Source: Leucobacter zeae (GTDB lineage: Bacteria > Actinomycetota > Actinomycetes > Actinomycetales > Microbacteriaceae). Taken from it: a stretch of DNA of 64,000 nt. The notes below the pieces were generated by a model that had not been told where the DNA came from, ran no database searches, and saw only the letters and a list, made by a program, of their open reading frames with translations. Made by a program: the position numbers and the translations under genes. Numbering within the stretch: position 1 is the stretch's first letter; every line of letters begins with the position of its first letter. Shown here one piece after another: positions 1-64,000 of the stretch. The stretch is taken from positions 62,001-126,000 of the forward strand of contig NZ_QYAB01000001.1 of NCBI RefSeq assembly GCF_016758175.1, in the 5' to 3' direction.

Positions 1-1332
1 GGTGATCGCCGCCTTCGTCGAGGTGTGCGCCTCGGCGACGAGCTGCTTGGCCGCCTCGGGATCCGAATCGATCTTCTGCTGCGCGAGGCCGAGCGTCATG
101 CCGACCGACACGAGACGGGGCTGCACCCCGTCGTGCAGGTCTCGCTCGATGCGCGTGCGTTCGACGTCGGCCGCGCGCACCGCACCCTCCCGCTGCCGGG
201 CCGAGACCGTCGCGCGCTGCGCTGAGGCCGTGGCCTGGGCCGCGAGCCGCTGCTCCTTCGCCCCGGCTCGGGCGATCGCGATCGCGACGAGGCGGTAGAG
301 CAGCGCGAACCCGACGATCGCTGCGGCGCTGATCATGACGCCCGCGAGGCTCAGGATCGCTGGGAACGGATCCCCGCGGAAGAGCGTCACGAACGAGCGG
401 GCGAACCACTGGAAGCAGCCGAGCACCGCGGCGCCGAACACGCTCGCGATCGCGAAGTTCGCGAGGGCCCGCCACATGCGCCCGTCGATCGCCTGCCGTC
501 CGAGGGACTGCAACCAGCCCTTGAATCCCGGCTGCTCCTGCCTCCGCCAGGTGAGCGACGGCAGTCCGAGCCGATACAGGCCGCTGACGCGATTGTTCTC
601 GAACCAGGCGATGCCGAAGAGGGCATATACGTTCCCCACGAGCACCACGAGCCCGGCACCGAGCACGAAGAGCAGCGCGACCGCCGCGGCGACGACGCCG
701 AGGAGCGTGCCGATGAGCGCGAAGCCGATGAGCCCGTAGAACGCGAGGTGCAGAATCGTGAGCACGAGCCGGATCGGAGGCCGGGGCTCGGTGCGCATCG
801 GAGCCTGGGCCCGGCCGCGATGCCCATGGGGGCCGCCTCCGGGCGGTCCGGGAGGCGGAGTCGCTCCGACGGCGGGGAGGCCGACCGGCGGCGCAGCGGC
901 TTCCCGGGGAGCATCGGATTGAGGAACTTGGGCCTGCGGAGCGCCGGCCTGGGGAACGGGAGCGCCGGCTTGGGGCACGGGAGCCTGAGCCTGAGGAGCC
1001 TGAACCCGAGGGGCGATCCGCTCAGCCGCACCCATCGGGGCCAACGGCGTCGTGGGTACGAACGGCGTCGTCGGGGCGATCGGCGCGGTCGGGGCTGCGT
1101 CCGTGGCTGCTAGCGCAGCCGCCGGATGCATCTCGGGGAGCACGTCGGTCGCCTGCAGGTCGGTCAGCACCTCGGTGGCCGCGCGGTCGGTCGCGGCACG
1201 GTCGGTCGCGGCACGGTCGGTCGCGGTGCCCGGACCGCCGGCCTGCTCGGAAAGCACGGCCGTGTCGTTCGGCCCCGCGAGTGGGCGTGTCTCCTGCTCA
1301 GAGGCCGGAGCATCATCGATGGATCTGATCAT
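1..1332 (-). CDS. Sensor histidine kinase, C-terminal part cut off by window edge
   Basis: This is a membrane sensor kinase of a two-component system. It starts at 1332 and runs off the left edge, so the ATP-binding domain and its response regulator are not visible. The first ~170 residues are a low-complexity Ala/Pro/Gln region with a TDRAA tandem repeat and PVPQAGA repeats. Hydrophobic segments follow (around FYGLIGFALIGTLLGVVAA and the Ala/Val-rich helices further on), with a stretch resembling the 'putative sensor' family between them. The phosphoacceptor motif ERDLHDGVQPRL is encoded near 118-153, the form typical of the HisKA_3 (NarL/DesK-type) group; phosphorylation would be on the His of LHDGVQ. 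A -10 element TAGCGT (1339-1344) lies six bases before the ATG with no Shine-Dalgarno, so the mRNA is probably leaderless. The family call is secure; the stimulus is unknown. Confidence 0.85.
   Translation of the reverse strand, partial: MIRSIDDAPASEQETRPLAGPNDTAVLSEQAGGPGTATDRAATDRAATDRAATEVLTDLQATDVLPEMHPAAALAATDAAPTAPIAPTTPFVPTTPLAPMGAAERIAPRVQAPQAQAPVPQAGAPVPQAGAPQAQVPQSDAPREAAAPPVGLPAVGATPPPGPPGGGPHGHRGRAQAPMRTEPRPPIRLVLTILHLAFYGLIGFALIGTLLGVVAAAVALLFVLGAGLVVLVGNVYALFGIAWFENNRVSGLYRLGLPSLTWRRQEQPGFKGWLQSLGRQAIDGRMWRALANFAIASVFGAAVLGCFQWFARSFVTLFRGDPFPAILSLAGVMISAAAIVGFALLYRLVAIAIARAGAKEQRLAAQATASAQRATVSARQREGAVRAADVERTRIERDLHDGVQPRLVSVGMTLGLAQQKIDSDPEAAKQLVAEAHTSTKAAIT
1184..1228 (-). 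repeat. 15-bp tandem repeat in histidine kinase N-terminus
   Basis: Three adjacent copies of CGGTCGGTCGCGGCA (1184-1198, 1199-1213, and 1214-1228 with two end changes). They encode the TDRAA-type repeat in the disordered N-terminal region of the kinase. Length variation between strains would be expected. Confidence 0.85.
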
Positions 1333-1418
1333 GCTTCTACGCTAGGCCGCGCGAGGCGTCCTGCGACACCGAGGCACCCGGAGGATCCGTTTCCGGGTTT
1401 CCCTACCGCCCGCATCGG

Positions 1419-1432
1419 GTTTCACGTGAAAC
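1419..1432. promoter_or_regulatory. parS site (ParB-binding), perfect 14-bp core
   Basis: GTTTCACGTGAAAC, the exact palindromic core of the bacterial parS site. It lies in the intergenic space between the sensor kinase and the dehydrogenase gene, and is the outermost of six such sites in this window, about 20 kb left of dnaA. ParB (25845-26864) should load here. Confidence 0.9.
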
Positions 1433-1610
1433 GGGATCGGCCGCCATGCCGCGGGACGCGCACCTCCGCCATGCCGCGGGACAGAGGGTCGCAGCATCCG
1501 ACGCCCCGCAAATTGGATCCTGCGACTCGCTCCGCTCACGCAGGAGGACGGACAGCAGGAACTCACGCGCGCCGACGGGGCGCGGACGTCCGCGAAGGGC
1601 GGCGGCCGGG

Positions 1611-2372
1611 TCAGCGACCGCGCTCGCCGATGCGCGCCGTGATACGCGCAGGCAGGATCCGCGCGAGACGCGCGAGCAGCCGATACCTGACCGACGGGAT
1701 CGACACCGCGCGACCGCGAACCGCGTCGCGCAACGACTGCGCGACCACCGTGCGCGCGGTGAGCCACATCCAGGAGGGCACGCCCTCCTCCCCCGGCGGC
1801 AGCCCCAGCCGCTCGTGGAACTTCGTGTGCGTGTACCCCGGGCACACCGCGGTCACCGTCACGCCCCGGGGCGCGTACCGATCGTTGGCCCAGGTCGAGA
1901 AGACCACGAGCCATCGCTTCGCTGCGGAGTAGGTGCTGCGCGGGATGAACGCGGCGACCGAGGCCACGTTCATGATGCGGCCCTCCCCGCGCGCGAGCAT
2001 GCCCTGCAGCGCCGCGTGCATGAGGCGCATGGCCACCTCGTCGTGCAGGCGCAGGTGCCGCACCTCGTCCTCGATGTCGTTGCGCTCGAACTCGAGCGGC
2101 AGGCCGTAGCCCGCATTGTTGATGAGCGTGGCCACCGGCCTCGCATCGTCGGAGAGCCGGGCGACGACCGTCGCGAGGTCGGCCGGATCGAGCAGGTCCG
2201 CCGGCAGCACCTCCGCCGCGATGCGATGCTTCGTCTCGAGCTCGTCGGCGAGGGCGCGCAGTGCCGACTCACCGCGGGCCACGAGCACCAGGTGCACACC
2301 GCGCGCCGCCAACTGCCTCGCGTACTCCGCCCCGAGCCCGGAGCTCGCTCCCGTGATCAGCGCCGTCGTCAT
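1611..2372 (-). CDS. Short-chain dehydrogenase/reductase (SDR)
   Basis: A classical NAD(P)-dependent SDR of 253 residues, the usual length of the family. The N-terminus carries the dinucleotide motif TGASSGLG, then NNAG in the fourth strand, a catalytic Ser region (NVASVAAF) and the catalytic pair in YSAAK. The substrate cannot be told from sequence; it resembles general ketone/alcohol oxidoreductases of the DltE/YqjQ sort. The ATG at 2372 is preceded by TACGAT six bases upstream (2379-2384), the arrangement of a leaderless transcript, so I prefer this start to in-frame codons further up. It is transcribed alone, after the terminator that closes the adhesin gene. Confidence 0.87.
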   Translation of the reverse strand: MTTALITGASSGLGAEYARQLAARGVHLVLVARGESALRALADELETKHRIAAEVLPADLLDPADLATVVARLSDDARPVATLINNAGYGLPLEFERNDIEDEVRHLRLHDEVAMRLMHAALQGMLARGEGRIMNVASVAAFIPRSTYSAAKRWLVVFSTWANDRYAPRGVTVTAVCPGYTHTKFHERLGLPPGEEGVPSWMWLTARTVVAQSLRDAVRGRAVSIPSVRYRLLARLARILPARITARIGERGR

Positions 2373-2506
2373 GCCTCGATCGTATCCCCGGGCGGAGCCC
2401 GCACGGTTCGCTGCGAAGGCCGGGTTCGGGGCCCGCCGGGCCCACCGGCCCCTCCGGACCCGCCGGCAGAACCGCGGAGCATCGGGGATCAAGCCTGCTG
2501 AAATGG

Positions 2507-2543
2507 CCGGGACCCCGGAGCGCTCGGCGCTCCGGGGTCCCGG
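2507..2543 (-). terminator. Strong hairpin terminator after adhesin gene
   Basis: A perfect 17-bp stem (2507-2523 with 2527-2543) closed by a three-base TCG loop, 36 bp past the stop of the LPXTG protein. There is no U-run, as is common in actinobacteria. Confidence 0.75.
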
Positions 2544-2579
2544 GTGGCGGACCGGTCTCACCCGGTCCGATGCATTCGT

Positions 2580-5500
2580 CTACTCGCCTGCCGCCCTCCG
2601 ACGACGGAGCAGCAGAAGCGCACCGCCTGCTGCGAGCAGTATCGCAGCGCCGCCGATCAGGCCCGCCTGGAGCGACCCGCCCGTGGTCGGGAGTCCGGTC
2701 GAGTCCGGGTTCCCCTGGTTCGGGGCGTCGGGATGCTCCGGCTTCGGCTGCTCCGGCTTCACCGGGGGATCCACGATCTCCGGTGCCTCGCGCACGAACC
2801 CGAAGTCGAGCGTGAGGTCCGCTTCGCCGTCCGTCGTCAGCCCCGTGCTGATGGCGATCCACCGCGACGAATCGGTGGCGCGGTCCCCCGCGCCCTCGAT
2901 GGTCGGGAGCAGCCCGTCCAGCGCCCGCGCCGAGGCCTCGCGGTCGATGGAGACCGTGTAGTGCTGGCCGTCCTCGAGCACCGGCAGGTCCGGGAAGAGG
3001 TACTTCCCGTTCGCATCGGTGGTCACCTGGCCCACACGGTCGCCGTGGACATCGACGACGGGCCTGCCGTCGGGACCCGTGATCACGAGCACCACGTCGG
3101 GGATGCCGGGCTCGCCGGCATCCTGCGTGCCGTCGCCGTTCTCGTCGAGCCAGACGGTGTCGCCCACCGAGACCCGTGCGAGCACCACACCCGCGTCCCA
3201 CGTCGGATCGATACCCTCGGTCGCGGTCAGCTCCCGATCGTAGTCGAGCGTGAGGCGGCTGTTCTCATCGTTCAGCGAGAAGACGCGGGACACCCCGACG
3301 GCGGGTGCGCCGTCGACGGGCCGTGCGTCCGAGTCGAGACCGTCGAACCCGAGCAGCGCGTCGGTGAACACGTACCGCTTCGCCTGCTCCGGGGTGAGTG
3401 TGAAACGCACCCGGTAGTCGCCGGCGGGCAGACCGTCGAACAGGTAGCGCCCGTTCTCGTCGGTGACGGTGGCTACGGGCTCGCCATCGGCGTCGAGCAC
3501 GGCCGCGCCGCTGCCGTCGAGCAGTTCGACGGTCACGCCGTCCAGCACGGGCTCATCCGCGTCCTGCAGCCCGTTGCGGTTGCCATCGATCCAGGTGTAG
3601 TCGCCGATCGCATAGGTCTTCACGACCACGCCGGCGTCCCATGTCGGATCGATGCCCTCGGTCGCGGTGACGGTTCCGAAGGCGTACTCGGATCCGGGGA
3701 CGAGCGCGACCGACGCGCCGTCGAGCCTGAACACCGCGGTCAGTCCGGTGCCGCGAACGGCGTCCGAGTCATCAGCGCCGTTCGTGCCCTGCGTCGTGAA
3801 GGTGTACTGCTTCGCCTGCTCCTCGGTCAGCGCGAAGCGCAGCCGGTACTCGCCCGCCGGGAGTTCGTCGAACAGGTAGCGGCCGTCCGCATCCGTCACG
3901 GTCGCGACGGGGTCGCCCGCACCGTCCAGCACGGGCCGACCCGTGCCGTCGAGCAGCTCGACCCGCACGCCGGCGAGCACGGGCTCGCCCGAGTCCTGCA
4001 CGCCGTCGCGATCCGAGTCGATCCAGGTGAAGTCGCCGACCGCGTAGGTCCTGCGCACCACTCCGGCGTCCCAGGTCGGGTCGATGCCGTCGGTCGCCGC
4101 GACCGCCGGGTCGGAGTCCGCGGTCAGGTTGGGGTTCTTCGGGCCGAGCACGATCGTCGTCGTGATCCCGGTCTTCGGGTCAGCATCCGAATCGGCGTTC
4201 GAGTCATCCGTCGCGGCATGCTGCTCCGTGAACCGGAACTCCTCGGCCTGATCCTCGGTGAGCACGAACTCGACCAGGTACTCGCCTGCGGGGAGCTCGT
4301 CGAACACGTAGTTGCCGTGCGCATCGGTCTGCACCGGAGCGACCTCGTCGCCGTGGACGTCCTGCACGGGACGGCCATCGAGATCGGTGAGCTTCACCGT
4401 CACGCCCTCGAGCGCGGGTTCCTTCGGCCCCTGCAGCCCGTCGCGGTTCTCGTCGATCCAGACCCTGTCGCCCACCGCGTAGCTGCGTGCGATCACTCCG
4501 GCGTCCCAGGTCGGGTCGACGCCCTGGGTGGCCTGCACCGGGAACCGCTCGCCATGCCGCTCGTAGTCCGCGGTGAGCTGCTCGTTGCCGTCGCCGAGCA
4601 CGATGGTGCCGGTGGTGCCGACGGCCCGGTTCGACGTCGATGCCACGGCATCCGAATCGGAGTCCGGATCCGCGTGCTCGTCGTCGGCGTTCGCGTCGGC
4701 CCGCGTGAATACGTAGGAATTCGACTGCGCGTCCGTGAGGGTGAACCTCACCCGGTACTCGCCGGCGGGCAGCTCGTCGAACAGATAGAAGCCGTCGTCC
4801 GTCGTGGTCGCGACCACCGCTGAGCCGTCGATGTGCCGTACCGGTTCGCCGGCCGGATCCGTCAGTTCGACCCGGACCCCGGCGAGGCGCTCCTCGCCGG
4901 CGTCCTGGAGGCCGTTGCGATTCGCATCGATCCAGGTGACATCGCCGATCGCGAAGCTCTGCTGCACGACGCCCGCGTCCCACGTGGGATCGACGCCGTG
5001 CAGCGCGCGGACGGTGCCGTGCGGGTAGGCGTCGCCCGACACGAGCTGCGTGTTGCGCTCGTCGAGCACGATCGCTCCGGAGGTGCCGGTGCGGGGATCG
5101 GCGTCAGAATCGGTCGCAGCCCCGCCCTGGCGCGGCTTCGTGAAGGCGTACTGCGCGGCCTGCTCCTCGGTGAGGGTGAATCGCACGCGGTACTCACCGG
5201 CGGGCAGCAGGTCGAAGAGGTAGTAGCCCGCGTCGTCGGTCCGCGTGGCGACCGGGTCTCCGGCCTCGTCGCGCACGGGCTCCCCGGCGGCGTCGAGCAG
5301 CTCGACCCGCACGCCGGGCAGCGCCGGTTCGTCGGCGCCCTGCTCGCCGTCGCGGTTCGTGTCGATCCACGTGCGGTCGCCGATCGCATAGCGCGCTGAG
5401 GGCTCGTCGAAGACCGTGACCGCGGTCGACGAGCCGTCGGGCCGGATCGTGGCGGTGACGGTTCCGTCGAAGAGCTCGTACCCCGCCGGGGCACGGGTCT

Positions 5501-8357
5501 CCGTGATCGTGTAGTCGCCGAACGGGACCCCGTCCGGGTTCTCGTCGGTCTTCTCGACCTCGGGGATCACGATCGCGGTCTCTGCGCCGGATTCGCCGCG
5601 CACCATGAGCTGGCCGTTCACGACGAACGCGCGGTCAGTGACGACCGTGCCGTCGGGTCCGGTCACCGTGAAGCGCGCCGTGCGGTCCGTGATCAGCACG
5701 TCGGGGCGTCGCGCGTCGGCCTTCTGGACGAGCAGCGGGAAGCCGTTCGACGGCGTGATGACCGCCTGCGTGCCGCCGATGCGATTCACCACGGGGATAT
5801 CGGCCTGCGGGTGCGTCAGCTCGATCTTGAAGTTGACGTAGGGCTGGGCGTTCGGCAGCGTCGTGCCGGGCTTCTGCGCGACCACGACCGTGTTGGCTCG
5901 TGCGTCGAGCGTCACACGCAGGTTTCCAGCGATGTCGATCTCGGTGTCGGAGCGCGTGCTTCCCGATTCGAGGTCGGCGTCCTCGACGAAGCCGACGAGC
6001 CGAGCCCCTACCGGCAGTACGTCGACGATCGGGAGGATCGCTCGGCCCGCGAAGCTGCCGTGGGGCAGCAGCTGCACACGGTAGATGAACTCGGTCCGTG
6101 TCGGGGCCCCGTGCTCGTCGAGCGGCACGCGCAGGTTCTGGGTCCACTCGCCGCCGCCGCGGTAGACCGACTTCCGCACCTCGAGCTCGTTGCCGAATGA
6201 GGTCGCCGAGCCGGTCGCGTCGTTCTTCCAGGTGTACTCGTGCGTCGTCTCGCCCACGACGCGGGCGATGTTGGAGACGTCCAGGGTCTGCTTGCCGTGG
6301 ATGACCCGGGTCGAGAGCGTCAGGGTGAGCGCGAGGGCGCCGGCGAGCGGCCGGTCGGCGCTGTGGCCGAGCTTCGCCCTGCCGGCATCGGAGAGTTCGA
6401 CGACGAGCTCATCGCGCTCCAGCGAGAGCGCGAAATCGTCGGGGGCGAGCGCGGTGCCCGCGTAGGTCGCGACGATCGATTCCCGGATCGCGGGGAGCGT
6501 CGACTCCGTCACGTCGAAGACCTCGTGGTTGACCGTGTCGATGATCCGGGAAGCACCGAGGTCGACCACGGCGCCAGCGGCGATGCGGAAGGAGTAGGGC
6601 ACGCGGTAGGCCTGTCCGATCTGCATCTGCGGCAGGGCGCCCACGGTCTTGTCGAACTCCGACGGGTCGTCGATGACGCTTCCGTCTGGCTGGCGCACGG
6701 TCAGGGTGTTGTTCTTGCTCGCCGTGTGGCTCTGCGCCCCGCGGCCATCCGAATAGGTGAACTTCGCCGAGTTCTTGACGGCGTAGGTCTCGGCGATCTG
6801 CGGGTTGCCCGTGCGGGTGTTCTTCGGCAGCCGGTCCACGCTGACGATCCGCGCGCCCGCGACGACCGACCAGGTCTTCGACACGTCGCGCCCGATGTTC
6901 ACCCGCAGAGTCCTGCCGTCGATGAGGAAGTCGCCAGGCGCGCTCTCGGCCGCGAAGCCCGCAGCCGAACCGGAGTACGACGACAGCGCTGCCGCACCGG
7001 CGGCGACCGCACCGGTCCACTCGAGCCCCTCGGGAAGCGTGTCGGTGATGATGACGTTCGACGTCAGGGCGTACTTGGAGTCGTATCCGAGGCGCTCAGC
7101 GTCGTACTGCCTGAGGTCGGCCCGGAACGTGTAATCCAGTTCGACCGGGAGTTCGAGCGTTCCGTCGCCGTCGGCGTCGAGCTCGTACGGCTCGCGCAGG
7201 TCCGACTGCTTGGTGAATGCGCTGCCGGGTCCGGGCTGCGGCTCGCGCGGCTTGGTGCCCGAGATCGCGGTCGCCCCGGTGCTCGTGGAGCCGCCGTCGA
7301 TCGTCGCGGTGTTCCCGAGCTGCACGCTGAAGCCTCCGCCGGTGACCGTGCTCACCGCATCGGCCTTCGCCTGCAGCGCCGCGACGAGCGCGTCCGCCTG
7401 ATCGGGGGCGATGGCGGCGGTGTACGAGATCACGAGGATCGACTGCTCGGGCACATCGATGCCGGCGATCGTGAAGGTGCGCCCGTCGATGGTCGGCTGA
7501 CCCGCCGGGAGAGGGAAAGACTCGGTCGTGCGGTTGAGCCCGTGCTCGTCCCAGGTCGTGAGCTTCGCGGTGAAGCTGCCCGCGTCGACCGCCAGGTACT
7601 CGGAGATGGTGTCGGAGACGGTCGCGTTCGTGCGCGCGCGGGCGGAGTCGATGGTGAGCGTGTACGGGATCGGGATCGACGTCGCACCCGCGGCGAGCGA
7701 GACCCTGCCGGTCTGCTCGCTGTACACGACCGCACCGTTGAGCCGATGCGATCCGACGCGCTTGCCGAACCCGTCGGAGAGATCCGGACGGAACTCATCG
7801 CCCGGATCGCGGACGATGACGGTCTGGGACGTGCCCTTCCCGTCGAGCTTCCACGTGATCTCCTCGATGACGGACCCGCTCTCCGGTTCCGTGAACCGGA
7901 AGGCCATGTCGAGGTACCCCTGCTGGTTGCTGCCGAAGTCGTCCGAGAACGTCAGGGTCAGGCGGTCGCCCGTCTGCTCGATCTTCGTGATGTTCTCATT
8001 GCCCTGCGGCACGCCGTCGGGGAACACGACGCCCTCCGGCACCGTGATCGTCACCGAGCTGCCCGGCTCCACGACGGTCAGGTCGTACTGCAGCGACAGC
8101 GTGTAGTCGACGCCGGGCTGCACGACGGTCGTTCCGTCGTACTCCTCCCCGCCGTACGACACGACGAGCTCGACGCCCCCGTTCGCCAGCCGGGTCGGCG
8201 TCGGAGCTGCGACCGCGGCGGTCGGCAGCACGAGCCCGAGGACCGCGATCGCGGCGGTCAGTACGGCTGCGATCGCGCTGCGCAGCCTCCATCCACGCGG
8301 CCGGTCCCCGGCCGCCGAGTTCGGCGAGAATGGCACGCCGAATGCTCCCCTATGCAT
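2580..8357 (-). CDS. Giant LPXTG-anchored surface adhesin with SdrD B-type repeats
   Basis: A 1925-residue cell-wall protein. It has a signal peptide (basic RLRSA, then a hydrophobic core, cleavage near AVAA-AP, about residue 50), an adhesin-like N-terminal region of beta-sandwich domains (e.g. SVTITVPEGVVFPDG; ISDTLPEGLEWTG), and a SpaA/Cna-B-like domain around residues 900-985 (GDYTITETRAPAGYELFDG). Six SdrD B-type repeats follow from about 988 to 1840, each opening with a motif like GDRTWIDTNRDGEQ whose acidic residues suggest Ca2+ binding. A Pro/Lys-rich wall-spanning linker, LPTTG near 1889, a hydrophobic helix and an RRRR tail complete a sortase anchor. The start at 8357 has GAGGGAG at good spacing. 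No sortase is in the window. The divergent LuxR-type gene is its likely regulator (inference). The function is probably attachment to a surface or host; the ligand is unknown. Confidence 0.9.
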   Translation of the reverse strand: MHRGAFGVPFSPNSAAGDRPRGWRLRSAIAAVLTAAIAVLGLVLPTAAVAAPTPTRLANGGVELVVSYGGEEYDGTTVVQPGVDYTLSLQYDLTVVEPGSSVTITVPEGVVFPDGVPQGNENITKIEQTGDRLTLTFSDDFGSNQQGYLDMAFRFTEPESGSVIEEITWKLDGKGTSQTVIVRDPGDEFRPDLSDGFGKRVGSHRLNGAVVYSEQTGRVSLAAGATSIPIPYTLTIDSARARTNATVSDTISEYLAVDAGSFTAKLTTWDEHGLNRTTESFPLPAGQPTIDGRTFTIAGIDVPEQSILVISYTAAIAPDQADALVAALQAKADAVSTVTGGGFSVQLGNTATIDGGSTSTGATAISGTKPREPQPGPGSAFTKQSDLREPYELDADGDGTLELPVELDYTFRADLRQYDAERLGYDSKYALTSNVIITDTLPEGLEWTGAVAAGAAALSSYSGSAAGFAAESAPGDFLIDGRTLRVNIGRDVSKTWSVVAGARIVSVDRLPKNTRTGNPQIAETYAVKNSAKFTYSDGRGAQSHTASKNNTLTVRQPDGSVIDDPSEFDKTVGALPQMQIGQAYRVPYSFRIAAGAVVDLGASRIIDTVNHEVFDVTESTLPAIRESIVATYAGTALAPDDFALSLERDELVVELSDAGRAKLGHSADRPLAGALALTLTLSTRVIHGKQTLDVSNIARVVGETTHEYTWKNDATGSATSFGNELEVRKSVYRGGGEWTQNLRVPLDEHGAPTRTEFIYRVQLLPHGSFAGRAILPIVDVLPVGARLVGFVEDADLESGSTRSDTEIDIAGNLRVTLDARANTVVVAQKPGTTLPNAQPYVNFKIELTHPQADIPVVNRIGGTQAVITPSNGFPLLVQKADARRPDVLITDRTARFTVTGPDGTVVTDRAFVVNGQLMVRGESGAETAIVIPEVEKTDENPDGVPFGDYTITETRAPAGYELFDGTVTATIRPDGSSTAVTVFDEPSARYAIGDRTWIDTNRDGEQGADEPALPGVRVELLDAAGEPVRDEAGDPVATRTDDAGYYLFDLLPAGEYRVRFTLTEEQAAQYAFTKPRQGGAATDSDADPRTGTSGAIVLDERNTQLVSGDAYPHGTVRALHGVDPTWDAGVVQQSFAIGDVTWIDANRNGLQDAGEERLAGVRVELTDPAGEPVRHIDGSAVVATTTDDGFYLFDELPAGEYRVRFTLTDAQSNSYVFTRADANADDEHADPDSDSDAVASTSNRAVGTTGTIVLGDGNEQLTADYERHGERFPVQATQGVDPTWDAGVIARSYAVGDRVWIDENRDGLQGPKEPALEGVTVKLTDLDGRPVQDVHGDEVAPVQTDAHGNYVFDELPAGEYLVEFVLTEDQAEEFRFTEQHAATDDSNADSDADPKTGITTTIVLGPKNPNLTADSDPAVAATDGIDPTWDAGVVRRTYAVGDFTWIDSDRDGVQDSGEPVLAGVRVELLDGTGRPVLDGAGDPVATVTDADGRYLFDELPAGEYRLRFALTEEQAKQYTFTTQGTNGADDSDAVRGTGLTAVFRLDGASVALVPGSEYAFGTVTATEGIDPTWDAGVVVKTYAIGDYTWIDGNRNGLQDADEPVLDGVTVELLDGSGAAVLDADGEPVATVTDENGRYLFDGLPAGDYRVRFTLTPEQAKRYVFTDALLGFDGLDSDARPVDGAPAVGVSRVFSLNDENSRLTLDYDRELTATEGIDPTWDAGVVLARVSVGDTVWLDENGDGTQDAGEPGIPDVVLVITGPDGRPVVDVHGDRVGQVTTDANGKYLFPDLPVLEDGQHYTVSIDREASARALDGLLPTIEGAGDRATDSSRWIAISTGLTTDGEADLTLDFGFVREAPEIVDPPVKPEQPKPEHPDAPNQGNPDSTGLPTTGGSLQAGLIGGAAILLAAGGALLLLRRRRAAGE
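3121..5391 (-). repeat. Six SdrD B-type repeat units, period about 430 bp
   Basis: The repeated protein opening YAIGD-x-TWID-x-N-x-DG-x-Q occurs six times, ending near 5391, 4954, 4482, 4050, 3612 and 3172 on the + strand coordinates. Each unit contains LFDELPAGEYRVRFTLT and ends in GIDPTWDAGVV (with variants such as GVDPTWDAGVI), so the DNA is internally homologous and open to unequal recombination. The last unit is diverged (VSVGDTVWLDENGDG). Confidence 0.85.
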
Positions 8358-8412
8358 AACTCTCCCTCAGAGTTCCCTAGTTTCCCGCGGTGATCCTCCC
8401 AGGATTCGCCGA

Positions 8413-8458
8413 TGCGGTCGCACGGGTGTCACCCCGGGGTGTCACCCGTGCGACCGCA
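8413..8458. promoter_or_regulatory. 46-bp near-perfect palindrome between adhesin and LuxR genes
   Basis: Arms of 16 bp (8413-8428 and 8443-8458) flank an inner 12-bp palindrome CACCCCGGGGTG (8430-8441); only the two T's at 8429 and 8442 fail to pair. The sequence also contains two direct copies of GGGTGTCACCC (8425-8435, 8437-8447). It sits in the divergent promoter region, not behind a gene, so an operator is more likely than a terminator. Confidence 0.6.
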
Positions 8459-8562
8459 CGGGGTGACGCCCGGTGTCCCCCGTACGGGCGACGGAATCGC
8501 GGCGCCGCAGCGCTTTCGTCCATGAAAAGTTGCGGCGCGGCGCTGCGGCCCCCAGGGTAGAG

Positions 8563-10980
8563 ATGTACGTGTACTGGAGGCGATTGATCATCGACGGGGA
8601 ATCGGTCCGCGCTGCAGAGGATCTGCCGGGGGCATCGCGCGACGTCGTGCTGCTGATCGGACCGCGCGGCTCGGGAAAGTCGCACCGTCTCGCCTCCCTC
8701 GTCGCTGCGGCTCGCGAACGCGGCGACGCCGCCCACTGGCTCGACGCCGCACAGGACGACCGCTGGCGGCCGGACGACCGTGCCGACCTCGTCGCGATCG
8801 ATGCGGTGGATCCGCGGCACGATGCGCACATCGCGCTGGTCCGCGCGGTCCTGGAGGGCGCGCGCGCCGGGCGGATCGTGCGCGTGGTGATCGCCTCGCG
8901 CAGCGCCGCACTCCTCGAAGCCGGTCGATTCGGGTCGGTGTCGCCGCTCGCGGCCCTCCGCACGAGCGCGCTCGCCCTGGACGCCGACGGGGTCCTCGCG
9001 GTCGCCGAGCACGCCGGTGCACGCATCGACGCCGTCATGGCCGCCGCGATCGCGGAGGAGAGCGACGGCTGGGCGTGGGCCGCCCGCATCGCGGTAGCGG
9101 TCGCCGCGGGTGAGCGCTTCGCGCATCCTGACGACTTCCGCCTCGCGTGCAGGCGCCGGCTCAGGAACGCGGCGCTCCCCGAGCTCTTAGAGGATCGGCG
9201 GGTGCTGTTCACCGCGACTTCCACGCTCGACCCGACGCTCGTCGCCGCGGCCGGTGTCCCGGATCCCGACGCCTGGCTGGCCGAGGCCGAGGCGGACGGC
9301 TGGCTCTTCAGGGACGCCGCCGATCCGCATTTCCGCGTGCCCGCTGCACTGACCCGTGCGCTCCGCGAGCAGCCGGACCCGTCACCCGAGCGGCTGGCGC
9401 AGATCCGCAGGGTCCTCGTCGACGCGCTGCAGCTCGAGTCGCGATTCCCCGAGCTGATCGACGTCGCGCTCGCTTCCGATGATGTGGAGCTCATCCTCGA
9501 GGTCGCGCACCTGTCGGGGCGCATGGGGCGGCTCACCGACCTCTATCGGATCTCCGAGGCGCTGCAGGGCAAGGACCTCGCCTGGTTCGGGTCCCATCTC
9601 GACCTCTTCGGCGCCGTCACGCTGCTCTCGCGCGGCTCGTCGCGCCACTACTCGGCGTGGCTGCAGGCCGCCGCCGAGCTGGCCCGGATCGAACCGGCGC
9701 GGATCGCTTCCCCGACCGACCTGCTCTACCTGCACGTGATCCGGATCGTCGCCTTCCGTGCGACGGGCGATCTGGACGCCTCCCTGCTCAGCTCCGAGCG
9801 CGCGGTGGACGATTGGCAGCGCACGCGCACGCGCCACCCGCACGCCTCCGGTGCGGCCGCCATCGCGCTCGATTCCGCGGCGATGAGCTTCCTGCTGAAC
9901 AACGAGTACGGTCGTGCGGTGAGCGCTGCGGGGGAAGCCGCGCGAATCGCGCGGACGCTCGGCGACCCGTACCTCGTCGCCTCGACGGTGTCGGCGCTCG
10001 GCACCATCCACACGGTGCACGGCGACCTGGTGGCGGCTGAGGCCGCGTTCTCCGAGGCGCAGGAGGTGCACCTGCAGGAACCCGAGATGCGGGTGCTCCC
10101 CCGTGTCGGCCGGTCGCTGCTCGACGTCGAGCGCGGCGAACTTCCGGCGGCGCGCGCCTCGGCCGAGGCGGCCACGCGCCTCGGTGCCGAGACCGACCAC
10201 TGGTGGCTCGCCGAGTACGCGCGCGCGGTGGTGCACGGATCCGGGGCGGGCGCGGCGCGCGGAGAAGCCTACGGCGACGCCGTCGAAGAGCGCGGTGCGC
10301 AAGGCTACCTCGTCTCCGCACCCGAGTTCCACGGGTTCCGGCTCGCGGAGCTGCACATCCTCGACGGCGCCCTTCCGCGAGCCGAGGCGGTGCTGTCAGG
10401 TCTGGGGACGACGCACCCCTACGCGACTGTGCTGCAGGGCGTCATCGAGCTGGCCGGTGGGAACTGGGCCGAGGCGCACCGCTGCGCCCGTGTGCCGTAC
10501 GACGACGCGCCTCCGCGTCAGCGGGCGCTCCGCGGGCTCGTCATCGCGGCCACGGCCGCCTCGTTCGAGCACACCCGGGTGGCGGCCGATCGCCTCGCGC
10601 CCGTCCTGCGCAAGATGCGGCGCTGGGGGCTCGGCTCGCCGATCGCATTCCTCACGGCGGAGGCGCGGGACCTGCTCGCGCAGGCGGCGCGGCGGCTCGA
10701 TCCGTCGCTCAGGGCCTATCTCGACGCGCAGCTCGCGCGGTACGCACCGCTCGCCGTGCGCCCCGCCGTCACTGCCGCGCTCTCGGCGCGGGAGCTCGAG
10801 GTGCTCGAGCATCTCGGCGGCGATGCCACCCTCGCCGGCATCAGCTCCGCGCTCGGCGTCAGCCTGAACACGGTCAAGACCCACGTGCGCCGGACGTACC
10901 AGAAGCTCGGCGCGCGCAGCCGGTCCGAGGCGATCGACCGCGCGATCGCCGCCGGGCTCATCTCCGGGTGCGATTCTTGA
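8563..10980 (+). CDS. LuxR-family ATPase-type transcriptional regulator (LAL-like)
   Basis: A large regulator of about 805 residues. From the chosen ATG, a Walker A motif GPRGSGKS lies at residues 33-40. A long alpha-helical, TPR-like middle follows, rich in Ala/Leu/Glu pairs. A C-terminal LuxR helix-turn-helix runs LSARELEVLEHLGG through LGVSLNTVKTHVRR to TYQKLGARSR. This layout matches the LAL/MalT type: a ligand or ATP-dependent switch and DNA binding at the end. An earlier in-frame GTG at 8473 would add 30 residues with no family signal and lies next to the palindrome, so I chose 8563. The gene faces away from the adhesin across 8358-8562 and ends 41 bp before a small membrane protein. 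The regulon is unknown; control of the adhesin is inference. Confidence 0.85.
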   Translation: MYVYWRRLIIDGESVRAAEDLPGASRDVVLLIGPRGSGKSHRLASLVAAARERGDAAHWLDAAQDDRWRPDDRADLVAIDAVDPRHDAHIALVRAVLEGARAGRIVRVVIASRSAALLEAGRFGSVSPLAALRTSALALDADGVLAVAEHAGARIDAVMAAAIAEESDGWAWAARIAVAVAAGERFAHPDDFRLACRRRLRNAALPELLEDRRVLFTATSTLDPTLVAAAGVPDPDAWLAEAEADGWLFRDAADPHFRVPAALTRALREQPDPSPERLAQIRRVLVDALQLESRFPELIDVALASDDVELILEVAHLSGRMGRLTDLYRISEALQGKDLAWFGSHLDLFGAVTLLSRGSSRHYSAWLQAAAELARIEPARIASPTDLLYLHVIRIVAFRATGDLDASLLSSERAVDDWQRTRTRHPHASGAAAIALDSAAMSFLLNNEYGRAVSAAGEAARIARTLGDPYLVASTVSALGTIHTVHGDLVAAEAAFSEAQEVHLQEPEMRVLPRVGRSLLDVERGELPAARASAEAATRLGAETDHWWLAEYARAVVHGSGAGAARGEAYGDAVEERGAQGYLVSAPEFHGFRLAELHILDGALPRAEAVLSGLGTTHPYATVLQGVIELAGGNWAEAHRCARVPYDDAPPRQRALRGLVIAATAASFEHTRVAADRLAPVLRKMRRWGLGSPIAFLTAEARDLLAQAARRLDPSLRAYLDAQLARYAPLAVRPAVTAALSARELEVLEHLGGDATLAGISSALGVSLNTVKTHVRRTYQKLGARSRSEAIDRAIAAGLISGCDS

Positions 10981-11021
10981 TCTTCACGGCGATTCCCGGC
11001 TCGCGCGGCTAGGCTGCAGGC

Positions 11022-11276
11022 ATGGATCCCCGGGAGAGCGTGCCGCCGGCGCGCGTCGAGCTCGACGCCGCGCTGCACTCGCTCGGCCTCGATGACGCGG
11101 AGACGCTCGAGGCCCGCGACGGGGAGATGACCGCGCGCGAAGTCACGACCGGCAGCGTGCTGGGGCTGTCCGCGTTCGGCATCGTCGTGGTGTCGGGGGC
11201 CGCGGTGGTCGCCTCCGTTCTGACGCTCGCCGCCGTGCTCTTCGTGCCGCTGGTCGGCTGGCTGGCGACGCAATAG
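11022..11276 (+). CDS. Small membrane protein, unknown function
   Basis: An 84-residue protein I do not recognise. The first ~45 residues are acidic and soluble (DAALHSLGLDDAETLEARDG); the rest is one or two hydrophobic helices (SVLGLSAFGIVVVSGAAVVASVLTLAAVLFVPLVGWL). A TAGGCT box (11010-11015) stands six bases before the ATG, the leaderless promoter form seen in several neighbours, which supports a real gene. It is followed by the shared tRNA terminator region. Confidence 0.55.
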   Translation: MDPRESVPPARVELDAALHSLGLDDAETLEARDGEMTAREVTTGSVLGLSAFGIVVVSGAAVVASVLTLAAVLFVPLVGWLATQ

Positions 11277-11336
11277 CGCCCGCTGCCGGGACAGCAGAGC
11301 CCCGGCCCCGCATGCACCGGGGTCCCCCGAAACGAG

Positions 11337-11364
11337 AAGAACCCCCGTCGAGACGGGGGTTCTT
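11337..11364 (-). terminator. Terminator of the tRNA pair
   Basis: A 13-bp perfect stem (11337-11349 with 11352-11364; inner pairs open to form the loop) immediately past the 3' end of tRNA-Ala. On the minus strand it is followed by CTTCTCG, a weak pyrimidine tail. It could also stop transcription coming from the small + strand gene. Confidence 0.75.
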
Positions 11365-11368
11365 GCCG

Positions 11369-11441
11369 TGGATCCTGGGAGAATCGAACTCCCGACATCC
11401 TGCTTGCAAAGCAGGCACTCTACCAACTGAGTTAAGGACCC
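11369..11441 (-). tRNA. tRNA-Ala (anticodon TGC)
   Basis: A 73-nt cloverleaf. The anticodon stem CCTGC/GCAGG encloses TTTGCAA, so the anticodon is TGC. The acceptor stem GGGTCCT/AGGATCC contains the G3-U70 wobble pair that is the identity mark for alanyl-tRNA synthetase. The T loop is GTTCGATTC. The 3' CCA is not encoded (A73 is followed by CGG), so it must be added by the enzyme at 31328-32782. Confidence 0.97.
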
Positions 11442-11466
11442 GGAACGGATCTCGCGATCCGCTCGG

Positions 11467-11540
11467 TGGGGCTACCAGGACTTGAACCTGGGACCTCTTC
11501 ATTATCAGTGAAGCGCTCTAACCGCCTGAGCTATAGCCCC
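11467..11540 (-). tRNA. tRNA-Ile (anticodon GAT)
   Basis: A 74-nt tRNA. The acceptor stem is GGGGCTA/TAGCCCC, and the anticodon arm CTTCA-CTGATAA-TGAAG gives GAT. The T arm contains GGTTCAAGTCC. CCA is not fully encoded (A73 is followed by CCG). The order DUF3566, tRNA-Ile, tRNA-Ala after gyrA is standard in this group. Confidence 0.97.
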
Positions 11541-11617
11541 TTGACCAAGAAATGACTTTACCGGAACTCGGCCGAAAACTGAAATCGACTCGGGATTCCG
11601 GGCGCGTTTCCCGGTGC

Positions 11618-11643
11618 TCGCGGCCGGCCTGAGCCGGCCGCGA
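11618..11643 (-). terminator. Terminator after DUF3566 gene
   Basis: An 11-bp perfect stem TCGCGGCCGGC/GCCGGCCGCGA with a CTGA loop, 4 bp past the stop of the DUF3566 gene. It closes the gyrB-gyrA-DUF3566 operon. Confidence 0.7.
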
Positions 11644-11647
11644 CGCC

Positions 11648-12047
11648 TCAGTTGCTCGTGAACCCGAGCTGGAACCCGCCCAGCACGCGCACGAGCAGGT
11701 TGTAGATGAGGGATGCGATCGCGCCGAGCGCGGTGCCCACGATGGTGTTCAGGATCGCCACCACCACGGAGAAGCCGAGCACCTGCGGGAAGCCGATGAT
11801 CTTCATCAGGCTGTTGTCCTCGCCGACGATGTCCATGAAGAGCGAGTCCACGTCGTGGAGCACTCCGGTCTGCATGAGCACCGTGTAGATGAGGATGGTG
11901 GCGACCACGCTCACGATCGCCATGCAGATCGACACCAGGAACGAGAACTTCACGGCCGACCAGAAGTCGACGTAGACGAGCTTGAGCCTGACCTGCTTGG
12001 CCGGAGCCTTCTTACGGGTCTTCTTGGCCAGCTTGTCGGCGACAGTG

Positions 12048-12055
<8 letters not shown>
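11648..12055 (-). CDS. DUF3566 transmembrane protein
   Basis: A 135-residue protein of the actinobacterial DUF3566 family, almost always found after gyrA. A basic cytoplasmic N-terminus ([20 protein letters not shown]) is followed by a first membrane segment ([21 protein letters not shown]) and a second one ([22 protein letters not shown]). In Mycobacterium the family member CwsA-neighbour genes have been tied to cell-wall and division functions, but no precise role is established. Its ATG overlaps the end of gyrA by eight bases (ATGAGTAA), so it is translationally coupled to gyrase. I infer only a membrane role. Confidence 0.92.
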
Positions 12056-16922
<4,867 letters not shown>

Positions 16923-17408
16923 TCACCCGTAGGTGTCGCGGGGTCCCCTCCCCTGCACCGTTCGGTACCCGTGTCTCCAGCTCGGGGCCCCCGGCGCGAG
17001 GAACCTGACATCGCGGATCTCAGCGTCGGGATACTCGCGCAGCAGCCGCGTGAGCATCTCCCCGCGCAATCGCCGCAGTTCCGTAGCCCAGGTCGTCGAG
17101 TCGCATTGCACCTGCAGCACACCGTTCGAGATGCCCACGACCGTCGTGTGCTCCGCTGTCGAGCTGCCCGCGAACTCGGGCCACTCGGTGATGATGCGGG
17201 CCTGCTCGAGCTCGAGGCTCCAACCCATATCGTTCGCCATCACGGTCAGCACGTCGCTGAGAGCCCGCGGATCACGACCGTTCGAGAACGGCTTGCCTCC
17301 CGGTTCGTCCGTCTTCCGCTTGCGACGCCGCGACGGGATGCCCTTCCACACCGACTTCGCGCGCAGATACGCCTCACTCGCGAAGTCCGCCTCTCCGTGA
17401 GTCGGCAT
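16923..17408 (-). CDS. dciA: DciA-type (DUF721) helicase-interacting protein
   Basis: A 161-residue DUF721 protein. Members of this family (DciA) bind and help load the replicative helicase DnaB in bacteria lacking DnaC/DnaI. The N-terminal part is basic (SRRRKRKTDEPGGK). The conserved DUF721 core begins at LSDVLTVMANDMGWSLELEQARIITEWPEFAG and continues through GVLQVQCDSTTWATELRRLRGEMLTRLL. Its ATG overlaps the recF stop by one base (TGATG), so it is co-translated with recF. Position after dnaA-dnaN-recF is typical of actinobacteria. Its partner gene dnaB is at 35939. Confidence 0.9.
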   Translation of the reverse strand: MPTHGEADFASEAYLRAKSVWKGIPSRRRKRKTDEPGGKPFSNGRDPRALSDVLTVMANDMGWSLELEQARIITEWPEFAGSSTAEHTTVVGISNGVLQVQCDSTTWATELRRLRGEMLTRLLREYPDAEIRDVRFLAPGAPSWRHGYRTVQGRGPRDTYG

Positions 17409-18580
17409 CAGAGCGACTCCGGCACGATCGCACCCGCCTCGATGCGAATGCGGTTCCACGGCACACCCGACGGTACATCTCCCTCGACCGCTGCGGTGAC
17501 GATCACCTGCTCGAAGTCGCTGACGGCGGTCATGAGCCGCTCGCGCCTGACAGCGTCGAGTTCTGCGAACACGTCGTCGAGAATGATCACGGGATCGCCG
17601 GCCGGGGACTCGTCGCGCAGGATCGACGCGAGACCCATCTTGAGCGACAGCGCGAACGACCATGACTCGCCATGGCTCGCATACCCTTTCACCGGAAGCC
17701 CGTTGAGCTGCAACATCAGGTCATCACGATGCGGCCCGACCAGCGTCACGCCGCGCTCCAGCTCGCGCGAGCGCACGGCATCGAGTGCGCTGCGGAACTC
17801 GGCGATGAGCGTTTCACGTGGAACATCGGCCAGGGTCGCGGCATCGCTCGTTTCACGTGAAACCTGATCGGAGGAGATCGCCGCTGATACCGACTCCTGC
17901 AACGATAGCCCGGGCCGGTGGTCCTGTTCGACGAGCCGCTGATACCCGTCCGACAGCGGCGAGCCCAGATCTCGGATCAGTTCGCGCCGCGCGACCATGA
18001 TCTGCGTGCCGTACTCCACGAGCTGGTCATCCCAGAGGCCGATGGTGGAGTCGAGAGCGGATCGGCCTCCGCTCCCCCTGGCCGACTTCAGGAGTGCAGT
18101 GCGCTGCCTGACCACCCGTTCGTAGTCCGCCAGGGCGCCAGCAGCGACCGGATGCCGTGCGATCAGCGCCTCGTCCATGAAGCGCCGACGTCCTGAGGGC
18201 TCTCCACGAACGATTGTGAGGTCCTCCGGCACGAACGCCACCGCCGCAAACCACCGCGCGAGCTCTCGCTGACGCACGGGGTTCCGGTTCACCTGGGCAC
18301 GGTTCGGTCCGCTCCGATTCAATTGCAGCTCCAGCTGCACCACGCGGGCACCGGACTCGACGCGAAGACGGGCGATCGCGGCATCCCGGTGCGCGCGGAT
18401 CAGCGGTGCGTCGTTGCTCACCCGATGCGACCGGAGAGAGGCGAAGTAGGCGATCGCTTCGACCAGGTTCGTCTTCCCCTGCCCGTTCCGGCCGAGGATG
18501 AGGTTCGCGCCGGGCTCGAGCGCGAGCTCTGCGCGCTCGTAGTTGCGGAAGTCGCTCAGCGAGAGATGCGAGACTCGCAT
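17408..18580 (-). CDS. recF: DNA replication/repair protein RecF
   Basis: SMC-like ABC ATPase that helps load RecA at ssDNA gaps. The product has 390 residues: Walker A GRNGQGKTN near residue 30, the signature region MGLASILRDESPAG and Walker B-like VIILDDVFAELD. It starts 9 bp after dnaN. Two parS motifs are embedded in the coding sequence (17811-17824 and 17850-17863), where the frame reads VSRET and VPRET; this stretch lies in the variable insert between conserved regions, so it can carry the sites without cost. Confidence 0.95.
   Translation of the reverse strand: MRVSHLSLSDFRNYERAELALEPGANLILGRNGQGKTNLVEAIAYFASLRSHRVSNDAPLIRAHRDAAIARLRVESGARVVQLELQLNRSGPNRAQVNRNPVRQRELARWFAAVAFVPEDLTIVRGEPSGRRRFMDEALIARHPVAAGALADYERVVRQRTALLKSARGSGGRSALDSTIGLWDDQLVEYGTQIMVARRELIRDLGSPLSDGYQRLVEQDHRPGLSLQESVSAAISSDQVSRETSDAATLADVPRETLIAEFRSALDAVRSRELERGVTLVGPHRDDLMLQLNGLPVKGYASHGESWSFALSLKMGLASILRDESPAGDPVIILDDVFAELDAVRRERLMTAVSDFEQVIVTAAVEGDVPSGVPWNRIRIEAGAIVPESL
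17811..17824. promoter_or_regulatory. parS-like site inside recF (one mismatch)
   Basis: GTTTCACGTGGAAC, one base off the core, 39 bp from the perfect site at 17850. Together they form a closely spaced pair inside recF. Confidence 0.7.
17850..17863. promoter_or_regulatory. parS site inside recF, perfect core
   Basis: GTTTCACGTGAAAC within recF coding sequence, the partner of the one-mismatch site at 17811. Confidence 0.9.
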
Positions 18581-18589
18581 CGCCTCACC

Positions 18590-19732
18590 TCATCGCAGCA
18601 GCAGGTTCGGCTGCAGGAGGTAGCGGAAGCTCTCCTCGCCGCCGTCGTCCTTACTGCTCTGGCTCGTGATGAGCACGGGGCCCGGCTTGCCGGGGTTGTC
18701 GGTGCGCGTGAATGCGATCCGAGCGAACTCGGAGTGCGTGGCGCGAAGCCCGTCGAGCAGGAACTGCGGCTTGAGCGACACCACCATGTCGTCGCCGAAC
18801 AGGTGCGCGTCGACGGTCTCGACCGCCTGAGCCGATTCGGTTCCGGCAGCCTCGAGCGTCACGCTCCCCTCGCTGAAGGAGAAGCGCAGGGCGGCCTCGC
18901 GCTCGAGAACCAACCCCACGCGGCCGACGGCCTCGATGAGCTCCGCCGTGTTCACGACGGCGTAGTTGTCGACGCTGGTCGGGAACAACCGGCCCACCGG
19001 CGGGTAGTTCCCCTTGATGAGCAGCGAGGTGACCGTCTTCGATCCACCGGAGAAGGCGACCAGCTCGCGCTCGTCATCCTTCACGATGGCCACGCGGACC
19101 TCGCCCGCGTTCGAGAAGGTCTTTCCGACCTCCGTCACGATCTTGGACGGGACCAGGGCGCTCAACGAGTCCTGGGAGGCCTGGTTCTCGAAATCGATGC
19201 CGCGGGTCGCAACCCGATACCGGTCGGTCGCCGTCAGCGTCAGTGCGTTCTCGGCGATCTCGAACTGCACACCCGTGATGACCGGAGTGACATCGTCCTT
19301 CGATGCCGCCAGCGAAACCTGGGCCACGGCGTCCGAGAAGGCGTCAGCCGGCACCGAACCCGTCACGGCGTCGATCCTGGGAACCTGCGGATACTCCTCG
19401 ACCGGCATCGCCGGGAGGCTGAAGGACGCTGATCCGCAGCGCACCTCGACGCGCGTCTCGGCGAGCGACACCTCGACATCGGAGTGCGGGAGACGCTGGG
19501 CGATCTCGCTGAGCAGCCGGCCCGACACCAGCGCACGGCCGGACTCGCTGACGTCGGCGGAGATGGACGTGCGCGCCGACACCTCGTAGTCGAACGACGA
19601 GACGGTGAGCTGATCGCCCTCCGCCTCGATGAGCGCGCCGCTCAGCAGCGGCTGCGTGGGGCGCTGCGGAAGGAGCTTGACTGCGAACGACACTGCCTCG
19701 CTGAACACGTCGCGGTTGACGGTGAATCGCAT
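18590..19732 (-). CDS. dnaN: DNA polymerase III sliding clamp (beta)
   Basis: Processivity clamp, 380 residues, three similar domains forming a dimeric ring on DNA. The chosen ATG at 19732 (MRFTVNRDVFSEAVSFAVKL) has GGAGGAG seven bases upstream; the open frame continues further up but without family sequence. It is followed 9 bp later by recF. It lies downstream of dnaA, separated by the origin region. Confidence 0.96.
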   Translation of the reverse strand: MRFTVNRDVFSEAVSFAVKLLPQRPTQPLLSGALIEAEGDQLTVSSFDYEVSARTSISADVSESGRALVSGRLLSEIAQRLPHSDVEVSLAETRVEVRCGSASFSLPAMPVEEYPQVPRIDAVTGSVPADAFSDAVAQVSLAASKDDVTPVITGVQFEIAENALTLTATDRYRVATRGIDFENQASQDSLSALVPSKIVTEVGKTFSNAGEVRVAIVKDDERELVAFSGGSKTVTSLLIKGNYPPVGRLFPTSVDNYAVVNTAELIEAVGRVGLVLEREAALRFSFSEGSVTLEAAGTESAQAVETVDAHLFGDDMVVSLKPQFLLDGLRATHSEFARIAFTRTDNPGKPGPVLITSQSSKDDGGEESFRYLLQPNLLLR

Positions 19733-20131
19733 CAGTTCTCCTCCTCGCGCGGTCACGCGGCTGTCGCCAGATAGTCGGCCTGACAATCTTTGCACACTCG
19801 GCGGTGGCCGGCATCCGGGCCTCGTGTTAACACGGCGGTCGGAGCGGATCCCGCCCGCTCGAGTGCGTGATCGAGTGCCCGTCTGAAAGAAGAGAGAGTG
19901 TTAACAGTGTTAACAGGTGTGGATACTGTGGATAACTCGGGACACGCCGGTCGAATCAACGGAACTACAGGTGTGTGAGTTGTTGACGACCGGTGGACAG
20001 TCGCTCTTCGGCGGAATCATGCGGATTTCTCCCGACTCGACGATTTCCACAGGGAGTTCGCATCCATCCACATCTTCACTCGAGTTATCCCCAGTTATCC
20101 ACAGGTGCGCGAAAAGGTGTGGAGAAACCGG
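19733..20131. other. oriC-type region between dnaA and dnaN
   Basis: A 399-bp non-coding stretch with DnaA boxes. TGTGGATAC (19918-19926) and TGTGGATAA (19927-19935) lie head to tail with no gap. TTATCCCCA (20085-20093) and TTATCCACA (20095-20103) form a second pair. Weaker versions are TTTCCACA near 20045 and TGTGGAGAA at 20118. Three TGTTAACA palindromes occur: CGTGTTAACACG (19823-19834) and two tandem AGTGTTAAC (19897-19914) abutting the first DnaA-box pair. The location between initiator and clamp genes, next to the point where coding strands flip, supports an origin role. Confidence 0.75.
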
Positions 20132-21586
20132 TCATCGCGATCCCTGCTTGATGCGCGTGGTCAGCTCGGTGACCTGGTTGTAGATCGAACGGCGCTCGGC
20201 GATCAGTTGCGAGATCTTCTTGTGCGCGTACATCACGGTGGTGTGGTCGCGCCCGCCGAAGAGCTGCCCGATCTTCGGCAGCGAGAGCGGCGTGAGCTCG
20301 CGGCAGAGGTACATGGCGATCTGTCGTGCGGTCGCGATCTGCTGGGCCCGCGACGGGCCGTAGAGCTCATCGACGGAGAGGTCGAAGTACTCGGCGGTCC
20401 TGCTGATGATGTCCGACGGCTGGACTTCGTTGTCGGCGTCGAGGGTGATGAGGTCCTTGAGCACCGTGTGCACGAGCGCCATGTCGATGGGCTGCTGGTT
20501 CAGGCTCGCGTACGCGGTCACGCGGATCAGCGTGCCCTCGAGTTCGCGGATGTTCGACGTGAACTTGCTCGCGATGAACTCGAGGATGCTGTAGTCGATC
20601 TCGAGGTTCTCGCGCTGGGCCTTCTTGCGGAGGATCGCGATCCGCGTCTCGAGGTCGGGGACCTGGATGTCGGTGAGCAGCCCCCACTCGAAGCGCGAGA
20701 GCATCCGCTCCTCGAAGCCACGGAGCTGCTTCGGCTGCACATCGCTCGTGATGACCACCTGCTTGTTGTGGTCGTGGAGCGTGTTGAAGGTGTGGAAGAA
20801 GGCCTCCTGGGTCTCCACCTTGTCCTCGAGGAACTGGATGTCGTCGACCAGCAGGATGTCCACGCTGCGGTACCGGGCGTGGAAAGCAGCGCCCTGGTTG
20901 TTCGCGATGGAGTTGATGAAGTCGTTCGTGAAGTCCTCGGAGCTCACATAGCGCACCCGGATGTTGGGGAACAGCTCGCGGGCGTAGTGCCCGATCGCAT
21001 GCAGCAGGTGCGTCTTGCCCAGACCCGAGTCTCCGTAGATGAAGAGCGGGTTGTAGGCGCGCGCGGGGGCCTCGGCCACGGCCACGGCCGCCGCATGGGC
21101 GAAGCGGTTCGACTGGCCGATGACGAAGCTGTCGAACCCGTACTTCTCGTTGAGGCGGCTGTCCCCCGCGTCCTCGGCTCCGTGCCTGCGACGGGGCTCG
21201 GCGACCGGGCGGTGGGAATCCTGCCTGGCGGAGTAGGCCGGAGCCGGCTCGTCGGGGAACCCCTGCGGTTCCGGCGCCGCGGGCGGCGCGGGTTCCGATT
21301 CGGGCTCCAGTACGGGGTGCGCGTCCTCATCGACGATGACGACGAAGTTGTGGATCTCCTCGGCCTCGGGGATCGCCGCGAGCGCGGCGATGATGGCGGG
21401 GCGCAGCCGGGTCTCCAGGAGCTTGAGCGTGAACTCCAACTGCACCGCGAGGTACAGCGTGCCCGCGGCGTGGCCGCGCGGCAGCGCCAGTGCGAGCTGC
21501 GCGCCGACGGCGGGACCGACGGAGGCGTCGCTCATCACGGCCTGGGTGACACGTCCCCAGATCTCCTGCAATTCATGCTCGGTCAC
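20132..21586 (-). CDS. dnaA: Chromosomal replication initiator DnaA
   Basis: AAA+ initiator that binds DnaA boxes and opens oriC. The product has 484 residues. Domain I is at 1-85, and domain II is a Pro/Glu-rich linker (about 92-145, [14 protein letters not shown]). The AAA+ domain has Walker [10 protein letters not shown] (185-193) and Walker [10 protein letters not shown]. The C-terminal DNA-binding domain carries the signature [15 protein letters not shown]. The start is GTG (21586) with no strong Shine-Dalgarno. DnaA-box-like sequences stand on both sides of the gene, so autoregulation is likely. Confidence 0.97.
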
Positions 21587-21923
21587 GCGATGGTCCGCAT
21601 CCAGTCGCAGCGTGGGTCAGAGCGAAGTTATGCCCAGCTCTGTCCACAGCTTGATTTGAAAAGTTTGTTGCCACGTATGGGATCGATCCATTCGCGGGAA
21701 CGCCTGCGCCCACGTTAGTCACAGATTTGTCCACAGGCAAGTCAGTTGCAGCGCGCCCGCGTCACCGCACCGAACGGTCGAGGCGCGCTTTGACGAATCG
21801 GCGCACAGGGCGTAGAGTGGGTTTCTTGTATGGGCGTGAGCTCCTTTGAGTTCTGCCCAAAACCGGCTTCCTCTCGGTCACCGAGCCGCGGGGATCTATC
21901 CCATAAGTCACGGAGTCCTCACT
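21587..21923. other. dnaA-rpmH divergent intergenic region with DnaA boxes
   Basis: 337 bp between the divergent dnaA and rpmH genes. It holds TTGTCCACA (21727-21735), the DnaA-box form preferred by high-G+C actinobacteria such as Streptomyces, CTGTCCACA (21640-21648), a short A+T-rich run (21650-21668) and the rpmH promoter. It may be part of a bipartite origin or the dnaA autoregulatory region. Confidence 0.7.
21790..21818 (+). promoter_or_regulatory. Sigma-70-type promoter of rpmH
   Basis: TTGACG (21790-21795), a 17-bp spacer and TAGAGT (21813-21818). The expected start of transcription is near 21825, giving a leader of about 100 nt before rpmH. Confidence 0.75.
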
Positions 21924-22061
21924 ATGAGCAAGCGTACGTTCCAGCCCAACAACCGTCGTCGCGCGAAGGTCCACGGTTTCCGCGCCCGCATGCGCACCCG
22001 CGCCGGCCGCGCGATCGTCGCGGCCCGTCGCGGCAAGGGCCGCGCGAAGCTCACCGCGTAA
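21924..22061 (+). CDS. rpmH: 50S ribosomal protein L34
   Basis: A 45-residue basic protein beginning [19 protein letters not shown], the universal L34 sequence. The ATG at 21924 is fixed by homology; an open frame upstream (from 21846) has no family sequence. It heads the rightward operon rpmH-rnpA-yidD-yidC-jag-rsmG. Confidence 0.98.
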
Positions 22062-22082
22062 TTCTCCCGACCCCGGCAGATC

Positions 22083-22454
22083 ATGCCTGCAAAACGGCAT
22101 CTCATCACCCGGGGCGACGATTACCGGCGCGCAGTGCGAACCGGCAACCGCGTGGGTGGTGCGAATTGCATCACCCACGCGGTTTTGCGTGAACCGGGTG
22201 ACCCCGCCCGGTTCGGGTTCATCGTGTCGAAGGCGGTCGGCAACGCCGTCGTGCGCAACCGGCTTCGCCGCCGGCTCAAGACGATCGCCGATCGTCAGAT
22301 CGCTGCGGGTCTCGTCGGCATCGACATCGTCTTCCGTGCACTGCCCTCCAGCGCCGGAGCGACCTTCGCGGAGCTCGAGCAGCAGCTGAACCGCGCGATC
22401 GATCGCGCGGTCGAGGCCGCGGCCGACCGGTCGCGCAGACGGGCCGAGCGATGA
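22083..22454 (+). CDS. rnpA: Ribonuclease P protein component
   Basis: Protein cofactor of RNase P, which matures tRNA 5' ends. The 123 residues are strongly basic, with the RNR signature in FIVSKAVGNAVVRNRLRRRLK. It starts MPAKRHLITRGDDYRRAV, 21 bp after rpmH, and its stop overlaps the yidD ATG (ATGA). Confidence 0.95.
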   Translation: MPAKRHLITRGDDYRRAVRTGNRVGGANCITHAVLREPGDPARFGFIVSKAVGNAVVRNRLRRRLKTIADRQIAAGLVGIDIVFRALPSSAGATFAELEQQLNRAIDRAVEAAADRSRRRAER

Positions 22455-22759
22455 GGGCCGCGGCGCTCGCGGTCTGGTACTTGCCCCGCAACGCGATGAT
22501 CGCGTTCATGCACGTCTACCGCCGCCTGATCTCGCCGCTCTACGGCGATGTCTGCAGGTATTATCCATCCTGTTCCCGATACGCTGTGGAGTCGTACCAG
22601 CAACGCGGTTTCGTCCTCGGAACGGCGCTCACCGCATGGCGGTTGCTCCGCTGCAATCCCTTCACTTCGGGCGGCATCGATGACGTATCACCCGGTCGGC
22701 ATCGGGACTTCCTGATCACCCCTCGCGGATTCGTCCGCGCCATCGAGCGAAAGGCCTGA
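22451..22759 (+). CDS. yidD: Membrane protein insertion efficiency factor YidD
   Basis: A small 102-residue membrane-associated protein aiding YidC-dependent insertion. The family signature is CRYYPSCSRYAVESYQQ, preceded by AFMHVYRRLISPLYGDV; the C-terminus has GGIDDVSP (family GGxDPVP). It overlaps rnpA by four bases and is followed 4 bp later by yidC. Confidence 0.94.
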   Translation: MRAAALAVWYLPRNAMIAFMHVYRRLISPLYGDVCRYYPSCSRYAVESYQQRGFVLGTALTAWRLLRCNPFTSGGIDDVSPGRHRDFLITPRGFVRAIERKA

Positions 22760-22763
22760 CCCG

Positions 22764-23738
22764 GTGGACTTCTTCGAAACAATACTGTGGCCGCTGCGGT
22801 GGCTCGTCGAGCTCGTGCTCGCGTGCTGGCACTGGCTCTTCACCGCGATCGGCATGGACTCCGAATCGGGCGTCACCTGGGTGCTCGCGATCCTGGGCCT
22901 CGTGGTCGTGGTGCGCGCGGCGCTGATCCCCGTCACCGTGCGGCAGATCAGGTCGCAGCGCCGCATGATGGATCTCGCGCCCGAGATGAAGAAGATCCAG
23001 GACAAGTACAAGGGCAAGAAGGACCAGTTCTCGCGGGAGGCCATGAGCCGCGAGACGATGGCGCTGTACAAGAAGCACGGCACCAACCCCTTCTCCTCGT
23101 GCCTGCCGATCCTCGTGCAGATGCCGATCTTCTTCTCGCTGTTCTACGTGCTGCGGCAGGCGTCCGGCGCGATGGGCAGCGGTGGCAGCGGTGCGGGGCA
23201 GGCCGGCATCGGCATGATGGACCAGCAGCTGACCGACAGCTTCAACGCCGCGACGATCTTCGGCGCACCGCTCAAGATGACCTTCACGCAGGGCTGGGAG
23301 TCCGGCAACTGGGTCGTCGTCGCGATGCTCGGCACCATCATGGTGCTGATGATCGCTTCGCAGTTCTTCACGCAGCTGCAGATCATGTCGAAGAACGTCT
23401 CCGACGAGACGAAGAACTCCCCGATGTACCGCCAGCAGAAGATCATGCTGTACATCATCCCGTTCGCCTTCCTGTTCTCGGGCATCGCCTTCCCGCTCGC
23501 GCTGAACATCTACTGGTTCTCCTCGAACCTGTGGACCATGGGCCAGCAGTACATCGTCATCCGCAGCATGCCCACCCCCGGGAGCGAGGCCTGGCGTCAG
23601 CGCCAGGCGCGGCTCAAGGCGAAGGGTAAGCTGACCGACGACGAGGCGCGCGCGGTCGAGGCCGCCGAGCAGAAGGCGACCTCGCAGGGGCAGCGGCAGC
23701 AGCCGATCAGCTCGAAGCGCGCCAAGAAGAAGAAGTAG
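22764..23738 (+). CDS. yidC: Membrane protein insertase YidC (Oxa1 family)
   Basis: Inserts and folds inner-membrane proteins with or without Sec. The 324 residues have an N-terminal membrane segment, a second one (VTWVLAILGLVVVVRAALIP) followed by RQIRSQRRMMDLAPEMKKIQDKY, and further helices in the Oxa1 core (LPILVQMPIFFSLFYVL; IIPFAFLFSGIAFPLALNIYW). A basic tail ends in KRAKKKK, usual for ribosome contact. The start is GTG at 22764. A Gly/Ser insert (GAMGSGGSGAGQAG) follows the third segment, a common actinobacterial feature. Confidence 0.96.
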   Translation: MDFFETILWPLRWLVELVLACWHWLFTAIGMDSESGVTWVLAILGLVVVVRAALIPVTVRQIRSQRRMMDLAPEMKKIQDKYKGKKDQFSREAMSRETMALYKKHGTNPFSSCLPILVQMPIFFSLFYVLRQASGAMGSGGSGAGQAGIGMMDQQLTDSFNAATIFGAPLKMTFTQGWESGNWVVVAMLGTIMVLMIASQFFTQLQIMSKNVSDETKNSPMYRQQKIMLYIIPFAFLFSGIAFPLALNIYWFSSNLWTMGQQYIVIRSMPTPGSEAWRQRQARLKAKGKLTDDEARAVEAAEQKATSQGQRQQPISSKRAKKKK

Positions 23739-23749
23739 AAGAGGGCACC

Positions 23750-24253
23750 GTGAGCACACCAGACGCAACCGCGCAGCCGGAGCACGAGGAACTCGGGATC
23801 GAGGAGCTCGAAGCCGATGGCGACCTCGCGGCCGACTACATCGAGGGACTGCTCGACATCGCCGACTTCGACGGCGACATCGACATCGACGTCGCCAACG
23901 GGCGCGCCTACGTCTCGGTGACCGGCGGCGGCGAGGAGCTCGACCGGCTCGCGGCGCCCGACGCCGTGCAGGCGCTGCAGGACCTGACGCGGCTCGCCGT
24001 CCAGGCCAGGACCGGACGCTTCTCGCGGCTCATCGTCGATATCGGGGGATCCCGAGACGCACGAGCCGTGGAGCTGAAGCGCATGGTCGACGCCGCGATC
24101 GCGCAGATCGCCGCCGGTCGGGATCGCGTCGAGCTCGAGCCCATGTCGTCGTACGAGCGCAAGCTCGTGCACGACGAGGTCGCCGAGCGCGGGTACTTCT
24201 CGGAGTCCCGCGGCGAGGGGCGCGACCGACGCCTCGTCATCAGTCGCGCCTGA
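23750..24253 (+). CDS. jag: Jag/KhpB-type R3H single-stranded nucleic acid-binding protein
   Basis: A 167-residue RNA-binding protein encoded after yidC. An acidic N-terminus is followed by a KH-like domain (DGDIDIDVANGRAYVSVTGG; VQALQDLTRLAVQARTGRF) and an R3H domain with the R-x3-H motif in YERKLVHDEVAERGYFSES. In other bacteria the family (Jag/EloR/KhpB) acts with KhpA in RNA binding and cell-elongation control. The start is GTG with AGAGGG upstream. Confidence 0.92.
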   Translation: MSTPDATAQPEHEELGIEELEADGDLAADYIEGLLDIADFDGDIDIDVANGRAYVSVTGGGEELDRLAAPDAVQALQDLTRLAVQARTGRFSRLIVDIGGSRDARAVELKRMVDAAIAQIAAGRDRVELEPMSSYERKLVHDEVAERGYFSESRGEGRDRRLVISRA

Positions 24254-24268
24254 CCGTCCCCCCAGCGT

Positions 24269-24282
24269 GTTTCACGTGAAAC
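24269..24282. promoter_or_regulatory. parS site upstream of rsmG-parA-parB, perfect core
   Basis: GTTTCACGTGAAAC, 15 bp before the chosen rsmG start. The closeness to the rsmG-parA-parB unit allows ParB binding to affect its own expression (inference). Confidence 0.92.
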
Positions 24283-24296
24283 CCGGAGAGCCCACA

Positions 24297-24944
24297 GTGA
24301 GTGACACCGTACAGGTCGAGCCCGAGCCGGAATCGGCGACGCGGATCGCAGGCGACCGCATCGACGCGCTCCGGGCGTTCGCAGCAGACCTCGGCGCCCG
24401 GGGCGAGGAGCTGGGGCTCATCGGCCCCCTCGAGGCTCCGCGGCTCTGGACGCGGCACCTGCTCAATAGCGCCGTGCTCGCACCGCTCATCGCGGAGGGC
24501 GGCCGGGTGGCGGACATCGGCACCGGTGGCGGGATGCCTGGGCTGGTGCTCGCGATCGTCAGGCCCGATGCGCGATTCCTGTTCATCGAGCCGATGGAGC
24601 GGCGCTGCGCGTGGCTCGCCGAGCAGATCGAGACACTCGGACTCGAGAACGCAGAGGTGCGCCGGGGGCGCGCCGAGGAGTTCCACGACGCGTTCGAGGT
24701 CGACCAGGTCACCGCGCGCGCGGTCACCGCTCTGCGGAAGCTCGTGCCCATCACCGCTCCCCTGCTGCGCGACGGCGGCGAGATGCTGTTCCTCAAGGGG
24801 GCCTCGGTGGAGCAGGAGATCGATGCCGCCGAGAAGGTGCTGCGCAAGCATCGCGTGCGAGACGTCTCCGTCGAGGAGCTCGGCGACGGTCTGCTCGCGG
24901 AGACGACGCGCGTCTTTCGGGCTAAGGTGAATAGACATGGGTGA
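24297..24944 (+). CDS. rsmG: 16S rRNA (guanine-N7)-methyltransferase RsmG
   Basis: SAM-dependent methyltransferase (GidB) that modifies a conserved guanine (position 527 in E. coli numbering) of 16S rRNA; loss gives low-level streptomycin resistance in other species. The SAM motif is VADIGTGGGMPGL; the RsmG features are RLWTRHLLNSAVLAP and the later ARAVTALRKLVPI. I prefer GTG at 24297 (215 residues) because GGAGAG lies six bases upstream; the earlier in-frame GTG at 24267 would read FHVKP straight through the parS site and lacks a Shine-Dalgarno. It overlaps parA by eight bases. Confidence 0.94.
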   Translation: MSDTVQVEPEPESATRIAGDRIDALRAFAADLGARGEELGLIGPLEAPRLWTRHLLNSAVLAPLIAEGGRVADIGTGGGMPGLVLAIVRPDARFLFIEPMERRCAWLAEQIETLGLENAEVRRGRAEEFHDAFEVDQVTARAVTALRKLVPITAPLLRDGGEMLFLKGASVEQEIDAAEKVLRKHRVRDVSVEELGDGLLAETTRVFRAKVNRHG

Positions 24945-25848
24945 AGTGGAGAAGTCGCTCGTCGGCGATCACCTCGTCGACAAGGTGAGGCGGCGGCGCA
25001 AGCTCGCCGAAACGGTCTCCCCGCTCCCCGCGGCGCCCCGCATCATCACCGTGTCGAACCAGAAGGGCGGGGTCGGGAAGACCACGACCACGGTCAATCT
25101 CGCCGCGGCGCTGGCGCGGCGAGGCGCGAACGTGCTGGTGATCGATCTCGATCCGCAGGGCAACTCGTCCACGGCGCTCGGGGTTCCCCACCGGCCCGAG
25201 GTGACGAGCGTCTACGACGTGCTGCTCGGCGAGACGAGCCTCCAGGAGGCGCTCCAGCCGACCACGGATCACGAGAACCTCTCGTGCGTGCCCTCGACGA
25301 TCAACCTCGCCGGGGCCGAGATCGAGCTCGTCTCGCTCGTGGCGCGCGAGCAGCGGCTCCGAACCGCGGTGCAGGCTTTCCTCGAGGAGTCGGAGCGGCC
25401 GTACCACTACGTCTTCATCGACTGCCCGCCCTCGCTCGGCCTGCTGACCGTCAACGCGTTCGTCGCCGCCGACGAGGTGCTGATCCCCATCCAGTGCGAG
25501 TACTACGCGCTCGAGGGCCTCAGCCAGCTGCTCGGGAACATCCAGCTGATCCAGAAGCACCTGAACCCGGGGCTCCGGGTCTCCACGATCCTGCTCACGA
25601 TGTACGACGCGCGCACGAACCTGGCCCACGAGGTTGCGAGCGAGGTCCGGGCGCACTTCCCCGCCGAGGTGCTGAACGCCGTGATCCCGCGTTCCGTGCG
25701 GATCTCGGAGGCGCCGAGCTACGGGCAGACCGTGCACGCCTACGATGGAAGTTCGATCGGAGCGCTCGCCTATCTCGAGTCGGCCGCCGAGATCGCTGAG
25801 CGCGGGGCGGCGGCCGAGGCCGCCGCGGCGAGTAACGGAGAGGCATGA
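24937..25848 (+). CDS. parA: Chromosome partitioning ATPase ParA (Soj)
   Basis: Walker-type ATPase that moves ParB-parS complexes. The 303 residues begin with a basic lead-in, then the deviant Walker A KGGVGKTTT (about residues 43-51), LVIDLDPQGNSSTALG, and Walker B FIDCPPSLGLLTVNA. Its ATG lies within the end of rsmG. TAAGGT (24923-24928) stands eight bases before the start, so a local leaderless promoter inside rsmG is possible; AAGGTG could instead act as a Shine-Dalgarno. It overlaps parB by four bases. Confidence 0.96.
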   Translation: MGEVEKSLVGDHLVDKVRRRRKLAETVSPLPAAPRIITVSNQKGGVGKTTTTVNLAAALARRGANVLVIDLDPQGNSSTALGVPHRPEVTSVYDVLLGETSLQEALQPTTDHENLSCVPSTINLAGAEIELVSLVAREQRLRTAVQAFLEESERPYHYVFIDCPPSLGLLTVNAFVAADEVLIPIQCEYYALEGLSQLLGNIQLIQKHLNPGLRVSTILLTMYDARTNLAHEVASEVRAHFPAEVLNAVIPRSVRISEAPSYGQTVHAYDGSSIGALAYLESAAEIAERGAAAEAAAASNGEA

Positions 25849-26864
25849 CGATGGCGACCAAGAAACGAGGCGGCCTCGGCCGCGGCATCGGAGCGCTCAT
25901 CCCCCAGTCGCCCGCGACGGGCGAGCGCCCGGTCGACGTCTTCTTCCCCGTGAACACGGGAGCCTCTGACGCGGCGGACCAGCCGGCTGCGGCCCCGGCG
26001 CCGGCGGCCGAAGAGGCCGCGCAGGTCGCGGACGAGGATCTGCGGGAGGTTCCCGGCGCACGCCTCACGCGGCTGCTCGTCGAGGACATCGTCCCGAACC
26101 GCGTGCAGCCCCGCACCGAGTTCGACGAGGACGCGCTCGAGGAGCTGACGCACAGCGTGCGCGAGTTCGGGGTCTTCCAGCCGATCGTCGTGCGCGAGTT
26201 CGATCCGGCGCCCGAGTCGGGTCCGCGCTACGAGCTGATCATGGGCGAGCGCCGCCTGCGCGCCTCGAAGCGCGCGGGCCTCGAGACGATCCCCGCGATC
26301 GTGCGGAGCACCGCGGACGAGCACATGCTGCGCGACGCGCTGCTCGAGAACCTGCACCGAGCGCAGCTGAACCCGCTCGAGGAGGCGTCCGCCTACCAGC
26401 AGCTGCTCGCGGACTTCGGGATCACGCAGGAGCAGCTCGCCGAGCGGATCGGGCGCTCGCGCCCGCAGATCTCGAACACCATCCGTCTGCTCCGGCTGCC
26501 CGAGCCGGTGCAGGCGCGCGTCGCCGCCGGAGTCCTGACTGCCGGTCACGCGCGCGCGATCCTCGCGCTCGACGGCGACGCCGAGGCCATGCAGCAGCTC
26601 GCCGACAAGGTCGTGAACGAGGGCCTCTCGGTGCGCGCCGCCGAGGCCATCGCGTCCGAAGGACCCCAGCGCAAGAATCCGAAGCCGCGCGCCGGAGCCG
26701 TGCAGGCGCAGCTCGGCGAGATCGCCGAGCGCCTCGGCGACCGCTTCGACACCCGCGTCGCGGTGAAGCTCGGGGCCAAGAAGGGGCAGATCATCATCGA
26801 CTTCGCGACGATCGCGGATCTGAAGCGCGTGCTCTCCGAACTCGGGGATCCCGGCTTCAACTGA
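25845..26864 (+). CDS. parB: Chromosome partitioning protein ParB (Spo0J)
   Basis: CTP-dependent DNA clamp that loads at parS. The 339 residues begin GGLGRGIGALIP, the ParA-contact segment. An Ala/Pro linker precedes the ParB core (ARLTRLLVEDIVPNRVQPRTEFDE; the CTP-binding GERRLRASKRAG), a helix-turn-helix (ITQEQLAERIGRSRPQISNTIRLL) and a C-terminal dimer domain. The first of two close ATG codons overlaps the parA stop. Six parS-type sites for it are present in this window. Confidence 0.96.
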   Translation: MTMATKKRGGLGRGIGALIPQSPATGERPVDVFFPVNTGASDAADQPAAAPAPAAEEAAQVADEDLREVPGARLTRLLVEDIVPNRVQPRTEFDEDALEELTHSVREFGVFQPIVVREFDPAPESGPRYELIMGERRLRASKRAGLETIPAIVRSTADEHMLRDALLENLHRAQLNPLEEASAYQQLLADFGITQEQLAERIGRSRPQISNTIRLLRLPEPVQARVAAGVLTAGHARAILALDGDAEAMQQLADKVVNEGLSVRAAEAIASEGPQRKNPKPRAGAVQAQLGEIAERLGDRFDTRVAVKLGAKKGQIIIDFATIADLKRVLSELGDPGFN

Positions 26865-26920
26865 GGTTCCGGCCGTTCCCGGCGCGTGCGTCGCACGGCC
26901 CGGTGTGCTTCACTGGAGCC

Positions 26921-27373
26921 ATGACCGCAGACCCCAGGATCGTCTCGTCCGAACGCGTGATCGCGGCCTCTCCCGAGGCCGTGTTCGCCCTCATCGCGGA
27001 TCCGTCGCGCCAACCCGAGTGGGACGGCAACGACAACCTGTCATCCGCCGACCCGGGACAGCGCGTGCACGCCGTCGGCGACGTCTTCGTCATGCGCAAC
27101 ACGAGCGGGCACGTGCGCGAGAACCACGTCGTGGAGTTCGCCGAGGGGCGCCTCATCGCCTGGAAGCCCGCTCCCGTGGGTGCGGCTCAGCCGGGCCATC
27201 TGTGGCGCTGGGAGCTCGAACCGGCTCCCGGGGGCGGCACCCGCGTGCGTCACACCTACGACTGGTCTGGTCTCACCGATGAGACCCGGTTCGAGCGAGC
27301 GCGCTCGTTCACGGCCGACGCCCTGCGGTCGTCGATCGATCGCCTCGCGGAGCTCGCCGAGCGCGCCGCCTGA
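26921..27373 (+). CDS. SRPBCC-family (START/Bet v 1-like) protein
   Basis: A 150-residue polyketide cyclase/dehydrase-like protein with the SRPBCC lipid- or ligand-binding fold. It opens with IVSSERVIAASPEAVFALIADPSRQPEWDG, the family signature, and ends in an amphipathic helix (FTADALRSSIDRLAELAERA). No catalytic residues can be named. It lies alone after parB and is convergent with trxA across a bidirectional terminator. Confidence 0.85.
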   Translation: MTADPRIVSSERVIAASPEAVFALIADPSRQPEWDGNDNLSSADPGQRVHAVGDVFVMRNTSGHVRENHVVEFAEGRLIAWKPAPVGAAQPGHLWRWELEPAPGGGTRVRHTYDWSGLTDETRFERARSFTADALRSSIDRLAELAERAA

Positions 27374-27397
27374 TCGGAGCGGAACCCCGCCGGCACG

Positions 27398-27437
27398 CGA
27401 ACGGCCGGGACGGGGTGACCCCCGTCCCGGCCGTTCG
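27398..27437. terminator. Bidirectional terminator between SRPBCC and trxA genes
   Basis: A perfect 18-bp stem (27398-27415 with 27420-27437) and a TGAC loop, placed midway between two convergent genes. Confidence 0.85.
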
Positions 27438-27448
27438 GGCGATCGGAC

Positions 27449-27772
27449 CTAGATGATCCCGTTCAGGTGCTCCTCGATCATGGGCTTCGGCATCGCTCCG
27501 ATGATCTCGCGCACCTCCTCGCCGTTCGTGAACACCTTCATCGCGGGGATGGAGGTGATGCGGTACTGGGCCGCGAGGTTGGGGTTCTCGTCGACGTTGA
27601 GCTTGACGATGCGGATCTTGCCCTCGTTCTCGGCCGCGATCTGATCGAGCACGGGCGCGACGGCGCGGCACGGCCCGCACCAGGCCGCCCAGAAGTCGAC
27701 GAGCACGGGGATGTCGCTCTTGAGGACGACCTGCTCGAACGTGTTCTCGTCGACGTTGATGGCTTCTGACAT
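27449..27772 (-). CDS. trxA: Thioredoxin
   Basis: A 107-residue disulfide reductase with the redox motif WCGPC at residues 31-35 and the conserved cis-Pro in TSIPAMKVF. The start at 27772 has AAGGAGA upstream. It follows trxB by 63 bp and is probably co-transcribed with it. It is reduced by the neighbouring TrxB with NADPH. Confidence 0.97.
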   Translation of the reverse strand: MSEAINVDENTFEQVVLKSDIPVLVDFWAAWCGPCRAVAPVLDQIAAENEGKIRIVKLNVDENPNLAAQYRITSIPAMKVFTNGEEVREIIGAMPKPMIEEHLNGII

Positions 27773-27835
27773 GGGTTTCTCCTTCGCTGCAGTTCGTGTG
27801 CGGTCCTCGCGACGGGCGCGGGACCCTGGCCGGTC

Positions 27836-28789
27836 TCAGGCGGTGGCGAGCTCCGCCGCGCGCTCCTGCTCGAGCGCCGCGAGGTAGTGCTCGGCGTCGA
27901 GCGCGGCGATGGTGCCCGAGGCGGCCGCGGTCACCGCCTGGCGGTACGTGGGGTCGATGACGTCGCCCGCGGCGAAGACGCCGGGGGCGGAGGTGCGGGA
28001 GCTGCGGCCCTGGACCGCGATCGTTCCCTCCGAGGTGAGGTCGAGCTTGCCGTGCACGAGGTGCGTGCGCGGGTCGTTGCCGATCGCGACGAAGAGGCCG
28101 TCGAGCGCGAGCTCCCGCTCGGACCCGTCGACGGTGCTGCGCAGCGTCACCCCCGAGACCATCCCGTCTCCGAGGATCGCGGCGACCTCCGAGTCCCAGA
28201 CGAACTCGATCTTCTCGTTGTCGAACGCGCGCTGCTGCATGATCTTCGACGCCTTGAGCTCGCGCCTCCGGTGGATCACGTAGACCTTCGACGCGAAGCG
28301 GGTGAGGAAGGTGGCCTCCTCCATCGCGGAATCTCCGCCTCCGACGACCGCGATCGTCTTCTCCCGGAAGAAGAAACCGTCGCAGGTCGCGCACCACGAG
28401 AGCCCGTGGCCGGACAGCCGGTCCTCTTCGGGGAGCCCGAGCTTGCGGTAGGCCGAGCCGGTCGCGAAGACCACCGCGTGGGCCTCGTGCACGGTGCCGT
28501 CGCTCGAGGTGACCCGCTTGACGTCCCCCGAGAAATCGACCTCGGTGATGTCGTCGTAGACGACCTCCGTGCCGAACCGCTCCGCCTGCTCCTGCATCTT
28601 CTGCATGAGCTCGGGACCCTGGATGCCCTCGGGGAACCCGGGGAAGTTCTCGACGTCGGTCGTGTTCATCAGCTCTCCGCCGATCGCCACCGAGCTGGCG
28701 AACAGCAGCGGTTCGAGCCCGGCGCGTGCGGCGTAGATGGCCGCGGTGAATCCTGCGGGGCCTGAACCGATGATGATGATGTGACGCAT
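27836..28789 (-). CDS. trxB: Thioredoxin reductase
   Basis: FAD/NADPH enzyme that reduces thioredoxin; 317 residues. FAD motif GSGPAGFTAAIYAARAG at the N-terminus, redox-active CATC in the middle (SWCATCDGFFFREK), NADPH motif VVGGGDSAMEEA, and C-terminal FAD motif GVFAAGDVIDPTYRQA. I chose the ATG at 28789 (MRHIIIIGSG) with AGGAG upstream over an in-frame ATG six codons earlier. Only 77 bp separate it from the upstream DUF6049 gene; murJ, often found here, is absent. Confidence 0.97.
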   Translation of the reverse strand: MRHIIIIGSGPAGFTAAIYAARAGLEPLLFASSVAIGGELMNTTDVENFPGFPEGIQGPELMQKMQEQAERFGTEVVYDDITEVDFSGDVKRVTSSDGTVHEAHAVVFATGSAYRKLGLPEEDRLSGHGLSWCATCDGFFFREKTIAVVGGGDSAMEEATFLTRFASKVYVIHRRRELKASKIMQQRAFDNEKIEFVWDSEVAAILGDGMVSGVTLRSTVDGSERELALDGLFVAIGNDPRTHLVHGKLDLTSEGTIAVQGRSSRTSAPGVFAAGDVIDPTYRQAVTAAASGTIAALDAEHYLAALEQERAAELATA

Positions 28790-28866
28790 GGGGCTCCTCG
28801 CACGCATAGCTGTGGGTGTCGCGGCCGGCAGCCGCTCCGCTGACTACAACCCATCCTAGGGTCGCT

Positions 28867-31224
28867 CTATTCCGCGGGCGACCCGGCGACGGGCACGCCG
28901 TCCGTTCCGCCCGCGACGTCCTCCTCGGGAGCCCCGGCGAGGTCTCCTCGCCTGCGCCTGCGCACGCTCCGGAGGATTCCGAAGCCGAGCAGCAGCGCCG
29001 CGAGCGCACCCAGGCTCCAGAGGGCGATCGCCTCAACGGAGCTGCGGATGGAGATGGGGAGGGTGCCGGTGAACACGGTGAGATCGCCCGACGCCGAGGT
29101 CACGCTCAGCACGAGGCCGGACTCTCCCGAGGAGACGCGGCTGCGGACCGGCACGAGCACGCGCTCGTTCGCCTCGGCGGGCACCACGACATCGGTGAAG
29201 CGGCGCTCGGGCAGCGCGAGGGCCGCCGAAGAGGGCGTGGCCTCCACGTCGACGACCGCATCGAACGGGAGCGAGTTGTGCAGCAGCACCGGTACCTGCG
29301 TCGATGTGCCCACGAGCTGGGTGTGCTCGGTGCTCGCCGCCTGCACGCCCTCGAGCAGCTCGGCGTCGCGGCGCCGGTAGTCCGCAGCGATCTCCTCGAA
29401 ATCGGCGCCGGGGGCGGCGTGCCGCGTGGCGAAGAGCTCGAGCAGTCGGGCGCGCTGGTAGCCCGTGAGGTACACGGGTTCGGCGAGTACCGCGCCGATC
29501 TCGTCGACGGCGCCCTCGCGGCCGACCGCGGCTCGCAGCAGCTCGAGCCGGGACTCCGCGACGCCGGCGTCCCGGAGCTCGGCGCGCCCCGTGCGCTGCG
29601 CGTCGAGCGCGACGGGTTCTGCCCAGTCGAACCCGGCCAGCAGTTCGAGCAGCGCAGCCGGATCATCGGAGTTCGCGACTGCGCCGCGATCGAGGGCGAG
29701 CACGAGCCCAGGGCGCTTCTGCTGAGCGGCGAGCGCGAGGCGGGCGGCGAGCTCGGCGACCCCCGACGCGCGATCCGATTCGGTGCTCCCGCCGAGCGCC
29801 GTGCGGGCCGCGTCGGCGGATCCGGCATCGGAGACGATCGCGGACATGCCGCCGACCCGCGCCACGGGCCCGCCCGTGAGCGCGGCGTTCGCGGAGTCGA
29901 GCACCACCGAGTCGTATCCGGAGTCGTCGAGCAGCGACAGCGTGCCGGTATCGACGCCGCCCTCGGCCGGCCAGGCCGTCGTCGTCGCCTCCGCGTCCCA
30001 CTCGACGAGCTGCTCGACGGTCGGAGCGGCATCCGCCAAGCCGGTCGCGCCGGCCTCCGCGGTACCGGGATCCTGCGATCCATCCGCGGCGTCGGTGCCC
30101 GATCCGCCGGAGTCCGCAGCAGACCCATCCGCATCGGCCGGATCCGGATCCCCGGTGCCTTCGTTCACAGTGTCTCCGTTCCCGGTGTCCCCGTTCGCGG
30201 TGTCTCCGTTCGCGGTGTCTCCGTTCGCGGTGTCCCCTCCCCCGGCGGCATCGGCTCCCGCATCGTCGAAGGTGCCGAACCGGGTCACGAAATCGAGCGA
30301 TTCCGGCTGCAGGAGCGCCGGCATGCCGAGCGCTGCTTGAGCAGCGGGATCCGCGTCGGCGAACTGGAGCAGGAAACTCGGCAGCGACGTCGCTTCGAGT
30401 CGGGCCAGGAGATCCCGAGCGGCATCCGGCGCCTCGGTGCCGTAGGCCCGGATCCCCGCGATGAGGCGCGGGTCGATCGCGAGCGTCGCGCGGCGCCCCT
30501 GCGCGCGGGTCAGCAGTTCGTCGAGCCGCGGAGCGATCTCCGCGAGCTGGGCGCGCGTCGGCAGCGTGCGCACCGCGTCGGGGAGCACGAGCGGCACGAT
30601 CACGGAGACCGGCACGGTCGATCCGCCCGCGCCCTGCCAGACCACGGGGGTCTGCGCCGTGACCTCGCGCGGCGCGGCCGCCCCGGCCTGCACCGTGCCG
30701 GGGTCCGGCTCGGGGGCGAGCGTGGCGCGCACGACATAGACGCCGGCGCTCCCGCTCGCGGGGAGCAGGAAGCGCGAGCGCGGCACCGTGATCGTCGTGC
30801 GCTGGACGTCGTGCGCGGCGGTTCGGCCCACCTCGGCCTCGCCGAGTCGTGAGGCGAGGGGCAGCGGCTGCTCGGTCGCCTCCAGCGCCTCGTCGAGCGA
30901 CGACTCGTCGGCGATCCGATCCAGCTCGAGCGCGAGCGAGACCGTGCCCTTCGGCAGGGGGGCCTCCCCCGTGTTGGCGATCTGCACGTCGAACTCGACC
31001 TCGGTCGCCGTCGCATCGACGACCGGCACGACCGGGGCGACGACGAGCTCGACCTCGCCCGACTCGACCGCCGGGCCGGGGGTCGGGGCATGGGTCTCCG
31101 CGGACGCGGGCGCGGCCGGCCCGGCGGCGATGGCCGGCGAGCCGCCCGCGAGCGCGAGCCCGAGCGCGAGCACCGACGCCGCGACCGAACGCGCGGGGGC
31201 GCGGCGGCGGTGAGTGGAGCGCAT
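28867..31224 (-). CDS. DUF6049 family secreted/membrane protein
   Basis: A 785-residue protein of the actinobacterial DUF6049 family. It has a signal peptide (APARSVAASVLALGLALAGGSPAIAA), a large extracellular part, and one C-terminal membrane helix (AIALWSLGALAALLLGFGIL) followed by RSVRRRRRGD. The outer part starts with a fibronectin-like beta domain (VEFDVQIANTGEAPLPKGTVSL) and contains a TIM-barrel-like region interrupted by a Gly/Asp/Asn low-complexity insert with GDTAN repeats. In most relatives the gene is paired with the lipid II flippase gene murJ, so a cell-envelope role is inferred. The ATG lies seven bases after a TAGACT box (31232-31237), so it is probably leaderless. It is divergent from cca. 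Confidence 0.85.
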   Translation of the reverse strand: MRSTHRRRAPARSVAASVLALGLALAGGSPAIAAGPAAPASAETHAPTPGPAVESGEVELVVAPVVPVVDATATEVEFDVQIANTGEAPLPKGTVSLALELDRIADESSLDEALEATEQPLPLASRLGEAEVGRTAAHDVQRTTITVPRSRFLLPASGSAGVYVVRATLAPEPDPGTVQAGAAAPREVTAQTPVVWQGAGGSTVPVSVIVPLVLPDAVRTLPTRAQLAEIAPRLDELLTRAQGRRATLAIDPRLIAGIRAYGTEAPDAARDLLARLEATSLPSFLLQFADADPAAQAALGMPALLQPESLDFVTRFGTFDDAGADAAGGGDTANGDTANGDTANGDTGNGDTVNEGTGDPDPADADGSAADSGGSGTDAADGSQDPGTAEAGATGLADAAPTVEQLVEWDAEATTTAWPAEGGVDTGTLSLLDDSGYDSVVLDSANAALTGGPVARVGGMSAIVSDAGSADAARTALGGSTESDRASGVAELAARLALAAQQKRPGLVLALDRGAVANSDDPAALLELLAGFDWAEPVALDAQRTGRAELRDAGVAESRLELLRAAVGREGAVDEIGAVLAEPVYLTGYQRARLLELFATRHAAPGADFEEIAADYRRRDAELLEGVQAASTEHTQLVGTSTQVPVLLHNSLPFDAVVDVEATPSSAALALPERRFTDVVVPAEANERVLVPVRSRVSSGESGLVLSVTSASGDLTVFTGTLPISIRSSVEAIALWSLGALAALLLGFGILRSVRRRRRGDLAGAPEEDVAGGTDGVPVAGSPAE
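30170..30229 (-). repeat. 15-bp tandem repeat in DUF6049 gene
   Basis: Four adjacent copies of GTGTCTCCGTTCGCG (two with one or two changes), encoding the GDTAN-type repeat in a disordered insert of the protein. Confidence 0.85.
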
Positions 31225-31231
31225 GGGCACA

Positions 31232-31321
31232 AGTCTAGGGACCGCGGGCGCGCGGGACCCTGTGCGCGTCGGTGGGTGCGGTCCGCCGGTCGCACTGGCA
31301 TCCGTGCACCGGCGGTAATCT
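31232..31321. promoter_or_regulatory. Divergent leaderless promoters, DUF6049 gene and cca
   Basis: On the minus strand TAGACT (31232-31237) ends seven bases before the DUF6049 ATG. On the plus strand TAATCT (31316-31321) ends six bases before the cca ATG. Both fit -10 boxes whose transcripts start at or next to the start codon. Confidence 0.55.
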
Positions 31322-31327
31322 AGGGGG

Positions 31328-32782
31328 ATGCCATCCCTCGCAGAGTCCATGGACGCGCTGCGCGCGATCGCAGCATCGGCGCCCGTCGCCACCCTCGCCG
31401 CAGCCTTCGCGGAGCGGGGGCACGAGCTCGCGCTCGTCGGCGGGCCCGTGCGGGACGCGCTGCTCGGCCGACCGGTGACCGATCTCGATTTCACGACGTC
31501 GGCGCGCCCCGACGAGACCCGGGAGATCCTCGACGGGCTCACGCAGAACGTCTGGGACGTCGGGCGCGACTTCGGCACGATCGCCGCGCGCGTGCACGGC
31601 GAGACCGTCGAGATCACGACATACCGCGCCGAGATCTACCGCGACGACTCCCGTAAGCCCGAGGTGAGCTACGGCGACACGATCGCGGGAGACCTCGTGC
31701 GCCGCGACTTCACCATCAACGCGATCGCGCTGATGCTGCCCGAGATGCGCCTCGTCGACGTCGGGTCGGCGCCGGGGGCGGGAGCCCACGGGGGCGTCGA
31801 AGACCTCATCGCCGGGGTGATCCGCACGCCGGGCTCCCCCGAGTCGTCGTTCACCGACGATCCGTTGCGCATGCTGCGCGCCGCGCGGTTCGCCGCGCAG
31901 CTCGGTTTCGCGGTCGACCCGGACACGCGGGAGGCGATGGCGACGTTCGCCGACCGGCTCGACATCGTCTCGGCCGAGCGGATCCGCGACGAACTCGTCA
32001 AACTGCTGTCCGCCGACGACCCCGTGCCCGGCATCCGGCTGCTCGTGGACTCCGGTCTCGCTGCGCGCTTCCTGCCCGAGCTGACCGAGCTCGTCACGAC
32101 GCAGGACGACCACGGGCGGCACAAGGACGTCTACGAGCACAGTCTGACCGTGCTCAGGCAGGCGATCGAGCTGGAGCGGGAGCGCCACCCGGATGCGGGA
32201 CCCGACGTCGTGCTGCGCCTCGCCGCCCTGCTGCACGACATCGGCAAGCCCGCCACCCGCCGCTTCGAGCGCGGCGGAGTGACCTTCCACCACCACGACG
32301 TGGTCGGCGCCAAGCTCGCGAAGAAGCGACTGCGCGAGCTGCGCTTCGACAACGACACCGTGAAGCGCGTGGCGCGCCTCGTCGAGCTGCATCTGCGGTT
32401 CTTCGGCTACAGCGATCAGCAGTGGACCGATTCCGCCGTCCGGCGATACGTGCGCGATGCCGGCGAGGAGCTCGCGCGGCTCCACATCATCACTCGTGCC
32501 GATGTGACGACGCGCAACCGGCGCAAGGCCGAGCGCCTCGAGCACGCCTACGACGACATCGAGCGGCGCATCGACGAGCTCGCCGAGGCCGAGGAGCTCG
32601 CGGCGGTGCGCCCCGAGCTCGACGGCGAACGGATCATGGAGCTGCTCGGGGTGGGACCGGGCCCGTTCATCGGGCGGGCGTACCGGTTCCTGCTCGAACT
32701 GCGGCTCGACGAGGGCCCCATCGGGGAGGAAGCCGCCGCCGAGCGCCTGCTGGCGTGGTACGCGAAGGAGCAAGCGGAATGA
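31328..32782 (+). CDS. cca: CCA tRNA nucleotidyltransferase
   Basis: Adds or repairs the 3'-terminal CCA of tRNAs; needed here because neither tRNA gene in the window encodes CCA. The 484 residues have the class II nucleotidyltransferase head GGPVRDALLGRPVTDLDFTTSA, with catalytic Asp pair in DLD, then RRDFTINAIAL, the helical neck (DDPLRMLRAARFAAQLGF) and a C-terminal HD domain (LAALLHDIGKPATRRF; HHHDVVGA). A TAATCT box lies six bases before the ATG. Its stop overlaps the start of the next gene (ATGA). Confidence 0.93.
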   Translation: MPSLAESMDALRAIAASAPVATLAAAFAERGHELALVGGPVRDALLGRPVTDLDFTTSARPDETREILDGLTQNVWDVGRDFGTIAARVHGETVEITTYRAEIYRDDSRKPEVSYGDTIAGDLVRRDFTINAIALMLPEMRLVDVGSAPGAGAHGGVEDLIAGVIRTPGSPESSFTDDPLRMLRAARFAAQLGFAVDPDTREAMATFADRLDIVSAERIRDELVKLLSADDPVPGIRLLVDSGLAARFLPELTELVTTQDDHGRHKDVYEHSLTVLRQAIELERERHPDAGPDVVLRLAALLHDIGKPATRRFERGGVTFHHHDVVGAKLAKKRLRELRFDNDTVKRVARLVELHLRFFGYSDQQWTDSAVRRYVRDAGEELARLHIITRADVTTRNRRKAERLEHAYDDIERRIDELAEAEELAAVRPELDGERIMELLGVGPGPFIGRAYRFLLELRLDEGPIGEEAAAERLLAWYAKEQAE

Positions 32783-33552
32783 TGCAGGATCCGAAGACCT
32801 GGTTCGCCGGGGCCTCGCGCGTGCTCTTCGTGCACGCGCACCCCGACGACGAGACGATCACCACGGGCGGTACGCTCGCGGGACTGGCGGAGGCCGGGCT
32901 CGAACCGCTGCTCGTGACGCTGACGCGCGGCGAGCAGGGCGAGGTCGTCGCAGGTCCCCTCGAGGCCCTCGTGGCCGCCCACGGCCTCGCGGTCGCCCGG
33001 CAGAACGAGCTGCGCACGGCGCTCGGCATGCTCGGGATCGAGCGGCACGCGTTCCTGGGCGTCCCGCCGGCGCGGGCCGAGGGGCTCTCCCCCGTCATCT
33101 ACGAGGACTCCGGTATGGCGTGGGGCCCCGACGGGCGGGCGACGGCCGGCGAGCACGCGACCGCCGATGCGCTGACCTCGGTGCCTGCGGTCGAGGCGCT
33201 GAACGACCTGTTCGCAGCGGCGAACGAGTCGGGAGCGGGAGCGATCGTGAGCTACGACGACGGGGGCGGCTACGGCCACCCCGATCACGTCATGGCCCAT
33301 CGCCTGGCGCGAGCCGTGGCGCACGGGCTCGACCTCCCGTTCTGGGAGATCGCCGCCGCGGCTCCGGATCCGGATGCGGATCAGACGGAGTCGCCGGTCG
33401 AGGTCCACGACGTCTCCCCCTGGCTGGATCGCAAGGTCGCCGGGCTCCGCGCCCACCAGACGCAGCTCGTGGTCGACGGCGACGAGATCGTGCACGTGGG
33501 CGGGCAGCGCCAGCCGATCGACGCGGTCGAATCGTTCCGCCGCCTGGCCTGA
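32779..33552 (+). CDS. PIG-L (LmbE) family deacetylase, MshB-like
   Basis: A zinc-dependent N-acetylglucosaminyl deacetylase-like protein, 257 residues. The metal motif HAHPDDE at the N-terminus, TRGEQGEVV, and YDDGGGYGHPDHVMAHRLA match MshB/Mca of mycothiol biosynthesis and detoxification. MshB removes the acetyl group from GlcNAc-inositol; with the MshA-like gene at 54559 this suggests mycothiol production. I cannot separate MshB from Mca or a paralogue by eye. It is translationally coupled to cca by a four-base overlap, which is not the usual MshB context. Confidence 0.82.
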   Translation: MMQDPKTWFAGASRVLFVHAHPDDETITTGGTLAGLAEAGLEPLLVTLTRGEQGEVVAGPLEALVAAHGLAVARQNELRTALGMLGIERHAFLGVPPARAEGLSPVIYEDSGMAWGPDGRATAGEHATADALTSVPAVEALNDLFAAANESGAGAIVSYDDGGGYGHPDHVMAHRLARAVAHGLDLPFWEIAAAAPDPDADQTESPVEVHDVSPWLDRKVAGLRAHQTQLVVDGDEIVHVGGQRQPIDAVESFRRLA

Positions 33553-33694
33553 TCCCGACCCGCCCCGCTCCCGGCCGTGCGGGCGCTCCGTCGCCGGGTG
33601 TACAGCCACCCCGGCGAAGTGATAGGCTGTTCTAGTTGTCTGCGTGCCGAGCAATCTGCGCGGCACGTCGGCACGAATGCACAAACACCCTCCT

Positions 33695-33713
33695 GCCACA
33701 GAAATCCTGTGGC
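33695..33713 (+). promoter_or_regulatory. Possible rpsF leader hairpin (S6:S18-type)
   Basis: A short hairpin GCCACAG/CTGTGGC with loop AAATC, immediately followed by CG, 28 bp before the rpsF start. Many bacteria have an S6:S18-binding leader motif with a CCG element at this place; the match here is by position and rough shape only. Confidence 0.3.
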
Positions 33714-33741
33714 CGTGAAGTCCGAAGGAGGTGGGTCAGTA

Positions 33742-34101
33742 ATGCATCCGTACGAACTCATGGTGATCCTCGATCCCGGTATCGACGAGCGCACCGTGGC
33801 CCCCAGCATGGAGAAGTTCCTCGGCGTCATCCGCACTGCGGGCGGCGAGATCGAGAACACCGACATCTGGGGCAAGCGCCGTCTCGCCTACGAGATCAAC
33901 AAGCAGTCCGAGGGTATCTACGTCGTGGTGAACTTCACCGCCACCCACGAGGCGACCGCCGAGCTCGACCGCCAGCTGGGTCTCTCCGAGGCCGTGCTGC
34001 GCACCAAGGTGCTCCGCGCCGACGAGCTCATCGAGCAGCGCGCTGCGAAGGCCAAGCACGAGCAGGCCAAGGCCGCTCGCGCTGCGAAGGCTGGCGCGTA
34101 G
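33742..34101 (+). CDS. rpsF: 30S ribosomal protein S6
   Basis: A 119-residue primary rRNA-binding protein starting [19 protein letters not shown], with the family sequence [29 protein letters not shown]. The C-terminus is a Lys/Ala helix. AAGGAGGT precedes the ATG. First gene of the operon rpsF-ssb-rpsR-rplI. Confidence 0.97.
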
Positions 34102-34104
34102 CCC

Positions 34105-34647
34105 ATGGCCGGCGAGCCGCTGATCACCGTCGTCGGGAACCTCGTCGCCGACCCCGAGCCTCGCGTCAGCCAGGCCGGGAAGTCGTGGGTGACGTTCCGG
34201 ATCGCCTCGACGCCGCGCGTGCGCGATCGTCAGTCCGGTGATTGGTCGGACGGCGAGCCGCTCTGGCTCGGCTGCCGCGCCTACGGGGAGTACGCCGACA
34301 ACATCGCCGCATCGCTCACCAAGGGCATGCGCGTGATCGTCCAGGGGCGTCTCACCCAGCGCAGCTACACCGACAACCAGGGTCAGCAGCGCACCTCGCT
34401 CGACCTCGAGGTCGAAGAAGTCGGCCCGTCGCTCCGCTTCGCCACCGCCCAGGTCAACCGGGGACAGTCCCGCGGCCAGGTCGGCGGCTTCGGCGGCGGC
34501 AACCAGCCCCAGGGTCAGAGCAGCTGGGGTCAGCCCGCAGCCGCTCAGGAGAACCCGTGGTCGAACTCCGGCCAGGGTGGGAACGGGGGTCGCTCCGGCG
34601 GCCAGAGCGACTTCGGCGGCGGCTTCGACGACGAACAACCCTTCTAG
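34105..34647 (+). CDS. ssb: Single-stranded DNA-binding protein
   Basis: Coats ssDNA in replication and repair. The 180 residues comprise an OB fold (ITVVGNLVADPEPRVSQAG to EVEEVGPSLRFATAQV), a Gly/Gln/Asn-rich linker and the acidic tip DDEQPF that recruits partners. The tip ends in QPF instead of the canonical IPF. It starts 3 bp after rpsF. Confidence 0.96.
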   Translation: MAGEPLITVVGNLVADPEPRVSQAGKSWVTFRIASTPRVRDRQSGDWSDGEPLWLGCRAYGEYADNIAASLTKGMRVIVQGRLTQRSYTDNQGQQRTSLDLEVEEVGPSLRFATAQVNRGQSRGQVGGFGGGNQPQGQSSWGQPAAAQENPWSNSGQGGNGGRSGGQSDFGGGFDDEQPF

Positions 34648-34749
34648 TGCTGAGGTCGCCCTGCGGGCGACCCGCACTGGCCGCCCGTATGCGGCGGTGA
34701 ATACTCCTTGTTCCGGGTGACCGGGACGCATCACGAAAAGAGACCAGAT

Positions 34750-35010
34750 ATGGCAGGCAAGTCCAGCGGCGCAGGCCGCAAGCCGGCTCGCGGGAAGAAC
34801 GCGAAGACTCTCGCTCCCGCGAAGAAGCAGACCGTCGGCGTCATCGACTACAAGGATGTCGCGACGCTGCGCAAGTTCATCTCCGAGCGCGGAAAGATCC
34901 GTGCGCGTCGCATCACCGGCGTGTCCGTCCAGGAGCAGCGACTGATCGCGAAGGCCGTGAAGAACGCCCGCGAGATGGCGCTTCTCCCCTACGCCGGTTC
35001 CGGCCGCTAA
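34750..35010 (+). CDS. rpsR: 30S ribosomal protein S18
   Basis: An 86-residue basic protein that pairs with S6 on 16S rRNA. The core [27 protein letters not shown] is typical. The ATG at 34750 fits the family. It lacks Cys residues in the N-terminal part, so it is the Zn-independent form. Confidence 0.97.
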
Positions 35011-35020
35011 GGAGAGCATC

Positions 35021-35470
35021 ATGGCGAAGGTAATTCTCACCAACGAGGTCCAGGGCCTCGGTTCGGCCGGAGACGTCGTCGACGTCAAGAACGGCTACGC
35101 GCGCAACTACCTCGTGCCCCAGGGCTACGGGGTGCACTGGACCCGCGGCGGCGAGGCCCAGGTCGCGCAGCTCCGCGCCGCCCGCGAGGCGCGCGCGCTC
35201 GCTTCGGTCGAGGACGCTCAGGCGCTCAAGGCCAAGCTGCAGGAGGGCAAGATCCGCTTCGAGGCGAAGGCCGGCAACGGCGGCCGCCTCTTCGGCGCCG
35301 TGAAGCCCGCCGGCGTCGCCGCTGCGGTCTCCGCCGCAGGCCTCGGCGAGGTCGACAAGCGCAAGATCACGGTTCCGTCGATCAAGTCGACCGGCGAGTA
35401 CAAGGTCGTCGTGCACCTGCACGAGGGCGTCGACGCCGAGATCACGCTGCAGGTCATCGCCCAGCGCTGA
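35021..35470 (+). CDS. rplI: 50S ribosomal protein L9
   Basis: 149 residues, two-domain L9. The N-terminal domain has [30 protein letters not shown], the family signature; a long helix and the C-terminal domain ([17 protein letters not shown]) follow. Last gene of the operon, followed by a strong terminator. Confidence 0.97.
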
Positions 35471-35486
35471 TCGCATCCGTGCTCGT

Positions 35487-35524
35487 CCGTGGGGCGGCGA
35501 TCCTTCGGGATCGCCGCCCCACGG
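35487..35524 (+). terminator. Terminator with UUCG loop after rplI
   Basis: A perfect 17-bp stem (35487-35503 with 35508-35524) capped by TTCG, one of the most stable RNA tetraloops. Confidence 0.88.
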
Positions 35525-35629
35525 CGTTCCGGGCGCCTCGGGTTCGCCTCGAGCGCAGTGAACGCCGCGTGAACGCCAGGCTCCTTCGCGCGCTCGGCGC
35601 GAGCGCGGAGACGGGAATCGGGGCCGGCG

Positions 35630-35824
35630 TTGTCCACACGCCGACGCGCGCTCGGGATATTCAACTTCCACTTGAAACTTGAATAACTTTTCCGATGTGG
35701 AAAGTTGTTTTTCCCGGTCAGAGCGAAAAAGCGCGAGCCAGTCCACAAGTCCTCCACAACTTGTCCCCAAGATTGTGAATAACTTACGGCATTCTGCGGT
35801 GAGTTTTCCACCGAGTTATCCACA
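35630..35824. other. A+T-rich DnaA-box cluster upstream of dnaB
   Basis: The 468-bp gap between rplI and dnaB (35471-35938) contains two perfect DnaA-box types, TTGTCCACA (35630-35638) and TTATCCACA (35816-35824), and near matches TTGTCCCCA (35761-35769), TGTGAATAA (35774-35782, reverse), CAGTCCACA (35739-35747), TCCTCCACA (35750-35758) and TGTGGAAAG (35696-35704, reverse). The stretch 35657-35730 is only about 40% G+C by eye, with tandem ACTTGAA units. This resembles origin DNA more than an ordinary promoter. Confidence 0.7.
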
Positions 35825-35938
35825 GGCCGATCTCCGGCCGGTTGGCCGATACCGATGGTGCCCGTAGCGTGAATGTCGGGGGTCGGGTATCTGATGCATC
35901 GGTAACCGATCCCGCAGTGTGAAGAAGGAGCGACCGAA

Positions 35939-37315
35939 GTGTCCATGGCGCATCTGGGAATCGACGACCCCTTCGTCGACGAGCCCTCCCGGGGGCACGA
36001 GCGGACTCCCCCGCACGACCTGCTCGCGGAGCAGAGCGCGCTCGGCGGCATGCTGCTGTCGAAGGACGCCGTCGCGGACGTCACCGGTCTGCTGACGGGC
36101 GCCGACTTCTACGTCCCCAAGCACGAGGTCATCTACGAGGCTGTGCTCTCGCTCTACTCGCGGGGCGAGCCGACCGATGTGATCACCGTCACCGACGAGC
36201 TCACGAAGACGGGCGACCTGCAGCGCGCCGGCGGTCCGGAGTACCTGCACACGGTCACGAGCATCGTGCCGACTGCGGCCAACGCCAGCTTCTACGCCGA
36301 GATCGTGGCCGAGAAGGCGCTGCTGCGCCGACTCGTCGACGCGGGCACGCGCATCGTCCAGATGGGCTACGCGGGCGAGGGCGAGGCGATCGACCTCGTC
36401 AACGTCGCGCAGTCCGAGATCTACGGGGTCACCGGTGAGAGCCAGGGCGAGGACTACGTCCCCCTCCATCTCGCGGTCGACGCCGCGCTCGAGGAGATCA
36501 ACAAGGCCAACGGCGCAGCGGACGGCATGCTCGGTGTGCCGACGGGATTCAGCGAGCTCGACGCGATGACGAACGGGTTCGCCGGCGGGCAGATGATCAT
36601 CATCGCTGCGCGACCCGCCATGGGCAAGTCGACGCTCGCCATGGACGTCGCCCGCAACGCCTCGGTGCACGCGAACGCCCCGACGGTCTTCTTCTCACTC
36701 GAGATGGGCCGTGCCGAGATCGCGATGCGTCTGCTCGCTGCAGAGGCCTCGATCCCCATGCAGACGCTGCGCAAGGGTGCGCTCGACAACCGCGACTTCC
36801 AGAAGCTCGCGGCCACGCAGGCGCGCGTCGCCGAGGCGCCGCTCTTCATCGACGACAGCCCGAACCTCACGCTCGTCGAGATCCGAGCGAAGTGCCGGCG
36901 GCTCAAGCAGCAGCACGGGCTGCGCATGGTCGTCATCGACTACCTGCAGCTGCTCTCGAGCGGCAAGAAGTCCGAGAGCCGTCAGCAAGAGGTCTCGGAG
37001 TTCTCGCGCGCCCTCAAGTTGCTCTCGAAGGAGCTCGACGTGCCGGTCATCGCGCTGTCGCAGCTGAACCGAGCCTCCGAGCAGCGCGCCGACAAGATGC
37101 CGGCGATCAGCGACCTGCGCGAGTCGGGCTCGCTGGAGCAGGACGCCGATATGGTCATCCTGCTGCACCGCGAGGCCGTCGGGGATCGCGACAGCCCGCG
37201 GGCAGGCGAGGCGGACTTCATCCTCGCCAAGCAGCGCAACGGTCCCACTGGTACCGTCACGGTCGCGTTCCAGGGCCACTACTCGCGCTTCCAGGACATG
37301 CCCCAGGGCATCTGA
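35939..37315 (+). CDS. dnaB: Replicative DNA helicase DnaB
   Basis: Hexameric 5'-3' helicase of the replication fork; 458 residues, no intein. The N-terminal domain starts PPHDLLAEQSALGGMLLSKDAV; the RecA-like C-terminal domain has Walker A ARPAMGKST and Walker B MVVIDYLQLL, then SQLNRASEQRADKMPAISDLRESGSLEQDAD. The start is GTG (35939) with AAGGAG eight bases upstream; an ATG two codons later is possible. The DnaA-box cluster lies directly upstream. Confidence 0.97.
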   Translation: MSMAHLGIDDPFVDEPSRGHERTPPHDLLAEQSALGGMLLSKDAVADVTGLLTGADFYVPKHEVIYEAVLSLYSRGEPTDVITVTDELTKTGDLQRAGGPEYLHTVTSIVPTAANASFYAEIVAEKALLRRLVDAGTRIVQMGYAGEGEAIDLVNVAQSEIYGVTGESQGEDYVPLHLAVDAALEEINKANGAADGMLGVPTGFSELDAMTNGFAGGQMIIIAARPAMGKSTLAMDVARNASVHANAPTVFFSLEMGRAEIAMRLLAAEASIPMQTLRKGALDNRDFQKLAATQARVAEAPLFIDDSPNLTLVEIRAKCRRLKQQHGLRMVVIDYLQLLSSGKKSESRQQEVSEFSRALKLLSKELDVPVIALSQLNRASEQRADKMPAISDLRESGSLEQDADMVILLHREAVGDRDSPRAGEADFILAKQRNGPTGTVTVAFQGHYSRFQDMPQGI

Positions 37316-37449
37316 ATCCGTCGCGCGTCCCGCGAGCGGTGCTGCGCGTCCGTGCGCATCCCGCGCGCGCGGGGAATGCGCGCCGCGCGGCGGGCCGTTC
37401 GTCCAGGGCGGCACGATAGACTGGATGTCGGCGAATCGGAAGGGGCGAC

Positions 37450-38067
37450 ATGACCGCTGCGGGATCGGATGCAGTGCGGTCGGTCGACCCCGCGGCCCGC
37501 TCGTTGCGCACGGCCCGGTTGATCCGCGTGGCCGTGCTGCTGCTCGCCGGCATCACGATCACGTTCACCGCCACGATGCACGGACGACTGGGCTTCGACG
37601 TCGCGGTCGCCGGTTTCGCCCTCGCCGCCCTCGGCATCGCGCACTTCCAGGAGTGGGTCGTCACCCGGGCTCCTGCGCGTACGCCGGTGACGCTGCTGCT
37701 CGCGATCTGCGGCGTGGGCGCCGCGATCGCCCTGCCGCTGACCGGCACGGTCACCGGGTTCGCGGTCGTGGTCGCCGCGTGGGCGCTCGCGAGCGCGCTG
37801 CTCGAGTTCATCGGCGCCGCGACTCGCCCAGGGAGCCGCCAGGACGCGGCCCTCATGGGTGCGCTCGGCATGCTGCTCGCGATCCTCGTGCTGCTGGTCA
37901 GGGAGGACCAGGTCGCGATCCTCGGATTCTTCGGCGGGTACGCCGTGATCGCCGGAGTGTTCCTCGGTATCTCGGCGTTCGACGTGAAGCGCGGAGCGTC
38001 AGGGACGCACCGCGACGGAGCGCTCCCGCAGCCCACTCCGCAGAACCCCGTGCAGACGCACCAGTAG
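37450..38067 (+). CDS. Multi-pass membrane protein (HdeD-like), unknown function
   Basis: 205 residues with about six hydrophobic segments in three pairs (RVAVLLLAGITITFTATMHG; VAVAGFALAALGIAHF; TLLLAICGVGAAIALP; FAVVVAAWALASALLEFIG; MLLAILVLLVREDQVAILGFFGGYAVIAGVFLGI). The spacing resembles the HdeD/DUF308 group, but I cannot assign a function. TAGACT (37417-37422) is a likely -10 box; GGAAGGGG serves as Shine-Dalgarno. The next small membrane protein follows 17 bp later, so they probably form an operon. Confidence 0.75.
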   Translation: MTAAGSDAVRSVDPAARSLRTARLIRVAVLLLAGITITFTATMHGRLGFDVAVAGFALAALGIAHFQEWVVTRAPARTPVTLLLAICGVGAAIALPLTGTVTGFAVVVAAWALASALLEFIGAATRPGSRQDAALMGALGMLLAILVLLVREDQVAILGFFGGYAVIAGVFLGISAFDVKRGASGTHRDGALPQPTPQNPVQTHQ

Positions 38068-38084
38068 CCCGTAGAAAGCACACG

Positions 38085-38375
38085 ATGACCTCCCAGTCCC
38101 CCGAGCCCACCCCGACGAATCCCGTGACCCCGTCGCGCAGGGATCGCCTGCGCCCGCTCGAGCTCGTCGGCTTCTCGACCGGCCTCGGCATCTTCGCGGG
38201 TCTCATCGTGCTGCTCGCGACGCGCGACCTCGTGCTCGGAGCCGTCTTCGCGGGCATCGGTTTCATCGCGACCATCATGATGGTGGCCCTCGTGGGTCTC
38301 GGCGGGAAGCCCAGCGACGAGGACCTCGAGGCGCGCAAGGACCTGCGCAAGCCCGGCACGGAGGACTGGCACTAG
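38085..38375 (+). CDS. Small two-helix membrane protein
   Basis: 96 residues; a Thr/Pro-rich N-terminus, two membrane helices (LVGFSTGLGIFAGLIVLLATRDLVLGAVFAGIGFIATIMMVALV) and an acidic/basic tail ending KPGTEDWH. I do not recognise it beyond small actinobacterial membrane proteins. It sits in tandem with the HdeD-like gene and is closed by a strong bidirectional hairpin. Confidence 0.7.
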   Translation: MTSQSPEPTPTNPVTPSRRDRLRPLELVGFSTGLGIFAGLIVLLATRDLVLGAVFAGIGFIATIMMVALVGLGGKPSDEDLEARKDLRKPGTEDWH

Positions 38376-38426
38376 CCGTCCCGTGGGGCGTGCGGTCGTA
38401 GCGCCGATCCACCGGCGCCACCCGAA

Positions 38427-38486
38427 CCACTACCGGCCCGCCGAGATGGCATCGGCTCCGATGCCATCTCGGCGGCTCAGTAGTGG
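38427..38486. terminator. Large bidirectional hairpin between convergent genes
   Basis: Inner perfect 18-bp stem (38438-38455 with 38458-38475) extended by an outer CCACTAC/GTAGTGG pairing (38427-38433 with 38480-38486). It separates two convergent genes. Confidence 0.85.
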
Positions 38487-38530
38487 GTCGATGAGCCGGG
38501 CAGTCCCTCGGGGGATCCGCGCCGCGCGGC

Positions 38531-39388
38531 CTAGTCCTCCGGGTCGTCGGGGTCGATGGGGGCGTGGTGATCGAACGAGGCGTCGCCCCGCTTCCAGTAG
38601 CCGCTGATCGAGTACTGCTCGCGCGGCAGCCCGAGCTCGTGCTTGAGGAGTCGCCGCAGCGGCACGAGGCGGCCGGCCTCGCCGCCGGCGAAGACGAAGG
38701 TTCCTGCATCGATCCCGGCCGCCCGGGCCGCCTCCGCGAGCCCGTCGGCCTCCGGGCCGGCGGCGGTGACGGTCACGTTGCGGCCGCCCTCCGCCGCGAG
38801 GTAGCTGCGCACCCAGTCGAGGGGTTCCGCGACGTCGGCGATCACCTCGACCGTCGCGCCCGCCGGCATCTCGGCGATCCAGCGCGCGGCGGCCGGCAGC
38901 GCCGTCCCGTCGACGACGCAGAGGACGCGCGGGGCCTCCGTCGCCGCGGCGGCGGATCCGCGGGGGCCGACGACCACGAGGTCGTCGCCGGGAACGGCGC
39001 GCGCCGCCCAGGCCGCTGCAGGCCCGGCGTCGTCGTGGCGCAGGATGTCGATGTCGAAGATCCGGTGCCCGGAGGGGGACTCGCGCACGTTCAGCGGCGT
39101 GAAGTCGCGGCCGAACGCGGGCCGATCGGGCCTCACGATGCCATCGATATCGGGGCCCGCCGCGGCCGGCGCGACGAGCTCGCCCGTCTCGGGATCCGGG
39201 AAGAACACCTTCGCGTGATCGTCGGGGCCGGTGCTGGCCCAGTCGTCGAGCTCGCCGCTCGACAGCGTCACACGGGTGAAGCGCTCGACCTCGACGACAT
39301 CGATGACGGTGACGCGCCGCGCCGTGAAGCGGTGGCGCTGACGGGTGCGCGCGAAGCGCTCGGCCGCTGCGGGATCCTGCTCGACCAC
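38531..39388 (-). CDS. Siderophore-interacting protein (SIP/ViuB family)
   Basis: A FAD-dependent ferric-siderophore reductase-type protein, 285 residues. The FAD-binding domain begins FTARRVTVIDVVEVERFTRVTL, with DFTPLNVRE in the FAD site; the NAD(P)-like C-terminal domain ends YSISGYWKRGDASFDHH, the typical GYWRxG motif. It would release iron from imported siderophores in the cytoplasm. I start at GTG 39388, which has AAAGGA five bases upstream, over an in-frame ATG 14 codons earlier. No siderophore transporter is adjacent. Confidence 0.9.
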   Translation of the reverse strand: MVEQDPAAAERFARTRQRHRFTARRVTVIDVVEVERFTRVTLSSGELDDWASTGPDDHAKVFFPDPETGELVAPAAAGPDIDGIVRPDRPAFGRDFTPLNVRESPSGHRIFDIDILRHDDAGPAAAWAARAVPGDDLVVVGPRGSAAAATEAPRVLCVVDGTALPAAARWIAEMPAGATVEVIADVAEPLDWVRSYLAAEGGRNVTVTAAGPEADGLAEAARAAGIDAGTFVFAGGEAGRLVPLRRLLKHELGLPREQYSISGYWKRGDASFDHHAPIDPDDPED

Positions 39389-39426
39389 GGGAGTCCTTTC
39401 ATCAGATGATTGGACCTCCGAGGCTA

Positions 39427-39459
39427 GCACTCGGGGCTGGGCAACGCAGCCCCGAGTGC
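39427..39459 (-). terminator. Terminator after purB
   Basis: A 13-bp stem GCACTCGGGGCTG/CAGCCCCGAGTGC with a seven-base loop, 15 bp past the purB stop and in front of the SIP gene. Confidence 0.75.
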
Positions 39460-39474
39460 GGCCCTCCGGCGCGT

Positions 39475-40860
39475 TCAGCGCTGCAGGAAGTCGACCAGGC
39501 GCACGGCGTCGCCGATGTAGGTCGCCGGCGTCAGCGCGAGCAGCCGCTGCTTCGCCTCGTCGCCGATCTCGAGCGCCGAGACGAACTCGACGAGCTCGGC
39601 CTGGCCGATCCTGCGCCCGCGGGTGAGCTCCTTGAGCGCCGCGTACGGGTCCGTGATCGAGGAGCGGCCGGCGGTCACCTCGGCGCGGATGACGGTCTGG
39701 ATCGCCTCGCCGAGCACCTCCCAGTTGCGGTCGAGGTCGTCGGCGAGCACCTCGGGGGCGGCGTCGATCTGGCCGAGGCCCTTGAGGATGTTGTCGAGCG
39801 CGAGCACGGAGTGCCCGAGGCCGACGCCGATGTTGCGCTGCGCCGAGGAGTCGGTCAGGTCGCGCTGCCAGCGGCTCGTGACGAGGGTCGCGGCGAGCGA
39901 GTCGAGGATCGCGTTCGAGAGTTCGAGGTTGGCCTCGGCGTTCTCGAAGCGGATCGGGTTGACCTTGTGCGGCATCGTCGAGGATCCGGTCGCGCCCGCG
40001 ACGGGGATCTGGCGGAAGTAGCCGATGGAGATGTAGCTCCAGATATCGGTCGCCAGGTTGTGCAGGATGCGGTTCGCGTGCGCGATGCGCGTGTAGAGCT
40101 CCGCCTGCCAGTCATGAGACTCGATCTGCGTCGTGAGCGGGTTCCAGTCGAGGCCCAGTCCCTCGACGAACTCCTGCGACACCGACACCCAGTCGACCGA
40201 CGGATCGGCGGCGAGGTGCGCGGCGAACGTGCCCGTCGCCCCCGAGAACTTGCCGAGGTACTCGATGTCGTCGACCTGATTGAGCTGGCGCTCGAGGCGG
40301 TGCACGAAGACGGCGAGTTCGCGGCCGAGCGTCGTCGGCGTCGCGGGCTGGCCGTGGGTGCGGCTCATCATCGGCAGCTCGCGGTACTGCTCGGCCTGGC
40401 GGGCGAGCTCGGCGATGACGCGTTCGAAGCGCGGGCGCCAGACGTCCGCGACGGCCTGCTTGACGGTGAGCGCGTACGAGAGGTTGTTGATGTCCTCGCT
40501 CGTGCAGCAGACGTGGGTGAGCTCCGCGAGCCGGCCCAGGTCCATCTCGTCGAGCTTGCCGCGTACGAGGTACTCGACGGCCTTCACATCGTGCTGGGTG
40601 GTGCGCTCGGTCTCGGCGAGCTGATCGATCTCGGCCTGGCCGAAGTTCGCGGCCCACGCGCGCAGCTCGGCGAGCTCCGCGGGCGCCAGGGGAGTCGCGC
40701 CGAGCAGCGAGTGGTCGGTGAGGTAGGCGAGCCACTCCACCTCGACGTGCACGCGGGCCTTGTTGAGGCCGGCCTCGGAGAGGGTGTCGCCCAGGTCCGC
40801 GACCGCGGCGCGGTAGCGTCCGTCGAGGGGGCTGATGGGCTGCGGGGGGAGCGGGGTCAT
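39475..40860 (-). CDS. purB: Adenylosuccinate lyase
   Basis: Fumarase/aspartase-family enzyme acting twice in purine synthesis (SAICAR to AICAR, adenylosuccinate to AMP). 461 residues; the signature SSTMPHKVNP, the TH-containing loops THVCCTSEDINN and SRTHGQPATPTTLG are present. The long form matches the E. coli-type PurB. AGAGG lies before the ATG; the start overlaps the stop of the upstream phosphatase gene by four bases (ATGA), so the two are co-translated. Confidence 0.95.
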   Translation of the reverse strand: MTPLPPQPISPLDGRYRAAVADLGDTLSEAGLNKARVHVEVEWLAYLTDHSLLGATPLAPAELAELRAWAANFGQAEIDQLAETERTTQHDVKAVEYLVRGKLDEMDLGRLAELTHVCCTSEDINNLSYALTVKQAVADVWRPRFERVIAELARQAEQYRELPMMSRTHGQPATPTTLGRELAVFVHRLERQLNQVDDIEYLGKFSGATGTFAAHLAADPSVDWVSVSQEFVEGLGLDWNPLTTQIESHDWQAELYTRIAHANRILHNLATDIWSYISIGYFRQIPVAGATGSSTMPHKVNPIRFENAEANLELSNAILDSLAATLVTSRWQRDLTDSSAQRNIGVGLGHSVLALDNILKGLGQIDAAPEVLADDLDRNWEVLGEAIQTVIRAEVTAGRSSITDPYAALKELTRGRRIGQAELVEFVSALEIGDEAKQRLLALTPATYIGDAVRLVDFLQR

Positions 40861-41375
40861 GGGAGCCTCTCGGGTCGGGATCGCGGTCCGTCCTCCATTC
40901 TCCCACGCAGCTCGGCGAGCAGCGCCCGGCAGCTCCGCTCGACCTGGGCGAGCACCTCGGCGTAGACGGGCTGTTCGGACCAGTAGGGGTCGAAGACATC
41001 GGGGTCCTCGGGGCGCTCGGGGTCGAATGCGGTGAGCAGCGCGAGCCGCTCGGGATCCGCCCCGCGCGCGAGCATCTCGGCCTCGTGGCCGCGGGCGAGC
41101 GCGATCAGCAGGTCGTGCTCGGCGATGTCGGCATCGCTCAGGCGGGCGGCCCGGTGCGCCGAGCCGTCGTAGCCCGCCTCGGCGAGCGCGATGCGCGTTC
41201 CCTCGTGGGCCGGGCGGCCGGCGTGCCATCCTTCGGTGCCGCGAGACGTCACGACGAAGCGGTCGCCGAGGCCGGCGTCCTCGGCGAGGCGCCGGAACAC
41301 GACTTCTCCCATGGGGGACCGGCAGATGTTGCCGGTGCAGACGAATCCGATGCGGAACGGGGCGGGCGCGGTCAT
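40857..41375 (-). CDS. Low-molecular-weight protein-tyrosine phosphatase
   Basis: A 172-residue LMW-PTP. The P-loop CTGNICRS (C13 to R19) carries the catalytic Cys and Arg; the general-acid Asp is in DPYW near residue 130. In actinobacteria such enzymes dephosphorylate signalling or capsule proteins; the substrate here is unknown. It is coupled to purB, which is a frequent pairing in this family of organisms but has no obvious functional logic. CAGACT lies six bases before the ATG, a weak leaderless-type -10. Confidence 0.9.
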   Translation of the reverse strand: MTAPAPFRIGFVCTGNICRSPMGEVVFRRLAEDAGLGDRFVVTSRGTEGWHAGRPAHEGTRIALAEAGYDGSAHRAARLSDADIAEHDLLIALARGHEAEMLARGADPERLALLTAFDPERPEDPDVFDPYWSEQPVYAEVLAQVERSCRALLAELRGRMEDGPRSRPERLP

Positions 41376-41440
41376 CACCCCAGTCTGGCCGATCGACGTC
41401 GGTCGTGCACCTGCGGTCGCGCACTGCCCGGGCCGGTGCG

Positions 41441-41899
41441 TCAGCGGTCGCGCTTCTTGCCCGTTCCGAGCAGGCCGTTCATGATGCCGGCGAGGCACGA
41501 CATGACGAATGCGGCGAGAACGCCCCACCAGAAGCCGTCGATGCGCAGGCCGAAGCCCGCGAGGTCCGAGAGCCACGCGACGACGGCGAACATGATGCCG
41601 TTGACGATGAGCCCGAAGAGGCCGAGGGTGATGATGTAGAGCGGAATCGACACGAACCGCACGACCTTGCCGAGCGTGCCGTTCACGAGACCGAACACGA
41701 GGGCCACGAGCAGCAGTGTGACGACGGGGCCGTAGGGGTCGGTTGCCGTGAGATCGTGCAGCGGCTCCGGCGTCGCCGCGCGCAGCGCCGCCTCTCCCGG
41801 GGACTCGATCCACACGCCGTGATCCCCGGAGCCGCCGACAATGAGGGTCGTGAGCCAGAGGGCGAAGGCGCCCACGAGTACGCGGATGAGGGTACGCAT
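41441..41899 (-). CDS. Four-TM phage-holin-family membrane protein (PF04020-like)
   Basis: 152 residues with four hydrophobic segments (LIRVLVGAFALWLTTLIVG; VVTLLLVALVFGLVNGTLG; LYIITLGLFGLIVNGIMFAVVAWL; FWWGVLAAFVMSCLAGIMNGLLG) and the GLVNGTLGKVVRFVSIPL motif of the widespread 'mycobacterial four-TMS holin' superfamily. Despite the name, such proteins are ordinary chromosomal membrane proteins; no prophage genes are nearby. The function is unknown. Confidence 0.85.
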   Translation of the reverse strand: MRTLIRVLVGAFALWLTTLIVGGSGDHGVWIESPGEAALRAATPEPLHDLTATDPYGPVVTLLLVALVFGLVNGTLGKVVRFVSIPLYIITLGLFGLIVNGIMFAVVAWLSDLAGFGLRIDGFWWGVLAAFVMSCLAGIMNGLLGTGKKRDR

Positions 41900-41967
41900 G
41901 CGGAGATTCTCCCAGCCGCCGCTGCGAATCCGCGGAAGGCCGGGCGGATCACCCCTCGTTCCTCATT

Positions 41968-41996
41968 TTGGACGCTTGTCTCAGCCTTGTTAGCCT
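41968..41996 (+). promoter_or_regulatory. Sigma-70-type promoter for the 884-residue membrane protein gene
   Basis: TTGGAC (41968-41973), 17-bp spacer, TAGCCT (41991-41996). The predicted transcript starts near 42003 and leaves a leader of about 75 nt before the ATG at 42080. Confidence 0.65.
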
Positions 41997-42079
41997 GGGC
42001 GAACCTGAGTGCTTCCTGAGCGGATGCCCCGTTCGCGCCGGAGCACGATCGTCGCACGCAGGATCGGAGCCGAACCGCA

Positions 42080-44734
42080 ATGGAATCCTCAGAAACCCCG
42101 GGACCCGGACCCGACCCCAGGCGAATCCCGGGCGGGGCTCCCGACGAGACCCCGGCGTCCCCGGTGCACGATCAGGGGATCTGGGCTCCGCAGCACCCGG
42201 GGCAGCAGCCCCAGCCGCCGCTGCCGACGCGCGCGCCGCGGAACCCCGCAGTCGCCCTGTACGTGCGCGAGGTCTTCTCGAGCCGGGGGATCGCGACGAT
42301 CGCCTGGATCGCGGGGTCCGTGCTGGCGGCGGGCACGCTCGGAGCGATCCTGCTCCTCGCCGCCCTGGCGGCGGCACCGAGCGGATCCACCGGGCTCGGC
42401 GATTCCGCGGGGTTCGGCGCCGACTTCGGTCAGGCGATCGCCGCGCTGCTCGTGGCCATCGGCGTCGCGCTCGGCGGCGGCCTCGCCTTCGACGCCAACG
42501 TCGACGCTGGACTGTTCTCGGCGAGCGGCCGCGCCTCGCTCGGCATCGTCCCGCTCGGCGTCCTCGCCGTGGCGGTGACTGGCGCGGTCGTGGTCGCGCG
42601 CCTGCGCCTGCGCCGCGATCGCCTGCTCGCCCCGACGCTCGGCGCGGAGGCGGCGCGCGCGGCGATCGAGGGCGGCTTCGTGGCGCTCGCGATGACCCTG
42701 CTCACGGCGTTCGCGAGTCTCGGCGGGACGGCGGAGTTCGGCGGGGTGTCGTTGCGCACCCGCGCCGGGCTCGTGCTCGTGACCGTGTTCCTCTCCGTGG
42801 CGGTTCCGGTCTTCCTCGCGCGCACCGCGCTGCGACGCACCGTCACGGGTGCGGTCGACGGCACATGGACCGTCGCGCTCCGCGAGGCGGGCCTCGCCCT
42901 CTCGATCCAGCTCGGCGCATTCGCGGCGGCGGGCAGTGTGCTCCTCGTGATCGCGAGCGCGCGCTCGGAGAGCGTCGCCCCGCTGCTCGCCGGCCTCCCG
43001 CTGCTCGGCAACCTGGCCGTCGCCGGGGCGGCGCTCGGACAGTTCGGCGGTCTGAGTGCCGGGGCCGGCTCGTTCGGCGGCGTCAGCGTCACTGCGTTCG
43101 ACATCCCCGACGGGCACGGCTGGTGGGCGGTCGTCATCGCGGTGCTGGGGCTCGCGGTCGCCGCCGTCGCGGTCGGCCTGCGGCGCCGGCGCACCGCGCG
43201 TCCGGCGTGGGGGCGCACCTGGCAGATGCCGCTCGTCGTCTTCGCGGTCTGGTGCGTCTTCGCCTTCGGGGTCGCGGGGGTCGCTGCCGAGGGCGAGATC
43301 CTCGCGGCGCTGAGCTTCGGCGGTGGGGGAGCCATCGGCCTCACCTGGCCGACCCCATTCCTGGCCGGCATCGGCGCAGCGCTCGTGTCCGTCGGCGCCG
43401 AGTTCCTGCCCCTGGCGGTCTACCGCATGAACCCGGCGCTGCTCGCGGCGTTCGGCGGGCGCCGCACGGTGCAGGCCTGGCTCACTGGCGCTGCGCCCGC
43501 ATCCACGAGCCCGGCCGGAACGGCCCCGGGCGGGATGCCGTGGACCGCTGCCTCCGCGCCGCCCGGCTCCGCGACGGCAGCGCCTCCGGCGTACGCGGCG
43601 CCCGCGTACGCGGCGCCCGCTCCGCAGACCGCACCCGCGGCACCGGCCGACGCGATGCCGACGCTGCAGCGCCCAGGGCCAGGCGGATCCGGCGCCCCTG
43701 CGGGCGGCTCGCACCCGTTCGCTGCTGCGGGGATCCCTGCGCCAGCACCGATGTCGCCCCGTGCGAAGACCGGCCTGGTCGTCGCGCTCTCCTCGGTCGG
43801 GTTCGTCGCGCTGCTCGCCGTCGGCACCGCCGTGACGGTCGCGATGATCAACCAGAGCCGCGATCCCGCCGGAGCCGTCGGGGAGTACCTGGCGCTGCTG
43901 GAGCAGGGCGAGGCCGAGCGGGCCAACGAACTCGTCGATCCGGGGATCCGGACCTCCGAGCGTGCGCTCCTCACCGACGAGGTGCTCGGCGCGGCCGAGC
44001 ACCGGATCGTGGTGGAGTCGGTCGAGACGACCTCGCGCACGGAGTCCGGCGCGAACGTGCACGCGGTCTACTCGCTCGACGGAGAGCGGTTCGAGATCGA
44101 CCTCCCGGTCGCGCGCGGACCGAAGGAGCTCCTGCTCCTCGAGACCTGGCGGCTCGAGGAGCCGCTGCTGGTCTCCGCCACGCTCGCCGGCGACGGCGTT
44201 CCGTCGGTGCTCGTCGGCGACACGGAGATCGGGTTCGGGGCGTTCGACGCCGGCGAGTACGCGACGCGCGACATCACGGTCTACCCGGGCGTCTACTCGG
44301 TCACCGGTGCGACGAGCGACTACGTGAGGGCGTCGGTCGTCGAGCTGCGCGCCGCGGCGTCGGCGACCGCCGCACCGGCCGTGGCCGAGGTGACCGTCGA
44401 GCCCAGCGGTGCGTTCGAGCAGGCCGTGCTCGAGCAGGTGCAATCGCGGATCACGAAGTGCGTCGAGATCCCGACGAACATGGACGACGTCTGCCCGTAC
44501 GTCACCCGCAACACGGACCTCGCCGAGATGCGGGTCGTCGCGCAGGCGGAGGGCTTCGCCTCCATCTCCCTGACGCGGTTCGAGGCGAGCCCGGCGAAGA
44601 TCGCCGTGCGTGCGAACCCGTCGTCGTGGGACGAGGACCCCGAGCTGCGCGAGTCGGACGTCACCGTGAACGGCGGGATCGAGTTCGTCGACGGCAAGCC
44701 GGTCGTCACCGAGCTGTGGATGGGCGGCTGGTAG
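42080..44734 (+). CDS. Large membrane protein with secreted-side C-terminal domain, unknown function
   Basis: 884 residues; not a family I can name. The layout is clear: a Pro-rich cytoplasmic head (1-60), roughly ten membrane helices (about 70-470), an Ala/Pro/Tyr-rich linker with YAAPAYAAPAP, one more membrane helix (KTGLVVALSSVGFVALLAVGTAVTVAMI, near 575), and an outer C-terminal part of about 280 residues. That part begins with an NTF2/DUF4878-like helix (GAVGEYLALLEQGEAERANELVDPGI) and continues with beta domains (FGAFDAGEYATRDITVYPGVYSVTGATSDY) reminiscent of the TcaA-type wall-contact domains. Two Cys (KCVEIP, DVCPYV) may form a disulfide. It is single, with its own promoter and terminator. 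A role in envelope sensing is inference. Confidence 0.8.
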   Translation: MESSETPGPGPDPRRIPGGAPDETPASPVHDQGIWAPQHPGQQPQPPLPTRAPRNPAVALYVREVFSSRGIATIAWIAGSVLAAGTLGAILLLAALAAAPSGSTGLGDSAGFGADFGQAIAALLVAIGVALGGGLAFDANVDAGLFSASGRASLGIVPLGVLAVAVTGAVVVARLRLRRDRLLAPTLGAEAARAAIEGGFVALAMTLLTAFASLGGTAEFGGVSLRTRAGLVLVTVFLSVAVPVFLARTALRRTVTGAVDGTWTVALREAGLALSIQLGAFAAAGSVLLVIASARSESVAPLLAGLPLLGNLAVAGAALGQFGGLSAGAGSFGGVSVTAFDIPDGHGWWAVVIAVLGLAVAAVAVGLRRRRTARPAWGRTWQMPLVVFAVWCVFAFGVAGVAAEGEILAALSFGGGGAIGLTWPTPFLAGIGAALVSVGAEFLPLAVYRMNPALLAAFGGRRTVQAWLTGAAPASTSPAGTAPGGMPWTAASAPPGSATAAPPAYAAPAYAAPAPQTAPAAPADAMPTLQRPGPGGSGAPAGGSHPFAAAGIPAPAPMSPRAKTGLVVALSSVGFVALLAVGTAVTVAMINQSRDPAGAVGEYLALLEQGEAERANELVDPGIRTSERALLTDEVLGAAEHRIVVESVETTSRTESGANVHAVYSLDGERFEIDLPVARGPKELLLLETWRLEEPLLVSATLAGDGVPSVLVGDTEIGFGAFDAGEYATRDITVYPGVYSVTGATSDYVRASVVELRAAASATAAPAVAEVTVEPSGAFEQAVLEQVQSRITKCVEIPTNMDDVCPYVTRNTDLAEMRVVAQAEGFASISLTRFEASPAKIAVRANPSSWDEDPELRESDVTVNGGIEFVDGKPVVTELWMGGW

Positions 44735-44737
44735 CGC

Positions 44738-44778
44738 GACGGGGAGGCGGCCCGCCGCGATCGGGCCGCCTCCCCGTC
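44738..44778 (+). terminator. Terminator after the large membrane protein gene
   Basis: A perfect 17-bp stem (44738-44754 with 44762-44778) and a seven-base loop, directly after the stop codon and just before the next promoter box. Confidence 0.85.
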
Positions 44779-44780
44779 AC

Positions 44781-44786
44781 TACACT
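44781..44786 (+). promoter_or_regulatory. Leaderless-type -10 box of hisC-like gene
   Basis: TACACT followed by GGATCGCG and ATG. The same core TACACTGGATCG precedes the E1alpha gene at 45959, suggesting a shared promoter type. Confidence 0.55.
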
Positions 44787-44794
44787 GGATCGCG

Positions 44795-45907
44795 ATGAGT
44801 GATCCAGCCGTGCCCCCCGTGCGCCTGCGCGCCGATGTCCTCGCCGTTCCCGCCTACCGGCAGGGTCAGGCGCCCACGAAGCCGGGGTTCAAGCTCTCGA
44901 GCAACGAGAACCCGTTCGCCCCGCTGCCCGGTGTGCTCGAGGCGATCGCGGGGCGCGGCGAGGTGAACCGCTACGCGGCGGCCGCGATGCCCGAGCTGCG
45001 CGCGGGCATCGCGGGCGAGTTCGGCGTCACGCTCGACCACGTGCACCTCGCGGCTGGCTCCGTGGCGATCCTCTTCCAGCTCGTCCACGCGGCCGCGGCG
45101 GCGGGCGACGAGTACCTGCACGCCTGGCCGAGCTTCGAGGCGTACCCGTCGCTGGGGCTCGCCTCGGGCGCGGTCTCGGTCGGGGTTCCGCTCGCGGCGG
45201 GCGCGCGGCACGACTTCGACGCCATGGCCGACGCGATCACCGAGCGCACGCGCGTGATCCTGCTCTGCACCCCGAACAACCCGACTGGCCCGGTGATCCG
45301 CGCCGACGAGTTCGCGCGCTTCATGGCGCGGGTGCCGGCAGACACCCTCGTGGTGCTCGACGAGGCCTACCGCGAGTTCGTCACCGACCCGGAGGCCGTA
45401 CGCGGCGAGCGGGTGCTGCGCGACCATCCGAACCTCGTCGTGCTGCGCACCTTCTCGAAGGCCTACGGGCTGGCGGGGCTGCGCATCGGCTACGGCGTCG
45501 GCGATCCCGCGATCCTCGCCGCGGCCGCGAGCGTGGCGATCCCGCTCGGCGTCACCGGCATCGCGGAGAGCGCGGCGCTGGCCTCGCTGGAGCCCGCCGC
45601 GCGCGCGGCGCTCGGCGAGCGGGTCGCGGCGATCGTGGAGCGCCGCGAGGCGCTCGTCGCGGGCCTGCGGGCCCTGGGCCTCGAGATCCCCGAGGCGCAG
45701 GGCAACTTCGTGTGGATCCCCGAGGCCGGATCCGCGGCGGCGTCCGGAACGGACGGCATCAGTTCGGTAGCGGCGCTCGCCGCCGACTTCGCCGAGGCCG
45801 GCACACTCGTGCGCCCGTTCCCCGGGGCGGGCGTGCGCGTCTCGGTCGGCGAGGCAGAGAGCGTCCCGGCCGTGCTCGCCATCGTGCGGGGGCACCTCGC
45901 GCGGTAG
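44795..45907 (+). CDS. hisC: Histidinol-phosphate/aromatic aminotransferase
   Basis: A class II PLP aminotransferase, 370 residues. SSNENPFAPLPGV at the N-terminus, TPNNPTGPVI, LDEAYREFV, the PLP lysine in TFSKAYGLAGLRIGYG, and the substrate Arg in GVRVSVG. HisC converts imidazole-acetol phosphate to histidinol phosphate; in actinobacteria a close paralogue (Pat) works on phenylpyruvate. There are no other his genes nearby, so Pat is a real alternative. Confidence 0.87.
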   Translation: MSDPAVPPVRLRADVLAVPAYRQGQAPTKPGFKLSSNENPFAPLPGVLEAIAGRGEVNRYAAAAMPELRAGIAGEFGVTLDHVHLAAGSVAILFQLVHAAAAAGDEYLHAWPSFEAYPSLGLASGAVSVGVPLAAGARHDFDAMADAITERTRVILLCTPNNPTGPVIRADEFARFMARVPADTLVVLDEAYREFVTDPEAVRGERVLRDHPNLVVLRTFSKAYGLAGLRIGYGVGDPAILAAAASVAIPLGVTGIAESAALASLEPAARAALGERVAAIVERREALVAGLRALGLEIPEAQGNFVWIPEAGSAAASGTDGISSVAALAADFAEAGTLVRPFPGAGVRVSVGEAESVPAVLAIVRGHLAR

Positions 45908-45958
45908 CCGCCTCCCGGGATCCCCGGCGTATATCCGTCCATCGCGAGGCCCCCTCAT

Positions 45959-45964
45959 TACACT
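45959..45964 (+). promoter_or_regulatory. Leaderless-type -10 box of the 2-oxoacid dehydrogenase operon
   Basis: TACACT, then GGATCGGG and ATG (45973). Spacing of eight bases; no Shine-Dalgarno. Confidence 0.5.
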
Positions 45965-45972
45965 GGATCGGG

Positions 45973-47154
45973 ATGGCCGAGCAGATGATTGAGACGTTGC
46001 ACAGCGGAGCTGATCCCGAACCGATCCGCTTCCTGGACGACGACGGGAACTACGCGCCCTCCGCGACCGCTGCGGAGTACGCCGACGAGCTCTCCGCGGT
46101 CGGCGCGGACGAGTTCAGGCAGTGGTACCGCGACATGGTCGCGACCCGCGCCTTCGACACCGAGTGCACCCACCTGCAGCGGCAGGGGCAGCTCGCGCTG
46201 TGGGTGCCGAGCGTCGGGCAGGAGGGCTGCCAAGTCGGTCTCGCCCGCGCCGCTGAGCCCCAGGACCACATCTTCCCCGCCTACCGGGAGCACGCGGTCG
46301 CGCGCATCCGCGGCGTCGACTTCGTCGATCTCGCGGCGCAGTTCCGCGGGCTCACGCACGGCGGCTGGGACGTCACCGACCCGGCCAACGGCAACTTCCA
46401 TCTCTACACGCTCGTGCTCGGCGCGCAGACCCAGCACGCCACCGGATACGCGCTGGGCCAGCTGCTCGACGCGAAGCGCGCCGCGGGCGACACGGCGCTC
46501 GATGCCGGCGAGGCCGCGACCGCGACCGGCGACGCCACCATGGTGTTCTACGGCGACGGCACCTCGAGCCAGGGCGACGCCAACGAGGCGATGGTCTTCG
46601 CGGCGAGCTACCAGACGCCCGAGGTCTTCGTCGTGCAGAACAACCGCTGGGCGATCTCGGTGCCCGTCGCGCGGCAGTCGCGCACGCCGCTCTACCGCCG
46701 GGCGCTCGGCTTCGGCATCCGCGCCGTGCAGATCGACGGCAACGACCCCCTGGCGGCCTACGCCGTGGGGCGGCGCTTCCTCCGCGAAGCGCGCACCGGC
46801 GGCGGCCCCGGCTATATCGAGGCGCTCACCTACCGCATCGGAGCGCATACGACGAGCGACGACCCGACGCGCTACCGCGTGGAGGGCGAGCTCGAGGAGT
46901 GGCAGCAGCGCGACCCGATCGCCCGTCTCGAGGCCCACCTGCGCTCGCTCGGCGTCGACGACGCCTTCTTCGCCGAGGTCGCCGAGGCGGCCGACCGCGA
47001 GGCGAAGCGGGTGCGCGACGCGATCCTCGCCCTGCCCGCGCCCGACGCCGACGCGATGTTCGCGCACGTCTACACCGAACAGCACCCGCGGATCGAGGAG
47101 CAGCGGGAGTGGCTCGATCGCTACGAGGCCTCGTTCACGGAGGAGACCGCATGA
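45973..47154 (+). CDS. pdhA: 2-oxoacid dehydrogenase E1 alpha (pyruvate or branched-chain)
   Basis: Thiamine-diphosphate-dependent decarboxylase subunit, 393 residues. The ThDP motif is GDGTSSQGDANEAMVFAASY to NNRWAIS; the phosphorylation-loop region reads YRIGAHTTSDDPTRYR. With the next two genes it forms an E1alpha-E1beta-E2 complex; E3 (lipoamide dehydrogenase) is not in the window. The actinobacterial versions are annotated either as pyruvate or as branched-chain 2-oxoacid dehydrogenase, and sequence reading cannot settle it. The start fits a leaderless promoter (TACACT, eight bases). It overlaps the next gene by four bases. Confidence 0.9.
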   Translation: MAEQMIETLHSGADPEPIRFLDDDGNYAPSATAAEYADELSAVGADEFRQWYRDMVATRAFDTECTHLQRQGQLALWVPSVGQEGCQVGLARAAEPQDHIFPAYREHAVARIRGVDFVDLAAQFRGLTHGGWDVTDPANGNFHLYTLVLGAQTQHATGYALGQLLDAKRAAGDTALDAGEAATATGDATMVFYGDGTSSQGDANEAMVFAASYQTPEVFVVQNNRWAISVPVARQSRTPLYRRALGFGIRAVQIDGNDPLAAYAVGRRFLREARTGGGPGYIEALTYRIGAHTTSDDPTRYRVEGELEEWQQRDPIARLEAHLRSLGVDDAFFAEVAEAADREAKRVRDAILALPAPDADAMFAHVYTEQHPRIEEQREWLDRYEASFTEETA

Positions 47155-48167
47155 GCGCCGACCAGACCTCGACGGTGGCGACGCTGTCCGAGCGCACGAC
47201 GCTCCCGCTCGCCCGTGCGATCAACGAGGGGCTCCGCGCGGCGATGGCCGCCGACGAGCGCGTGATCCTGATGGGCGAGGACATCGGCCCGCTCGGAGGC
47301 GTCTTCCGCGTCACCGATCGACTGCAGGCGGACTTCGGCTCGGCCCGCGTGCTCGACACGCCGCTCGCCGAGGCCGGTATCATCGGCAGCGCGATCGGGC
47401 TCGCGATGCGCGGGTATCGGCCCGTGCTCGAGATCCAGTTCGACGGCTTCATCTTCCCTGGCTTCAACCAGATCGTCACCCAGCTCGCGAAGCTCACGAG
47501 CCGCCACGACGGCCGGGTGCCGATGCCCGTCGTGATCCGCGTGCCCTACGGCGGCCACATCGGCGCCGTCGAACACCACCAGGAGAGTCCCGAGGCGTAC
47601 TTCGCCCACACCCCGGGCCTGCGCGTGGTCGCGCCGTCGACTCCCAACGACGCGTACTGGATGATCCAGCAGGCGATCCGGTCCGACGACCCCGTGCTGT
47701 TCTTCGAGCCCAAGGCCAAGTACTGGATGAAGGGCGAGGTCGATCCAACGGGCGAGCCGGGGGAGCTGCACCGCACGCGCGTGGCCCGCGAGGGGCGCGA
47801 TTGCACCGTGGTCGGCCACGGCGCGATGGTGACGACGCTGCTGCAGGCCGCCGAGGTCGCTCAGAGCGAGGGCACGAGCCTCGAGGTCGTCGACCTGCGC
47901 AGCCTCTCGCCGATCGATTTCGAGCCGCTGCTCGCCTCGGTGCGCAAGACCGGTCGCCTCGTGGTCGCCCAGGAGGCGCAGGGCAACGCGAGCCTCGGCA
48001 GCGAGATCGCCGCCCACGTCGCCGAGCACGCGTTCTACTCGCTGCAGGCGCCCGTGCTGCGCGTCTCGGGGTACGACGTGCCGTTCCCGCCGGCTCGCCT
48101 GGAGGGCATCTACCTGCCCGACGCCGATCGCGTGCTCGAAGCCGTCGACCGCACGATGCACTACTGA
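47151..48167 (+). CDS. pdhB: 2-oxoacid dehydrogenase E1 beta
   Basis: 338-residue transketolase-like beta subunit that completes the E1 active site. Markers are ERVILMGEDIGPLGGVFRVT, RVLDTPLAEAGIIGSAIGLA, EIQFDGFIFPGFNQI and the C-terminal transketolase domain (VVGHGAMVTTLLQAAEV). Its ATG overlaps the E1alpha stop. Same operon as the genes either side. Confidence 0.92.
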   Translation: MSADQTSTVATLSERTTLPLARAINEGLRAAMAADERVILMGEDIGPLGGVFRVTDRLQADFGSARVLDTPLAEAGIIGSAIGLAMRGYRPVLEIQFDGFIFPGFNQIVTQLAKLTSRHDGRVPMPVVIRVPYGGHIGAVEHHQESPEAYFAHTPGLRVVAPSTPNDAYWMIQQAIRSDDPVLFFEPKAKYWMKGEVDPTGEPGELHRTRVAREGRDCTVVGHGAMVTTLLQAAEVAQSEGTSLEVVDLRSLSPIDFEPLLASVRKTGRLVVAQEAQGNASLGSEIAAHVAEHAFYSLQAPVLRVSGYDVPFPPARLEGIYLPDADRVLEAVDRTMHY

Positions 48168-48191
48168 CCCGACGATCGCTAGGAGACTCAG

Positions 48192-49589
48192 ATGAGCGAA
48201 ATGATCTTCCCCCTCCCCGACGTCGGCGAGGGCCTGACCGAAGCCGAGATCGTCGACTGGCGCGTGCAGCCAGGCGACTCCGTTGCGCTCAACCAGGTCA
48301 TCTGCGAGATCGAGACCGCGAAGTCGCTCGTCGAACTGCCGTCGCCGTTCACGGGCGTCGTCACCGAGCTGCTCGCGAACGTGGGCGAGACGGTGCCGGT
48401 GGGGCAGCCGATCATGCGCGTCTCCTCGGGCGGGCAGGATCCCGCGCCGTCGGGCGATTCCGCGGCATCCGGTGCAGCCGGCGCCCCCGCCGCGGGGTCC
48501 GCGGACGGGGGAACCGTCGAGGCCCCGGAATCCGATGAGCTCCGCGAGGCCGTCGCCGATGCCGCGGGCAGCGTGTCGCACGAGGAGGAGTCCGGCGGAG
48601 CCGTGCTCGTCGGGTACGGCAACGCGGGCACGGTGCGGTCGCGTCGTCGCCGCGGCGGAGAGCCCCTGCTGGACGGCGCCGACGGCTCCGGGACCCCCCA
48701 GGCCGCGCCGATCCCGGTCGCGGCGGCGAACCCCGTGATCGCGAAGCCGCCGATCCGCAAGCTCGCGAAGGACCTCGGGGTGGATCTCGCCCAGGTGCAC
48801 GGCACCGGGATCGCCGGCGAGATCCTGCGCGACGACGTCGTGCGGCAGGCGTCGCAGGCGAGCCTCTTCCGCAACCTGTCGACGCCGGAGCCGGCCGAGG
48901 CGCGCGAGGAGCGCATCCCGCTCAAGGGCGTGCGCAAGATGACGGCGCAGGCGATGGTGGCGTCCTCGAACGACGCACCGCACGTCAGCGTCTTCACCGA
49001 GGTGGACGCGACCCGCACCATGGAGTTCGTGAAGCGGCTGAAGTCGTCGACCGACTTCGCTGGGGTCAAGGTCTCGCCGCTGCTCATCTTCGCGAAGGCG
49101 ATGCTCTGGGCGATCCGCCGCAGCCCCGAGGTCAACTCGACGTTCACCGAGACCGAGATCATCCGGCGCCACTTCGTGAACCTCGGCATCGCCGCGGCGA
49201 CGCCGCGCGGGCTGATCGTGCCGAACATCAAGGAGGCGCAGGATCTCAGCCTGCTCGACCTCGCGAAGGCGATCGAGCAGCTCACGATCACGGCGCGCGA
49301 CGGGCGCACGCAGCCGGCGGAGATGGCGAACGGCACGATCACGATCACGAACATCGGGGTCTTCGGCATGGACTTCGGCACTCCGATCCTCAACCCGGGC
49401 GAGTGCGCGATCATGGCGATGGGCACGATCCGGGAGAAGCCGTGGGTCGTCGACGGCGAGGTGCGCCCCCGGATGGTGACGACGGTCGGCGGCTCGTTCG
49501 ACCACCGCATCGTCGACGGAGACGTGATCTCGCGCTTCGTCGCCGACGTGGCCTCGGTGCTCGAGGAGCCCGCGCTGCTGCTCGACTGA
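48192..49589 (+). CDS. pdhC: 2-oxoacid dehydrogenase E2 (dihydrolipoamide acyltransferase)
   Basis: 465 residues. One lipoyl domain with the modified Lys in IETAKSLVE (about residue 43), an Ala/Gly/Glu-rich linker, a peripheral-subunit-binding domain ([31 protein letters not shown]), and a catalytic core ending with the active-site HRxxDG motif in [11 protein letters not shown]. It transfers the acyl group to CoA. TAGGAGACTC precedes the ATG. Closed by a strong terminator. Confidence 0.93.
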
Positions 49590-49645
49590 TCGGGTCGGCT
49601 CCGTTGCCCCCGCGAGGGATCCAGGATCCCCGCCCCGAACGACGA

Positions 49646-49677
49646 ACGGCCCCCGATCCATGCGGATCGGGGGCCGT
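49646..49677. terminator. Bidirectional terminator, E2 gene and aquaporin gene
   Basis: A 14-bp perfect stem (49646-49659 with 49664-49677) and ATGC loop between convergent genes. Confidence 0.85.
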
Positions 49678-49697
49678 CGCGTCGGTTCGAGCGGGGC

Positions 49698-50336
49698 CTA
49701 CTTGGCCTTCTCGAGGTCGTGGGTGTTGAGCAGGCGGAACGCGAGCGCCGCGAGCGCGCCGCCGACCAGCGGGGCGAGCACGTAGAGCCACATGTTCGCC
49801 CAGCCGAACTGGCCGCTGATGGCGAGGCCGAACGCGACGGCGGGGTTGAACCCGCCGCCCGAGACGCCGCCGACCGCGAACGCGCCCGCGACGACGACCG
49901 AGCCGATGGCGAGGCCGTAGAACGAGTTGCCATCGTTGTCCTTCGAGGTCGCGACGTTCAGCACGACGTAGACGAGGACGAAGGTCACGACGAGTTCGAC
50001 GATGAACGCGGGAGCGGTCTCGATCTCGACCGGGGTGCCGGCGGGCAGGAAGGCCTTGCTCGCGAGCGCGCCGAGCGCGGCGCCGACGAGCTGCGCGACG
50101 ACATAGGCGATGAAGTCGCCGACGCCGAGCGCACCGCGGATGAGGGCGCCGAGCGAGACGGCGGGGTTCAGGTGCGCGCCCGAGATGTGCCCGGTGGCGT
50201 ACACGAGGACCATCAGCGTGAAGCCGATGGCGAGCGGGGCGAAGTCACCGGCACCGTTCACGGCGGCGATGATCATGAAGACGAACAGGAACGTCGCGAG
50301 TGCTTCAGCAACCGCATTCCGTGCGGTACCGGTCAT
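49698..50336 (-). CDS. MIP/aquaporin-family channel
   Basis: A six-helix water or small-solute channel of about 212 residues. Both half-helix NPA motifs are intact: SGAHLNPAVSLG and GGGFNPAVAFG. The second NPA is followed by Val where AqpZ and GlpF have the selectivity-filter Arg (NPAR), so selectivity may differ from ordinary aquaporins. Helices such as EALATFLFVFMIIAAVNG and FIVELVVTFVLVYVVLNVA are clear. The start is uncertain: ATG 50336 (MTGTARN) or ATG 50360 eight codons earlier. It is convergent with the E2 gene and precedes nothing on its strand. Confidence 0.85.
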   Translation of the reverse strand: MTGTARNAVAEALATFLFVFMIIAAVNGAGDFAPLAIGFTLMVLVYATGHISGAHLNPAVSLGALIRGALGVGDFIAYVVAQLVGAALGALASKAFLPAGTPVEIETAPAFIVELVVTFVLVYVVLNVATSKDNDGNSFYGLAIGSVVVAGAFAVGGVSGGGFNPAVAFGLAISGQFGWANMWLYVLAPLVGGALAALAFRLLNTHDLEKAK

Positions 50337-50414
50337 GGTCGGCTCACTTTCTTGGAACATTGAGGATTTCCACAGGCTGAACCATTATGTCAAACGACCG
50401 GAATGCGGGCATGG

Positions 50415-50455
50415 CGAAGCGCGGGTCCGGCTGAACACTCCGGACCCGCGCTTCG
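50415..50455 (-). terminator. Terminator after katG
   Basis: A 16-bp perfect stem (50415-50430 with 50440-50455) and nine-base loop, 10 bp past the katG stop. Confidence 0.85.
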
Positions 50456-50465
50456 GCCGACGCGA

Positions 50466-52676
50466 TCAGCGCACGTCGAACCGGTCGAGCTCGGCGACCT
50501 TGACCCAGGCGCGCACGAAGTCGTCCACGAACCGGTCGGCCGCGTCGTCGCTCGCATAGACCTCGGCGACGGCCCGCAGCTCGCTGTTCGAGCCGAAGAC
50601 CAGGTCGGCGCGAGTTCCGGTCCAGGTCTCCTCACCCGTCTCGTCGTCCGTCGCCTGGAAGACGCGCTGCGCGTCGTCGACCGCGCGCCAGGTCGTGCCG
50701 AGGTCGAGCAGGTTTACGAAGAAGTCGTTGGTGAGCTGCCCGGGGCGGTCGGTGAGCACGCCGTGCTGCGAGCCGTCCCAGTTCGTCTCGAGCACGCGCA
50801 TGCCGCCCACGAGCACCGTCATCTCGGGGGCCGACAGCTGCAGCAGGTTGGCGCGATCGACCAGCAGCTGCTCCGCCGGGTATCCGAGCCCGCGGTCGCT
50901 CTCGTAGTTGCGGAAGCCGTCGGCGGGCGGGTTCAGGTACTCGAACGATGCGACGTCGGTCTGCTCCTGCGAAGCGTCGGTGCGCCCCGGGGTGAACGGG
51001 ATCTCGACCGTGCGGCCCGCCGCCGCTGCGGCACGCCGCACGCCGACGTTGCCTGCGAGCACCACGAGGTCGGCGATCGAGACGCGCTTCGCGCCGCCCG
51101 CGGCGTCGAACTCCGCCTTGACGTCCTCGAGCGCCTCGAGCACCCGTGCCAGCTGCTCGGGTCGGTTGACCTCCCAGCTGCGCTGGGGCTCGAGCCTGAT
51201 CCTGCCGCCGTTCGCGCCGCCGCGCTTGTCGCTGCCGCGGAACGACGACGCCGCGGCCCAGGCGGCGCCGACCAGTTCGGACACGGACAGCCCGGTCTCG
51301 GCGATCCGCACCTCGAGCGCGGCGATGTCGGCCGCGTCGATGAGCTCGTGATCGCGGGCGGGGATCGGATCCTGCCAGATCAGGTCTTCGGCGGGCACCT
51401 CGGGGCCGAGGTAGCGGGCCTTCGGGCCGAGGTCGCGATGCGTGAGCTTGAACCAGGCGCGTGCGTACGCGTCGGTGAACGCCTGCTGGTCGTCCTTGAA
51501 CCGGCGCGAGATCTTGTCGTAGACCGGGTCGATCCGCAGCGACAGGTCGGTCGTGAGCATCCGCGGCTCGCGGCGCCCCTCGCCCTGCGCCATCGGCACC
51601 ATGTCGGCGCCGCCGCCGTCCTTGGGTCGCCAGTGGAAGTGCCCGCCCTCGCCCTCGGCCAGCTCCCACTCGTAGGCGTAGAGGATGTGGAAGAACTCGT
51701 TGTCCCAGCGGGTCGGGTGGTAGGTCCAGGTGACCTCGAGGCCCGAACCGATCGCGTCGTTGCCGTGGCCAGCACCGTGCGTGCTCTGCCAGCCGAGCCC
51801 CATCTGCTCGATGGGTGCGGCTTCGGGTTCGGCGCCGACATGGTCGTCGGCGTTCGCCGCGCCGTGCGTCTTGCCGAAGGTGTGGCCGCCCGCGATGAGC
51901 GCCACGGTCTCCTCGTCGTCCATCGCCATGCGGGCGAAGGTCTCGCGGATCTCGTGCGCTGCTGCCACGGGGTCGTGGTTCGCCGCGGGGCCCTCGGGAT
52001 TGACGTAGATGAGGCCCATCATCGTGGCGGCGAGCGGCTTGGCCAGGGTGCCGGCCTCCTCGGTGCGCCCGTCCATGCCGAGCCACGCGCGCTCCGAGCC
52101 CCAGTAGATGTCGTCGTCCGGCTCCCACACGTCGGGGCGGCCGCCGGCGAACCCGAAGGTCGGCATGCCCATGATCTCGTGCGCGACGTTGCCCGCCAGG
52201 ATCATGAGGTCGCCCCACGAGAGCGCGCGGCCGTACTGCTTCTTGACGGGCCACAGCAGGCGCCGGGCCTTGTCGAGGCCCACGTTGTCGGGCCAGCTGT
52301 TGAGCGGGGCGAAGCGCTGCTGCCCCGTGCCGCCGCCGCCGCGGCCGTCGAACACGCGGTAGGTGCCCGCTGAGTGCCACGCCATGCGGATCATCAGGGG
52401 GCCGTAGTTGTTGAAGTCGGCCGGCCACCAGGGCTTCGAGTCCGTGAGCACCGATGCGATGTCGCGCTTGACCGCGTCGAGGTCGAGCCGCTGGAACGCG
52501 GCGGCGTAGTCGAAGTCCGCGCCCTGAGGGTTCGCGACCGCGGGGTTCTTCGCGAGGATCTTGAGATTCAGCCGGTCGGGCCACCAGTCGGTGTTTCCGG
52601 TGCGCCCGGCGGGCCGGGCCTGCTGCGCCGCTGCGAGCGCCTCGTGGTTCACGGGGCACTGGTCCGGAGAGGTCAT
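50466..52676 (-). CDS. katG: Catalase-peroxidase KatG
   Basis: Bifunctional haem enzyme that removes H2O2; 736 residues, full length. The distal site is [11 protein letters not shown] (Arg97, Trp100, His101). The Trp-Tyr-Met cross-link partners are Trp100, the Tyr in [10 protein letters not shown] and the Met in [10 protein letters not shown]; the proximal haem His is in [11 protein letters not shown]. The C-terminal duplicated domain is present. The start at 52676 has AAAGGA seven bases upstream; the frame continues upstream without family sequence. It lies 133 bp behind a Fur-family regulator gene on the same strand, the furA-katG arrangement known from mycobacteria and streptomycetes. Confidence 0.96.
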
Positions 52677-52758
52677 GGATCGTTCCTTTCGACGGTGTTC
52701 TGCGGGTGGGGAGATGGGGTTCTGGGTCGCACGTCGTGGTGCGGGGTCGCCGGACATC

Positions 52759-52778
52759 GGCACCGCGATCGCGGTGCC
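52759..52778 (-). other. Perfect 20-bp palindrome between furA and katG
   Basis: GGCACCGCGATCGCGGTGCC lies between the furA stop and the katG start. It could be an mRNA hairpin that stabilises the katG part or attenuates read-through, or a binding site. There is no other clear katG promoter. Confidence 0.5.
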
Positions 52779-52809
52779 AGCGGATGCGGCTGCCGGGGAC
52801 GCGCTCCCG

Positions 52810-53268
52810 TCAGGCGGCCTGCTCGCAATCGGCGCAGATGCCGCGGAAGGTGACGGAGGCCTCGAGGATCCGCATCCGCGATCCGCCCTCGCCGCCGGCG
52901 GGGCCCGCCGGGGTCAGGCACGGGGCGAGGCCGGTGGCGCACTCGACATCCTCGATGCGCCGGCACACGACGCACTGCACGTGGTGGTGGTTGTCGAGGT
53001 GCTCGATCTCGTAGAGCGCTCCGTCGGAGTCGGGCAGGTCGACGCGGCGCAAGAGGCCGTGCTCGGTGAGGTCGTTCATGATGTTGTGGACGGACTGGAG
53101 CGACACCGACGGCGAGGCCTGAGCCAGTGCCGCGTGGACCTCGGAGGCCCTGCTGTGCGGGTGCGACTCGAGATAGGCGAGCGCTGCGACGCGGCCGGCC
53201 GTCACCCGCATGCCGCTCGCGCGCAGGCGATCGGCGCGCTGGGCGTCGGTCGCGGGGTCGTGGTGCAT
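52810..53268 (-). CDS. furA: Fur-family transcriptional regulator (FurA-like)
   Basis: A 152-residue metal-dependent repressor. The winged-helix part reads [34 protein letters not shown] and [19 protein letters not shown]; the metal region has [13 protein letters not shown] and a C-terminal CADC, giving two CxxC pairs for structural Zn. Located directly before katG, it is expected to repress itself and katG and to respond to peroxide. I choose ATG 53268, seven bases after a TAGGGT -10 box, over ATG 53286, which has neither box nor Shine-Dalgarno at usable spacing. Confidence 0.92.
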
Positions 53269-53275
53269 GCCTTCC

Positions 53276-53305
53276 ACCCTAGTCATTTTGAGCGACTCAA
53301 AACAA
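53276..53305 (-). promoter_or_regulatory. furA-katG promoter
   Basis: On the minus strand, -35 TTGTTT (53300-53305), 18-bp spacer, -10 TAGGGT (53276-53281), then seven bases to the furA ATG. The palindromic operator covers the -35 region. Confidence 0.6.
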
Positions 53306-53318
53306 GTTGTCTTGAGTC
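53294..53318. promoter_or_regulatory. Fur-type palindromic operator
   Basis: A 25-bp palindrome with only one mismatched pair (positions 53301/53311), arms GACTCAA... and ...TTGAGTC. It overlaps the -35 box. A second, overlapping palindrome TTTTGAG-CGA-CTCAAAA (53286-53302) shares its left arm, so three half-sites lie in a row. Confidence 0.75.
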
Positions 53319-53386
53319 ATGCAAAATAGTCGGGCGTGTCGAGGGGGCGGCGGCGAGCGGGCCCGCCGGTGCTCCACGGCTCCGCG

Positions 53387-54427
53387 TCAGTCGTGCGCGT
53401 GCCCTTCGCCGACGTGGCTCGCGGGCTCGAGCTGCAGGGTCACGTGCTCGGTGTCGAAGTGCTCGTGGAGGCATGCGCGCAGCTCGTCGAGCACGCCGTG
53501 GTAACCGCGCTCGCTCCAGGCCGCGTCGGAGACCGTGACATGGGCGGAGAACGCGGGGACGCCGGAGGTGATGGTCCAGGCATGCACGTCGTGCACGTCG
53601 GAGACCCCGGGGACCGCGAGCATGTGCGCGCGTGCCGCGTCGACGTCGAGGTTCTTCGGCGACGCCTCGAGGAGCACGTCGACCACCTCGCGCAGCAGCC
53701 CGATCGCGCGGGGGAAGATGAGCACGGCGATGAGCAGCGATGCGATCTGGTCGGCGGCGTTCCAGCCGGTGAACATGATCACGACGCCGGCGACGATGAC
53801 GAGCACGGACCCGAGCAGGTCGCCGAGCACCTCGAGGTAGGCCCCGCGCACGTTGAGGCTCTCCTTCTGGCCGGAGCTCAGGATGAGGAGCGAGGCGAGG
53901 TTCGCGGCGGCGCCGAGCACCGCGGCGATGAGCATGGGGCCGGACTGCACCTCGACCTCGGTGCCGAAGCGGTTGATCGCGCTGACGAAGATCGTGATCG
54001 CGATGACGCCGAGCACGATGCCGTTCACGAGCGCAGCGAGCACCTCGACGCGGAGGTAGCCGTACGTGCGCTTCGATGTCGCGGGAAGGGCGGCGATGAG
54101 GCTCGCGATGAGGGCGATCGCCACGCCGGTCGCGTCGGTGAGCATGTGGCCGGCGTCGGCGAGGAGCGATAGCGAGCCGGAGATCAGCGCGCCGATCACC
54201 TGGATGACGAAGACCGAGAGCGTGATCGCGAGGGCGATGATCAGGCGTTTGCGGTGCTTGCCCGTCGCGGTCGTCGCGCCCTGCAGTCCGTGGTCGTGCC
54301 CATGCCCGCCCGAGCCGCCGGCGTCGTGCTCGCCCGGCCGGTCGGGGTGCCCGGCGCTGAACTCGGGATCGCAGGCCGGGTCGCCCCGGCGCTCGGGATC
54401 GCGATCCGCCTCGAAACCTTCGCCCAT
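53387..54427 (-). CDS. Cation diffusion facilitator (CDF) metal efflux protein
   Basis: A 346-residue proton-driven Zn/Co/Cd-type exporter. A soluble N-terminus has a short His-rich stretch (GGHGHDHG), then six membrane helices. The metal-site motif lies in LLADAGHMLTDATG on helix 2 (HxxxD) and its counterpart is in VLGDLLGSVLVIVAG with GWNAADQIASLLIA. A cytoplasmic metal-binding domain follows (DVHDVHAWTITSGVPAFSAHV), ending HVGEGHAHD. The ATG at 54427 sits seven bases after TAGGGT (54435-54440), the leaderless form. A CsoR-like palindrome lies 41-57 bp upstream. Confidence 0.92.
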   Translation of the reverse strand: MGEGFEADRDPERRGDPACDPEFSAGHPDRPGEHDAGGSGGHGHDHGLQGATTATGKHRKRLIIALAITLSVFVIQVIGALISGSLSLLADAGHMLTDATGVAIALIASLIAALPATSKRTYGYLRVEVLAALVNGIVLGVIAITIFVSAINRFGTEVEVQSGPMLIAAVLGAAANLASLLILSSGQKESLNVRGAYLEVLGDLLGSVLVIVAGVVIMFTGWNAADQIASLLIAVLIFPRAIGLLREVVDVLLEASPKNLDVDAARAHMLAVPGVSDVHDVHAWTITSGVPAFSAHVTVSDAAWSERGYHGVLDELRACLHEHFDTEHVTLQLEPASHVGEGHAHD

Positions 54428-54467
54428 GCCGCCGACCCTACTCTCTCTCGCCCTGACCGGATCCAGC

Positions 54468-54484
54468 ATACCCCATGGGGGTAT
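54468..54484. promoter_or_regulatory. CsoR/RcnR-like operator palindrome
   Basis: ATACCCCATGGGGGTAT, a near-palindrome of the ATACCCC...GGGGTAT form bound by Cu(I)/Ni-sensing CsoR-RcnR repressors. It lies between the divergent CDF and mshA-like genes, just above the likely -35 of the CDF promoter. No csoR gene is in the window. Confidence 0.5.
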
Positions 54485-54558
54485 CCGGTGCCAGCGTGGG
54501 GAACGACTCCCGGCCGGTGCGCCGGTGCGCCGCGCCCGCACCGGATACGCTCGAGGGC

Positions 54559-55833
54559 ATGACCAGTACGCCGGGGCAGGCCCCGATCCGCATCGGGTTC
54601 GTGATGCTGCACACCTCGCCGCTCGACGTGCCCGGCACGAAGGACGCCGGTGGCATGAACGTCGTCGTGCGCGCCCAGGCCGAGGCGCTCGCCGCCGCGG
54701 GGCACGAGGTCGTCATCTTCACCCGCCGCAGCGACCTCGGGGCCGAGGCGCGCACGCCGCTGCGGCCCGGACTCGTCGTCGTGCACCTCGATGCCGGCCC
54801 CGCGCGCCTCCTCGCGAAGGGCGAGCACGAGGGCGTGATGGAGGAGTTCGGCCGGCTGCTCGACGCCGAGCTCGCGGAACGCCCGGTCGACATCCTCCAC
54901 GCGGAGCACTGGTTCTCGGGCGTCGCGGCCCTGCCCGTCGCCCGGAGGCGCGGGATTCCGCTCGTGCAGAGCTACCACTCGATCGCCGCCCCCGTGGACT
55001 CGCCGCTGGGGGACGGCGAGCGTCCGGAGTCCCCCGGGCGCCAGGCGGGGGAGCGGCTGCTCGCCCGGGAGGCCGACCTGATCATCGCCGTGAGCGAGGC
55101 CGAACGCGCGACGGTGCTCGACCGGCTCGAAGGCGATGCGGAGCGGGTGCGCGTCGTGCCGCTCGGCGTCGACACCGAGCTGTTCCACCCGTGCGAGACC
55201 GACGCCTGCGCCGAGCAGAAGGACTGGCTCGGTCGGGGCGGGCGCCCCGAGGCGATCGTGGTGGGCCGGCTGCACCCGCTCAAGGGGTTCGACCTCGTGA
55301 TCGACGCGATGGCCGAGATGGCCCCCGAGCATCGCCCCGTGCTCCGGATCGTGGGCGCCCCGCCGCCCGATGGCGACGACTACGCGCGCGCACTGCACGA
55401 GGCCGTCGTGCGGCACGGGCTGCTCTCGACGATCGCGTTCGACGGCGCGCTGCGCCGGCGCGAGCTCGCGGAGCGGATCCGGAGCGCGTCGATCATGCTC
55501 GTGCCCTCGCACTCTGAGACCTTCGGGCTCGTCGCGCTCGAGGCGGCGGCGTCGGGCGTCCCGGTCATCGCGCGCGCGACGGGCGGGCTGCGCGAGGCCG
55601 TGCTCGACGGCGAGACGGGCCTGCTGATCCCGACCGCGTCCGACGATCCGGCCGATCCCGACCGGAACCCGGCCGACGATCCGCGGGAGTGGGCCTCCGC
55701 GGTCGCGCGGCTGCTCGACGACCCCGAAGCGCTCGAGCGCATGGGCGCCGCGGCGCGCGAGCACGCGCTGAGTCGCAATTGGGCCGCCTCGGCCGAGCAG
55801 CTGCTCGACGTCTACCGGGAGGCGATCGCCTGA
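54559..55833 (+). CDS. GT4 glycosyltransferase, MshA-like
   Basis: A 424-residue GT-B glycosyltransferase. The N-terminal part reads HTSPLDVPGTKDAGGMNVVVRAQAEALAAAGHEVVIFTRR, matching D-inositol-3-phosphate glycosyltransferase (MshA), the first enzyme of mycothiol synthesis; VPLGVDTELFHP, VGRLHPLKGFDLVIDAM and the E-x7-E motif (SHSETFGLVALEAAASG) are typical of GT4. With the MshB-like gene at 32779 it supports a mycothiol pathway. TACGCT (54546-54551) ends seven bases before the ATG, again leaderless-type. Confidence 0.82.
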   Translation: MTSTPGQAPIRIGFVMLHTSPLDVPGTKDAGGMNVVVRAQAEALAAAGHEVVIFTRRSDLGAEARTPLRPGLVVVHLDAGPARLLAKGEHEGVMEEFGRLLDAELAERPVDILHAEHWFSGVAALPVARRRGIPLVQSYHSIAAPVDSPLGDGERPESPGRQAGERLLAREADLIIAVSEAERATVLDRLEGDAERVRVVPLGVDTELFHPCETDACAEQKDWLGRGGRPEAIVVGRLHPLKGFDLVIDAMAEMAPEHRPVLRIVGAPPPDGDDYARALHEAVVRHGLLSTIAFDGALRRRELAERIRSASIMLVPSHSETFGLVALEAAASGVPVIARATGGLREAVLDGETGLLIPTASDDPADPDRNPADDPREWASAVARLLDDPEALERMGAAAREHALSRNWAASAEQLLDVYREAIA

Positions 55834-56000
55834 CGCCGACGCGGGTCCGGTCGGTCGGTGGGCCGGTCGGTGCGTCCGCGTGCCGGTCGGTGCGTGCTCA
55901 ATTCGTATGGGATCGGCGAACCGTATGGCCGCGAGGGCGGAGGCTCGGCATACGGATTGCAGATCCCATACGACTTGACGATGGGTCTGGGCCGCCGCGC
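55834..56000. other. Intergenic structured region with CGTATGG repeats
   Basis: Between two convergent genes. It contains two copies of CCGGTCGGTGCGT and a nested inverted repeat: outer arms TCGTATGGGATC (55903-55914) and GATCCCATACGA (55962-55973), inner arms CCGTATG (55921-55927) and CATACGG (55949-55955). The heptamer CGTATGG thus occurs four times, twice per strand. It may act as a terminator or as a small repeat element. Confidence 0.6.
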
Positions 56001-56759
56001 CTAACGCGAGACGAGCGTGGTCTCGAACGAGTAGAGGTCGGGGCGGTAGCAGTGGTGCCCGGCCTCGACGGCCCGGCCCCCGTGGTCGAAGGCGACGCGG
56101 TCCATGGTCAGCAGCGGGCTGCCCTTCGCGATGTCGAGCAGCTCGTGCTCGTCGTCGTGCGTGCGCCTCGCTCCGATCGTCTGGTTGGCGATCTTGATGG
56201 TCACCCCGCGCGAGCGCATGATCTCGTAGAGCCCGCGCCGCTCGAGGTCTTCGACGGTGATGTCGGAGAACTCGGGCGGGAGCAGGTTGATGAGGATCGC
56301 CATGGGGGTGCCGTCGGCGCTGCGCACGCGGCGGATGCGCGTGATCTCGGTGCCTATGGCGAGGTTCAGCTGCGCCGCCGCCTCCTCGTCCGCAGGCACG
56401 CGCTCCAGGGAGAGCACGCGCGTGGCCGGGTGGTGGCCGACGCGCGTGAGGTCCTCGTTGAGGCTCGTGAGCTCGACGGGCCGGCTGACGCGGGCCTGCA
56501 CGACCTGGGTGCCGATCCCGCGCCGGCGCACCAGCAGGCCCTTGTCGACGAGCTCCTGGATCGCGCGGCGCACGGTGGGGCGGGAGAGTCCGAGGCGCTC
56601 GCCGATCGCGATCTCGTTCTCGAGCCTCGCACCCGAGGGGATGACGCCCTCGCGAATGGCGCGCTCGAGGCGGGTCGAGATCTGGAAGTAGAGCGGGACC
56701 GGGCCCGTGCGCTCCAGGTCCGCGAAGAGCTCGTCTGGCCAGACGGGTTCGGTGCTCAT
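56001..56759 (-). CDS. GntR-family regulator of the inositol cluster (IolR-like)
   Basis: A 252-residue HutC-subfamily GntR regulator. The N-terminal winged helix reads YFQISTRLERAIREGVIPSGARLENEIAIGERLGLSRPTVRRAIQELVDKGLLVRRRGIGTQV; the C-terminal UTRA effector domain follows (LTSLNEDLTRVGHHPATRVLSLE to HHCYRPDLYSFETTLV). It is divergent from iolC and the putative operators lie between them, so it is probably the repressor released by an inositol catabolite. AGGAGG lies five bases before the ATG. Confidence 0.88.
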   Translation of the reverse strand: MSTEPVWPDELFADLERTGPVPLYFQISTRLERAIREGVIPSGARLENEIAIGERLGLSRPTVRRAIQELVDKGLLVRRRGIGTQVVQARVSRPVELTSLNEDLTRVGHHPATRVLSLERVPADEEAAAQLNLAIGTEITRIRRVRSADGTPMAILINLLPPEFSDITVEDLERRGLYEIMRSRGVTIKIANQTIGARRTHDDEHELLDIAKGSPLLTMDRVAFDHGGRAVEAGHHCYRPDLYSFETTLVSR

Positions 56760-56813
56760 GGGCCCTCCTGGGTGGGGTGAACGGCCACGGGCGGCTGCTC
56801 CGGCGCGACGCAA

Positions 56814-56823
56814 TGTACGGACA
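56814..56823. promoter_or_regulatory. Putative IolR-type operator near the gntR promoter
   Basis: TGTACGGACA (TGTCCGTACA on the minus strand). It overlaps the probable -10 of the gntR gene (TACATT on the minus strand, 56812-56817) and resembles the second site at 56873. Confidence 0.45.
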
Positions 56824-56872
56824 ACATTACCTCCTCGAAGATTGCGCAGCGCATGTCGCCCCTTCGTGCTAT

Positions 56873-56882
56873 TGTTAGGACA
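56873..56882. promoter_or_regulatory. Putative IolR-type operator upstream of iolC
   Basis: TGTTAGGACA; on the minus strand TGTCCTAACA. This fits the KGWCHTRACA pattern that I recall for the C. glutamicum GntR-type IolR. It lies 50 bp before the iolC ATG. Confidence 0.5.
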
Positions 56883-56932
56883 AATGCACCGGCGCATCCC
56901 GCTCCGGCCGCGTCACGGTGAGAGGCGAGTGA

Positions 56933-57901
56933 ATGTCAGAGCAGCGACGTCCTGATGATGTGCTGGCGATGGGCCGGCTCGGAGTCGATGTCTACCCGCA
57001 CCAGATGGGCCCCCTCGAAGACGTGTCGAGCTTCGGCAAGTTCCTCGGCGGCAGCGCCGCGAACGTGTCGGTGGCTGCGGCGAAGTACGGCCGCGCGAGC
57101 GCCCTGATCTCGCGCGTCGGCGACGACCCGTTCGGCCGCTACCTGCTCCGCGAGCTCGCGCGCCTGGGCGTCGACCCGCGCGCGGTGGGCACCGATGCGC
57201 GGTACCCGACGCCGGTGACGTTCTGCGAGATCTTCCCTCCCGACGACTTCCCGCTCTACTTCTACCGCAAGCCGCACGCACCGGATCTGCAGATCGAGGC
57301 GGAGGACCTGGACCTCGACGCGGTGCGCGACGCCCGCATCTTCTGGTTCACGCTCACCGGCCTGAGCGAGGAGCCGAGCCGGTCCGCGCACCACGCGGCG
57401 CTCGAGGCGCGCGGGCGCCGGGAGCACACCGTCTTCGACCTCGACTACCGGCCCATGTTCTGGGAGCGCACGGACGAGGCGTCGGCGCAGGCCGCTCTCG
57501 GGCTCGCCCACGCCACGGTGGCCGTGGGCAACCGCGAGGAGTGCGAGGTCGCCGTCGGCGAGACCGAGCCGGACCGGGCCGCCGACGCGCTGCTCGAGCG
57601 CGGCATCGAGCTCGCGATCGTCAAGCAGGGCCCCAAGGGCGTGCTGGCGAAGACCCGCGACGAGCGGGTCGAGGTCGCGCCGCACTTCGTCGACGTGGTC
57701 AACGGCCTCGGCTCGGGCGATGCCTTCGGCGGCGCGCTCTGCCACGGCCTCCTCGCGGGCTGGGACCTCGAGCGGATCCTGCGATTCGCGAACGTGGCCG
57801 GCGCCATCGTGGCGACCCGCCTCGAATGCTCGACCGCGATGCCGGACGCCGCAGAGGTCGACGGCGTGCTCGCCGGCGGCCCGATCCCGAAGGGGCAGTG
57901 A
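56933..57901 (+). CDS. iolC: 5-dehydro-2-deoxygluconokinase
   Basis: PfkB-family kinase phosphorylating 2-deoxy-5-keto-gluconate in myo-inositol breakdown; 322 residues. Sugar-binding GKFLGGSAANVSVAAAKYG, RVGDDPFGRY, and the ATP/catalytic motif NGLGSGDAFGGAL with the base Asp. GAGAGGCGAG precedes the ATG. It heads the catabolic operon. Confidence 0.92.
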   Translation: MSEQRRPDDVLAMGRLGVDVYPHQMGPLEDVSSFGKFLGGSAANVSVAAAKYGRASALISRVGDDPFGRYLLRELARLGVDPRAVGTDARYPTPVTFCEIFPPDDFPLYFYRKPHAPDLQIEAEDLDLDAVRDARIFWFTLTGLSEEPSRSAHHAALEARGRREHTVFDLDYRPMFWERTDEASAQAALGLAHATVAVGNREECEVAVGETEPDRAADALLERGIELAIVKQGPKGVLAKTRDERVEVAPHFVDVVNGLGSGDAFGGALCHGLLAGWDLERILRFANVAGAIVATRLECSTAMPDAAEVDGVLAGGPIPKGQ

Positions 57902-57902
57902 G

Positions 57903-58784
57903 ATGACGCTCGACTTCCAGGCGCTGCGCGATCTGCGCGCGGCGGATCCGGCGGCGATCGGCCGCGCGCTCGCCGAGCGCCGCCGCCGCGACGTGATCCG
58001 GGGCGACGGCAGGCTCTTCATCGTGGCCGCGGATCACCCGGCCCGCGGTGCGCTCGCCGTCGGCGACCGTCCGACCGCGATGGCGGATCGTCTCGAACTG
58101 CTCGAGCGCATGGCGCTCGCGCTGTCGCGCCCTGGAGTGGACGGCGTGCTCGGCACGCCGGACATCATCGACGACCTCGCGGCGCTCGGCCTGCTCGAGG
58201 ACAAGATCGTCGTCGGATCCATGAACCGCGGAGGGCTGCGCGGCGCGTCGTTCGAACTCGACGACCGCTACACCGCGTACGACGTCCCGGCCATGGTGCG
58301 CCAGGGGATCGACTTCGCGAAGACGCTCATCCGCGTCGACCTCGACGACGCAGGCACGGCGTCCACCCTCGAGGCCACGGCTCGCGCGGTCGACGCCGCG
58401 GCCGCCGCAGGGCTTCCGATCATGCTCGAGCCCTTCATGAGCAGCCGGGCGGGCGGGCGGGTCGTGAACGACCTCAGCGCCGACGCGGTGATCCTCTCGA
58501 CGGCCATCGCCTCCGGGCTCGGCAACTCCAGCGCGTACACCTGGATGAAGCTGCCCGTCGTGCCCGACATGGAGCGCGTCATGGCCGCCACGACCATGCC
58601 GACCCTGCTGCTCGGGGGCGACAACGGCGGAGATCCCGACGAGACGTTCGCGGCGTGGGAGGCCGCGCTCGCCCTGCCCGGCGTCCGCGGGCTCACCGTC
58701 GGCCGCACCCTCCTCTACCCGCCCGACGGCGATGTCGCCTCGGCCGTCGACACGGCGGCGCGCCTCGTCCACCATGGACTCTAG
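57903..58784 (+). CDS. Cgl0159-family (beta/alpha)8 aldolase-like protein
   Basis: 293 residues of the DeoC/LacD-like barrel fold, known as the Cgl0159 family from Corynebacterium inositol clusters. Visible motifs: RLFIVAADHPARGAL, GVLGTPDIIDDL, VGSMNRGGLRGASFELDDRYTAYD, the probable Schiff-base region KTLIRVDLDD, and LLLGGDNGGDP. The likely role is aldol cleavage of 2-deoxy-5-keto-gluconate-6-phosphate, the step IolJ carries out in Bacillus, since no IolJ is present; this is inference. It starts one base after iolC stops (ATG 57903). Confidence 0.85.
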   Translation: MTLDFQALRDLRAADPAAIGRALAERRRRDVIRGDGRLFIVAADHPARGALAVGDRPTAMADRLELLERMALALSRPGVDGVLGTPDIIDDLAALGLLEDKIVVGSMNRGGLRGASFELDDRYTAYDVPAMVRQGIDFAKTLIRVDLDDAGTASTLEATARAVDAAAAAGLPIMLEPFMSSRAGGRVVNDLSADAVILSTAIASGLGNSSAYTWMKLPVVPDMERVMAATTMPTLLLGGDNGGDPDETFAAWEAALALPGVRGLTVGRTLLYPPDGDVASAVDTAARLVHHGL

Positions 58785-58889
58785 GGAATCCGTCGCCCGC
58801 CGCCCCGCACCCGCACGCGGGGCCCGACCGCACACACCCGGATCCTGCACGCCGCGCCGCGGCCGCAGATCGATGCAGAAGGAGCACTC

Positions 58890-60407
58890 ATGACCACCGA
58901 ACTCCCCGTGATCCCCCACTGGATCGACGGCGCGCGCACCGCGTCGACGAGCGGCAGGACCGCCCCCGTCTACAACCCCGCGACCGGTCGGGTCGTCCGC
59001 GAGGTCGCCCTCGCGGACCAGGCCGAGATCGACGCGGCGATCGCGAGCGCGCAGGCCGGATTCGAGACGTGGAGCGCGCTGTCGATCGCGCGACGCCAGT
59101 CCGTGATCTTCAAGTTCCGCGAACTGCTCGTCGCGCGCAAGCCCGAGCTCGCCGCGATCGTGACCGAGGAGCACGGCAAGGTGCTGTCGGACGCGATGGG
59201 CGAGATCGCCCGCGGCCAGGAGGTCGTCGAGCTCGCGACCGGCTTCCCCCACCTCATCAAGGGCGGCTTCTCGGAGAACGTCTCGACCGGCATCGACGTC
59301 TACACCCTCAAGCAGCCGCTGGGCGTCGTCGGGGTCATCTCCCCCTTCAACTTCCCGGTGATGGTGCCGATGTGGTTCTTCCCCATCGCGATCGCCGCGG
59401 GCAACGCCGTGATCCTCAAGCCGTCGGAGAAGGATCCCTCCGCCGCGATCTGGATGGCCGAGCTGTGGAAGGAGGCGGGTCTGCCCGACGGCGTCTTCAC
59501 CGTGCTCAACGGCGACAAGCTCGCCGTCGACGGCCTGCTGCACGCGCCCGAGGTGCAGTCCATCTCGTTCGTCGGATCGACCCCGATCGCGCAGTACATC
59601 TACGAGACCGCAGCCAAGAACGGCAAGCGCGTGCAGGCGCTGGGCGGTGCGAAGAACCACATGCTGGTGCTGCCCGACGCCGACCTCGACCTCGTCGCCG
59701 ACCAGGCCATCAACGCCGGCTACGGCGCCGCCGGCGAGCGCTGCATGGCGCTGTCGGTCGTGCTGGCCGTCGAGCCCGTCGCCGATGAGCTCGTCGCCAA
59801 GATCGAGGCGCGCATCGCCGATCTGCGCGTCGGCAACGGCGCGGGCGGCGAGGACGGCGAGCCCGACCTCGGCCCGCTCATCACCGGGGCGCACCGCGAC
59901 AAGGTGAAGGGCTACGTCGACATCGCCGAGGCCGACGGCGGACGCATCGTGGTCGACGGCCGCGACTACCGGGTCGACGGGCACGAGGACGGGTTCTTCT
60001 TCGGCCCCACGCTGATCGACCACCTCTCGCTCGACTCGCGCGCCTACACCGAGGAGATCTTCGGGCCGGTGCTGCAGGTCGTGCGCGTGCAGACGTTCGA
60101 TGAGGGCGTGCAGCTCATCAACTCGGGCCAGTTCGGCAACGGCACCGCGATCTTCACGAACGACGGAGGTGCTGCCCGCCGCTTCCAGCATGAGATCCAC
60201 GTGGGCATGGTCGGCATCAACGTGCCGATCCCGGTGCCGGTCGCGTACCACTCGTTCGGCGGCTGGAAGGCCTCGCTGTTCGGCGACGCGAAGGCGTACG
60301 GAGTGCAGGGCTTCGACTTCTTCACGCGCGAGAAGGCGATCACGAGCCGCTGGCTCGATCCGGCCACGCACGGCGGGATCAACCTCGGCTTCCCCCAGAA
60401 CGACTAG
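58890..60407 (+). CDS. mmsA: CoA-acylating methylmalonate-semialdehyde dehydrogenase
   Basis: ALDH-family enzyme (IolA/MmsA), 505 residues, converting malonate semialdehyde to acetyl-CoA and CO2 at the end of inositol breakdown. The catalytic Cys is in GYGAAGERCMALSVVLA; SPFNFPVMVPMWFFPIAIAAGN and SFVGSTPIAQYIYETAA are family markers. AGAAGGAGC precedes the ATG. Confidence 0.94.
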   Translation: MTTELPVIPHWIDGARTASTSGRTAPVYNPATGRVVREVALADQAEIDAAIASAQAGFETWSALSIARRQSVIFKFRELLVARKPELAAIVTEEHGKVLSDAMGEIARGQEVVELATGFPHLIKGGFSENVSTGIDVYTLKQPLGVVGVISPFNFPVMVPMWFFPIAIAAGNAVILKPSEKDPSAAIWMAELWKEAGLPDGVFTVLNGDKLAVDGLLHAPEVQSISFVGSTPIAQYIYETAAKNGKRVQALGGAKNHMLVLPDADLDLVADQAINAGYGAAGERCMALSVVLAVEPVADELVAKIEARIADLRVGNGAGGEDGEPDLGPLITGAHRDKVKGYVDIAEADGGRIVVDGRDYRVDGHEDGFFFGPTLIDHLSLDSRAYTEEIFGPVLQVVRVQTFDEGVQLINSGQFGNGTAIFTNDGGAARRFQHEIHVGMVGINVPIPVPVAYHSFGGWKASLFGDAKAYGVQGFDFFTREKAITSRWLDPATHGGINLGFPQND

Positions 60408-60421
60408 CGCTCGTCGCAGCC

Positions 60422-60455
60422 CGTCATCCTGCGCGAGGAACGAGTCGCAGGATCC
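60422..60455. repeat. REP-like palindromic element, copy 1
   Basis: CGTCATCCTGCGCGAG followed by a loop and GTCGCAGGATCC, between mmsA and iolB. An 8-bp central pairing (ATCCTGCG/CGCAGGAT). The left arm is identical to the complement of the right arm of copy 2 at 61423. Confidence 0.65.
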
Positions 60456-60483
60456 GCACCACGAGACACACCGAGAGGACAAC

Positions 60484-61419
60484 ATGATGGAGCAGGCCGC
60501 ACGCTGGTTCCACCGCAGAGGAGAGCTCGCCGAGGGCGGTTGGGAGACCGTCGTCGACGACCGAACGCCCGGGTGGGAGCACACCGGGATCCGCGTCGCC
60601 CGCCTCGCGCCGGGCGAGTCGCTCGCGCTCGAGGGCACGGGCGTCGAGCGGCTGGTCGTCCCGCTCTCGGGCTCGTTCTCGGTGGCGCACGCCGAGGCGG
60701 GCGTCGAGACCACCACCGAGCTCGCAGGGCGCGACTCGGTATTCGCGGGGCGCACCGACATGCTCTACCTCTCCGCGGCGGCGACCGGCACGGTCACCGC
60801 GACGGGGGACGGCGGGTCGGGATCCGGCGAGAGCCGCTTCCTCGTCGCGACGTCCCCGACGGACGTCGTACGGCCGACCCGCTACCTCGCGGTCGACGAG
60901 ATCCCGGTCGAGCTCCGCGGCGCGGGTGCCTCGAGCCGGCAGGTGCACAACTTCGGACGCAAGGAGGTGCTCGACGCGGCGCGATTCATCGTCGTCGAGG
61001 TCATCACCCCGGCCGAGAACTGGTCCTCGTATCCGCCGCACAAGCACGACGAGCACGCCCCCGGCCATGAGTCCCAGCTCGAGGAGATCTACTACTTCGA
61101 GGTCGCACCCGTGCGGGAGGCGCCCGCGGGCGTCGATCCCGAGCAGGCGTTCGGCATGTTCAGCTCGTACTCCTCGCCGGCCGGGCCCCTCGAGATCGAC
61201 GCGCAGGTGAGGACCGGCGACGTCGCCCTCGTGCCCTACGGCTACCACGGGCCCGCGGTCGCCGCCCCGGGCTACGACATGTACTACCTCAACGTCATGG
61301 CGGGGCCGGACCCGGATCGCAGCTGGCTCATCAGCGACGACCCGGCGCACGGCTGGGTGCGCGACACCTGGGAGGGGCAGCAGCTGGATCCCCGCCTGCC
61401 CTTCGGGCCGGAACGCTAG
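60484..61419 (+). CDS. iolB: 5-deoxy-glucuronate isomerase
   Basis: Cupin enzyme that isomerises 5-deoxy-glucuronate to 2-deoxy-5-keto-gluconate; 311 residues. The metal-site residues lie in SSYPPHKHDEHAPGHESQLEEIYYFE, and later VPYGYHGPAVAAPGYDMYYLNVMAG. GAGAGGA precedes two adjacent ATG codons. Confidence 0.93.
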   Translation: MMEQAARWFHRRGELAEGGWETVVDDRTPGWEHTGIRVARLAPGESLALEGTGVERLVVPLSGSFSVAHAEAGVETTTELAGRDSVFAGRTDMLYLSAAATGTVTATGDGGSGSGESRFLVATSPTDVVRPTRYLAVDEIPVELRGAGASSRQVHNFGRKEVLDAARFIVVEVITPAENWSSYPPHKHDEHAPGHESQLEEIYYFEVAPVREAPAGVDPEQAFGMFSSYSSPAGPLEIDAQVRTGDVALVPYGYHGPAVAAPGYDMYYLNVMAGPDPDRSWLISDDPAHGWVRDTWEGQQLDPRLPFGPER

Positions 61420-61422
61420 ACC

Positions 61423-61454
61423 CGTCATGCCGCGCGAGCTCGCGCAGGATGACG
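61423..61454. repeat. REP-like palindromic element, copy 2
   Basis: A 32-bp inverted repeat, CGTCATGCCGCGCGAG / CTCGCGCAGGATGACG, 14 of 16 bases paired, between iolB and iolD. Confidence 0.7.
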
Positions 61455-61479
61455 AGAACCAACCTTGAACGGAGACCCG

Positions 61480-63405
61480 ATGACCACCCGCCGCATGACC
61501 GTCAGCCAGGCGCTCGTCGAATTCCTGGCGAACCAGTGGACCGTGGATCGCGCGGCCGACGGCACGGAGATCCGGGAGCGCACGATCCCGGGCGTCTTCG
61601 GCATCTTCGGCCACGGCAACGTGGCCGGCGTCGGCCAGGCGCTGAAGCAGTTGCACGAGCAGCGCCCCGAGCTGATGCCCTACTACCAGGCCCGCAACGA
61701 GCAGGCGATGGTGCACCAGTCGGTCGGGTACGCGCGCATGCACCGCCGCCGCGGCACTTACGCGTCGGCGGCGTCCGTCGGCCCCGGCGCGGCGAACATG
61801 CTCACCGGCGCGGCGCTCGCCACCACGAACCGCCTCCCGGCACTGCTGCTCGCCAGCGATACCTTCGCCACGCGCGTCGCGGACCCCGTGCTGCAGCAGC
61901 TCGAGCAGCCGCACGACATCGGGCTCACCGTGAACGACGCCTTCCGCCCCGTCTCGCGGTTCTTCGACCGGGTGCAGCGGCCCGAGCAGCTCTTCTCGAT
62001 CGCGCTCGCCGCGATGCGGGTGCTCACCGACCCCGCCGAGACGGGGGCGGTCACGATCGCGCTGCCCGAGGACGTGCAGGCCGAGGCCATGGACGTGCCC
62101 GAGGAGTTCCTCCAGCCGCGCGAGTGGCGGATCCGCCGACCCCGGCCCGAGCGGGACGCGCTCGCCGCCGCGATTGCGGCGATCCGCGGGGCCGAGCGGC
62201 CCGTCATCGTCGCCGGAGGCGGTGTGCTCTACTCCGAGGCGGAGCAGCAGCTGCGCGCGTTCGTCGAGGCCACGGGGATCCCCGTCGGATCCTCGCAGGC
62301 CGGAGGCGGCGTGCTCGACTGGGATCACCCGCAGTACCTCGGCGGGGTCGGCGCGACCGGCACCCTGGCCGCCAACCGCCTCGCCGCCGAGGCCGACGTG
62401 GTGATCGGGATCGGCACGCGCTACAGCGACTTCACGACCGCGTCGCGCACCGCGTTCCAGAACCCGGACGTGAAGTTCGTGAACATCAACGTCGCGTCGT
62501 TCGACGCGTACAAGCACGGCACCCAGATCCCGGTGATCGCCGACGCGCGCGAGGCGCTCGTCGAGCTGTCCGAGGCGCTCGGCGACCTGCGCGTCGAAGC
62601 GGCGTACGCCGAGCGCATCGCCGCTGAGAAGGTCGAGTGGGACGGCCTCGTCGACGAGGCGTTCGCGCCGTCGGGGCTCGCGCTCCCCGGCCAGCCCGAG
62701 ATCATCGGGGCGGTGCAGTCGGCCTCGGCCCCGGAGGACGTCATCGTGCAGGCGGCCGGGTCGCTCCCCGGAGACCTGCACAAGCTGTGGCGCGTGCGCG
62801 ATCCGCTCGGGTACCACGTCGAGTACGCCTTCTCGTGCATGGGGTACGAGATCGCCGGCGGGCTCGGCGCGAAGCGCGGCCTGCTCGCGGCGGGCGACGA
62901 CCGCGACGTGATCGTGATGGTGGGCGACGGCTCGTACCTGATGCTCAACACGGAGCTCGTCACCGCCGTCGCCGAGGGGATCAAGCTCATCGTGATCCTG
63001 ATCCAGAACCACGGCTACGCCTCGATCGGGCACCTCTCCGAGACGGTCGGCTCGGAGCGCTTCGGCACCTGGTACCGGGCCTACGACGCCGAGGCGCAGA
63101 ACTTCCAGGGGGAGCGGACCCTGCCCGTCGATCTCGCGATGAACGCCCGCAGCTACGGCATGGACGTGATCGAGGTGGAGCCCGGCGCGTCGGCGATCGA
63201 CGACCTGCGGGCGGCGATCGCGACCGCGAAGGCGTCGGACCGGGCGACCTTCATCCACATCAACAGCGACCCGCTCGTCTACGCGCCGGACGGCGCCGGC
63301 TGGTGGGACGTCCCGGTGGCCGAGGTCTCGGAGATCGCTTCGACGCAGCGCGCCCGCGCGGAGTACGAGGAGCAGGTGGCCGCCCAGAAGCCGCTGCTGG
63401 GGTAG
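61480..63405 (+). CDS. iolD: 3D-(3,5/4)-trihydroxycyclohexane-1,2-dione hydrolase
   Basis: Thiamine-diphosphate enzyme that opens the ring of the inositol intermediate; 641 residues. N-terminal ThDP-binding domain (GVFGIFGHGNVAGVGQAL; YYQARNEQAMVHQSVGYAR) and the Mg/ThDP motif MVGDGSYLMLNTELVTAV to NHGYASIG. I start at ATG 61480, which has GGAG five bases upstream, instead of an in-frame TTG at 61465. Last gene of the cluster visible; iolE, iolG and transporters are missing here. Confidence 0.94.
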   Translation: MTTRRMTVSQALVEFLANQWTVDRAADGTEIRERTIPGVFGIFGHGNVAGVGQALKQLHEQRPELMPYYQARNEQAMVHQSVGYARMHRRRGTYASAASVGPGAANMLTGAALATTNRLPALLLASDTFATRVADPVLQQLEQPHDIGLTVNDAFRPVSRFFDRVQRPEQLFSIALAAMRVLTDPAETGAVTIALPEDVQAEAMDVPEEFLQPREWRIRRPRPERDALAAAIAAIRGAERPVIVAGGGVLYSEAEQQLRAFVEATGIPVGSSQAGGGVLDWDHPQYLGGVGATGTLAANRLAAEADVVIGIGTRYSDFTTASRTAFQNPDVKFVNINVASFDAYKHGTQIPVIADAREALVELSEALGDLRVEAAYAERIAAEKVEWDGLVDEAFAPSGLALPGQPEIIGAVQSASAPEDVIVQAAGSLPGDLHKLWRVRDPLGYHVEYAFSCMGYEIAGGLGAKRGLLAAGDDRDVIVMVGDGSYLMLNTELVTAVAEGIKLIVILIQNHGYASIGHLSETVGSERFGTWYRAYDAEAQNFQGERTLPVDLAMNARSYGMDVIEVEPGASAIDDLRAAIATAKASDRATFIHINSDPLVYAPDGAGWWDVPVAEVSEIASTQRARAEYEEQVAAQKPLLG

Positions 63406-63426
63406 GGCGGTACTGCTCCGGCGCTG

Positions 63427-64000
63427 TTACTCCGGGGCAGACAGCCGCCGCTGGATGCGGCGATCGAGGTCTTCGAGTTCGTCGACGATATCGCTGACGA
63501 CCCAGATGCGATCGCGTTTGCGGCCCGTCACCTCGCGGATGATGCCGCGGTCTTCGAGCAGAGCGATGGCGGAATAGCCGGTGGCGGTGCGTCCACCTGC
63601 GAGTTCGACCAGATCATCGCTCGTGACGATCGGGTACTCGAGGAGGCGCTCGGCAACGCGCAACGCCGACGAGGCCGCTCGCGAGTCGATCAGCCGCTGC
63701 CACTCCTCGGGAAACATCTGCATGCGAATGAAGGTCTCGAGGGACTCTGAGGCAGAGGCGATCGCGGACCGGGAGATGACGTTGACGATGCCGTCAATAT
63801 CGCCGTCGCGGTAGCGGTTCAGTGCAGAGAAGTACTCGGTGCGCAAGGCGAAGAGACCGCTCGCGAGTGGGACCATCGCGTTCCGAGTCACTCCTCTGCG
63901 CTGGAGTACAGCTTCGATGAGTGCACGTCCGATCCGGCCGTTGCCGTCGGTGAACGGATGGATGGATTCGAACTGCGCGTGCACGATGGCCGCCTGCACG
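63427..64000 (-). CDS. Fic-domain protein, 5' part beyond window
   Basis: The C-terminal 190 residues of a Fic-family protein. The catalytic motif HPFTDGNGRIGR is intact, so AMP-transfer (or related nucleotidylation) activity is likely. Helices follow (RNAMVPLASGLFALRTEYFSALNRY) and then a winged-helix-like tail (VTSDDLVELAGGRTATGYSAIALLEDRGIIREVTGRKRDRIWVV), common in the Fic-HTH group. The inhibitory motif and true start lie beyond the right edge. It is convergent with iolD, 21 bp apart. Confidence 0.88.
   Translation of the reverse strand, partial: VQAAIVHAQFESIHPFTDGNGRIGRALIEAVLQRRGVTRNAMVPLASGLFALRTEYFSALNRYRDGDIDGIVNVISRSAIASASESLETFIRMQMFPEEWQRLIDSRAASSALRVAERLLEYPIVTSDDLVELAGGRTATGYSAIALLEDRGIIREVTGRKRDRIWVVSDIVDELEDLDRRIQRRLSAPE

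Follow-up and report, generated by a model that had tools for sequence, protein, structure and literature searches.

A conserved, helically phased DnaA-box array upstream of dnaB in Leucobacter and other Actinomycetes, predicted to place the replicative helicase gene under DnaA control

The locus described here is the 468-bp gap between rplI and dnaB in a Leucobacter genome (Microbacteriaceae) of 3.47 Mb, of which a stretch of 64,000 nucleotides (C1:62001-126000, hereafter the window) was analysed as a whole. On the left of the gap lies rplI (35021..35470, + strand), which encodes ribosomal protein L9 (Pfam PF01281 and PF03948). On its right lies dnaB (35939..37315, +), which encodes the replicative DNA helicase (PF00772 and PF03796) and whose product has its closest named relatives in Leucobacter, with 96% identity in the best segment. 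In many genomes of the class, DnaB matches fall into two pieces within one long open frame, an intein-like pattern. The same window carries dnaA (20132-21586), which runs leftward with dnaN after it. Just 3' of rplI the gap opens with a perfect hairpin (35487..35524, +; 17-bp stem, TTCG loop), and the rplI-side stretch 35471-35545 has a folding energy of -52.7 kcal/mol (z -5.55). This hairpin is perhaps the rplI terminator; it has no T-run, and the terminator scan gives no entry there. A known Rfam element in the gap was ruled out, as all four matches returned by the search fell below the gathering score.

Two predicted DnaA boxes in the gap are exact, confirming the pair of textbook boxes that a sequence-only reading of this DNA had reported before dnaB: an outer box, TTGTCCACA, at 35630..35638 (+), a place that in Leucobacter mostly reads TTGTCCACA or TTCTCCACA, and an inner box, TTATCCACA, at 35816..35824 (+). 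That reading had also listed near matches, and seven further boxes were indeed found. Two of these have one mismatch, namely TTGTCCCCA at 35761..35769 (+), where TTRTCCCCA is common in the genus, and TTATTCACA at 35774..35782 (-). The other five are weak, with two mismatches each: CTTTCCACA at 35696..35704 (-), inside an A+T-rich module and at a place that is exact or has one mismatch in part of the relatives; CAGTCCACA at 35739..35747 (+); TCCTCCACA at 35750..35758 (+), in which TCCACA is kept across the genus; TTTTCCACC at 35804..35812 (+); and a box at 35918 (-). The boxes at 35739, 35750 and 35761 follow one another at a spacing of 11 bp. The low-G+C patch is equally real, with a G+C content of 0.42 over 35668-35724 against 0.61 for the whole gap. 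The repeated ACTTGAA units ascribed to it are present here as two copies, beginning by eye at 35670 and 35677, but the genus alignment keeps only one CTTGAATAACTTT and the repeat as such is not conserved. A DnaA-trio in the patch was rejected on inspection by eye, since no regular three-base period of the Bacillus kind is present.

Genome-wide counts place this cluster above background. Exact TTRTCCACA occurs 19 times in the genome as against twice for the pattern read backwards, 13 of the 19 sites lie before C1:271000, and only four places hold two exact boxes within 200 bp: the dnaA-dnaN gap, the rplI-dnaB gap, C1:206640/206683 and C1:248897/249029. Together with the reversed-sequence controls in relatives given below, these counts rule out a chance origin of the array. 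One-mismatch boxes show no genome-wide excess (212 vs 228), so that single near matches mean little alone and conservation must carry the weak boxes; the near-match boxes here are supported by fixed positions in relatives. A search across the genus for two exact boxes 20-60 bp apart, positive in 14 of 54 genomes, was uninformative, 10 of those 14 places adjoining dnaA or dnaB by coordinates.

Several other sites deserve mention in their own right. Outside the window, C1:206616-206691 and C1:248862-249037 each hold two exact boxes and near matches and are candidates for further DnaA sites. In three Leucobacter genomes a two-box sequence, similar among them, lies away from dnaA and dnaB (G020:C2:484255, G021:C1:2046712, G030:C1:71657). 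An exact box at C1:270182 of the window's genome has an NrdR-box-like sequence some 130 bp away, perhaps part of a ribonucleotide reductase promoter. Within the window, the rpmH-dnaA gap (21640-21740) carries CTGTCCACA at 21640 and TTGTCCACA at 21727, one or two exact boxes being found in this gap in most of 30 relatives' loci; such boxes would fit dnaA autoregulation. In the dnaA-dnaN gap, a palindrome at 19898-19916, GTTAACACTGTTAAC in the dnaA sense, stands beside the inner box and is nearly invariant in an alignment of 29 Leucobacter loci.

The boxes before dnaB are conserved among relatives, as the sequence-only reading would need. The inner TTATCCACA is exact in 54/54 Leucobacter loci in which dnaB was found (53 genomes); these comprise 48 of the 50 first examined and six added later, the additions having come from two loci whose first stretch did not reach dnaB and from five others, of which six carry the array, while genome G039, which ends before dnaB, stands outside the count. 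Across the genus, relative to the start codon, boxes recur at about -308, -242, -188, -177, -164, -134 and -122, though individual genomes may lack some of them. At least one exact box lies within 400 bp of dnaB in 48/48 Leucobacter loci (reversed sequence, 0/48), in 30/33 loci of a Microbacteriaceae family sample (reversed, 3/33) and in 62/67 named Microbacteriaceae other than Leucobacter (reversed, 0/67), the last two sets possibly sharing species. The family sample was drawn as 40 loci, from which seven without dnaB in the stretch (L073-L075, L077, L088-L090) were excluded; six of these seven do carry the array, and at L283 no dnaB was found within 14 kb. Beyond the family, the same count gave 13/20 class loci (reversed, 0/20) and 4/5 Arthrobacter loci (reversed, 0/5), and in a larger class set, two of whose 60 loci are incomplete stretches, an exact box lies within 600 bp of dnaB in 36. 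The sequence of locus L206 is incomplete, and all of these loci share ancestry, so that the counts are not independent events. The comparison nevertheless indicates an old, conserved set of predicted DnaA boxes before dnaB. The set follows dnaB and not rplI: in 12 loci (L102, L170, L178, L205, L280, L281, L282, L284-L288) rplI lies 1.4-10.5 kb from dnaB, and all 12 keep an exact box within 400 bp of dnaB. Because the array persists where rplI is elsewhere, rplI appears to be no part of the predicted dnaB switch, and control through an rplI leader or a ribosomal protein was ruled out.

Downstream of the inner box lies a predicted dnaB promoter, TTGGCC-N17-TAGCGT (35842..35870, +), with its -35 hexamer at 35842-35847, 17 bp from the inner box, its -10 hexamer at 35865-35870 and an expected transcription start near 35877. 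The hexamers are poor, and a strict sigma-70 scan found no promoter in the gap; the pair was sought with the pattern TTGNNN-N16-19-TANNNT, and an equivalent is present in 45/48 Leucobacter loci. Boxes were scored by fewest mismatches and then by nearness, a rule that favours short distances to the -35. Under it, the inner box lies 17-19 bp from the -35 in 32 of the 48 Leucobacter loci and 28-29 bp in 13 (no pair in 3); 7-8 bp in 25 and 16-19 bp in 4 of the 33 loci of the family sample (no pair in 4); and 7-8 bp in 54 and 19 bp in 4 of the 67 named Microbacteriaceae (no pair in 9). Not one of these 148 loci, 16 of them without a pair, shows a distance of 9-15 or 20-27 bp, and box-promoter pairs were found in 0/148 reversed and 1/148 shuffled controls. 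Twelve loci added later gave 7 bp (five loci), 17 bp (three) and 18 bp (four). The 25 class and Arthrobacter loci were less uniform, with distances of 7, 18-20 (10 loci), 28, 30, 31 and 40 bp and 10 loci without a pair. The steps of 7-8, 16-19 and 28-29 bp fit separations of one and two helix turns that would keep the box on one helix face. The distance from box to promoter is thus fixed in steps, whereas that from promoter to dnaB varies widely, the -35 lying between about 60 and 306 bp upstream of the position that aligns with the first residue of this DnaB (a position set by alignment, not by start codons). DnaA boxes here adjoin a predicted promoter at a conserved position, as would be expected of a DnaA-regulated promoter.

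A cluster of DnaA boxes with an A+T-rich element, both of which the rplI-dnaB gap holds, also recalls a replication origin, and one suggestion had been that the gap forms a further portion of the origin, no less origin-like than the dnaA-dnaN gap. By box count that comparison is about right (two exact and two one-mismatch boxes before dnaB; two exact and three one-mismatch boxes between dnaA and dnaN), and in many Leucobacter the distance from outer to inner box is about 185-191 bp in both gaps, but box content does not decide where an origin lies. A conserved array with fixed boxes is also present between dnaA and dnaN. Gene direction switches at dnaA, from mostly leftward on its left to mostly rightward on its right; by our crude gene calls, rightward genes make up 27% of coding bp at -20 to -2 kb, 75% at 3-9 kb and 67% at 9-15.5 kb (dnaA = 0). 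Third-codon-position skew per gene, fitted with gene strand as a covariate on the same kind of gene calls, was compared over 200 kb around dnaA in each of four single-contig relatives and over the window. No strand-composition switch was found at the array, the skew itself being weak. Among the breaks compared, the dnaA-dnaN gap was best, with a residual of 1944 against 2009 at the array (+16 kb); it beat the array in 300/300 bootstraps, in none of which the array was best, and in 299/300 when the window was left out, the array region (+19 kb) then being best once. A break left of -10 kb was preferred in 145/300 bootstraps (197/300 without the window), so that nothing beyond the ranking of the two candidates against each other is firm. 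On the fit and the bootstraps a second origin at rplI-dnaB was rejected, and the skew check suggested for initiation came out in favour of the dnaA side; that the gap is part of the origin, or the true origin, we regard as extremely unlikely.

The A+T-rich patch forms part of a conserved module (35668..35724, +) that was delimited by genus alignment and by a sequence model, R1, and that here ends in GGTCAG. In other Actinomycetes the module ends in CGCAGGTCAG; in the class alignment this non-box motif lies upstream of dnaB, some 25 bp beyond a pair of weak boxes and a run rich in A+T. Allowing up to one mismatch, CGCAGGTCAG was found before dnaB in 24/60 class loci, a few of them outside the usual context, and exactly in 15/60; reversed, with at most one mismatch, it was found in 0/60. 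The corresponding CTG[AGT]TCA was found 102-105 bp upstream of the inner box in 27/45, 16/29 and 24/58 loci of three Microbacteriaceae sets. R1 has 60 positions and was trained on 53 hand-picked windows, with L111, L204, L207, L152, L179, L020 and L067 left out as misplaced or doubtful. The window's sequence was absent from training, and 35668-35724 is its sole match at E<=1 (E 0.012); at E<=0.1, a search of the window's whole genome gave no match. Of 62 named Microbacteriaceae loci outside the training set, 57 were tested (L152, L163, L167, L179 and L181 being omitted), some of which may be of the same species as training loci; over these 410 kb R1 gave 44 matches at E<=0.5, one per locus, and 44/44 lie on the dnaB strand just upstream of dnaB, with none elsewhere. 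In 118 class genomes it found 136 places in 88 genomes at E<=0.1, with a place within 700 bp of the dnaB 5' end in 58 genomes, counts that are in part by construction, 28 of the training windows having come from these genomes. Forty-nine places lie neither at dnaB nor at the hairpin element described below, many of them weak.

A motif of this reach raises the reading that a protein other than DnaA, binding CGCAGGTCAG/CTGDTCA in the module, is the main regulator and the boxes are accessories. The class-wide distribution of the motif against its reversed control agrees with this, as does its presence at loci without exact boxes (such as L124, L125 and L126). Within Microbacteriaceae, by contrast, the boxes are more constant than the motif, which is missing from 18/45, 12/29 and 32/58 loci, and in mycobacteria DnaA is bound upstream of dnaB both in vitro and in living cells (PMC7738170). 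We therefore hold such a regulator to be very unlikely as the main one.

The module is shared with a second element, which resembles a structured RNA. R1 places lie within 320 bp of the string GCAAGGGGAAGGC in 29 class genomes, 15 of which also have a place at dnaB. The string occurs at 76 places in 64/118 genomes as against about 40 for its reversal (summed by eye) and is by itself weak evidence. It forms the loop of a long hairpin at 23 of 30 loci examined, one per genome from these 64; the seven without hairpin and box context were set aside. In an alignment of the 23 hairpin loci (L342, L343, L345, L346, L348, L349, L352-L356, L358-L369; loop near 1500 in most), 19 consensus pairs were found, nine with compensatory changes. 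Two examples fold at -59.5 and -71.5 kcal/mol (z -5.8 and -6.8), and three hairpin loci gave no Rfam match at E<=0.1. R1, trained on dnaB regions only, matches 22/23 hairpin loci, a count that like that of the boxes arises partly by selection, and 4/16 further loci found with R2. Among 28 hairpin loci, the box nearest to the -35 lies 18-19 bp away in 21 and 8, 29, 31 or 40 bp away in six, with none in one; pairs were found in 0/28 reversed and 3/560 shuffled controls, and seven R2 loci without the loop string used for orientation were left unscored. A homologous protein is encoded upstream on the opposite strand at 23/23 hairpin loci, and two examples of it are YgjP-like metallopeptidases. At these loci the hairpin follows a module of the dnaB type, DnaA boxes and a promoter-like pair with TTGAC in phase with them, and a divergent ygjP-like gene lies beside it. 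In the window's Leucobacter genome the hairpin was sought and neither the loop string nor an R2 match was found, the window itself giving matches only at E 0.91. R2 matches occur in at least 13/198 genomes of the order, all 13 outside Microbacteriaceae, and in at least 4/296 genomes of a phylum draw, both being lower bounds from searches with stricter filters; taken alone, R2 suggests a patchy spread.

Since the array stands at helical steps from a promoter-like pair before two unrelated units, transcription control by DnaA is the best explanation of the whole, and we consider it probable that the rplI-dnaB gap is a DnaA-controlled promoter region of dnaB. This is one of the roles that had been suggested from the sequence, and it draws support from the helical phasing of the array to a likely promoter and from its travelling with dnaB. 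DnaA would bind the strong outer box at 35630, the weaker and intermediate boxes grouped with the A+T-rich module, and the strong inner box at 35816; from the inner box, 17 bp upstream of the -35 and on the right helix face, it would lie next to RNA polymerase. Graded box strengths could give a cooperative response. We infer the binding, the use of the promoter and activation as the effect. The sign is most likely activation, to judge from this geometry and from one mutant in another order, and repression is possible; with activation, helicase supply would follow active DnaA. Against a DnaA promoter stand the box-poor members of the class, 24/60 loci having no exact box within 600 bp, and an array that, at about 200 bp plus a conserved module, is more than a simple activator site needs.

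The surplus of boxes would suit a titration or nucleotide-exchange locus of the datA/DARS type, to which dnaB is a mere neighbour: lying 16 kb from oriC, such a cluster would be duplicated shortly after initiation and would lower or reset active DnaA. Many graded boxes, proximity to oriC and conserved geometry speak for it. Helper-protein (IHF/Fis) sites are present at datA/DARS, and the non-box module could be a site of that kind; DnaA-box clusters with such a role are also said to exist in S. coelicolor. Titration alone leaves unexplained the phasing to the dnaB promoter, the linkage to dnaB and the recurrence of the same array before another promoter-like pair; that the array is phased to the dnaB promoter and inherited with it makes a locus acting without a neighbouring promoter less likely. 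We judge this reading unlikely on its own, and a titration or reactivation role may coexist with control of dnaB.

The two sets of loci may represent a new class of DnaA-dependent promoters in Actinomycetes, in which a 60-bp module, made of a weak box pair and a CGCAGGTCAG site for a partner, together with a phased inner box, drives dnaB and, next to a ygjP-like gene, a structured hairpin RNA of a new kind. We put this forward tentatively, at somewhat less than an even chance; if true, the hairpin RNA and the module's partner would be new parts of an actinobacterial cell-cycle circuit. In much of the class, DnaA-controlled dnaB would link how much helicase is made to how active its recruiter, DnaA, is. 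The boxes, the phase and the module make a promoter that is directly testable in harmless actinomycetes of the laboratory, and the sharing of the module suggests that a second factor works together with DnaA and that an unannotated RNA is regulated in the same way.

Among known systems, E. coli datA and DARS are like the array in having DnaA boxes clustered outside oriC and differ in acting on the nucleotide state of DnaA; no phased promoter is known at either. Clusters H69, H24 and D78 of Streptomyces coelicolor, reportedly described as titration sites by Smulczyk-Krawczyszyn in 2006, likewise group DnaA boxes close to oriC in an actinomycete, presumably with one cluster on a cosmid carrying dnaB, and differ from the present array in that role. 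DnaA control of dnaB in Caulobacter crescentus was reportedly found by Hottes in 2005. Predicted DnaA boxes lie upstream of dnaB in that species and dnaB belongs to its DnaA regulon, the likeness being in the position of the boxes and the difference in the distant phylum (PMC8203912). Closest to the present case is the mycobacterial site (Rv0057 region), with the same gene, the same phylum and DnaA upstream of dnaB: PMC7738170 reports binding there in vitro in M. tuberculosis (IDAP-seq) and in vivo in M. smegmatis (ChIP-seq), and under-expression of dnaB in an M. tuberculosis DnaA variant that binds less upstream of dnaB, which points to activation. The sequence-only reading knew of no such locus before dnaB in this group; that holds for Microbacteriaceae in the open-licence papers searched, but not for other Actinomycetota (PMC7738170), and DnaA action at dnaB is already known from mycobacteria and Caulobacter. 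In many bacteria, among them mycobacteria, homologues of the classical DnaA regulators have not been identified (PMC5720831), so that the array opens a concrete way in. The mycobacterial site belongs to another order, and box architecture, phasing, module and conservation do not figure in the passages on it in PMC7738170; for these, and for the RNA twin, no description was found in the open-licence papers searched. What appears to be new here is accordingly the phased architecture, the class-wide 60-bp module with CGCAGGTCAG, and the recurrence of this module, with its boxes and their spacing, ahead of a hairpin RNA-like element.
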